The position numbers and the translations under genes are program-made. From a virus, in IMG/VR virus record IMGVR_UViG_3300034642_000158, positions 1 through 35,514 of that record: a stretch of 35,514 nucleotides of DNA. One strand, 5' to 3'. Below are positions 1-35,514 of the stretch, piece after piece; positions within the stretch are counted from its first letter, which is position 1; the number at the start of each line of letters is the position of its first letter. The notes beneath the pieces were generated by a model that was given only the letters and a program-made list of their open reading frames with translations, made no database searches and had not been told where the DNA came from.

Positions 1-221
1 ATGAATCCAATCATTCTAAAAAATCCTTCTGCAAACAACGCTAGAAATACAAAACCTAATACCATACTAATCAAGCCAGCATTTCTATTGTGCTGACGAA
101 TAGCATCGTCTATCATTTCTTGTACTTGTGCTTCAGTTACAGTAATTGTTTTTTCTTTGGATGGTTTATCCTCTTGTAAAACTTTAGTTACTGGAAACTC
201 TCTTCCTATTGATGATAACAT
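1..221 (-). CDS. Small membrane protein, 3' end beyond window
   Basis: The frame opens with ATG at 221 and runs off the left edge after 73 codons without a stop, so the C terminus is missing. The visible protein has a charged N-terminal half (MLSSIGREFPVTKVLQ and a Lys/Glu-rich linker), an amphipathic stretch around residues 29-46, and one hydrophobic segment at about residues 49-67 (GLISMVLGFVFLALF). A single-pass or tail-anchored membrane protein is likely. It follows a consensus sigma70 promoter (270..298) by about 50 bases and is the first gene after it. In T4-like phages the large terminase gp17 usually follows gp16 closely; whether it lies beyond this edge cannot be seen. I do not recognise a named family. 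Confidence 0.7.
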   Translation of the reverse strand, partial: MLSSIGREFPVTKVLQEDKPSKEKTITVTEAQVQEMIDDAIRQHNRNAGLISMVLGFVFLALFAEGFFRMIGF

Positions 222-241
222 GGACTTTCTCTACTAAGGGT

Positions 242-249
242 TATTTAGA
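242..249 (-). promoter_or_regulatory. Weak T4-type late promoter candidate
   Basis: The minus strand reads TCTAAATA, one mismatch from the T4 late element TATAAATA. It lies about 20 bases before the ATG at 221. The identical ten bases ATCTAAATAA recur at 30585..30594 in another intergenic gap. It could let the edge gene be expressed late as well as from the sigma70 promoter just upstream. The match is weak on its own. Confidence 0.3.
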
Positions 250-269
250 TGATAAGGTAAGTCAACACC

Positions 270-298
270 ATTATAGGTGATGAGCAATAATTTGTCAA
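270..298 (-). promoter_or_regulatory. Consensus sigma70 promoter (TTGACA-17-TATAAT)
   Basis: On the minus strand TTGACA (298..293) is followed after exactly 17 bases by TATAAT (275..270), a perfect match to the bacterial sigma70 consensus. The predicted start is near 263, giving a leader of about 40 bases before the ATG at 221. Cyanophage early genes are known to use host-type sigma70 promoters, whereas the other promoter candidates in this window are of the T4 late type. This one should therefore act early on the gene at the left edge and whatever follows it. It sits just after the stop of the 53-residue gene, at an operon boundary. Confidence 0.75.
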
Positions 299-307
299 TG
301 AATATAT

Positions 308-469
308 TCAATCTACATTAATTACATATTCGCTTGCATGTGGGTGACCTATTAACTCAGGTAAATCCCTCTTTGCTTGCTGAATAGCTTGGTATGCGTC
401 ATCGGCATACTCGCAAATCTCGTGAGTATGGTTGGACATATCATGATAACCTACAAGGTAATGTGCCAT
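308..469 (-). CDS. Conserved-type small protein, 53 aa, unknown function
   Basis: A 53-codon gene starts with ATG at 469, five bases after a GGAG ribosome-binding site, and ends with TGA at 310..308. The product begins MAHYLVGYHDMSNHTHEI and is rich in His and acidic residues (several H-x-H or H-P-H pairs, one Cys), with no membrane segment. The His content could allow metal binding, but no known motif is complete. Its good ribosome-binding site, its position between PTOX and a promoter, and its fit to the minus-strand gene order support a real gene. I recall similar short proteins in cyanophages, but no function is known to me. Confidence 0.7.
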   Translation of the reverse strand: MAHYLVGYHDMSNHTHEICEYADDAYQAIQQAKRDLPELIGHPHASEYVINVD

Positions 470-540
470 GATGCTCCGTCATATACTATTAGTATTTACC
501 CAACCACGCATGGTGTGGTCTCACAAATATGTGGACTCAC
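470..540 (-). other. Short gap with two weak inverted repeats
   Basis: This gap between PTOX and the 53-residue gene holds ATACTA-T-TAGTAT (483..495), a near-perfect palindrome, and ACCAC/GTGGT arms (503..507 and 515..519) around a seven-base loop. Neither is followed by a U-run on the minus strand, so a classical terminator is not supported. They could mark an mRNA processing or stabilising structure after PTOX. There is no open frame of interest here. Confidence 0.3.
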
Positions 541-1044
541 TCACACAATCATCGCCATCGCTTCTTGTAACTCATGAGCATGCTTCAACTCATCTTGAGC
601 TATCTCTGCAATCTTCTTATCTTCTGGATGATATGCAAGGTATTTGATATAGGTTTCATATGCATGCTTTTCTATCTTCATATTAATATCATAAGCAGCA
701 AGAGGATTGGCAAAATAGTACCCAACCATGACCCAATAATAAAATAAAACAAGGTGCTTCGCGAAGAATCTGTCAATCCATGCTCTGTCTCCTCCTCGTT
801 TTTCCATTTCTTCAAGATGCTCTGTTTCATTTAGTGCTTGGTAAAAGTGCTCTTTCATTAAATATATGTGCTCTTCTCCTCTGAGTCCCAGAGATTCACG
901 AAAATGTAAAACGCTTATGAATGAGAAGTAGGGTGCTCTTGCAATAACTTCTAATACCCAAAATCTTTGGAAGTCTCTACCTCTGTAGAGAAAATCTATA
1001 ATGTAGATTGTGGTATCTAATACCCAAGTGTTAAAGTTTTTCAT
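541..1044 (-). CDS. ptoX: Plastoquinol terminal oxidase (PTOX/alternative oxidase family)
   Basis: This 167-residue protein belongs to the di-iron alternative oxidase family, which oxidises plastoquinol and reduces O2 to water at the thylakoid membrane. All six expected iron ligands are visible: E32 in VLEVIAR (the LET motif), E73 and H76 in NETEHL (NERMHL motif), E125 in IEKHA (LEEEA motif), and E152 and H155 in DELKHAH (RADEAHH motif). Hydrophobic stretches near residues 37-47 and 97-113 fit the monotopic membrane contact. It is compact compared with plant enzymes, as phage versions are. In cyanophage-infected cells PTOX is thought to act as an electron safety valve that keeps photosystem II running and favours ATP over carbon fixation. 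The start overlaps the previous gene by 14 bases, with AAAGGA just ahead. It is embedded among small late-region genes. Confidence 0.9.
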   Translation of the reverse strand: MKNFNTWVLDTTIYIIDFLYRGRDFQRFWVLEVIARAPYFSFISVLHFRESLGLRGEEHIYLMKEHFYQALNETEHLEEMEKRGGDRAWIDRFFAKHLVLFYYWVMVGYYFANPLAAYDINMKIEKHAYETYIKYLAYHPEDKKIAEIAQDELKHAHELQEAMAMIV

Positions 1045-1183
1045 TCCTTTGTGTGAGTCCTAGAGATTGTAAATATTCTACCCACCAGTCTGGGTTAGTT
1101 TTTCTTTTCCATTGTGGGACTGGTAATCCTTTTGATGTATAGTATTGGAGGATGCTGTCATCTATAATCTGTTTTATCTCCAT
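1031..1183 (-). CDS. Small protein, 50 aa, unknown function
   Basis: The frame is open further upstream, but the ATG at 1183 is preferred. It is preceded by a very strong purine-rich ribosome-binding site (GAGGAGGAAGAAGAA) and gives a compact 50-residue protein, MEIKQIIDDSILQYYTSKGL onward. The protein is Trp/Tyr-rich with a WWVEYLQSLGL segment near its C terminus, a likely amphipathic helix. The upstream extension only retraces the overlapping membrane-protein gene in another frame. It overlaps the 72-residue gene by 26 bases and PTOX by 14 bases, so translation is probably coupled to both. Function unknown. Confidence 0.7.
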   Translation of the reverse strand: MEIKQIIDDSILQYYTSKGLPVPQWKRKTNPDWWVEYLQSLGLTQRNEKL

Positions 1184-1376
1184 ATTCTTCTTCCTCCTCA
1201 TCAAGGTCTGCATACGGATTTTCCACATAGGGTCCTCGTTTTCTAAAGGGTTCCTGTTTAACATAGTCTGATTCAGCAGATACAGCAGATAACCAAACAG
1301 CAAGTTTCATTACTATGTAGATGAATACAAGAGGTAAAAAACATGCGATTAGAATAAATTGGGATTTGAAGACCAT
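1158..1376 (-). CDS. Small membrane protein with acidic tail, 72 aa
   Basis: The 72-residue product opens with a strong hydrophobic segment at about residues 6-31 (FILIACFLPLVFIYIVMKL), an uncleaved signal anchor or a signal peptide. It continues into a hydrophilic tail with a Pro/Arg patch (RKRGPYVENPYAD) and a run of five Glu at about residues 60-64. The ATG at 1376 shares its A with the preceding TAA (TAATG junction), which fixes the start. The codons for the acidic run also form the ribosome-binding site of the next gene. Likely anchored in the host membrane; function unknown. I recall similar proteins in T4-like cyanophages. Confidence 0.75.
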   Translation of the reverse strand: MVFKSQFILIACFLPLVFIYIVMKLAVWLSAVSAESDYVKQEPFRKRGPYVENPYADLDEEEEEYGDKTDYR

Positions 1377-1543
1377 TAGTAAGAAGATTCTTCCAACACC
1401 AAGTCGGAAGCTAGTCTAACGTAATTGATTTTATCATTATAAGACCAGAGGAGTCTTTCCCAGATAAACTCAAACTCATCCTCTGTTAAGTTTTTAAAGA
1501 TAGGCTTATCGTGCCAGTAGATGTGATAGGTGTAATCTTTCAT
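1376..1543 (-). CDS. Small protein, 55 aa, unknown function
   Basis: This short gene starts at ATG 1543 within an ATGA overlap with the cupin-like gene and ends with TAA at 1378..1376, which forms a TAATG junction with the membrane-protein gene. AGGAGA lies directly before the start. The product begins MKDYTYHIYWHDKPIFKNLT and continues with an acidic, aromatic helix (EDEFEFIWERLLW) and a Tyr-rich end. The exact gene-to-gene junctions at both ends are strong evidence that it is real despite its size. No domain recognised; I recall a similar short protein in other cyanophages. Confidence 0.75.
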   Translation of the reverse strand: MKDYTYHIYWHDKPIFKNLTEDEFEFIWERLLWSYNDKINYVRLASDLVLEESSY

Positions 1544-2013
1544 TCTCCTAATGTGTGGACTACAGGTTTTTCTTGAGTAAGTGCATTATATAAATCGATG
1601 TTGGTAGCACAAGAGACTGGATAAAATTCAGCATTTGAATCAAACCCATCATATCTCTTTGCTTGATTTATTACGATACTACCTTTCTCTCCCGATTGTG
1701 ACCTATGAAATGTGCCACGAGGTATAACTAACGCACCACTATGCACATTGAGATGCACTATGTGGTATGGATATTTCCAACTGTAGTTTACCAACTCGAA
1801 AGTTCTCTCTCCCGATACAACTCTGTTGTAGTCGTCTTGAAAACTATGTATATAAAATTGTTTTGCTCCTACAGAATCATTAGGTGGTGATATAGCAGGA
1901 CCTGAATGGACTACTAAATCAGATGCATTTGATTCATCTACAGAGATATCATAAAAAATAACATCGTCTGTCTCTCGAAACACACGATGTTTTTTAAAAT
2001 GGACGTCACTCAT
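1540..2013 (-). CDS. Cupin-like (beta-barrel) protein, 157 aa
   Basis: The protein has the look of a small single-domain cupin. Residues 93-103 read GALVIPRGTFH, matching the second cupin motif (G-x(4-5)-P-x-G-x2-H). The preceding segment YHIVHLNVH (residues 83-91) supplies further His, and alternating short hydrophobic strands run from about residue 35 to 120. Such folds serve as metal enzymes, sugar epimerases or binding proteins, and the substrate cannot be read here. The start ATG shares its A with the TAA of the previous gene (TAATG), and its end overlaps the next small gene (ATGA). It sits among small accessory genes rather than virion genes. The fold call is moderate and the function unknown. 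Confidence 0.6.
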   Translation of the reverse strand: MSDVHFKKHRVFRETDDVIFYDISVDESNASDLVVHSGPAISPPNDSVGAKQFYIHSFQDDYNRVVSGERTFELVNYSWKYPYHIVHLNVHSGALVIPRGTFHRSQSGEKGSIVINQAKRYDGFDSNAEFYPVSCATNIDLYNALTQEKPVVHTLGE

Positions 2014-2219
2014 TACTTGTTGTGCGCTTGTCTATGTCCTTCAACTATAGCATCAACTATGATTTTTTTCAACTCTCTTGATTTTCTTTTACCAAGTCCT
2101 GCTCTGGTGTCAATCTTTACCTTAACCCAATAGAGTCCAATAAGAGTTAGGGTAAATGGAATTGCATCTGCCCATGAGATTTCATTCCATGCTTCTACGA
2201 CATTTAATACTCCAAACAT
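2013..2219 (-). CDS. Small membrane protein with basic tail, 68 aa
   Basis: A 68-residue product with one hydrophobic segment at about residues 19-35 (AIPFTLTLIGLYWVKV), followed by a strongly basic helix (GLGKRKSRELKKIIV). A single-pass inner or thylakoid membrane protein with a cytoplasmic basic tail is likely. It starts at a TAATG junction with the DUF6321-type gene and ends at a TAATG junction with the cupin-like gene. No family recognised; its function is open. Confidence 0.65.
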   Translation of the reverse strand: MFGVLNVVEAWNEISWADAIPFTLTLIGLYWVKVKIDTRAGLGKRKSRELKKIIVDAIVEGHRQAHNK

Positions 2220-2512
2220 TACTTACAATTCCATTTACGAAGTGATTTGTTAATCCTTGAATCAGGATCACGTGCTGTTTTTTTAGAAGTCAACTTCTTC
2301 TTCATGCCCTTCATTCTTTTACAAAATGAATTTTGTCTACCCTCTGCCTTACTACCCTTTTTAGGATTACCTGTTACAGGTGCTTTTAAATCGCTACCTG
2401 GATTGGCACGCTCATAAGACTTGCGACCCTTTTCATTGAGTCCACCCTCGGGATTTTTACCCGCCTTTTTTGTCCATGCCTCCTCAGCAATAAATTGAGA
2501 AAATGTTTTCAT
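2219..2512 (-). CDS. DUF6321-type protein with capsid-targeting-like N terminus, 97 aa
   Basis: The preferred ATG (2512) forms an ATGA overlap with the zinc-finger gene; a TTG five codons upstream is an alternative. The N terminus MKTFSQFIAEEA closely resembles the capsid targeting sequence of T4 internal proteins (MKTYQEFIAEA in IPI), which directs them into the prohead core and is cut after FIAE by the gp21 protease. The rest is Lys/Arg-rich, with a conserved-looking body (KNPEGGLNEKGRKSYERANP, then CKRMKGMKKKLTSKKTARDP and a Trp-Asn-Cys end) that I recognise as the DUF6321 type found in marine phages. The inferred role is a small DNA-associated protein packaged in the head, with the targeting peptide removed. 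The targeting function is inference from sequence likeness. Confidence 0.75.
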   Translation of the reverse strand: MKTFSQFIAEEAWTKKAGKNPEGGLNEKGRKSYERANPGSDLKAPVTGNPKKGSKAEGRQNSFCKRMKGMKKKLTSKKTARDPDSRINKSLRKWNCK

Positions 2513-2634
2513 GGTTTCTTGGGGCAATTTGCCTCATGTTTTTCTATGTAGGTCTTAGGTCTCCAATGACCCTTGGGTGCAGTCAAACCACAGTGGATGC
2601 AATACCACGTCCCATCTTCTTTTTGTTGTGCCAT
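2509..2634 (-). CDS. Zinc-finger-like peptide, 41 aa
   Basis: A 41-codon gene starts at ATG 2634, about 20 bases after a late promoter, and ends in an ATGA overlap with the DUF6321-type gene. The product begins MAQQKEDGTWYCIHCGL and has C12-x2-C15, then H33-x3-C37, a C2HC arrangement fitting a single zinc-binding finger. Basic residues (KGHWRPK) lie between the pairs. It could bind nucleic acid or a protein partner. No clear ribosome-binding site is visible. The gene is supported by promoter placement, the precise downstream overlap and the finger pattern. Confidence 0.7.
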   Translation of the reverse strand: MAQQKEDGTWYCIHCGLTAPKGHWRPKTYIEKHEANCPKKP

Positions 2635-2653
2635 TGTTAGCTAAGCTCTTGTT

Positions 2654-2890
2654 TTATTTATGGTTTTTGAAAAACTCCTTCATAGTAGACTGCAACTGAC
2701 CCTCATTTTCTTTGGGGTCTAACTTATCATATCCCTTTACTTTCTTCCACTTGTTATACAATGCTTGGAGATGCCAAGATTGTGCCAGACTTCTTGCTCC
2801 GTTTTCTAGCAAGTCTAGCTCTTTGTTATCACTGGTGAAGGCTTTGTATTCTTCTCTCCAGTTAGTATCATCATAAAGTTGTTTAGTCAT
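2654..2890 (-). CDS. Hypothetical protein, 78 aa
   Basis: A hydrophilic, helical-looking protein with Trp/Lys-rich stretches (SWHLQALYNKWKKVKGYD) and a basic C terminus (FFKNHK). It starts at a TAATG junction with the 665-residue gene, so its translation is probably coupled to that protein. A late promoter overlaps its stop codon and drives the next gene. I do not recognise a family. Confidence 0.7.
   Translation of the reverse strand: MTKQLYDDTNWREEYKAFTSDNKELDLLENGARSLAQSWHLQALYNKWKKVKGYDKLDPKENEGQLQSTMKEFFKNHK
2655..2662 (-). promoter_or_regulatory. T4-type late promoter
   Basis: The minus strand reads CATAAATA followed by AAAC, matching the cyanophage late element NATAAATA that T4 gp55-type sigma factors recognise. 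It overlaps the stop of the 78-residue gene. The predicted start near 2649 leaves a leader of about 15 bases before the zinc-finger gene. Confidence 0.65.
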
Positions 2891-4887
2891 TATCCGTAAG
2901 TGAATGTTTTTCCTTTAATTTGTGATTGTCCTTCTGGGTTTTTACCTTGAGGTTTAAACTTACCAACGTTTACACCTTTTGCTTTGCCAAGTCCACCTTT
3001 TCTAGTTGCTGATAGTGTAGCAGATTTTTTCGTCTGTGTCAAGACCGAGTCCTGTCCATACTTTTTACCTAACTTTTTGACTGCTTTCTTAAACTTTCTC
3101 TTACCCATTTTACCACGGTCTATCACATGACTCTTCTCTTTTACCTTTCTCTCTTTACCATCATCACCCTTCTCCATGTAAGAGCCAGTTACTTTAGTAG
3201 CACCTCTACCAAACCTACCACGAATATCCTTATCTAATTGTTTTCCTCTTGCACTATTCTCTTTCTTAGACTTGTCACCTCTTGATGCAGACATGATAGC
3301 GATGCCACCTTTATCTGATTTGCTTTTTATTCTTGAGAGACTACTCTCGTTTATGAAGTCTTTGAAACTTACTTGCTCATACTTGTTTCTACCTGATGGT
3401 GAGGGCACTGTGCTATCAAAATGAGGATTATTCTTAGCAGCATCAGACTGTGAATCTCTCTTCTTCTGTAGCATCTTTGCTCTCTTATCAAGATACTTCT
3501 TCATAGCACCTGATGGTTTGCCTGAGCCTTTGTATAAACCATAAGATGTGCCTTCATCTACTTTATATGCAGGAACTTTTGCACCTTTTACACCACGACG
3601 TGCTTTGTGCTCTTCTCTGCGTTTCTCAATAGTTTTTCCTCTCTTACCTTCTGGGTCAAACATACCAGGTTCACCATAACCTGGCCCCATTCTTCTATAG
3701 TTTCTGATAGATGCTTTACCATAATCAGAACGACCCTTATCTACCTTTGCCTCTGGTATAACTTCTTCATTTGCGGGTAAGAAATTAACATATTTGTTGT
3801 GCTCTTTGTCTCTTAGTATCTTACGAGCAATAGCTCCTGCATCTCTACCAGTTGTTTTCTTAGCTGGTTTCTGTTTGATTCCTGCTGCTCTCTTCACCAT
3901 CTTCACCACACCTTCTTTCTGACAATCTGGCACAGACTTACCGCCTTTCATCTTAGTGCCTACTGCCTTGTATCCTTTCCAACAAGTTTTCTTATCTGGG
4001 TCTCTACCAATATTCTTCTTTGCTTTATCTAATGCTGTCTCTTCTTTCATACCCTTAGTCTTCACACCACGTGCTTTGAAGTGTTTTTTATGTCTTGCAT
4101 CCATTGCCACAAGTCTTTCAGCAGGGTCAGCAGCATTGCCACCTTTGCCTGATGCTCTCATGTTTCTGATAGATGCCTTACCATAGTTAGAGCGACCACG
4201 CTCTAGACTCAATCTTTGACCATCACTATCTTTTTGTCTTTCAGTGATGACTTCTTCGTCCACACCTTGTTTAGTAGCAACTCGATTTTTTGCAGCAACC
4301 TGTCTAGGCATTCCACCAGTCTCATCTGACTTCTTATTATGAAGAGCCCCATGGTCTGCAACCATTTTCTTTCTCTCATCACAGTTAACGTCTTCGACGT
4401 TGAGTGTTTCTGGGTAATTTTTATCACCTGGTTTTCTCTTGGGTTTGCCTGCTTTTCTTCTAGCGTGCACATTGTCCCATAGACCTTTCTTTTTCTCTTC
4501 AAGATTCTCCTCTCCCATGATTGCACCTTTTCCATACTTCTTCCTAATATCTGCCTTCACCTTCTCAAGTGCGGTATCCTTACCGTTATCTTTTTTCTTA
4601 GACACAGCTTTACCTGTAGCATATGACTGCCTATTCCTAGTTTCCTTTGACCGATGGTCTCCACCTCTCATGAGAATGTTATCTCTGTAGTGGTCGTAGC
4701 CTTCCTCATTCATTTTCTTTTTCTCAGGTAAACCTTTATGTTTAGTAGAAGCGAATTTCTTTACGCTGGAACGCTTGGCGGTGGCAGCAACTTCGGCAAC
4801 CTCAGGCGAGGGATTTTCCATTTCCCCTTTCTGAGCCGCTCTAACCATCCCGAAGAATCTTTGTTGTTTTCTCGAGACTGCAGGCAT
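2890..4887 (-). CDS. Large Lys/Arg-rich DUF3008-type modular protein, 665 aa (possible internal head polyprotein)
   Basis: The N terminus, MPAVSRKQQRFFGMVRAAQK, is the DUF3008-type segment seen in cyanophage proteins. The rest is a string of very basic, low-complexity modules. These are a GLWDNVHARRKAGKPKRKPG block (residues 135-154), two copies of RS(N/D)YGKASIRN (232-242 and 386-396), each followed by an ARHKKHFKARGVK- or KRREEHKARRGVK-type stretch, and a C-terminal domain from about 515 with an N-x2-R...DIR...KYGQDSVL pattern (DUF3293-like at best). I-x-E sites occur at ITE|R (216), IPE|A (379) and INE|S (514). The first two directly precede the repeated module and the third follows SFKDF, a capsid-targeting look-alike. 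This suggests processing by the prohead protease. A GGAGG ribosome-binding site precedes the ATG. Function is inferred, not shown. Confidence 0.7.
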   Translation of the reverse strand: MPAVSRKQQRFFGMVRAAQKGEMENPSPEVAEVAATAKRSSVKKFASTKHKGLPEKKKMNEEGYDHYRDNILMRGGDHRSKETRNRQSYATGKAVSKKKDNGKDTALEKVKADIRKKYGKGAIMGEENLEEKKKGLWDNVHARRKAGKPKRKPGDKNYPETLNVEDVNCDERKKMVADHGALHNKKSDETGGMPRQVAAKNRVATKQGVDEEVITERQKDSDGQRLSLERGRSNYGKASIRNMRASGKGGNAADPAERLVAMDARHKKHFKARGVKTKGMKEETALDKAKKNIGRDPDKKTCWKGYKAVGTKMKGGKSVPDCQKEGVVKMVKRAAGIKQKPAKKTTGRDAGAIARKILRDKEHNKYVNFLPANEEVIPEAKVDKGRSDYGKASIRNYRRMGPGYGEPGMFDPEGKRGKTIEKRREEHKARRGVKGAKVPAYKVDEGTSYGLYKGSGKPSGAMKKYLDKRAKMLQKKRDSQSDAAKNNPHFDSTVPSPSGRNKYEQVSFKDFINESSLSRIKSKSDKGGIAIMSASRGDKSKKENSARGKQLDKDIRGRFGRGATKVTGSYMEKGDDGKERKVKEKSHVIDRGKMGKRKFKKAVKKLGKKYGQDSVLTQTKKSATLSATRKGGLGKAKGVNVGKFKPQGKNPEGQSQIKGKTFTYG
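3700..3732 (-). repeat. Second copy of RS(N/D)YGKASIRN module
   Basis: Residues 386-396 of the 665-residue protein (RSDYGKASIRN) repeat residues 232-242 with a single Asn/Asp change. The DNA differs mainly at third positions, which suggests an old duplication kept by selection on the protein. Confidence 0.8.
4162..4194 (-). repeat. First copy of RS(N/D)YGKASIRN module
   Basis: Residues 232-242 (RSNYGKASIRN) of the 665-residue protein. As in the second copy, a (D/N)EEVI(T/P)E segment lies shortly upstream and a Lys/Arg/His-rich helix downstream, so the repeated unit is longer than this core. Confidence 0.8.
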
Positions 4888-4890
4888 GAG

Positions 4891-5424
4891 TTAGCCTCCG
4901 ACAATTTGGACTTGCTCAACGACAACGTTGGCAGACCCTGCAGTAAGTTTAACTGCTTTTTGAATAACAGGGACTGTGCCTGCTTCAAGTTTTGCTGATG
5001 CAAGTGCGTAATCTGCACTAGCTCCTGACGAGTCATAATCTGTAGTGATAGTTGTATCTGTGATAGCAGTAATCTTCTTACCACCACTCGCTGCTGTTAC
5101 GAAATCAGATGTGAATGCTGCATCACCATCTGCAGCAGTCGAGATGTAATCTCCGACTACGAATCTATGAGCAGGAGTACCACCACCTAATACAGTAACA
5201 ACCATAGTGGCAGCATCAGTAGCTGCTTTAATTTGAGCATTCTTCGATTTACCCACAGACAAAAGAATTGCTTCTCCTGCAGCAAGAGTTATAGCAGGTC
5301 CTGCATCAATCTGAATAGTTGAAGCACTTGCCGCGTATGCACGAATCACGCCAGATTTTACAGTGATATAGCCTGAGCCAGACCCTGTAATTGTTTGTGT
5401 GTCAATGACGTTTAATACTGACAT
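4891..5424 (-). CDS. Ala/Thr/Gly-rich putative virion protein, 177 aa
   Basis: The protein is rich in Ala, Thr, Gly and Val, with alternating strand-like segments and almost no charge, typical of beta-structured virion or decoration proteins. A central part (about residues 85-140) reads HRFVVGDYISTAADGDAAFT and looks like an insertion between two flanking beta regions. The ATG at 5424 follows a good ribosome-binding site (AAGGAGAA) and a dedicated late promoter at 5450..5457, which suggests high late expression. It follows gp16 and precedes the 665-residue protein. I believe it belongs to a cyanophage structural family, but I cannot name it or place it in the particle. Confidence 0.6.
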   Translation of the reverse strand: MSVLNVIDTQTITGSGSGYITVKSGVIRAYAASASTIQIDAGPAITLAAGEAILLSVGKSKNAQIKAATDAATMVVTVLGGGTPAHRFVVGDYISTAADGDAAFTSDFVTAASGGKKITAITDTTITTDYDSSGASADYALASAKLEAGTVPVIQKAVKLTAGSANVVVEQVQIVGG

Positions 5425-5448
5425 TGTATTTGGATTCTCCTTACTAGA

Positions 5449-5892
5449 CTATTTATCGCGTTGTTGTTTTAAGAATTTAGCAAGGTCAGCTGTGCTACCA
5501 ACAAACATTGTATTGTTTGTAGTATTAACTTGCTTATCTTTCTTAGGATTTTCAATCTCGTTGACCTTTTTCTGTAGGTCTACAAGTTTGTCAGCAACGT
5601 CTCCGACATGTTTAATTAACTGTCCTGCAACCTCAAACGCACGAGGTTGGTCTGACTCTTGTGCCAACTCAAGTATACCGTCTACCGCTTCTTGACCCTT
5701 TTCAACCAATGAGTATAGATGACCACGAGTATACTCATAGTCTTTCTTTAATTGCTCTTTTGTAGATGTAGTATCAACTACTTCTACTTTTGGTTTTTCT
5801 ACAGGGACGATATCTGACTGGACATCAAGGGCTTCCTCGATACCATCAAACTTACTCGTCTTGTCCTGTGACTGGGTTTCTCGACTTGGCAT
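5449..5892 (-). CDS. 16: Terminase small subunit gp16
   Basis: The 147-residue protein resembles T4 gp16 (164 residues), the DNA-recognising regulator of the packaging motor. It has a charged N terminus, a central helical hairpin (about residues 45-110, TRGHLYSLVEKGQEAVDGIL then QPRAFEVAGQLIKHVGDVAD) and a C-terminal NNTMFVGSTADLAKFL that parallels the NATVFMGSPTEL end of T4 gp16. The frame stays open upstream, but the ATG at 5892 (MPSRETQSQDKTSKF) is preferred for length and overlaps gp15 by 41 bases. It follows gp13-14-15 as in T4. The large subunit gp17 is not in the window and several small genes follow instead, a looser arrangement than in T4. Confidence 0.88.
   Translation of the reverse strand: MPSRETQSQDKTSKFDGIEEALDVQSDIVPVEKPKVEVVDTTSTKEQLKKDYEYTRGHLYSLVEKGQEAVDGILELAQESDQPRAFEVAGQLIKHVGDVADKLVDLQKKVNEIENPKKDKQVNTTNNTMFVGSTADLAKFLKQQRDK
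5450..5457 (-). promoter_or_regulatory. T4-type late promoter
   Basis: The minus strand reads GATAAATA, fitting NATAAATA, and overlaps the end of gp16. The predicted start near 5444 gives a leader of about 20 bases that carries the AAGGAGAA ribosome-binding site of the 177-residue virion protein. Confidence 0.65.
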
Positions 5893-6649
5893 CTGTAAAC
5901 TCACTGTATATTTCGTTAAAACCAAAGTTGTCGTCAGGGTCAGCAGTAATTGGGTCTGGTTGCACCTGATATCTAACCTCCCTTGTAGGCATGGTTTTAT
6001 CTTTTGTATTATAATCAACAATAGCCTTCTTGATAATCTCTGAGTCTGCGTCTTGCACAGGACCGTATAGAAATGTCTTAGCTATAAATGATAAATTATA
6101 AACCAGAGTACGACGTGTATCGTAATCTCCCTCATAAACATCTTCATAATCAATAGCAGTTAGAGTGACTGGATAGTCTCTCTTCTCACCTAGTTCTGGG
6201 ACTAGATTCATTGTGATAGTAAATGAAGGTTGAAAGAATGGAAGAATCTGCTCTAGTATTTGTAGAGAATCATCTTGATTCTTTGCCATGATAGACAATT
6301 CAAAATTAACGTTATATGGTATTGGCATATAACTTTTTACATTGTCTCCCGCAGCTTTAGTGTTGCGGATATATTGTGTAGGTGAAAGTTTTCTTGTTGC
6401 GTCATAACTAATACCTTGTATCTCGAAAGATAATCTAGGTAAAGTAATCTGCACTTGGTCTTTAGTAGTTAAATCTCCTACTGCAGCTAAGCGAGTAAGA
6501 AACTTTTGTCTAGGACCATAAGCAAGAGGGACTTTCATCACCTCTGTTTTGCTACCTTTAGTGCGTCGGATTTCAATGTTATTGAAAAGTGTACCGAAAC
6601 CGATAACAGTCTTTTTAATTATTTCATGATAAGAATATGTGCCCAACAT
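5852..6649 (-). CDS. 15: Tail sheath stabilizer / tail completion protein gp15
   Basis: The 265-residue protein matches the T4 gp15 family (272 residues). The hallmarks are an N terminus MLGTYSYHEIIKKTVIGFGT with NIEIRR soon after, the segment PYNVNFELSIMAKNQDDSLQ, then ILEQILPFFQPSFTITMNL, which is nearly that of T4. In T4, gp15 forms the hexameric ring that caps the tail tube and sheath and joins the tail to the gp13/gp14 neck. The ATG shares its A with the TAA of gp14 (TAATG), and the 3' end overlaps gp16 by 41 bases. Confidence 0.93.
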   Translation of the reverse strand: MLGTYSYHEIIKKTVIGFGTLFNNIEIRRTKGSKTEVMKVPLAYGPRQKFLTRLAAVGDLTTKDQVQITLPRLSFEIQGISYDATRKLSPTQYIRNTKAAGDNVKSYMPIPYNVNFELSIMAKNQDDSLQILEQILPFFQPSFTITMNLVPELGEKRDYPVTLTAIDYEDVYEGDYDTRRTLVYNLSFIAKTFLYGPVQDADSEIIKKAIVDYNTKDKTMPTREVRYQVQPDPITADPDDNFGFNEIYSEFTDAKSRNPVTGQDE

Positions 6650-7524
6650 TATAAGGTACCTCCAGAGTTTCCAAAGTCACCGAAAGGATTACTCTCAGTG
6701 AAATCTATAATAGCATCTGCCTGTGTTTCAAGTGTGAAGTTTTGGTCTGTTTCGCTATTCATATTATTTAGTGTATTATATGTAGCAGAAGTCCATGCTG
6801 CACCAGATGTATTGCCTGTCAATGTCTCAGGTATAGCATACATACCAGACCTGTTGTAAACAATTAACTGTCTTGTAGCAGAATTCCATGACTTAACTTC
6901 AGATGTTACGTTAGAGCTACCACCTGTTACAATCTCTCCTGCAACAAAGTCTCCTGTGCCACCATCTGCAACGTTAATAGTAACTGCGTTAGCAAAGTTA
7001 ACTTCAACTGCATCAATCTCTGCGACACCAGTGTTGAAGTCTTCATCGCTGTATTCAAACAACTCACAACGTAAACCCCATACATGCACTTTACCTAACT
7101 GGTAGAATGGGACTTCGTGCTCTACGAATTGTATTTCAAAAGTTTTGTTTGCCATAGGCAAATGAATAAGGTCACCCTCATTAGGACGACCTTCTACAAT
7201 TAATTGTGCATTATCATCTACTGCTGCTGTAAATCTTTCTCTTGAAATTATAAACGTAACTTGGTCTGATATTCTTACACCAAACTTACTAAACATATCT
7301 CCATCGCCACGAAATCCTGTAGCATCTTCAATGTATGCTTCTATTAAATATGCACCATTAAATGCTGATAGACTATCCTCTTCAAACACTGAGTCTCTAT
7401 TAACTAGAGTGCGAGGTATATAATAGACATCTTTACCAAACATCTTGATTTGCTCGGTAACTAAACTACCGACTAAATCCTGCTCGCCTGTTGTGCCTTG
7501 TGTGAAATAAGAATTAGTAGCCAT
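6649..7524 (-). CDS. 14: Neck protein gp14
   Basis: This 291-residue protein (MATNSYFTQGTTGEQDLVGS onward) is the T4 gp14 neck/head-completion family, with the typical FGKDVYYIPRTLVNRDSVF segment at about residues 29-47. It closes the head portal region after DNA packaging and accepts the tail. It is longer than T4 gp14 (256 residues); the extra length lies in an inserted beta module (about residues 185-260) containing FVAGEIVTGGSSNVTSEVKS and LTGNTSGAAW. That TSGA-type module is shared with gp8 and three other virion proteins here. The start is the ATG at 7524, at a TAATG junction with gp13; an upstream in-frame extension would only overlap gp13. Confidence 0.9.
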   Translation of the reverse strand: MATNSYFTQGTTGEQDLVGSLVTEQIKMFGKDVYYIPRTLVNRDSVFEEDSLSAFNGAYLIEAYIEDATGFRGDGDMFSKFGVRISDQVTFIISRERFTAAVDDNAQLIVEGRPNEGDLIHLPMANKTFEIQFVEHEVPFYQLGKVHVWGLRCELFEYSDEDFNTGVAEIDAVEVNFANAVTINVADGGTGDFVAGEIVTGGSSNVTSEVKSWNSATRQLIVYNRSGMYAIPETLTGNTSGAAWTSATYNTLNNMNSETDQNFTLETQADAIIDFTESNPFGDFGNSGGTL

Positions 7525-8324
7525 TATCCTATCATATCTAGTGGTGGTGTTTCCCAAACCATTCTAAGCTCTTCATCAAGTCGTTTTAATTCATCAACTG
7601 CGTCGTTGTAAATCATTTCACCATTCAATGTGACGCCTCCTGGCATTTGCACACCAGTAAACTTAGTTAAGTTTTGACCCCACTGCTTTTTAATCTTAGC
7701 AGTAGCATAGTCCTTAACCCACATCTGATTATATATTTCAGTCCACGTTGTAGGGTCAAGTGCCCTCCATGCTTTAATCACAATAAATGTATCTAACAAT
7801 GCGTCAGTTGACCAATCAAAATCTAGATATAATCTATCTTGTACCTGAGAATATCTAACTGGTTTCTGTCCCTCCAATAGAAAATCGATAGTTTCTAAAT
7901 GTTGTTTAATCATATAGTAATGATAAAACTGTGTAGATGTAAAATCATACAAGTCATTCAATCTCATCTGATATCTAATATCAAATATATTAGATGTCCC
8001 TTTATCTGTGAATGAGAATATACCTTCGATAGCAAGGATATGCTCTGGCACTTCAATGTATTTGTTTGACTCTAGCCATATATCATTTCCTGCGTCAGAT
8101 GTAGTGCTAGTGCTTGTATCAGCACGGTCAAGCACATCTTGTGTAATCTTGTGTTTTAGATAGCATCTTTCAGCACCATCATAATGATACTGTTGAAACT
8201 TCTGTAAAGTATAATCAATAGCGTCATCTACTTGGTCGTCAGAAACATTCACTTCTAAGACAGGTTTACCTAATCTACGAAGAGCGTATTCTTTTAATTC
8301 TGCTTTAGAGGTAGGAGTTGCCAT
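7524..8324 (-). CDS. 13: Neck protein gp13
   Basis: The 266-residue protein (MATPTSKAELKEYALRRLG) matches cyanophage gp13 neck proteins. It has an N-terminal helix with VLEVNVSDDQVDDAIDYTLQ at about residues 18-37, a KFQQYHYDGAERCYLKH stretch, and a helical C terminus (LKRLDEELRMVWETPP). gp13 and gp14 form the neck between portal and tail in T4. It is shorter than T4 gp13 (309 residues). It sits in the TAATG-linked run between the 87-residue protein and gp14. Confidence 0.9.
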   Translation of the reverse strand: MATPTSKAELKEYALRRLGKPVLEVNVSDDQVDDAIDYTLQKFQQYHYDGAERCYLKHKITQDVLDRADTSTSTTSDAGNDIWLESNKYIEVPEHILAIEGIFSFTDKGTSNIFDIRYQMRLNDLYDFTSTQFYHYYMIKQHLETIDFLLEGQKPVRYSQVQDRLYLDFDWSTDALLDTFIVIKAWRALDPTTWTEIYNQMWVKDYATAKIKKQWGQNLTKFTGVQMPGGVTLNGEMIYNDAVDELKRLDEELRMVWETPPLDMIG

Positions 8325-8587
8325 TACTGTTTCTGTAGTTTTTCTAAGACTGATACTTCTTGCATTGGTGCAACATCATTCAGTCCGTTAGCATCAAACC
8401 AAGGTGCGTCTTCCCAAGAGAATCCTTCACCAAAAGTATTATCAGGAGCCATAACATACCAATGACACTTAGCGTCAGGTATATCAACAGCACAGACTGC
8501 CCAATCGTCTGCCCACTGAGGTACTTGCACATACATCACTGGTAAGTGGTTAGCAAATAATGATAGGATGAAAGAGAATATCATCAT
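8324..8587 (-). CDS. Small protein with signal-like N terminus, 87 aa
   Basis: It starts with a hydrophobic segment (MMIFSFILSLFANHL) that could be a signal peptide or membrane anchor. A Trp-rich, acidic domain follows (VQVPQWADDWAVCAVDIPDA, then KCHWYVMAP and a DAPWFDANG segment) with two Cys at about residues 32 and 41. The start overlaps the end of the giant fibre gene (ATGATG; the second ATG is an alternative) and the stop forms a TAATG junction with gp13. A periplasmic or membrane-associated role would fit the N terminus, but a virion role is equally possible from context. No family recognised. Confidence 0.7.
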   Translation of the reverse strand: MMIFSFILSLFANHLPVMYVQVPQWADDWAVCAVDIPDAKCHWYVMAPDNTFGEGFSWEDAPWFDANGLNDVAPMQEVSVLEKLQKQ

Positions 8588-11500
8588 GTCATTGCTGCCA
8601 CTCTAGTCTGGAAGTCATCAAAGTCTGATGATGCAGCAACCACAGACTTGAAGTCTGCTAATGTAATTGTTTCTGCCTGTAGGGCTGATGCTGCTAGAGC
8701 ACCTTGTGCTGCAGTAGCATAAGCAGTGCTGTTGGTAGCAGCAGCAGTGCCTAGTGTAGGTTTGCCTGTTAAGTCTGCATATGCACCAGAGAATAATGAA
8801 GGTTTGTTGCTGAGGTCATTGTAATTGCCAGAGAATACTGTTGGCAATGTAACACTCATAACACCAGTAGAGGAGTTATAAGATAAGTCGCCTCCTGCAC
8901 TGATGGCTGCTCTAGCACGTGCAGTTGTATGATAAAGATTGCTACCTTCAGAAAGGTCACCAGTATCAGCAGCAGCGATTCTTGCATCTGCTCTAGCATC
9001 TGTGTAATATAAGTTGCTTCCTTCTGTTAAGTCACTTGTAGTAGCAGCAGCGATTCTTGCGTCTGCCCTAGCGTTAGTAAAGTAAAGGTTACTACCTTCT
9101 GATAAGTCACTTGTAGACTTACTTGATAGGTCTAGGTTTGACCCAGTCTGTAAGTTAACTCTTGCATCAGCACGAGCGTTAGTGTAATAAAGATTACTAC
9201 CCTCTGTAATATTACCTGTGTCAAACTCAGTAAAGTCAATCGCCAAGTCAGCAGAGGTAAGTTTAATACCTGTGCCATAAGTGAAGTGAGTGCGTGTCCT
9301 AGCAGCAGTTGTAAATAGATTGCTGCTTCCTTCAGTTACGTTATCAGTGTTGATATCACCCTGTGTAACTGATAATGTATATGTGTTAGCAGCGTCATCA
9401 TATACCTTAGTAATACCTGTGCCTGCAGTGAAGAGGTTATTTACTCTGTCATCTACTCTCTCATTAGTGAAGTATAAGTTGCTTCCTTCTGCCAAGTCAT
9501 CTGTATCATGATTAGATAGAGATGCAATAGTAGATGGGATAGTGTATGAGATAACACCAGTAGAAGCGTTATATCCTAAATCTCCACTAACACTGATATG
9601 TCCACGAGTCCTAGCAGCAGTTGTGAATAGATTAGTGCTGCCCTCAGTTACGTTGTCAGTATTGATATCTGCCTGAGTAACTTGAAGTCCACCACTACCA
9701 TCATGCTCGATACCAGTGCCATATGTAAATGAGTTACGGACTCTTGCTTGTGTATGATACTTGTTGCTAGTGCCTTCAACAACTTGGTCAGTTGTATACT
9801 CACCGAAGTCAACAGATAGAGACAGTAGATTGTTTGCATCGTCATAAGTAGCATCAATACCAGTGCCACCTTGAATTAATGCAGCAACGCGGTCATCAAC
9901 TCTTTCGTTAGTATAGTATAGATTAGTGCTACCTTCTGTTAATGCATCAGTATCATGGTTTGCAATACTACCAACCTGTGACTGGAAGAATGTAATGTTA
10001 CCAGTGATATTCAAGTTACCTTGAATCTCAAAGTCAGTTGTTGACTTGAAGTTAGTAACAGTTAGTCTGTTTTCAAATGGGTTGTAGTTTAAGTTTTGTG
10101 AGTCAGTCCTTATCTCAGTATTTCCAGATGTAGCAGAAACAAATACTGGATAGTATGTCAAGTTTGAAGATGCAGTTTCAGTTACATCAACCAGAGATGC
10201 ACTGTCTGCGTTACCAGTCAGGTCACCAGTTACGTTACCAGTAATCTGTCCTGTTGAATTGATTGTGCCACCAACAGTTAAGTTGTTGGTGATTCCCATT
10301 GAGCCGAAACTACCAGCTCCTGCAGCTGTGATATTACCAGTTGTAGATTGTAATTCAACCTTTGTTGTGTTACTTCCATTCTGCAACTTAAGTGTCTTAG
10401 AAGCACCACGTATCACCATACTATCTTTGAATAGTGATGTGCTATCTACAGTCAGTGTGCCATCTAGTTGCTGATTACCATCAACATTTAAGTTAGTATC
10501 GAAGTCAACATCATTGGTCACTCTTAGAGTGTCATCAATAACAGTTGTACCTGCAACGTCTAGAGTACCTGCAATCTCAGTGTTTCCACTAGCACCTGTA
10601 ACAATAAACTTGTTAGTGTTGACGATAATACTACCACCAACGTTGACGTTAGATGTAGTAGTGATAGTGGAGATATTACCAGTTGTGCCACTAAATGTTG
10701 CTGCAGAAACTGTGCCATCTGCTGTGATATTACCTGTAGCACCAAACAATGTGATTGTCTGTGCTTGGTCAGGTCCTACAAATATATCCTCTCCGAAGAA
10801 TGAATCTTCAAATACTGTGATACCACCGTTAGGTACCATGATTGCTGCACTTCCTGCAAGACGAGTTGCAGTTGTATTTGCATTAGCAGTTACGTTACCA
10901 CTTAGTAGAGAAGTTGTGCCGACTGATAATGACTCATCAACCTGTGCTGTGCCACCTATTACAGTATTACCATTGTCAGAATCAACTGTAAACTGGTCAA
11001 CATTAGAATTATTTTGTATCTTGAATGCTTTATTATCTGCATTAAGAATTAGGTTGTCTTGGAATACCGCTTGACCATCTACGTTTAATGTAGTGTCAAA
11101 GTCAACAGCACCTGTTACACCTAAGTCATCATTGATAGTTGTAAGACCTTCGATTGTCGCAGTGCCTGCAATGAAAGTATTACCATTATCTGTGTCAACA
11201 GTAAACCTATCAACTAGAGAAGACCTAACAATAAACTGCTCATTGGTTGAGTCTATGATTAGGGAGTCAGTGATTTTTGTTTGGCCAGTAACTTCTAGGT
11301 CACCGCTAATATCACAGTCATCTGTGATAGAAACTGTGCCTGCCTGAGAGTCTAATACTAAGTTACCCGCAGTAGTGCTGATTTCGTTTGCAGCATCAAC
11401 ACCAATTTTGACACTATCGGCAGTGATGTCTGTTGATGTGATTGCAGCGTTGAATGTGGATGTTGCATTAACAACCAGACTATCACCACTAGCATCACCA

Positions 11501-14500
11501 ATAGTTGTATTACCATCAACTTGTAAGTTGCCATCTACCTCAGCATTGTCTGTGATATGGACTTTACCATCAGCAGAATCTAGGACAAGGTTACCAGATA
11601 CGGTACTAATCTCGGTAGCACCATCGACCCCGATTTTGACGGAGTCTGCTGTGATATCTGTGGAGGTGATTGCTTGGTTAAATGTAACCGTGCCAGTGAA
11701 TTGGTGAGCATCGGTTGATTGGTTACCGATAGTAGTATTACCATCGACAGTGAGAGTGCCATCAACCTTAGTATTACCGTCAACATTTAAGTCTCCGTCT
11801 ACGTCAGCATTATCTGTAATATTAACTGTGCCACCATCTGAATCTAGAATTAGATTTCCAGAGGTTGTTGAAATTTCACTTGCGCCATCAACACCTATCT
11901 TGATGTTATCCGCAGTAATATCTGTGGAAGTTATTGCTTGGTTAAACTGGACAACACCAGTTACTACATGTGAATCAGAGCCAGCATTACCAATCGTTGT
12001 ATTACCATTGACTTGGAATGTCCCTGCAACAAATGTATTACCTGACTGAGCATCTACTGTAAATGTAGAAGCAACAGCGAAGTCATCTGTTACATCGAGC
12101 GTGCCAGTGATGTCGACATTTCCACCAAAGCTTCCATCGTCAACGACGACGAGGTCGTCACCGACGTATAAGTCAAGACCAATACCCGCGCCACCACCAA
12201 CGATGAGAGTACCTGAAGCAGAATTCGTTGCATTTGTTGTATCAAATAATTTTATAGAGCCTGCGTCGATACCAGACCTAGTGCCACCAAATGCTTCACT
12301 ACTGTTAGTTGCTGCATGATAAACTGCAAATCTTCCTGCAGAGTTATCCCAACCAAAGAATCCAAGACGTGCTTGAGAATCGTAATATCTAAACTCTACA
12401 CCTCTGTCCTTAGAATCATTAGATGAAGGAGCAGTGTCACCGCCAACTGTGATGATAGGGTCATCAATAGTTGTTACAGTGGAGTTAACTGTTGTAGTTG
12501 TGCCATTAACAGTGAGGTTACCCTCTATTAAAGCATTCGTATTAACAGTCAAGCTGCCATCTACAGTTACATCATCTGTAAATTGAGAGACAGCATTTAC
12601 TGTTAAGACATCAGAAGAGGCATCACCAATCGTGGTCAAAGGACCGTTGATTGTTACCCGCTCATTCATTGTAACAAATCCATGCACAGTTAGTGAGCCG
12701 TCTGTGGCATTTCCTTGACCGACACGTCCTATTGTGGTAGCACCTGATTCTCCTAAGATTGAGAATTCAACAGTATCATTAGTATTAACCTTACCAACGT
12801 AGAAGTCATCACCGACATGTAAGTCTTGGACAATACCTACACCACCCGCAACTCTTAAGTTAGCATCTGGGTCATCAGCGAATGAAACATTATGGACTCC
12901 TGTTGCTCCAATATACTGACGATATTTTACATCAAGGTTATTAAGTAAGGATGGACGAGTCCTTGCTGTGCCTGCATCCTTAACTACAATTCTATCTGAA
13001 ACGTATAAGTCAGTGCCAATTCTGACATCCTTATCAATGTTGACACCACCCGCAAATGTTGCATTACCACCACTGGTTAATGTAATTGCAGATTCTGATG
13101 TTGTAGGGTCAACAACAATATTATTTGTCCTTTCAAAAGTATTGACACCACCGACATTTAGACTACCTTCTATGTCTGTATTACCATTTGTAGAGGATAC
13201 TCTGAATGTCTGGCCACTACCATTGGTTATCGTGAAGAATTTACCAGTGGTATCGAGTGTAATATCATCGTGGAATAGTGAATCATTATCAACATCTAAG
13301 GTTGAATTGAATGTAACAGCAGAATCTACATCAAGAGTGCTGTTAAATGTTACTCCACTATCTACATCTAGTGTGCCATCTGTGTGGACATTACCATTAT
13401 CTGTATCAATATCAAATACGCTAGTGCCACCCGCAGTTTTAATCTCGAATTTTTTATTATCTGCCTGTAGAAGAAGACCATCAGTTATAGTTGTTTGTAA
13501 CTGGATGTCGACTGTACCTTCAATGACTGTGTTACCAGTTGCACTCGCAACAGTAAATTTATCAGTAGTGTTATCTCTAATAGCAAAGTTAGCATCAATA
13601 TCGACAGTGCCATCAATTTCTACGTTACCATTTAAGTGAGTTGTGCCACCGACATTGAGGTTTTCAGAAATACCTGTGCCACCAGTTACTACCAGTGTGC
13701 CTGTTGTAGGTGTCTTCCAAGTGGAAGATGTGTTGGTTGTTAGACGGAGATTTCCCGCAATAATAGGAGCATCAGTGCCAGAGTAAACTTCGCTGACATT
13801 GGTCGCGTTGTAGAGGAACCTATAGCCGCCAGTGCCAGACCATATGTTAGAGTCCGCGTAATTTTCGTCCCAACCGAAGAAACCAAACCTTTCTTGTGAA
13901 TCATAATATCTAAATTCTACACCACGGTCTTTGTTATCGTCAACTGTAAGAGTATCTTCACCACCTAAAGTAATGATAGGGTCTTGGACTGTTATAGTTG
14001 TAGAATTGACAGTCGTGGTTGTCCCATCAACTTGCAAGTCACCACGAATTTGGACTAGACCTGTGACTGCATCGTCATCATTAGGGTCTAATACCATTGT
14101 GGCATTAGTTGTAGATAAGGTATTATCTTGGAATTGATAACCTTCTACGTTTACTCTATTAGATACGTTAGTTGCACTAATAGTGATATCATTATCAGAT
14201 GTGATATTGATATTAGCATCACCTGCACCTGAGTTAGTGGATGAGATACTAAGTGCTCTAGCCTGTGATGTATTTTGGGTAAGTTTAAAGTCTAAATTAC
14301 CACTACCAGTCTTGTCTAGAGTCTGGTCGATTGCACCATCTAAAGTGATGTCTGCATCAGAGAAGTAAGTCCTTACATTAATATCAACTTCTCCTGCACC
14401 ACCATCAGTAATAGTTAAACTGTTACCTTGATTTGTATGGTGATGACACCAGTAGTGGATAGTTGCGGGTGTATCAGTCTGGACTAATATCTCTGCTACA

Positions 14501-16137
14501 CGAGATGTAGCAGCATTAAAACCACTTACATACCCTGCCATGTTGACAGCAACACCATCTAACTTATAGGTGATACCATCCATATAATGACCATTGCCAT
14601 TATGCTCACCATCATCACCCAAACTAAACATCAATGGGTGATTCATCCCATTGTATACTTCGTTGGTATTATCTGACTGGTCAAAAACGTAAGTTACTCC
14701 TCTCGTAAGACCAATGCTAGGTGCTTCTACAGTATCAAGATAGAATACACCATTTGGGTCTGAGTTAATATTATCTACACCAACTGTAACTGCTATCGTA
14801 GTAACTAACTGTTGAGTCCCACCACTACCGTCACCAGTATTATTAACACTAAAGAGTAAGTTACCAGTTGTATCGTTTACCTTTGTATAGTTAAGGTAAT
14901 TAAATCCTCTATAACCTGTTACTGCTGTTAATTCTTGGTCTAACTCAAAGTCTTCTTTCGTGTTACCATCAGCAAAAGAAACGCGATTATTTTGTAGTTG
15001 AGTATTATCTACACCTCTATCAGCGATGGTTACGAAACCACCTTCTATATTATTTCCTGCATCCCATGCAGTTACATCAAAATCTTCTTGGTTAAATGCT
15101 GCTATACCTTTTTGTGGTGCAATAGCAGTCCCTAAGTATCTCCAACTTCCTGCGTCAGATGTATCAGTGTGAGTAGGCTCACCTTGACCAGATGCAATAT
15201 CTAAGATTGCTTCATATAATACATCAGCACTATTCTTTATCTTAGAATATCTTGGATAAGTTGCAGCGTTACTGTATACAGGAGCAAAACTACCTTCTGT
15301 TGCTGTAGCAATAGGAGAGGTCTGTGCAAATGTTAAACGACCATATCTGTCAACGTTGAAGTTTGTTACGTTAACGGTCTGTGTACCTGTAGTAGCAGAT
15401 ATAAGAGGTGTATCTGCGTTACCTATTGGGTTGTAATTACCTACAACAACTGTAGTATCAGCAAGGTCAACGAATGGATTAGATGATTGTCCGTTACCAT
15501 TCTGGACAATAATACGTCCACTACCACCAGTGATTGTGCGGTTGACTAATGTGCCTTCTGCTTGTCTCGATATAATACCGAAACCTGTCATGTTTGCTAA
15601 CGAAGACAGGTCAGTATCTAAGGGTTGAGCGTCAGTAATACCATAAGCACCTAAACTTGTAGGGTTTGTGGCATCTACAATACGACCTCTAGAGTCGATA
15701 GTTACTTGAGAATATGTCCCTGTTGCTTCTAAATTGTTTGCATCATAATGTGGTAGTGCGACCACATAGTTTAATTCTGCTGTGATGGTTAAGTTTGCAG
15801 ACCCATCAAAAGTACCTGCACCAGACATATCACCACCAAGTGATATCTGACGTGCGTTAGCAAGACGTGTAGCAGTTGCAGAGTTACCTATCAAAGAAGC
15901 AGTAATTGCACCCGCTTCAAAGTTACCGTCAGCATCTCTTTTTACTAGAGTGTTAGCGGTATTTGATTCGGTTTCAATAGGTCTCTCATATTTCAGAGAG
16001 TTCCACGATGTAACACCGTCTCCGATTTTGATACGTGAAGTATCAATCTCAATACCTAACTCACCCTGAGCAAGGATTGGATTGACGTTAGCCCATTGCT
16101 GTGCACCGTCACGTCGTAGTTGTAGTCTATTTGCCAT
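8584..16137 (-). CDS. Giant repeat-containing tail fibre protein, 2517 aa, Mtd-like N terminus
   Basis: Residues 1-50 (LQLRRDGAQQWANVNPILAQ, then GELGIEIDTSRIKIGDG) match the N-terminal domain of the major tropism determinant type, common on cyanophage fibres. A cupredoxin-like domain follows at about 462-578 (MNHPLMFSLG ... HYWCHHHTNQGN). Two copies of a KDRGVEFRYYDSQ module lie near 690-795 and 1205-1300. Three ITSTDITAD-type repeats occupy about 1396-1609, nine EGSNLYYTNARAD-type repeats about 2064-2412, and an Ala-rich end closes the protein. Between them lie many short DGNLTVDGNTTIG-like repeats predicting a long beta-helix or beta-prism shaft. The likely role is receptor binding or a long side fibre. 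It has its own late promoter (16176..16183) and a hairpin leader. Gene size and repeats fit fast evolution by recombination. Confidence 0.85.
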   Translation of the reverse strand: MANRLQLRRDGAQQWANVNPILAQGELGIEIDTSRIKIGDGVTSWNSLKYERPIETESNTANTLVKRDADGNFEAGAITASLIGNSATATRLANARQISLGGDMSGAGTFDGSANLTITAELNYVVALPHYDANNLEATGTYSQVTIDSRGRIVDATNPTSLGAYGITDAQPLDTDLSSLANMTGFGIISRQAEGTLVNRTITGGSGRIIVQNGNGQSSNPFVDLADTTVVVGNYNPIGNADTPLISATTGTQTVNVTNFNVDRYGRLTFAQTSPIATATEGSFAPVYSNAATYPRYSKIKNSADVLYEAILDIASGQGEPTHTDTSDAGSWRYLGTAIAPQKGIAAFNQEDFDVTAWDAGNNIEGGFVTIADRGVDNTQLQNNRVSFADGNTKEDFELDQELTAVTGYRGFNYLNYTKVNDTTGNLLFSVNNTGDGSGGTQQLVTTIAVTVGVDNINSDPNGVFYLDTVEAPSIGLTRGVTYVFDQSDNTNEVYNGMNHPLMFSLGDDGEHNGNGHYMDGITYKLDGVAVNMAGYVSGFNAATSRVAEILVQTDTPATIHYWCHHHTNQGNSLTITDGGAGEVDINVRTYFSDADITLDGAIDQTLDKTGSGNLDFKLTQNTSQARALSISSTNSGAGDANINITSDNDITISATNVSNRVNVEGYQFQDNTLSTTNATMVLDPNDDDAVTGLVQIRGDLQVDGTTTTVNSTTITVQDPIITLGGEDTLTVDDNKDRGVEFRYYDSQERFGFFGWDENYADSNIWSGTGGYRFLYNATNVSEVYSGTDAPIIAGNLRLTTNTSSTWKTPTTGTLVVTGGTGISENLNVGGTTHLNGNVEIDGTVDIDANFAIRDNTTDKFTVASATGNTVIEGTVDIQLQTTITDGLLLQADNKKFEIKTAGGTSVFDIDTDNGNVHTDGTLDVDSGVTFNSTLDVDSAVTFNSTLDVDNDSLFHDDITLDTTGKFFTITNGSGQTFRVSSTNGNTDIEGSLNVGGVNTFERTNNIVVDPTTSESAITLTSGGNATFAGGVNIDKDVRIGTDLYVSDRIVVKDAGTARTRPSLLNNLDVKYRQYIGATGVHNVSFADDPDANLRVAGGVGIVQDLHVGDDFYVGKVNTNDTVEFSILGESGATTIGRVGQGNATDGSLTVHGFVTMNERVTINGPLTTIGDASSDVLTVNAVSQFTDDVTVDGSLTVNTNALIEGNLTVNGTTTTVNSTVTTIDDPIITVGGDTAPSSNDSKDRGVEFRYYDSQARLGFFGWDNSAGRFAVYHAATNSSEAFGGTRSGIDAGSIKLFDTTNATNSASGTLIVGGGAGIGLDLYVGDDLVVVDDGSFGGNVDITGTLDVTDDFAVASTFTVDAQSGNTFVAGTFQVNGNTTIGNAGSDSHVVTGVVQFNQAITSTDITADNIKIGVDGASEISTTSGNLILDSDGGTVNITDNADVDGDLNVDGNTKVDGTLTVDGNTTIGNQSTDAHQFTGTVTFNQAITSTDITADSVKIGVDGATEISTVSGNLVLDSADGKVHITDNAEVDGNLQVDGNTTIGDASGDSLVVNATSTFNAAITSTDITADSVKIGVDAANEISTTAGNLVLDSQAGTVSITDDCDISGDLEVTGQTKITDSLIIDSTNEQFIVRSSLVDRFTVDTDNGNTFIAGTATIEGLTTINDDLGVTGAVDFDTTLNVDGQAVFQDNLILNADNKAFKIQNNSNVDQFTVDSDNGNTVIGGTAQVDESLSVGTTSLLSGNVTANANTTATRLAGSAAIMVPNGGITVFEDSFFGEDIFVGPDQAQTITLFGATGNITADGTVSAATFSGTTGNISTITTTSNVNVGGSIIVNTNKFIVTGASGNTEIAGTLDVAGTTVIDDTLRVTNDVDFDTNLNVDGNQQLDGTLTVDSTSLFKDSMVIRGASKTLKLQNGSNTTKVELQSTTGNITAAGAGSFGSMGITNNLTVGGTINSTGQITGNVTGDLTGNADSASLVDVTETASSNLTYYPVFVSATSGNTEIRTDSQNLNYNPFENRLTVTNFKSTTDFEIQGNLNITGNITFFQSQVGSIANHDTDALTEGSTNLYYTNERVDDRVAALIQGGTGIDATYDDANNLLSLSVDFGEYTTDQVVEGTSNKYHTQARVRNSFTYGTGIEHDGSGGLQVTQADINTDNVTEGSTNLFTTAARTRGHISVSGDLGYNASTGVISYTIPSTIASLSNHDTDDLAEGSNLYFTNERVDDRVNNLFTAGTGITKVYDDAANTYTLSVTQGDINTDNVTEGSSNLFTTAARTRTHFTYGTGIKLTSADLAIDFTEFDTGNITEGSNLYYTNARADARVNLQTGSNLDLSSKSTSDLSEGSNLYFTNARADARIAAATTSDLTEGSNLYYTDARADARIAAADTGDLSEGSNLYHTTARARAAISAGGDLSYNSSTGVMSVTLPTVFSGNYNDLSNKPSLFSGAYADLTGKPTLGTAAATNSTAYATAAQGALAASALQAETITLADFKSVVAASSDFDDFQTRVAAMT
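8900..9945 (-). repeat. Nine EGSNLYYTNARAD-type repeats in fibre
   Basis: Nine units of the pattern EGS(T)NL(Y/F)(Y/F/H)T-x-x-R are spaced irregularly through about 350 residues. They carry alternating tails of the VDDRV, TR(G/T)H and ADAR(V/I) types, and some are separated by GTGI-type beta segments. The last four units are almost regular and close together. Such units build the shaft or the tip-proximal part of phage fibres. Confidence 0.85.
11310..11950 (-). repeat. Three tandem ITSTDITAD-type repeats in fibre
   Basis: Three consecutive units contain ITSTDITAD, KIGVDGASEIST, SGNL(I/V)LDS and (V/S)xITD, followed by variable DGNLxVDGNTTIG linkers. Unit spacing is about 230-265 bases and the DNA of the copies is still similar, so unequal recombination could change the copy number. 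Confidence 0.8.
12245..12510 (-). repeat. Second KDRGVEFRYYDSQ module in fibre
   Basis: This copy reads GTTTTVNSTVTTIDDPI, then KDRGVEFRYYDSQARLGFFG and a Ser-Ser-Glu-Ala end. It parallels the copy at 13750..14035 closely over its first half and diverges in its second half. Confidence 0.8.
13750..14035 (-). repeat. First KDRGVEFRYYDSQ module in fibre
   Basis: This copy reads GTTTTVNSTTITVQDPI, then KDRGVEFRYYDSQERFGFFG, an inserted SNIWSGTGGYRF segment and VSEVYSGTDAP. It is the more N-terminal of two internal copies about 1.5 kb apart. Confidence 0.8.
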
Positions 16138-16156
16138 TACCTTTTATTGTGGGCTG

Positions 16157-16172
16157 CAGACGATTCCGTCTG
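16157..16172 (-). promoter_or_regulatory. Perfect 6-bp stem-loop near predicted 5' end of giant fibre mRNA
   Basis: The minus strand reads CAGACG-GAAT-CGTCTG, a perfect six-base-pair stem with a four-base loop. It begins just downstream of the late promoter at 16176..16183, so transcripts started there (predicted near 16170) would begin in or beside the stem. A 5'-terminal stem-loop can protect an mRNA from decay. It is not followed by a U-run and so is not a typical terminator. Confidence 0.55.
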
Positions 16173-16175
16173 ATA

Positions 16176-16183
16176 TATTTATG
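16176..16183 (-). promoter_or_regulatory. T4-type late promoter before giant fibre gene
   Basis: The minus strand reads CATAAATA followed by TAT, fitting the late element NATAAATA. It lies about 40 bases upstream of the fibre ATG at 16137, in one of the longer gaps between genes in the window. Confidence 0.65.
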
Positions 16184-16211
16184 CAATAACGAAGAGACCT
16201 CTACTTGTCTG

Positions 16212-16433
16212 TTATGCTGCAGGCACTTCTGCAGTTTCCTCTACCTCAGTGGGTTCTGGAGGATTAAGATATTGTAGTGTCTCAATAGCACCAAGTAATT
16301 TAAGGGCAGTCGCCTCATTATCCTTGATTTTCTTTGCTAACTCTTGATTTTCTGAAATAAGATTGCTATAGCGAGTTTGAAATTGCTCTAACAATTCTTC
16401 TTGTGTAGCAGTTTCCTTCACATCAACTGGCAT
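16212..16433 (-). CDS. Small coiled-coil protein, 73 aa
   Basis: The protein is a charged helix with heptad-like spacing over about residues 10-55 (EELLEQFQTRYSNLISENQE then LAKKIKDNEATALKLLGAI). It ends in a Pro/Glu/Val-rich acidic tail. A GGAGAAA ribosome-binding site precedes ATG 16433, which overlaps the preceding gene by 11 bases. It lies directly before the giant fibre gene. Small coiled-coil proteins beside fibre genes can be assembly chaperones or trimerising adaptors, but this is inference from position. Confidence 0.7.
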   Translation of the reverse strand: MPVDVKETATQEELLEQFQTRYSNLISENQELAKKIKDNEATALKLLGAIETLQYLNPPEPTEVEETAEVPAA

Positions 16434-16707
16434 GATTTTCTCCGTTTACGATAATTTGTTTGAGAAGAGATTTGATTTCATTCAAATCTAATTTTACAGC
16501 ATCAACATCAGTTTGTAAAGCTTCAAACTTTGCATCCTTCTGTTTTCTTTTATTATAAGCTGCCATGTAGTCATCATACTCTGTTTTGTTACAGTTTACA
16601 ACAGCGTTTGATTCTGGGTCTCTGTACCATCCATCCTTTCCCTTTACAGGGATTAGGTCGGGTGAGTATGGTTCTATATGGTCTGTAGACTTATCGGGAC
16701 TTGACAT
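16423..16707 (-). CDS. Small protein with C-terminal coiled coil, 94 aa
   Basis: An N-terminal part with Pro/Asp/Tyr (HIEPYSPDLIPVKGKDGWYR) contains a GWYRDPESNAVVN segment. A basic helix follows and then a coiled coil (FEALQTDVDAVKLDLNEIKS, about residues 62-85). The start has no clear ribosome-binding site, so the gene may be reached by coupling from the 2440-residue gene 30 bases upstream. It overlaps the 73-residue gene by 11 bases, which suggests the two products are made together. Function unknown; a fibre or baseplate accessory role is possible. Confidence 0.65.
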   Translation of the reverse strand: MSSPDKSTDHIEPYSPDLIPVKGKDGWYRDPESNAVVNCNKTEYDDYMAAYNKRKQKDAKFEALQTDVDAVKLDLNEIKSLLKQIIVNGENHAS

Positions 16708-16737
16708 GGGTCATCATTATGTGTACAATCAACCGTG

Positions 16738-19700
16738 TTAGGTTGCAAGAGCAATAGCCCTTAGGTCAGCTATGAGTGGGACTCGTGCCTGATTTTTGGA
16801 GCGCATCACGATTTTTAATTGGAAAGCATTGAAACTCAATCCTTTCTTCTCGTATGCGTAATCCTTCCAAAGATATTCATCTGTTGGACTTGTATCATAA
16901 TCTTGATTCAAGGTTGTAATTGGGTCTCCAATCGGTGACCATCCAACGTTGTTGGGGTCAGCATTGTCACCTGTTTTGAAAGCACGATAATATATACGGA
17001 TTTCAGTTTGTGGGTGTCTAGTGATTTGGAAATCAACCTTGACTGCTCGCGCTTCACTACCCAGTCTTGCAAGACGAGTAATATAAACCGCGTCGTTTTG
17101 GTCACCTGTAGGTAATGTTGATACGTCTTGAGACCTATCGATATCACCCTGTTGTCCATATGGTGAAGGACCACCAGGCCACATATTGACCCTGTTGGTA
17201 GTCGTAATAAGCGACATTCTATCTAGGTCAATAGCAGGAGACAGAGATTCTTTCTCAGTCCTTAAAGTTATTGCCATAGTTAGAGACTTATTACCATCTA
17301 GTTTATTCTGCTCATTAATCTTAGATGCAATCATCTGAGGAGAAGTGAATGAGTTTTCCTCATTCAATACAACGTCATAGTATTGCCCACTATTAATGAA
17401 TGAAGACTGGTCTCTTGGAGATGACCCACCTTCACCACCACCGTCACCAACAGAGGTAGCGGTAGTAGTATTTACACGAGCAATAACCTCAGTTTCTGGG
17501 AGTTGCATCGTGGAGACTGTAGGAGTTAGACACTCAAACTGGACGTTTTGTGTGCCCCATACTTCTGCTCCACCACCACGTATACCGTTTGTTGCAACGT
17601 GGTCAACTGCTAACATGTAAGTATCAATCCATGGACACTCAATGCTAGAGTGGACTTTGTTAATTTCAACAAGAGGTATACCGTCTAAGTTATAACATTC
17701 AACTACTGTGCCAGAGGGATGCTCTACATCAGCAGTACCGTTACTACCCCTACCAGAAGTAGCAACAGTTATAACTTGACCATTAGATGATATTGAAGAG
17801 TATTGTATAATTTCATCGCCTATCTTAAGGTAACCAGGATTCAAGTTTCCTATCGCAGCACCACCAATAATGTTATGGAATTGTGACGCATCCTGCACCT
17901 GTATACTAGAGCTTGACTGTGCAAGTGTAGTAGTTAAGGTTGTGCTAGGCACTTCAGATACAACACCCATAATCTCAACGTTGTTTGTGCGTTGATGCAT
18001 ACCATGATTTCTATGGTAGATAAGTATTTCCTTATCATCATGTGGATAAGATGGTGCTTGTGTTGGGAATGCAGTATATGAGTCACCACTATACGCAATA
18101 GATGTGATAGTAGCACTTGTGCCACCAGGTTCGTTTAGAGTATCAGATGTATCGAATGATTTGGTAATGAAATTCAATATCAGAGTCGTAGTGCCTGCAT
18201 CGTAAGATGTAACTGTACCTACTGCACCTGATGTTGACCCTGTTACTACATCTCCAACTTCAAATGTGCCATTGAATATGGCAGATAATACAATCGTTGC
18301 TGTAGACTGAGATGAAGTTAAACCTTGGAATGGGTCACCGTTAGTATCAAGGAAACCAGATGAGAATGTGCCACTGATGTCTGTCAATGTCATTTTCTCT
18401 GGGTCAGATACTGCATCATATTCTTTAATAGTACCTGCAGCACCTGATGGTTGCTGTACTATTCTTGCACCAACTGTAAAGTTGTAATTATTACCCGCAG
18501 GCATTGACAAGATTTGAGTTGGTTTGATAGTCTGAATTGGATTCTCAATCAGATTGTGAATTCCTCTATTACCACGTCCTAACTCAGCGTTGTTAAGAAT
18601 TACTGTGCCAGTAGGTTGTGTAAAACTTGCACGATATATGGTAAACTTCAAGTCTTCATACTGGTCAGCAGTCCATGTAGATGCGTTTTGTGATTTGAAT
18701 AACACACCTGAGTATGGTTGCTCAGAAATAGTCCTTGTGCCTGACACATCAATGTCACCCATTCTGGATATCCAAACTTGATATTCATTAGAGTCAGATA
18801 GAAGCACAACACAATATTCTGTGTCTGCCTTGATGTATACAGGAGACCTAAAGACAAATCTTGAAGGTATTGCTGCGTTGTCTGACAATTCAATTTGGTC
18901 AGCGTCAACTGTGCAGTCAGAGAAAGGTAAGATTTCCTTACTTGGATAACCATTCTCCATAGTCCTTATCTGCATAGAGATAGGAATATTACTATCCTTA
19001 GTCTTGAAGAAGATGTCAACACTACTTAAGAATACACCGCCTTCTTCTGCAACAAGGAATGATTGTGCAAGAGGGTCATACCAACCAATCTGACGAGTAG
19101 ATGTCCTAGTTGTGATAACTGTGCGAGAATCACTAACTGTATCTCTAACAATGTCAGCATTTCTGATTGCAAGAATATTCTCTCTAACAGTCTTCAATGT
19201 ACCTGTTGCCTGATAGGTAGTATCTGCAGAAGAATCTACATCACCTGATGCCTTACTATTGGTCTTAGATGTTGTAAATCTAACTGAGCGAGTACCTGTT
19301 GCCCAACGTGGGTTGGAATCATTCTTAGGTGATGGGATAAACAATGTACCTTGTAGGTTACCAATGTTATCTGTCAACAGACGTCTGTCTCTCATAACAG
19401 CACGTGCACCTGATGTCTGTCCTACTAATACTTCACCAACAAGAGCGTTACCAAAGAAGTTTGGATTGACGCTTTCTGCCATTGCAGTGATATCAATATT
19501 TAAGAAAGGTGTTTGTGATGCATAAGACTCTGCCAATGTAGCTTGTCCAACACCATATGGGTCAGTCTTCAAACCATCATTTGCAGGAGCAACTTTTAGT
19601 TGACACTTAGATGTCTGACCAATAACTGTTTCACCAACAACGAAAGGTGTTTCGTTTGTGTTAGGGTCAGCACTAGATGACTTAGTAATCTCAATGACTT

Positions 19701-22700
19701 TAGGAGTCATGTAACCAGTAACATCTACACCATCAAAGAATGCATACATTCTTGTGCGTGGTTTTAGTCTGTCAACATTAAATCCAATATTTCTTGAGCG
19801 AATCCAAGGTATAACTGATTGTGATAATACTGTATCACCAAGTGATTTTCTATCAATCTTAGGCACAACACGTGTCCTAATACCCTGTCTTGCTTGGTTA
19901 TTAACAACCCTCCAAGTCCTTCTTTCATGGACGAATAGAGGTTGTCTTCCTTGTCCGTGACCTAATCTACCAAGTCTACGACCACCAGCTGCGAAACTAC
20001 CAGACCTGTTTCTAAATCTACTACTAGAAATTAGAGACTCACCAGTCCAGTTAGTCCTCCAACCACCCCACTGAATAGGAGCAAAACCATTTTGGTCAAT
20101 TTGTAAATCTCTTGCAACAGCAGAGAAGTCACCTTCTACGTTTTCTACACGAGCTGGAAGTCTTTCAATATCAATCCAGTCATCAGATGCAGGAGTTAAG
20201 TCAATACGACCAATGAAAGTAAACACGTTGAATGGGTTTACATTCTCTACTCTAGATGCATATGGTTGTGTAACAATAGGGACATCAACGTAAGGTAACA
20301 TCACCATGTTACCACCAGTCTTAATTACGTTAGTTGACTCTGATAAGTTTAACTCGAGCGGGACATTGGTAGTATAATGAGAAGGACGTAAGTGACCCTG
20401 GCTAAAGTCCATGCTGCATTTATAGTCAACATTAAGGACGTCACCAATAGTGTGGTCTGTAAAGTCATCAACAATGTATCCATTCTTGAGACGGTCAAAT
20501 CCATTATCGTCATAAGATTTCGTATTCTCTGCCTGTGATTCTAGCATAGTCAGAGACGTATAATACTCAACATGTGACAATCTTGTCTCAATGTCACCAA
20601 TATCTTTCATCGTATAACGACGAATGATTTCTGGGTTGATTAATATGTCTCTTTCTACATCATAAACGTAAGGACGATATTCAATCTGTGCTAACAACAT
20701 AGCGTTGTCAATGTTGTCAGGAGGTGGAAGGTCTTCCGAAGACACACCACTAACAACTTTTAGTTGATTATCATGAGTTAAGAATAACTTGTCTGCTCTG
20801 GGTAGGTAATAGCAATAGTCACATCTAAACTCGCTATTAACTTTAGGGACGTCGAATATAGTCGAGCCACCCGCACCACCACTGGTATCAAAAGTCCTAG
20901 CAGCAAAATCTAATGACGCACAATTCACATAATATGGAGCTGTGATTAGACCACTACCTGATGCTAATTCTCCTACACCTGGTCGGAAGTCGAGTTGGTC
21001 TCTTAAGAAGTTAATAGACCCATCCAGTTTGTATTTAGGAATCTCTTTGAAAGTAATACCAGTATATGATTGGTTACTGAAATAATCACCTGATGATTCA
21101 TGGACAAAGTAGTCAAAGATAACAAGAATCTTTCTGATAGGTGGTGTAAACTGTGGTAACCTAGTCATCTTAGACACATCATAATAATGTGCTTTCTGTC
21201 CTGCGTCTAATTCAAACTGACTGGTAACAACTTTACTACCCTTAGTTACAGACCCTTCTGCGTCATCAACAATACCAACTAACTGGACACCGTCATCATC
21301 TACACCATCAATAGTTTCGCCTGGTATAAATGGAATCTCATTAAGAGCAACGAAGTATAGTCTTAATGTGGAGTTAATAAACTGAATAACTCTACCACGA
21401 GCACCAGATGTCCTACCAACAATGACACTACCATTGTCAAAGAATCTAGATTCTGTTAATACAAGGTAAGGTGACATAGCATCTGTGTCATCCTCTGATT
21501 CATACACAGCATGAATCTTGTAAACATCATTCAGTGCAAATGATATCTCTTCGTCTTCAATACGTGACCCATATAAGTTACCATATGCTAAACCATATCT
21601 CTGTTGGTCTTGCTGTATTCTTGTGCGAGTAACTTTCATCGCACGCATTTTTGCAGCAGTCTTAATTTTCTTGGTAACAATATTCTTAGATACCAACGCG
21701 GTTAATTTAACAGTAGATACGTTTGATAATCCATCAATAGTAACTGACTGTCTGTCAGCACCAAATGTAACTGTTAATGTGCCTGCATCATTTAAAGCAT
21801 CAATATCAAGGTTATCTCCAACTGAGAATGCTGACCCTGATTCTGCTAAGATTGTTAGGAAATAATTGTCATTATCTAATGTAGCAAACTGCTCAGATTC
21901 TGGTAGAGATACAGTAACACCACCAGACACAACTGTCTTATTATTAAATGTCCTAAACACAAAGAATGATTCGTCAGATATTGACTTCATTGATGTGCGA
22001 GGAGTATCAATGGTCATCTCACCATTCTGGTAGTCCTTTTGAAATACGAAAGGACGCATTCTTAATAGGTTAGTATAGTCACCATCAGTGATGCTACCCT
22101 TAGTTAATCCTGTTTCTAGTAATGCTGTCTGCGTTTGATAGTTAAAGATATAACTTGACTGTCCTGTAGCAGCGTTAGTTGGGACTGTATTAATACCACT
22201 AGATACATCTACTCTTGCAATTCTTAGAGTCCTATTACCCTCTGAATCAGAGTTTACAGGTGTTACAACATCACCAGGACGGATGTCTGCTTCCATCTTA
22301 GTGTTGTTACCTATAATATTTGTATTTCCTGCTTGGTCAATAGTAACACTAACACCTTCAATAATTGCTTGGTCATTTAAGAGTAGGTTTGCACCAAAAA
22401 TAACTGCGTTACCTGAGTTTCTACCTCTGACTGTCCTAGCATCAGTTAAGTTAAATGAATGTGCTGCTTCTAATGTACCGATAACACGTCCATCTCTTTC
22501 TATAACTTCACCATTAACAAAGTCTCCTGATACTTGCTCAAGGTAACAATGTGTGCCACTTCCTGCATCAGCAACGAAACCTCTAGCATTAGATGTCCTT
22601 CCTCTCAATACATCACCAACAACTACTGAGTTATTTCCTGCAGCAAAGTTGATACCTGTCCACATCTGTGCATCAAATATCCACATATCATAGACACCAC

Positions 22701-24060
22701 CATTGTCCTGCTGCAACTGAATTGTGCGAGCACGCCCAATTTGTCTACCAACAATAGAAGATGTATTGTTTAGTGTCCAGTCATCATATAATTCTAATGT
22801 CTGATATGCAGATGTAACACCCTCACCAGTTAGGTCAGGCCACCCATACACATCATATACTTTCATGAATTGACCTAGACGGAATGATATGATACCATTC
22901 TGCACACATTCAAAATCTCTAGGTTTAGGTGCATCTACAAATTCTGGGACAAGAAACTCAGTCCTATATCCTTTAACATAAGCACGACCTGGTGATACCT
23001 CAAATGATACTAATTCATCTGATGCTAAATTACCATTTGCAGATGTTTCTCCAACACGGTATACACCGTTGTTAAAACCATCATCTAAATTTTCTCTAGG
23101 TGTAATAGTAAATGTATCAATTACATAGTCACCTGATTCTTCGTATGTCCTACGTGCTAATGATTTTTCTAATTCAGAGTATGCTGTAGCAGTAACGAAT
23201 TCCTCTACCTTAGAATTATTAAGGCGTAATAATTCAATAAAGTTTTTATCTGTAGTATCGTTTATTGCTTTCTTTACAAGACTTGTCCTAATTCTAAATC
23301 TATGACCACCTGGTGCAGAATAGTTAGATGTACCTGCAGCGTTGTCATTTAGATTAGGGTCATCTTCTGGAGTTACAATAGATTCACTGACTTCTAAACC
23401 AACACGATAAGATGGTGTGTTAGTATACTGGTCAAGAATCAAATATGAAGATGGAATATCTACAAAGTGTCCTCTAATAAAATAGACACCCGCATTAATA
23501 TAAGCAACAGATGCTACTGCACTTGAATCAACTGGTAACAACTGTCCAAATGGAGACCCAACTTCAATCAAAGTTGTGCCGAAAGTTATTTCATTCTCTG
23601 CTAATAACTGCTCGTTTGGTTGGAAAGTTTTAAGAGTTGTATCAGAAGTGGTGTCACCTGATTCAATATACTTAACATATAATGTTACATATCCACGAGA
23701 TGACTCAGTTGATGGAATAGAATAGAGGACTTTCGCCTTGATGCCAGTGGTGATACCCTCAATTATTTGTCCATTTAACTGTGTCCTATATGTCTCAATA
23801 TCTACACCTAAGAAAGACTGTTGTAATATAATTGCTTGCACTTGAAGGTCGTATCCCACTTGACCTGGAATAACCATAGCACCTTCTTTAAAGAAGTGCT
23901 GACCTATAGACTCCAACTGATTCTGTAGAATCGACTGCATAGTAGTCAATTCTCTTGCTTGGATTGGATATCCTGGTCGGAACAGGACTCTGTAGAAATT
24001 GTTGTCCTTATCGAAATCGTCGAAATAAGGAGAAATATTCAGATTAGTATTCTGTGGCAT
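16738..24060 (-). CDS. Giant DUF4815-type baseplate/tail virion protein, 2440 aa
   Basis: Residues 8-66 (ISPYFDDFDKDNNFYRVLFR, then PGYPIQARELTTMQSILQNQ and a GQHFFKEGAMVIPG segment) are the DUF4815-type N terminus found on large T4-like marine phage structural proteins. The middle carries at least five TSGA-type beta modules (GDVLRGRTSNARG near 483, VIVGRTSGARGRV near 880, GETVIGQTSKCQL near 1476, GEVLVGQTSGARA near 1543, and GDVVTGSTSGAVGTV later). A conserved region near 1395-1460 reads KIDRKSLGDTVLSQSVIPWI, and a jelly-roll-like region follows from about 1660. An IGDEIIQYS...GRGS module lies nearer the C terminus. It starts one base after the gp8 stop. Its place after gp8 corresponds to the T4 gp9/gp10 position, but direct homology is unproven. 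Confidence 0.8.
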   Translation of the reverse strand: MPQNTNLNISPYFDDFDKDNNFYRVLFRPGYPIQARELTTMQSILQNQLESIGQHFFKEGAMVIPGQVGYDLQVQAIILQQSFLGVDIETYRTQLNGQIIEGITTGIKAKVLYSIPSTESSRGYVTLYVKYIESGDTTSDTTLKTFQPNEQLLAENEITFGTTLIEVGSPFGQLLPVDSSAVASVAYINAGVYFIRGHFVDIPSSYLILDQYTNTPSYRVGLEVSESIVTPEDDPNLNDNAAGTSNYSAPGGHRFRIRTSLVKKAINDTTDKNFIELLRLNNSKVEEFVTATAYSELEKSLARRTYEESGDYVIDTFTITPRENLDDGFNNGVYRVGETSANGNLASDELVSFEVSPGRAYVKGYRTEFLVPEFVDAPKPRDFECVQNGIISFRLGQFMKVYDVYGWPDLTGEGVTSAYQTLELYDDWTLNNTSSIVGRQIGRARTIQLQQDNGGVYDMWIFDAQMWTGINFAAGNNSVVVGDVLRGRTSNARGFVADAGSGTHCYLEQVSGDFVNGEVIERDGRVIGTLEAAHSFNLTDARTVRGRNSGNAVIFGANLLLNDQAIIEGVSVTIDQAGNTNIIGNNTKMEADIRPGDVVTPVNSDSEGNRTLRIARVDVSSGINTVPTNAATGQSSYIFNYQTQTALLETGLTKGSITDGDYTNLLRMRPFVFQKDYQNGEMTIDTPRTSMKSISDESFFVFRTFNNKTVVSGGVTVSLPESEQFATLDNDNYFLTILAESGSAFSVGDNLDIDALNDAGTLTVTFGADRQSVTIDGLSNVSTVKLTALVSKNIVTKKIKTAAKMRAMKVTRTRIQQDQQRYGLAYGNLYGSRIEDEEISFALNDVYKIHAVYESEDDTDAMSPYLVLTESRFFDNGSVIVGRTSGARGRVIQFINSTLRLYFVALNEIPFIPGETIDGVDDDGVQLVGIVDDAEGSVTKGSKVVTSQFELDAGQKAHYYDVSKMTRLPQFTPPIRKILVIFDYFVHESSGDYFSNQSYTGITFKEIPKYKLDGSINFLRDQLDFRPGVGELASGSGLITAPYYVNCASLDFAARTFDTSGGAGGSTIFDVPKVNSEFRCDYCYYLPRADKLFLTHDNQLKVVSGVSSEDLPPPDNIDNAMLLAQIEYRPYVYDVERDILINPEIIRRYTMKDIGDIETRLSHVEYYTSLTMLESQAENTKSYDDNGFDRLKNGYIVDDFTDHTIGDVLNVDYKCSMDFSQGHLRPSHYTTNVPLELNLSESTNVIKTGGNMVMLPYVDVPIVTQPYASRVENVNPFNVFTFIGRIDLTPASDDWIDIERLPARVENVEGDFSAVARDLQIDQNGFAPIQWGGWRTNWTGESLISSSRFRNRSGSFAAGGRRLGRLGHGQGRQPLFVHERRTWRVVNNQARQGIRTRVVPKIDRKSLGDTVLSQSVIPWIRSRNIGFNVDRLKPRTRMYAFFDGVDVTGYMTPKVIEITKSSSADPNTNETPFVVGETVIGQTSKCQLKVAPANDGLKTDPYGVGQATLAESYASQTPFLNIDITAMAESVNPNFFGNALVGEVLVGQTSGARAVMRDRRLLTDNIGNLQGTLFIPSPKNDSNPRWATGTRSVRFTTSKTNSKASGDVDSSADTTYQATGTLKTVRENILAIRNADIVRDTVSDSRTVITTRTSTRQIGWYDPLAQSFLVAEEGGVFLSSVDIFFKTKDSNIPISMQIRTMENGYPSKEILPFSDCTVDADQIELSDNAAIPSRFVFRSPVYIKADTEYCVVLLSDSNEYQVWISRMGDIDVSGTRTISEQPYSGVLFKSQNASTWTADQYEDLKFTIYRASFTQPTGTVILNNAELGRGNRGIHNLIENPIQTIKPTQILSMPAGNNYNFTVGARIVQQPSGAAGTIKEYDAVSDPEKMTLTDISGTFSSGFLDTNGDPFQGLTSSQSTATIVLSAIFNGTFEVGDVVTGSTSGAVGTVTSYDAGTTTLILNFITKSFDTSDTLNEPGGTSATITSIAYSGDSYTAFPTQAPSYPHDDKEILIYHRNHGMHQRTNNVEIMGVVSEVPSTTLTTTLAQSSSSIQVQDASQFHNIIGGAAIGNLNPGYLKIGDEIIQYSSISSNGQVITVATSGRGSNGTADVEHPSGTVVECYNLDGIPLVEINKVHSSIECPWIDTYMLAVDHVATNGIRGGGAEVWGTQNVQFECLTPTVSTMQLPETEVIARVNTTTATSVGDGGGEGGSSPRDQSSFINSGQYYDVVLNEENSFTSPQMIASKINEQNKLDGNKSLTMAITLRTEKESLSPAIDLDRMSLITTTNRVNMWPGGPSPYGQQGDIDRSQDVSTLPTGDQNDAVYITRLARLGSEARAVKVDFQITRHPQTEIRIYYRAFKTGDNADPNNVGWSPIGDPITTLNQDYDTSPTDEYLWKDYAYEKKGLSFNAFQLKIVMRSKNQARVPLIADLRAIALAT

Positions 24061-24061
24061 C

Positions 24062-25597
24062 TTAGAACTCGATTACGATTTTAATATCCTCGATTTGGTC
24101 ACCCGCACGAGTGATTGCTCCTCTGTTATCTATGTAGATAACTTCACCAGAGTTAGGCTGTACCTCAGGTTTTGCATAACCGTTAGTAAATGCCATACCC
24201 AAATCATACTCAGTGTTGTTGATGATTCTAGTGCTAGAACCTGATACAATCGGGAAGTTAATATCAGGGTCAGCAGATGCACCAGATGTTGCACCTACAA
24301 CAGGGTTACCACCTTCAAACTCAATTAGGTTTCCAGTGAATTCTGGGAAGACACCGTCAATTCTATTTTGATAATATTTTAACACTTTAGTTGTGTTATT
24401 CCATGATATTACACGACCACGTGCAGTCACCTGTTGACCACCAATAGTTCTAGATTGTGTAATAATTTCGTCAGTCTGGAAGTTACCTGTGAAGGTTGGT
24501 GAAAAGATAACTGCCTTTGTTGCTGATAATGTAAGGTCAGAAGTTAATTCTTCTGTGCCATACTTGTTAGGATTAATAACCAAACCAATACGACGATAGT
24601 CGTTATCAGTCGGGAAGTCACCACTACCTTCAGCGTAGGTAAACTTGGTGTTAATCATGACACGGAATCCACCCAACTCAGTTGCAGGGTCTGCTCCATG
24701 TCCTTTTACTGGGGGTATAACAACTTCGACGCTACCGCCTGTTCCTGTACCTGCTCCAATACCGTTGACCTCATCGATGATTACTTTACCAAATGTATAT
24801 CCACTACCACCAGATGTCACAGTAGCAGAAACAATTCTACCACCATCAACAACGAGTGATACACGACCACCGATACCATCTCCTTTAATAGGGACGTTTT
24901 CATAAGTACCGTTATTGTATCCACTACCAGAAGAAGCGATAATAACAGTATCAATTTCTCCACCAATAGCATCTGCTACCACTGCTGTATCAGACAGCAC
25001 TGGCATATACTCATTAGAGAAGAATTTCAACACCTGTCCAACAGGGATAGTATACATATACTTCCAACGATAACCATCAGCAGTTGTGATGATAGAAGTA
25101 GAAGTACCTGTAGGCTCAACAGTTGAAGGTTTACCGTTAGGGTCACTAGGTGATGTACCGTTATAAATGCACTTATATACCTGATAACTCGAGTTTACAA
25201 CGTAGAAATCTGCGTCATATAATTTAGTAGCACCAGAAGATGCAGTCTTTGTAGCACTATAGTCATGTCTATACATGTCATACACATAACCCAATCCACC
25301 AGTAGTTTGCTCTGGGGGAATCCAGTCAGTCCTTCTGATAACCTGTATGGTATCATTTGCTAATACCCTCTTAAGGGATATCATGTCAGAGTAGTCGTCT
25401 GAAAACTCTTGGAATGAATCTACTGGGTCAGGTGGTGCATTCTCGTTATCCCATGACTGTGGACGACCAATGAATACGTACAAACGGTCACGGTCAGCAC
25501 CAGCTAAGAGGTCGGACTGTGTTGGGTCAGGACCCTCAAGTGCACTTCTGAAACGCTCGGCAGTAAAGATTCTAAATTGGTCGGTTAATAGTGCCAT
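24062..25597 (-). CDS. 8: Baseplate wedge subunit gp8 (enlarged)
   Basis: The 511-residue protein matches T4 gp8 (334 residues) at both ends. Near the N terminus it has RLYVFIGRPQSWDNENAPPD, then RRTDWIPPE and ADGYRWKYMYTIP (about residue 172). The C-terminal region has YRRIGLVINPN (335-345) and ends GEVIYIDNRGAITRAGDQIE..., as T4 ends in GEMIYMENR. gp8 is a structural wedge component in the T4 baseplate. The excess length lies mainly in two insertions: two GSGY-type repeats at about 208-297 and TSGA-type modules at about 363-445. A perfect late promoter (25619..25626) and an AAGAAGG ribosome-binding site precede it. Confidence 0.9.
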   Translation of the reverse strand: MALLTDQFRIFTAERFRSALEGPDPTQSDLLAGADRDRLYVFIGRPQSWDNENAPPDPVDSFQEFSDDYSDMISLKRVLANDTIQVIRRTDWIPPEQTTGGLGYVYDMYRHDYSATKTASSGATKLYDADFYVVNSSYQVYKCIYNGTSPSDPNGKPSTVEPTGTSTSIITTADGYRWKYMYTIPVGQVLKFFSNEYMPVLSDTAVVADAIGGEIDTVIIASSGSGYNNGTYENVPIKGDGIGGRVSLVVDGGRIVSATVTSGGSGYTFGKVIIDEVNGIGAGTGTGGSVEVVIPPVKGHGADPATELGGFRVMINTKFTYAEGSGDFPTDNDYRRIGLVINPNKYGTEELTSDLTLSATKAVIFSPTFTGNFQTDEIITQSRTIGGQQVTARGRVISWNNTTKVLKYYQNRIDGVFPEFTGNLIEFEGGNPVVGATSGASADPDINFPIVSGSSTRIINNTEYDLGMAFTNGYAKPEVQPNSGEVIYIDNRGAITRAGDQIEDIKIVIEF

Positions 25598-25618
25598 GTC
25601 TAGCGATTGCCTTCTTTA

Positions 25619-25626
25619 TATTTATA
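25619..25626 (-). promoter_or_regulatory. Perfect T4-type late promoter (TATAAATA) before gp8
   Basis: The minus strand reads TATAAATA, identical to the T4 late consensus, with the predicted start about 16 bases before the gp8 ATG. It lies in the 33-base gap after the 614-residue gene. Confidence 0.75.
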
Positions 25627-25630
25627 GGGG

Positions 25631-27475
25631 TTAGTCTTCCTCATTTCTGATAAACGTTGTATATTCAACAGAAATGATGTCGGCTTGTGCTCCTGAGGTG
25701 TTTCCTCTCAAGATTTCACCGACTGTAAACTTATAAGTTGGGTCATTATCTACAATATTTTCCACTGTCAATGTAAATTGTCCTGCTTTAGGACCTGTTA
25801 CGCGACTGGTAGTTGTTGCAGTCAAACCTGATGTCAATCCTTCTACTACTTCTGGTATGTTAAACAAGGTAGTAGTGTTATATGTAATGACGATAGTTGC
25901 GGTTGAGATATGAGTATCACCGTCTCCCAATTCACCCGCAGCTTGGATTGTTGCGGTTAGAGGTGTTGCATTACCATCATATATTTGGTCTCCAACTTGG
26001 AATAGAGTGGTATTCTGTCCACCTAAAGTTTCCTCAATACCATATTTAGACGAGGCGATGCCACCATCTAAATTAATTTGGTTTTCATACTCAGTGCCAG
26101 TATTAACAAGGTCAATAATTCCATCACCAACACCATTCAATTCATCATCATCTTCAAACTTTCTGTTAAGAATTAAACTTAAAGGATTAGTAAATGCAAC
26201 GATATCTACTCCTTCTTGCTCTATCAATACGTGTGGAGCAACACCAGTGCCACTAGACCCAGATGTACCTCCTACAAATGCTATGATTTGAGACTTCTCA
26301 CCAGACCTACCGCCATCGATGAATGCCAATTCATCAACTTCAAATGTTAGATATAGTGCTCTTTGGATTGGGTCCCAATCATATACAATAGCAACTCGGT
26401 TGTTAGATGATTCAACAACACGTCTTACTTTGTCAGTAACAGAGAATTGATACTGTGTAATACCTGTGTTTGCATCATCCTGTAAACTATCCAATATGAC
26501 CTTCTGGTCAAAACGGAAATTTACACCTCTATCACATCCAGTGAAAGATGTAGGTGTCTTACCTGTATATCTTATAACTTCTCTTCCAACCAAAAACTTA
26601 CCTGATCCTGGATAGGGGTCAGTAGTTTCTATGTGGACAGTTGTGTCATTCGAGTCAACATTTGTAAGTATACCAGACAGATTGTATAGGACACTGTTTA
26701 ATGATTGACGATTTCTTGCAGTACGGATCAGGTCGGTATCTCTTGTAAAGATAACGTTTGGTGTTCCCTGATAACCGCCACCTCCTGATATAAGGTCAAT
26801 AGATGTGATGACACCCAAGTCAATAAATGCCTGAGCAGATGCACCACTTCCACCACCACCTATAATTTGTATGAGAGGTGGTGTCTCAAAAAATTCTCCT
26901 GCATTGGTTAGAGATATAGAAGATACCTCACCAAACTGGTTTACAGAAGCAACACCAGTTGCACCCTGTCCACCTCCACCAGAAATAATAATATTTACAT
27001 CTTCTTCTGTATAGTTTCTACCTTGCTGTTGGATTGATAAACCTGTTAATAGTCCTGTGATAGGCACTAACTCTGAGCCACTACCTCCACCACCTTCTAT
27101 AACTGCAGTAGCATCAAAATAACCATCACCAAATCCAGTCATCTGGATAAAGTCTATACCACCATCATCTTTTAGATATACGTTACCAGTAGCATGACCA
27201 TTTGAGTTTTCATCTTCAATTTTTAAACGTAAAGGGTCATAACCCTCACCTGGGTCTAATACCTCTACTGCTATAATTTCTCCTGCAACTCCTGCTATAA
27301 CTGGTCTTAGCACTGCCTCTCTAATAGGTGTGCCACAGTTTCCTATACGAAGTCTAGGAGGGTCGTTTGCATCATATCCACTTCCACTGGCAGTAACGTA
27401 CACCTCTCTAACCCCGAAGACGCTGTTAAACATCGGGACGATTTGTGCACCAGAACCAGGAACTGTACGTGTCAT
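25631..27475 (-). CDS. Gly-rich repeat virion protein, 614 aa
   Basis: The first 250 residues hold about six GSGY-type repeats (YVTASGSGYDANDPPRLRIG, DPGEGYDPLRLKI, and later ones ending in GGGGSGA-type loops), predicting stacked beta turns. A later segment (about 270-320) with GKFLVGREVIRYTGKTPTSF and GCDRG is a phage tail module also seen in the 2440-residue protein (IGDEIIQYS...GRG). The C terminus holds a TSGA module (FTVGEILRGNTSGAQADI). It starts in an ATGA overlap with the 497-residue fibre gene and is followed by gp8, so it is probably baseplate- or fibre-associated. I recognise it as a cyanophage virion type without a T4 name. Confidence 0.75.
   Translation of the reverse strand: MTRTVPGSGAQIVPMFNSVFGVREVYVTASGSGYDANDPPRLRIGNCGTPIREAVLRPVIAGVAGEIIAVEVLDPGEGYDPLRLKIEDENSNGHATGNVYLKDDGGIDFIQMTGFGDGYFDATAVIEGGGGSGSELVPITGLLTGLSIQQQGRNYTEEDVNIIISGGGGQGATGVASVNQFGEVSSISLTNAGEFFETPPLIQIIGGGGSGASAQAFIDLGVITSIDLISGGGGYQGTPNVIFTRDTDLIRTARNRQSLNSVLYNLSGILTNVDSNDTTVHIETTDPYPGSGKFLVGREVIRYTGKTPTSFTGCDRGVNFRFDQKVILDSLQDDANTGITQYQFSVTDKVRRVVESSNNRVAIVYDWDPIQRALYLTFEVDELAFIDGGRSGEKSQIIAFVGGTSGSSGTGVAPHVLIEQEGVDIVAFTNPLSLILNRKFEDDDELNGVGDGIIDLVNTGTEYENQINLDGGIASSKYGIEETLGGQNTTLFQVGDQIYDGNATPLTATIQAAGELGDGDTHISTATIVITYNTTTLFNIPEVVEGLTSGLTATTTSRVTGPKAGQFTLTVENIVDNDPTYKFTVGEILRGNTSGAQADIISVEYTTFIRNEED
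26726..27418 (-). repeat. Six GSGY-type repeats in 614-residue protein
   Basis: Residues about 20-250 contain six degenerate units with a core (G)xGY-x(4-6)-P-x-(V/I)-x-(I/V), separated by Gly-rich GGGGSGA loops. The same unit occurs twice in gp8 and twice near the C-terminal part of the partial protein at 30589..35514. Confidence 0.75.
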
Positions 27476-28965
27476 ACGATTACTAAGTCACCTATCATTC
27501 CTGCGTGAGATACCACTGTGCATTGGTATTTGTAAGTTGTGCCTGCTGATAACGACATGGGCACAGTGTAATACTGGACTCCTTCTTGGTTACCACTCAC
27601 ACCATCAGTAACAGCAGCTCCTCCTGCTGATACTCTTATTGCAAATGGATGTGATGCACCTGTATCATTTGCAAACCTGTAAGTAAATCCTCTATACAAA
27701 TATAGAGTTGGATTGTCAGTTGAGCTGTTAACTCCAGGTCCTGTAAAACGATATGCTGAAGACCCATTTGCACCGATATTCCATCCCATTCCTCCTGATG
27801 CAACAGACTCTACACCATTACTACCGAAGATAAGAGCCTTATTTTCTCCTACTGAGAATCCACTTTGCATGAATAACTCAGCGTTTATCAACAAAGTATT
27901 AGATGCAACACCAGTTGTAACACCGTTACCACCCATAATTTCAACGCCACCTGTTGAAGAGTTGGAGGTATAACTTCCACTATCACCTGATATAGATTGT
28001 ATTACATTCTGTACAACGTTTGGTGAGGTGTTTGTAATCGTTAAATTATCTCCTGCAACATCTGTTGATACACCTGTGCCACCTATAAAGTTAATTGTAG
28101 TAGTTGTGCTACTTGCAGTCTTACTATTATTATCTGTCCCAATAACAGTAAACACGTTTTGGTCAGGAGCACCTAAACTTCCTGTCATAGCGATGGTAAC
28201 TGTGTCACCAGCTATTGAAGTGGAGATGTTTGTGCCACCCGCAATAGTTAAGGTATCAGTTGCAGCAGATGCTGTAGTTGTGCCACTGTCTGCGTTTATA
28301 GTTTCAAATAAATTCTGTGTAGTCCCTCCACCACCACCTGAGGCAGTCTCGTCATTAGCAGGATACCAGTAACTATTAGTGCCATCCCATTTCAATACTT
28401 GTCCATCAGATGCACCACCACCTACAGTTAAATCTACATCACCAAGGTCACCAATACTGTGGTCTTCACCTATAAGTTTCTTCCATCCCCCTGCTGTTGC
28501 AACTCTTGCTGTAGTATCACCAGAGACATATGCAAACATACCATGATGCACAACATTGTCAGGTAAATCTCCTGATGCAGCAAAATGATTGCTATACTTC
28601 AACTTACCATCATCACCATCAATATATGTTAATGCATTACCTGTGCCACCACCCCAAAATTTAATATCTCCTGTGCCATTAGGTTGTATAGTTATATCAC
28701 CACTAGAAGATGATATGATTTTATTTCCTGCTACATCAAGGTCTGCAGTTAAAGAATCTAGAGCACCCTCAGCAAACTGAGACCCATTCCATTTTAAGAA
28801 TTGACCAGTTGTAGGTGACCCAACATTTATCTGTAAATTGGTGTCATTACCTAGGTTGGTATATAACTCATCGATGACTGAATTTAATTTTATAGCTCCA
28901 TCTCGCAGGCTGTCACCTGTGCCATCATTCGCAGAAGAGCCTATGTTAAGATTTTGCTTTGCCAT
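27472..28965 (-). CDS. Fibre protein with C-terminal type-1-copper-like cupredoxin domain, 497 aa
   Basis: The N terminus (LNIGSSANDGTGDSLRDGAI, then KLNSVIDELYTNLG) is a typical cyanophage structural-protein attachment segment. Three tandem repeats of about 48 residues follow at 215-363, each starting with (T/D/V)QN(L/V) and ending in a TI/NIT-type strand. The last 80 residues form a cupredoxin-like domain with H439 (SHPFAIR), C482 (YQC), H487 and M490 (SHAGM), the His-Cys-His-Met ligand set of blue-copper proteins. It ends GMIGDLVIV as these domains do. A late promoter lies in the gap before the ATG. Copper binding is predicted from ligands only; the domain may be purely structural or adhesive. 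Confidence 0.8.
   Translation of the reverse strand: MAKQNLNIGSSANDGTGDSLRDGAIKLNSVIDELYTNLGNDTNLQINVGSPTTGQFLKWNGSQFAEGALDSLTADLDVAGNKIISSSSGDITIQPNGTGDIKFWGGGTGNALTYIDGDDGKLKYSNHFAASGDLPDNVVHHGMFAYVSGDTTARVATAGGWKKLIGEDHSIGDLGDVDLTVGGGASDGQVLKWDGTNSYWYPANDETASGGGGGTTQNLFETINADSGTTTASAATDTLTIAGGTNISTSIAGDTVTIAMTGSLGAPDQNVFTVIGTDNNSKTASSTTTTINFIGGTGVSTDVAGDNLTITNTSPNVVQNVIQSISGDSGSYTSNSSTGGVEIMGGNGVTTGVASNTLLINAELFMQSGFSVGENKALIFGSNGVESVASGGMGWNIGANGSSAYRFTGPGVNSSTDNPTLYLYRGFTYRFANDTGASHPFAIRVSAGGAAVTDGVSGNQEGVQYYTVPMSLSAGTTYKYQCTVVSHAGMIGDLVIV
27877..28323 (-). repeat. Three 48-residue tandem repeats in 497-residue fibre protein
   Basis: Units begin at QNLFETINADSG, QNVFTVIGTDNN and QNVIQSISGDSG. 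Each continues with an S/T-rich strand, a (G)GT-(N/G)-(I/V)S-type turn, AGD or ASN, and a TI/LTI strand. This is typical of a fibre shaft. Confidence 0.75.
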
Positions 28966-28987
28966 TTTCGGTAGTTTTCTACAAGTT

Positions 28988-28995
28988 TATTTATG
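28988..28995 (-). promoter_or_regulatory. T4-type late promoter
   Basis: The minus strand reads CATAAATA followed by AAC. It overlaps the stop codon of the YHYH gene and lies about 23 bases before the ATG of the 497-residue fibre gene (28965). A weak GTAG-AAAA-CTAC stem lies in the leader. Confidence 0.65.
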
Positions 28996-30580
28996 TGCCA
29001 TCAAAGGACTGTGCAGTAGAATCGAAACTACTTGATGTAGAATCAAATCTATTCTGTAAATCTCCAAGTCCACCAGAACCAGATACGGTTAAGTTTGCCT
29101 GATTAGAATCTAGAGGAGAGTTTTGAGCATTGTTGGCTGGTACAGGTCCGATGATTCGACAACGATACTTATACCCTGTCATATATGCTAAAGCGGTAAC
29201 ACTATATGACGCTGCTGTTGCACCTGTGATAGCTGCAAATGCAAATCCACCATCAGTTGACCTATACCACTGATAAGAGATAGGTCCGTTTTCTGGTATG
29301 ATAAGTGCATTGACTGTAAATGTCGCAGTCTCACCCGCATTGACTGTTACACTCTGAGGTTGTAATGTAAACTGCAACGTTGGAGGAGTAGGTGCATCTC
29401 CACCACCATCTCCACCACCCTGATCCTGTTGCACAGGAGATACAGTGTATGTGGTGTCTATAGTTTCTCTTGTTGTCAACCCAATCATATAAGGGAAGTC
29501 AGGATCATTCTGGTCATCAACAGACAAGAAATAAGCATAAGTGCCATTAGGATATTCTGGTGTTACACAGAATCTACCATTATGATAATCAAGGTCTCCT
29601 GTGCCTTCTACATATTCCCAGTCTTCAACTAATGCACCAGCTGGAGGATTCTCTGCTGTGCTACCATAATCAGGTCTTCCTGCAACCTCAGTATCTCTAG
29701 CAGAGTATGAGCTAGACATAGTGGAAGTGCCAGAAAGACTATCCCAAGGTTGTGTATATCCAAACGGACCGTAAACAGGGAATCCATCAAATGCTATACC
29801 TACCATTTTAGAATGACCATCAGGATGTCTGATGTTGTCACCGTTATACTGAGTAGACCCATAGTAATCATTATATGATGCTATTGAAGACCCTTCTCTC
29901 CAACAATCTAGGAAATGTGTATCATGATAATGATATTGACCAGACTGCTCTGGATGTCCACCACATGAATCTGCACCAAAACTTATAGGCAGATTAGGGA
30001 AATGTGCATTCCAACTAAAGTTGGTTGGAGGGTTACCACCAGTTCCTGCACTAGGATTGAATAGTGCTACACCATTTGCAGCAACTGCTATAGTGCCTAG
30101 TGGTGTAGGAAATCTACCATTTCTCTGGTCGTAATATTCATATGTGCCAGTTACAGGTGTGAGTGCTTGGTCATTTACAATCAAATCTAATCTATCATCT
30201 GCTGCTAACCAACACTCTCCTGCAATAGATGTGAATGTTGTGCCTCTAAAAACATAAACTAATTTATAATCATTAAATGCAAATAGGATTCTATCTCCTA
30301 CTCGAATATTAGCATTCGCTCCTGTGAATAAAGCAATATCATTAGTAGATAATGTTATAGACCTGATAAATCCGTCATGGGTATACTGATTAGAATCAAA
30401 AACTCTACTAATACCAAATGTTCCTCCACGGTATAAGAAGTCATGGTCGAAGTCCTGCTCTGTTACTGTGTTTGGATTATTTGAATTAGGAAATGTACCG
30501 TAGGAGACAGGTCTTGGTAGACCGTCAGATGCTACGGTTATAATCTTCGTTGCGTTATTAAATGATGCTGTTGCTGCCAT
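28991..30580 (-). CDS. YHYH-domain virion protein with Ig-like domain, 529 aa
   Basis: A YHYH domain covers about residues 150-375, with GQYHYHDTHFLDC (the YHYH itself at 216-219) and HSKMVGIAFDGFPVYGPFGY (256-275), the two hallmark segments of the family. A Gln/Gly/Asp linker is followed by an Ig-like domain at about 400-500 (FTLQPQSVTVNAGETATFTV ... ISYQWYRS). The protein ends with repeated SSFDSTAQSFDGT-like units. YHYH domains occur in bacterial secreted proteins and cyanophage virions, and their activity is not established. No ribosome-binding site is evident, and the only promoter-like element is just five bases from the ATG. Confidence 0.8.
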   Translation of the reverse strand: MAATASFNNATKIITVASDGLPRPVSYGTFPNSNNPNTVTEQDFDHDFLYRGGTFGISRVFDSNQYTHDGFIRSITLSTNDIALFTGANANIRVGDRILFAFNDYKLVYVFRGTTFTSIAGECWLAADDRLDLIVNDQALTPVTGTYEYYDQRNGRFPTPLGTIAVAANGVALFNPSAGTGGNPPTNFSWNAHFPNLPISFGADSCGGHPEQSGQYHYHDTHFLDCWREGSSIASYNDYYGSTQYNGDNIRHPDGHSKMVGIAFDGFPVYGPFGYTQPWDSLSGTSTMSSSYSARDTEVAGRPDYGSTAENPPAGALVEDWEYVEGTGDLDYHNGRFCVTPEYPNGTYAYFLSVDDQNDPDFPYMIGLTTRETIDTTYTVSPVQQDQGGGDGGGDAPTPPTLQFTLQPQSVTVNAGETATFTVNALIIPENGPISYQWYRSTDGGFAFAAITGATAASYSVTALAYMTGYKYRCRIIGPVPANNAQNSPLDSNQANLTVSGSGGLGDLQNRFDSTSSSFDSTAQSFDGT

Positions 30581-30585
30581 GAGAT

Positions 30586-30593
30586 TATTTAGA
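30586..30593 (-). promoter_or_regulatory. Weak late-promoter-like element beside YHYH start
   Basis: The minus strand reads TCTAAATA, one mismatch from TATAAATA, and overlaps the stop of the upstream gene. If it is active, transcription would start at about the ATG itself, giving a leaderless or nearly leaderless mRNA. It shares the ten bases ATCTAAATAA with 241..250. Confidence 0.25.
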
Positions 30594-33500
30594 TATCATC
30601 GAAGATTTGATTAGGTGTGAATCCTGTGATTACAGTTGCACCTGTTTGGACAGATAATATAGCGGATAGTGAGTAAACAGGAGTTGCGCCTGCAGCTGTT
30701 ATTGCTACACGATACTCATCACTATCATCAGCTTGTGTGGTTGGGTTTGTATTGTATGTTGCTTGGTTAGCACCGATAATGTTACTCCAAGTCTGAGTGC
30801 CATACTCCTTCTTCTGCCACTGATAATTCATTGCAGAAGTATTAGTTACAGTAGAAACAACTGTGAATGATGCAGTCTGACCTTGGTTAACAGTTACGTT
30901 AACTGGGTCTTGGACTATAGCGATTGTACCTTCAGTGATTGTCTGACCACCAGTATATTCACTACCCTCACCCGCGAGGACGTCAAATCCACCATTGACA
31001 GGTGTGCCAGTAGGTTCTACGAAATCATCTGGGACTTCTGTCTCAACCAAAACAGAAGGCATAGAGTATCCAATACCAGGTGTCTTAACATCAATCCTTG
31101 TAATACCAGTCAGTGCCTTAATGTTTGCATCAAATCCAGAGGATGAGATAACATCAACGTTAGGACGTGAGGTATAACCGTCGCCTGGGTTTGTGAGGAT
31201 TGCATTGGTTATTTGACCACTTGTGATAGTAGCAAGTGCTTGTGCATTTCTACCTTTAACTGAGCCAGTATATTCAAATGTAATCAAGGAGTTTGAAGAC
31301 TCAATTAGAGCAACTTCACGATTAAATTCTTCACCCTCAATAAAGAGTTGGTCACCAGATTCTATTGGTGGGACAACAGTTGCTGCGATAACGTCAGCAT
31401 CACTACCAATGTATGAGAATCCAACAAATGTGCTTCCTGCACGAGGAGTCTCAGCAAAGATTATTCTACTACCAACCAACTCATATGCTGTGCCTGGTTC
31501 TTGGATGATACCATTCAGTGAAACAATGATGTTGTTTTCTGGAAGGATAGTGTTAGAAGAAACACCTTCAGTCAATGTCAAGGAGTAGAATAATCCACCA
31601 CGCTTGAGGTTGAAGGAAGACCTTAATGAATCAAACTCAAATGATATGTCATCTAATTGTCTTAACTTACCAACGTAGTATCCAATAAATTCACTACCGA
31701 TGTCAGGTGGCTCGTTGAATTGAATCTTATCAGAGAATGCAACGTAACTTGCGTTACCGCCTGGTGGTTGTAGCACACCATTAACGAATATCAATAGATG
31801 TCCTGCAGGGTCTGGGAAGTATGCTTCACCATTATTGATAGTAAGGTCAAATGTAGTCTGACTACCATCAAATCCTCTAAAGTATCTGTCAACTCTACCT
31901 TCAAGTGTGCGAGCAGATGATACTGCACCACCCCATCCATAGTCAGACTTAACAGTCATGTTGTCAGCAAATACACCTTGTGCATCTTCTACCCATACAG
32001 TCGCTGTAATACCAGATTGCTCGATAGCAACAACCTTACCATATACACTGGATTGAGTATCTGTATAACCTACAACGTTAGCATAGATTGTTGGGAAGTT
32101 ACTTCCTAATTCAATCTTACCAATATTATTTGTAGAATTACCAACCTCTGATATATCAGCACCAACACCAACTGGGACTAGATTACCAATCCAAAGTTTG
32201 TGGACTCCATAATTAGGGTCATTAGTATCAACAATGTTTAGACCATTGATATACTTGGTAACTGTTGCTGTCCAACCTGGATTCTTCTGAGTTGTGCCTT
32301 GTAGTAAGGTAATCTCATCACCAACGTTGAAGGTATCGCTAACACCAGTATCTGTAATTGCTACACCTAGAGTTAACTCATATATGTTTGTGCCATGAAT
32401 ATATTGATTAAGTTGAAGTTGAGTGCCAGAGATACCCTTAATATCTAAGATGTAATCAGTAACACTACCGTATACAACATCACCTGTGGAGAATGAATTC
32501 TCAATAGTTTCAACATCAATAGTAATACGTCCACCGTCTGTATCTGTCAAACTACCAGACTTATTGGTGTATGTTGAGAATAATACTTCAGCAGCGTTGT
32601 CTTTGTTGAATACGTAGTCGCCAGATGCGAAACTACCATTTTCAACGTTGATTAACATTCTATCACTTAGGTCTGCTGTGACAGTACCTGTAGCACCAGA
32701 CTCAACACCCTCTATTACGTCACCCGCATTTATAGTGCCTGCTACATTGATGAGTTTTACGAATCCATTTAGGTCTCCATCCTTGGTTATAGTTTGAATT
32801 ACCTTACCTGTGTTAGATGTAGCACCTTGGACGATAACATCTTCACCATTAACGAAGTTAGCAACAATACCTGATAATCCATAGTATTTCATCAATACTC
32901 TGATGTTTGCCTCGTTAGCAAATACTGTGCCAATTTCAGATGTAGCATCTGATGTAGAACCGTAGATAACATCAGCAGGATTAAATCCACCCTGTATCGG
33001 TGTCTCTGATGGGTCAGCTGGGAATACAGGAGTAGTCCTTGTAATACCAGACCTTCTAACAACAGAGAATATTTGTGACCCTGAGTTGCTAGTATCTACA
33101 TATACTTCTCTAAATCTACCATCATGTATGTAATGAGCACCAACTTCAAACCACTGAGCAGTTGCAGTCATAACATACCAGTAAGGTTGGTTGGCAAATG
33201 CAGCCACAGAAGTCTGAGATGCAGGAATATAAGTTAAGATATCACCACGACGGAATTGGTTTGCACGATTAATTCTGACTCTATATTCAGCACGGTCATA
33301 TCCAACCTCAACTGTAGGTGTGAGCACAACAAGAGCAGGGTCTGTGTTGTAGTCAATACCCATTTGATATGTGCTACCAAGATTCTGTGCGTCTGTGCTA
33401 GGAATCCAAAAGACAGATGCCTCAGTTGGGAATTTAGATAATTCTAGAGCATACTCTATTGGGTTGAGAGAGGAGTCCATAATAAACTCAGCTGCCTCTT

Positions 33501-35514
33501 GGTTATACTCTAGTCTTGCATCGGGAAGATATACAGGATAAGTTGCCCAGTCGGGGTCTGCTCTATCATAAAGGACTGCCTTCATGTATTCTCTAATCCT
33601 TGTGAGATAGTAGATTAGATGAGACCTAGTTACATCTTGATATGCTATAAAGTTACCTTCACCATCAAACCAGTTTTGTAATAAACGGAATGAGCCAGCA
33701 TTACCATGAGTAATCATGTCATAACGGACTGCCTTCATTACGTCAGTAGCAAATTGCAGTGTGGCATTTGTGCTACCATAGTAGGTTACTGTAGCATCAT
33801 AAGCTCTTTGCTCAATAGCGTATGTATTGAATAGGAGTTGATTAGCAACTCTCTTATCATTCTGAGTGCCACCACCAAGTGCTGCAGATAGTAGACTCAT
33901 CAATGTATCAACAGCAGATGTTACGTTATAACATGTGCCTGCTTGATATGCTGCATTTAAGTTATAAGGGAATGTCTTAGTAACACTAGATGTTAGATAA
34001 TTTGTATTAGAAGTCGCTGCATTAACAATAGTATTGATTGGAATTTCCATCAATGTGTTAATTGCAGACACAACCTCAGGGCATGTCATATTAGACAAGT
34101 TATCAGCATCTTGACCACCATTACTTACATCGTAAGTGACTGTAAGGTCTCTATGTGGTAAGTCAGGTGTATACTTAACAGGCCATATCTTCGGTAGGGT
34201 GTAAGTCCTGTTTAAAATTTGATTTGGGTTGTTAATGGTATCATTGAAGATTGCCATTAAGTTAGTTACTTCAGTAGAAACCTCATCTGCTTCTTGACCA
34301 TTGTATGCATTGTCAACTTGACGGTCTCTATAGTATTCTAAATTGCCTGTAATTGCGTAAGGCCATGCAGTTGTAGTCTCACCATTCGGGACAGACCCTG
34401 CAGTGCTTCCGAAACCACCAACGTTAGAGTCGGACATCAATCCAGCTGAAGCACCTAATCCAGTAAATCCACCACCAGGTGTTTCTGCACTACCGATTGG
34501 GTCACCATCAATCCAAAGTCTTACACGACCTTTTCCAACATCTTGGTCTCCACCAATCTTGATTTCCCAAACTAATTCATGCTGTAATCCATCCAAATAC
34601 TGAAGGATATCTGCAACAGGGACATCAAGTTTTGCAAGTCCATTATCATTTGTATAGGTTGCACCACCAGAATATGATTGGTCGCTGCTTCCTGCACGGA
34701 CTCTGAAGTATGTGCCACCGTCTCTAAATCCAACCCAAACACCTTGACTTGTGCCACCCAATTCAAATAGCATTGCATCAGATGGAGATGTAGGAAGGAT
34801 AGTTACACATCTGAATACTGCGTCATCAGTTGGGTCAACACCAGTGCTGCTATTTTGTGCAACGTTGATATTAGTTGTATTGTCAGCGAAAGACCTAGTA
34901 AGTAATAAATTAGGAGTAGATGTATTTCCACCTTCACCAGGATTAACCAATCTATTTGTTGGTTTATCAGCCGCATTATAGAATCTCTGAGCTTGACTAT
35001 ATCCTGCAGTATTGGTAATAATCTGGTCTTTCATTGCTCTGATAGCAAGGTCTTTTGCCTTGTTGAATATCCAGAGTGTTTCTGTAGACTGATTGTTAAC
35101 GTGAATTAGAGCATTACCACCATAACCAACATAGAATTCTGCACCATACTGGACGTAGTTGTCACCACCATACTTGAGGTTGAATACCATCGCCCTTAAT
35201 AAGTCAGTAACATCATGGACACAATCGATACTACCGTTAGAAACGACAGAGCCAGGATGTGCTTCTACAAATGTATGTGCATATCTCTGACCGATAGGTG
35301 ATGCACCAACGTTAACAGTGATTGTATCAACGGTAGTAGCAGTAATCGCTCTAGATGTGCCATATGCAGGGTCACTGTTACGAGGATATGCATGGTTGCT
35401 ACCATTACCATCCATTGTGCAAGTAAATGTCAGAGAATCAGTAGCAAGTTTGATTCTGTTTCCAGTTACCAATCCATGATTACCACTCGTAGTGATTGTC
35501 ATCAGACCTGAAAC
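30589..35514 (-). CDS. Very large virion protein, 5' end beyond window (1642 codons visible)
   Basis: The frame is open to the right edge. The first ATG (35502) is preceded by four in-frame codons with no stop, so the true N terminus is outside. Near the visible start is a segment VHDVTDLLRAMVFNLKYGGD that I associate with very large cyanophage structural proteins. A LamG/concanavalin-like domain is inserted at about visible residues 217-395 (FRCVTILPTSPSDAMLFEL ... GKGRVRLWIDGDPIGSAE). Several TSGA-type modules follow (NPADVIYGSTSDATSEIG, INAGDVIEGVESGATGTV), then two GSGY units, and a C-terminal Ig-like domain (VNVTVNQGQTASFTV ... MNYQWQKK). Its position upstream of gp8 corresponds to T4 gp7, but homology cannot be shown here. 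A large baseplate or fibre component is likely. Confidence 0.8.
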   Translation of the reverse strand, partial: VSGLMTITTSGNHGLVTGNRIKLATDSLTFTCTMDGNGSNHAYPRNSDPAYGTSRAITATTVDTITVNVGASPIGQRYAHTFVEAHPGSVVSNGSIDCVHDVTDLLRAMVFNLKYGGDNYVQYGAEFYVGYGGNALIHVNNQSTETLWIFNKAKDLAIRAMKDQIITNTAGYSQAQRFYNAADKPTNRLVNPGEGGNTSTPNLLLTRSFADNTTNINVAQNSSTGVDPTDDAVFRCVTILPTSPSDAMLFELGGTSQGVWVGFRDGGTYFRVRAGSSDQSYSGGATYTNDNGLAKLDVPVADILQYLDGLQHELVWEIKIGGDQDVGKGRVRLWIDGDPIGSAETPGGGFTGLGASAGLMSDSNVGGFGSTAGSVPNGETTTAWPYAITGNLEYYRDRQVDNAYNGQEADEVSTEVTNLMAIFNDTINNPNQILNRTYTLPKIWPVKYTPDLPHRDLTVTYDVSNGGQDADNLSNMTCPEVVSAINTLMEIPINTIVNAATSNTNYLTSSVTKTFPYNLNAAYQAGTCYNVTSAVDTLMSLLSAALGGGTQNDKRVANQLLFNTYAIEQRAYDATVTYYGSTNATLQFATDVMKAVRYDMITHGNAGSFRLLQNWFDGEGNFIAYQDVTRSHLIYYLTRIREYMKAVLYDRADPDWATYPVYLPDARLEYNQEAAEFIMDSSLNPIEYALELSKFPTEASVFWIPSTDAQNLGSTYQMGIDYNTDPALVVLTPTVEVGYDRAEYRVRINRANQFRRGDILTYIPASQTSVAAFANQPYWYVMTATAQWFEVGAHYIHDGRFREVYVDTSNSGSQIFSVVRRSGITRTTPVFPADPSETPIQGGFNPADVIYGSTSDATSEIGTVFANEANIRVLMKYYGLSGIVANFVNGEDVIVQGATSNTGKVIQTITKDGDLNGFVKLINVAGTINAGDVIEGVESGATGTVTADLSDRMLINVENGSFASGDYVFNKDNAAEVLFSTYTNKSGSLTDTDGGRITIDVETIENSFSTGDVVYGSVTDYILDIKGISGTQLQLNQYIHGTNIYELTLGVAITDTGVSDTFNVGDEITLLQGTTQKNPGWTATVTKYINGLNIVDTNDPNYGVHKLWIGNLVPVGVGADISEVGNSTNNIGKIELGSNFPTIYANVVGYTDTQSSVYGKVVAIEQSGITATVWVEDAQGVFADNMTVKSDYGWGGAVSSARTLEGRVDRYFRGFDGSQTTFDLTINNGEAYFPDPAGHLLIFVNGVLQPPGGNASYVAFSDKIQFNEPPDIGSEFIGYYVGKLRQLDDISFEFDSLRSSFNLKRGGLFYSLTLTEGVSSNTILPENNIIVSLNGIIQEPGTAYELVGSRIIFAETPRAGSTFVGFSYIGSDADVIAATVVPPIESGDQLFIEGEEFNREVALIESSNSLITFEYTGSVKGRNAQALATITSGQITNAILTNPGDGYTSRPNVDVISSSGFDANIKALTGITRIDVKTPGIGYSMPSVLVETEVPDDFVEPTGTPVNGGFDVLAGEGSEYTGGQTITEGTIAIVQDPVNVTVNQGQTASFTVVSTVTNTSAMNYQWQKKEYGTQTWSNIIGANQATYNTNPTTQADDSDEYRVAITAAGATPVYSLSAILSVQTGATVITGFTPNQIFDDI

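Follow-up and report, generated by a model that had tools for sequence, protein, structure and literature searches.

Organization of the Locus

The window analyzed here, meaning the whole stretch of 35,514 nucleotides (positions 1 to 35,514 of the 38.8-kb IMG/VR virus record IMGVR_UViG_3300034642_000158), is part of the genome of a T4-like cyanomyovirus and encodes homologues of gp13, gp14, gp15, and gp16, tail proteins, and a plastoquinol terminal oxidase. An original prediction made from the letters of this DNA had placed a very basic protein of 665 residues at 2890-4887. The ORF proved to be real and is read from the minus strand; stop codons riddle the plus strand of the same interval. Its product (P0001) has a pI of 10.2 and a net charge of +88. 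The following features were found at and around this gene:

2219..2527, minus strand: DUF6321 ORF with an N-terminal targeting-like leader (MPQETMKTFSQFIAEE); PF19846, E 2e-22
2483..2512, minus strand: leader MKTFSQFIAE of the DUF6321 ORF
2890..4887, minus strand: 665-aa putative modular precursor protein (P0001), based on the ORF, its charge, and full-length mosaic relatives in IMG/VR
4891..5424, minus strand: DUF7243 ORF, first gene of a putative late operon upstream of the precursor; PF23891, E 2.4e-54
5450..5457, minus strand: late-promoter-like box GATAAATA, 31 nt before the DUF7243 ORF

Outside its C-terminal domain, P0001 consists of short basic modules arranged as a mosaic, and relatives in IMG/VR contain the same modules in an order that varies from one relative to another. 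The cuts proposed below would divide the protein into four pieces, each of which is basic (+16 to +30), in agreement with the several basic peptides that had been predicted. The label "DUF3008-type" was not confirmed, as P0001 showed neither a Pfam match at E<=1, in a Pfam copy whose inclusion of the DUF3008 model was not established, nor an NCBIfam match.

The stop codon of the DUF7243 ORF lies 3 nt before the start of the precursor gene. In two reference cyanophages, virion genes were marked by a TAAATA box located 18-45 nt ahead of the start codon (p about 1e-8 in each), and the box was present before 27 of 31 distinct standalone relatives of the P0001 C-terminal domain, compared with 15 of 487 other ORFs. 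From this arrangement we infer that P0001 is a late-type gene, transcribed through the operon behind the GATAAATA box.

A SAM Lyase Domain at the C-Terminus

Residues 531-662 of P0001 matched the SAM lyase family PF23780 in a Pfam scan (E 2.9e-18; 70.4 bits against a Pfam gathering cut-off of 28), and the C-terminal domain is a member of that family. An AlphaFold2 model of the lyase, calculated from an alignment without T3, had a mean pLDDT of 70.6; an earlier model from a shallow alignment (pLDDT 51.6) was excluded from claims about the fold. When the model was compared with known structures using VIA-align, the best match was the T3 SAM lyase (8bb1_E; Z 11.8, rmsd 3.4, 123 residues), and Svi3-3 (6znb) gave a Z of 8.0 versus about 6 for unrelated ferredoxin-like folds. 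The T3 and Svi3-3 lyases also ranked first in Foldseek, with E just over 0.001. A PDB sequence search using alignments without T3 returned no SAM lyase match, and the match obtained with a further alignment is partly circular because T3 was within the profile.

Aligned with the T3 SAMase and distant relatives, the domain keeps the G-x-Y, E-x-S, and Q-D/E-S active-site positions, the exact counterpart of the Glu being less certain in a second lyase subtype described below. The Gly, Tyr, Glu, and Gln of SAM lyases are reported as strictly conserved or catalytic (PMC7877911), and we consider it highly likely that the domain cleaves SAM, with the reservation that SAM and SAM-AMP activity cannot be told apart from sequence because only Glu and Gln are structurally shared with SAM-AMP lyases (PMC12255297). 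The original prediction of several basic peptides overlooked the enzyme in the C-terminal piece. The main cargo is thus a SAM lyase and not an anonymous basic peptide, and this piece would be better explained by the delivery of an enzyme against host defences than by DNA condensation.

A T4-Type Targeting Motif Directly Precedes the Lyase

The domain match starts 17 residues past the candidate cleavage site INE514↓S, where the arrow marks the proposed cut. Two features are concerned:

3346..3369, minus strand: internal T4-type capsid-targeting-like motif SFKDFINE, residues 507-514, with the candidate cut INE514↓S
2893..3345, minus strand: predicted released product, residues 515-665, SAM lyase, based on PF23780, the fold match, and the active-site positions

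In T4, the first ten residues of an internal protein suffice for packaging, residues 4 and 7 serving targeting and residues 8 and 10 processing, and gp21 cleaves after L/I-x-E (PMC9026906). The T4-type leader pattern, with aromatic or hydrophobic residues at positions 4, 7, and 8 and Glu at position 10, was present in P0001 as SFKDFINE, and this segment fits F-x2-F-I-x-E as the original prediction had described. The P0001 leader is internal (residues 507-514), whereas it is N-terminal in standalone relatives and in all proven T4 targeting sequences.

Eighty close lyase relatives were fetched, and most of them were standalone ORFs starting with MKT(F/Y)KEF(I/L/M/V)xE↓SSLSRIKSK. The cultured phage P-TIM68 is one example of a relative with a standalone MKTFKEF lyase. 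The leader of these late-type genes (for example, MKTYKEFIQE) is nearly identical to the MKTYQEFIAE↓A with which T4 ipII and ipIII start. Lyases with only 28-33% identity mostly kept a recognizable leader, such as TTFKEFLTE↓SS or QTFAEFLVE↓SS, whereas the leader was absent from the T3 SAMase, an early gene, in the alignment. A second lyase subtype (GN.T(A/G)RM...) was fused to mosaics and carried [FY]xx[FYW][ILF]xE directly ahead at 68 of 68 loci, corresponding to 32 of 32 distinct contexts, with some of these fusions reading TYKEFIAE↓G. Fused proteins were alike up to SFK(D/N) and then continued with either lyase subtype from the motif onward, and the motif before the lyase was kept in every fused relative examined that had a complete domain. 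That the leader might be part of the enzyme fold was also considered and is disfavored, as the stub had a pLDDT <50, lies outside PF23780, and is present on unrelated virion proteins. In S-CREM2 and S-H34, a DNA adenine methylase gene lies close to the gene for the lyase.

Candidate Cleavage Sites at the Other Module Junctions

The remaining junctions and modules of P0001 are as follows:

4708..4887, minus strand: N-terminal module, residues 1-60 (MPAVSRKQQRFFGM...GLPEKK); phrog_30268, 61% identity to SSCSM1_93
4681..4701, minus strand: start of the GYDHYRD module, residues 63-69, after MNE↓E, based on the contexts in relatives
4240..4248, minus strand: candidate cleavage site ITE216↓R; relatives have ITE, IPE, LTE, LNE, or VDE here
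4162..4194, minus strand: first RSNYGKASIRN copy, residues 232-242
3751..3759, minus strand: candidate cleavage site IPE379↓A, before module AKVDKGRSDYGKASIRN, based on upstream contexts
3700..3732, minus strand: second RSDYGKASIRN copy, residues 386-396
3526..3552, minus strand: start of the GTSYGLYKG module, residues 446-454, after VDE445↓G; Glu directly ahead in 10/10 distinct contexts

ITE216↓R, IPE379↓A, and INE514↓S are the sole I-x-E sites in P0001 and lie at the residues originally given for them. DEEVITE and NEEVIPE do stand ahead of the two RS(N/D)YGKASIRN copies, with gaps of 15 and 6 residues. The number of I-x-E sites alone was not significant (3 against a mean of 1.2 in shuffles of P0001, P=0.12), [ILVMF]-x-E was found 12 times against 7.0 in such shuffles (P=0.03), and the targeting motif [FY]xx[FY][ILMVF]xE was found once against 0.016 expected. 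Comparative data are stronger evidence for the sites than these shuffle counts.

The alignment of homologues that had been proposed as a check gave a clean result for site 514. For the junctions of the 216/379 type, the P1 Glu preceded the AKVDxGRS(D/N)YGKAS module in 42 of 42 distinct upstream contexts, whereas a strict I/L at P3 did not hold: V, I, L, or M occupied P3 in 74% of contexts, with other residues in some relatives. I/L/V/M were much rarer at P2 (12%) and P5 (7%) of the same contexts. At P3 they occurred in 92% of contexts of lyase subtype 1 and in 20% of those of GTSYGLYKG, a junction at which P3 is mostly non-hydrophobic. GYDHYRD was preceded by EE in 10 of 10 distinct contexts, with I/L/V/M two residues before the first Glu in nine of them, and in one relative by the full targeting motif YSDFISEE. 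Small residues, most commonly G, S, or A, occupied P1' at the junctions in relatives, and P2 and the flanks were variable. When module starts were sought automatically across all ORFs, the output was noisy and contained antisense frames and tail fibres. At the expected position, the major capsid protein (MCP) precursors of related phages read FLSE↓A, LVTE↓A, ILSE↓T, VLNE↓T, LLTE↓A, and FLAE↓A; because such sites occur there, V at P3 and T at P1' are apparently tolerated. Cutting at 514 is predicted as likely, and cutting at 216 and 379, which are supported less firmly by these alignments, as only a little more probable than its absence.

Homologues in Purified Virions

The lyase homologue of S-CREM2 (ORF6, "SAM hydrolase"), which is 60% identical to the P0001 lyase, was detected in CsCl-purified virions by 19 unique peptides (26.3% coverage), the virion peptides being published as counts (PMC10665884). 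Its leader is N-terminal and a weaker match (MKDFDSFLEE, then LEE↓SS). The S-CREM2 authors proposed that the SAM hydrolase enters the host to act against restriction, and the accessible part of their paper names no targeting sequence, processing, or polyprotein (PMC10665884). The earlier statement that no description of this protein in such a role was known is partly out of date, virion carriage and a proposed injection having been published for this homologue. In a literature search confined mostly to journals outside subscription, "capsid targeting sequence" and cyanophages were joined only in a T4 review, and DUF6321, DUF3008, and DUF7243 were not mentioned.

Virion proteins of S-SCSM1 have been determined by mass spectrometry (PMC9602691). 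SSCSM1_93 of this phage is a 69-aa stand-alone version of the N-terminal module and is annotated as "virion protein", and the DUF6321 homologues SSCSM1_29 and S-CREM2 ORF137 are likewise virion proteins. In the proteomes of S-CREM2 and S-SCSM1 together, 4/4 matches of P0001 or its DUF6321 neighbor were virion proteins, compared with a base rate of 20%, where virion mass spectrometry reports presence in the particle and not location inside the head.

The pattern [FYL]xxF[ILMVF]xE was found within the first 25 residues of 8/99 virion proteins versus 2/401 other proteins of the two phages (p=5.9e-5), which is strong evidence with a p-value that is optimistic and not independent because the pattern was settled after some S-CREM2 proteins had been seen. 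The same pattern gave p=1.8e-4 in S-CREM2 alone. In S-SCSM1 alone, the strict leader pattern was not significant (p=0.14) and a very loose N-terminal hydrophobic pattern showed no enrichment (p=0.74). Besides the lyase, a Cas9-like nuclease, an APH-like kinase, and a cytidylyltransferase are among the S-CREM2 virion proteins with the leader. Packaging of P0001 itself is predicted with high confidence.

Proposed Mechanism and Alternatives

That the protein goes into the prohead and is cleaved after Glu, as originally proposed, is supported by the conserved motif, the invariant junction Glu, the virion homologues, and the motif enrichment. The reading we prefer, and regard as probable, is that P0001 is an internal head precursor that is processed by the prohead protease and delivers a SAM lyase. 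The precursor would be synthesized late in a T4-like cyanomyovirus and brought into the prohead core by T4-type targeting sequences, where a gp21-type prohead protease would cut after Glu at the junctions, most securely at INE514↓S; ITE216↓R, IPE379↓A, and further junctions of the [I/L/V/M]-x-E type are probable additional sites. Because a T4-style tag stands directly before the SAM lyase, release of the enzyme within the head and its delivery along with the DNA are probable: the cut at 514 would release the C-terminal lyase, which would be kept in the head and enter the next host together with the genome. By splitting SAM into methylthioadenosine and homoserine lactone there, it would starve defences that depend on SAM (type I/III restriction, BREX) before any phage gene is expressed. 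Cleavage, injection, the enzymatic activity of P0001, and the defence target are what we infer, and an injected anti-defence function appears moderately likely.

The motif might instead serve to package the precursor and dock it to the core, with the internal junctions left uncut and the lyase working within the intact fusion or being structural. The departures of P3 at 216/379, often V, from the L/I-x-E described for T4 gp21 would agree with this; however, conservation concentrated at a P1 Glu, a hydrophobic P3, and a small P1', with P2 and the flanks variable, is a gp21-type signature, and standalone relatives share the same starting point, preceded by the leader and nothing else, so that we regard an uncut fusion as unlikely. 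The junction Glu residues could also be favored points of recombination in mosaic genes and have nothing to do with proteolysis. These proteins are clearly shuffled, and the repeated module keeps E-A-K-V-D as a single unit, but unrelated modules (AKVD, GYDH, and both lyase subtypes) all begin after Glu, mostly with a hydrophobic P3, although the sequences upstream of them are wholly different. A hotspot in DNA cannot account for selection at P3 with P2 left free, and this explanation is rather improbable.

Two further alternatives concern function and were given still less weight. If the lyase acted late in the producing cell, for example to reduce SAM levels or hold down the methylation of progeny DNA, its carriage in virions would be incidental. 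The late-type promoters of these genes and the adenine methylase gene near the lyase in S-CREM2 and S-H34 are compatible with such a role, which would leave without reason both the conserved T4-like leader and the 19 peptides from CsCl-purified virions; moreover, an anti-defence lyase is useful before DNA entry is complete, and we consider action in the producing cell highly improbable. Condensation of DNA by the basic peptide products, which the original prediction had put forward, draws on the basic charge of four of four pieces (+16 to +30). Yet the most conserved and separately maintained piece is an enzyme with an intact active site, T4 internal proteins with other functions are also basic, and P0001 matched no DNA-condensing family in Pfam or phrog profiles; condensation is the least credible of these explanations and was assigned almost no weight.

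Comparison with Known Systems

A processed precursor that carries a lyase would resemble several known systems without coinciding with any of them. As proposed for P0001, T4 IPI, IPII, IPIII, and Alt are basic, late, and head-internal, carry the leader [FY]xxFIxE, and are cut by gp21 after Glu; one of them, IPI, is injected and inhibits a restriction enzyme (PMC9026906, PMC3012670). P0001 differs from them in that its leader lies inside a 665-aa mosaic, its cargo is a SAM lyase, and it has extra candidate junctions. It would work like a T4 internal protein and was not filed as one because its leader is internal. To our knowledge, no T4 internal protein has been described as a SAM lyase.

The T3 SAMase (gene 0.3) is an anti-restriction and anti-BREX enzyme, and its fold and active-site positions, like those of Svi3-3, are common with the P0001 lyase. 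It is early and leaderless, whereas the P0001 gene is late-type with a putative head-targeting leader; the T3 enzyme has been described as the earliest viral protein to be expressed (PMC8406200). The DarA, DarB, and Hdf proteins of P1 are packaged in the head and injected against restriction, some after processing by the prohead protease, and DarB has a 30-residue N-terminal packaging signal (PMC9024508, PMC12810830). Unlike P0001, the Dar proteins are not known to include a SAM lyase. T4 gp22/gp67 and the head proteins of SPN3US/phiKZ-type phages provide a precedent for one precursor with several short Glu-dependent prohead-protease sites, as proposed here; T4 core fragments are mostly expelled, whereas at least one fragment of P0001 would stay as an enzyme.

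If correct, the proposed processing would join T4-style injected inhibitors and T3-style destruction of SAM in one molecule that could act ahead of all viral gene expression. It predicts new N termini at S515, A380, and R217, and a requirement of the leader for packaging. The leader would also allow the proteins that abundant marine viruses bring into their hosts to be recognized from sequence, for which only virion proteomics was available before.

More tentatively, [FY]xxF[ILM]xE could be a portable code, N-terminal or inside mosaics, that loads changing enzymes into the heads of T4-like cyanophages, with internal copies making polyproteins that are split into injected effectors; SAM lyase, NMNAT/cytidylyltransferase, kinase, and Cas9-like nuclease might then form its cargo set. 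Both proposals fall somewhat short of an even chance. A scan of 540 kb of related phage DNA (2119 ORF segments) with the strict leader marked few proteins only: the lyase family, a virion NMNAT, the DUF6321 neighbor, one small ORF of the structural region, and one probable chance match.

Packaged Proteins and Targeting-Like Motifs in Related Phages

The precursor ORF is located after the small terminase gene (region compared in the window: 4891-6021), and packaged proteins are encoded behind this gene in both reference phages:
S-CREM2, interval 107301-109521: packaged proteins ORF136-137
S-SCSM1, interval 35707-45287: packaged proteins, most of ORF26-31

Beside the precursor, the DUF6321 ORF (window 2219-2527, minus strand) starts with MPQETMKTFSQFIAEE, which nearly matches the T4 ipII/ipIII leader; its homologues in S-SCSM1 and S-CREM2 are virion proteins. 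Targeting-like leaders (FASFMAE, FDAFLTE, FSSFLTE, and others) were also detected on several virion-associated proteins of S-CREM2 (ORFs 6, 12, 13, 14, 136, and 154; fetched sequences L095 and L097), among them a Cas9-like nuclease, an APH-like kinase, and a cytidylyltransferase. On NMNAT-like and other proteins, such leaders precede a second domain that recurs (LNL..DGHGxWYD or LxHVGY):
fetched sequence L085, 1194-2423
loci with MK(K/N)FSxFL(D/T)EA...

Targeting-like motifs were present at C termini as well: the virion protein SSCSM1_93 (L085:4001-4210) ends in ...KRTFKEFLEYIE, and the Cas9-like protein of S-CREM2, the end of which lies at L083:1-327, carries ...KTFRDFLN. In S-CREM2 and S-H34 (L083 and L084), a DNA adenine methylase gene is followed by one small ORF and then, downstream, by the lyase gene; EcoRI-like and Cas9-like genes are also near the lyase gene in S-CREM2.

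A GFTG...GPxAGYDP segment, resembling the N-terminal segment of mature major capsid protein, was observed in small proteins of three phages:
P-TIM68, 147056-147169 (fetched sequence L265)
S-CREM2, ORF160
S-SCSM1, SSCSM1_97

The segment is perhaps a capsid-binding mimic. Two of these three small proteins are virion proteins.
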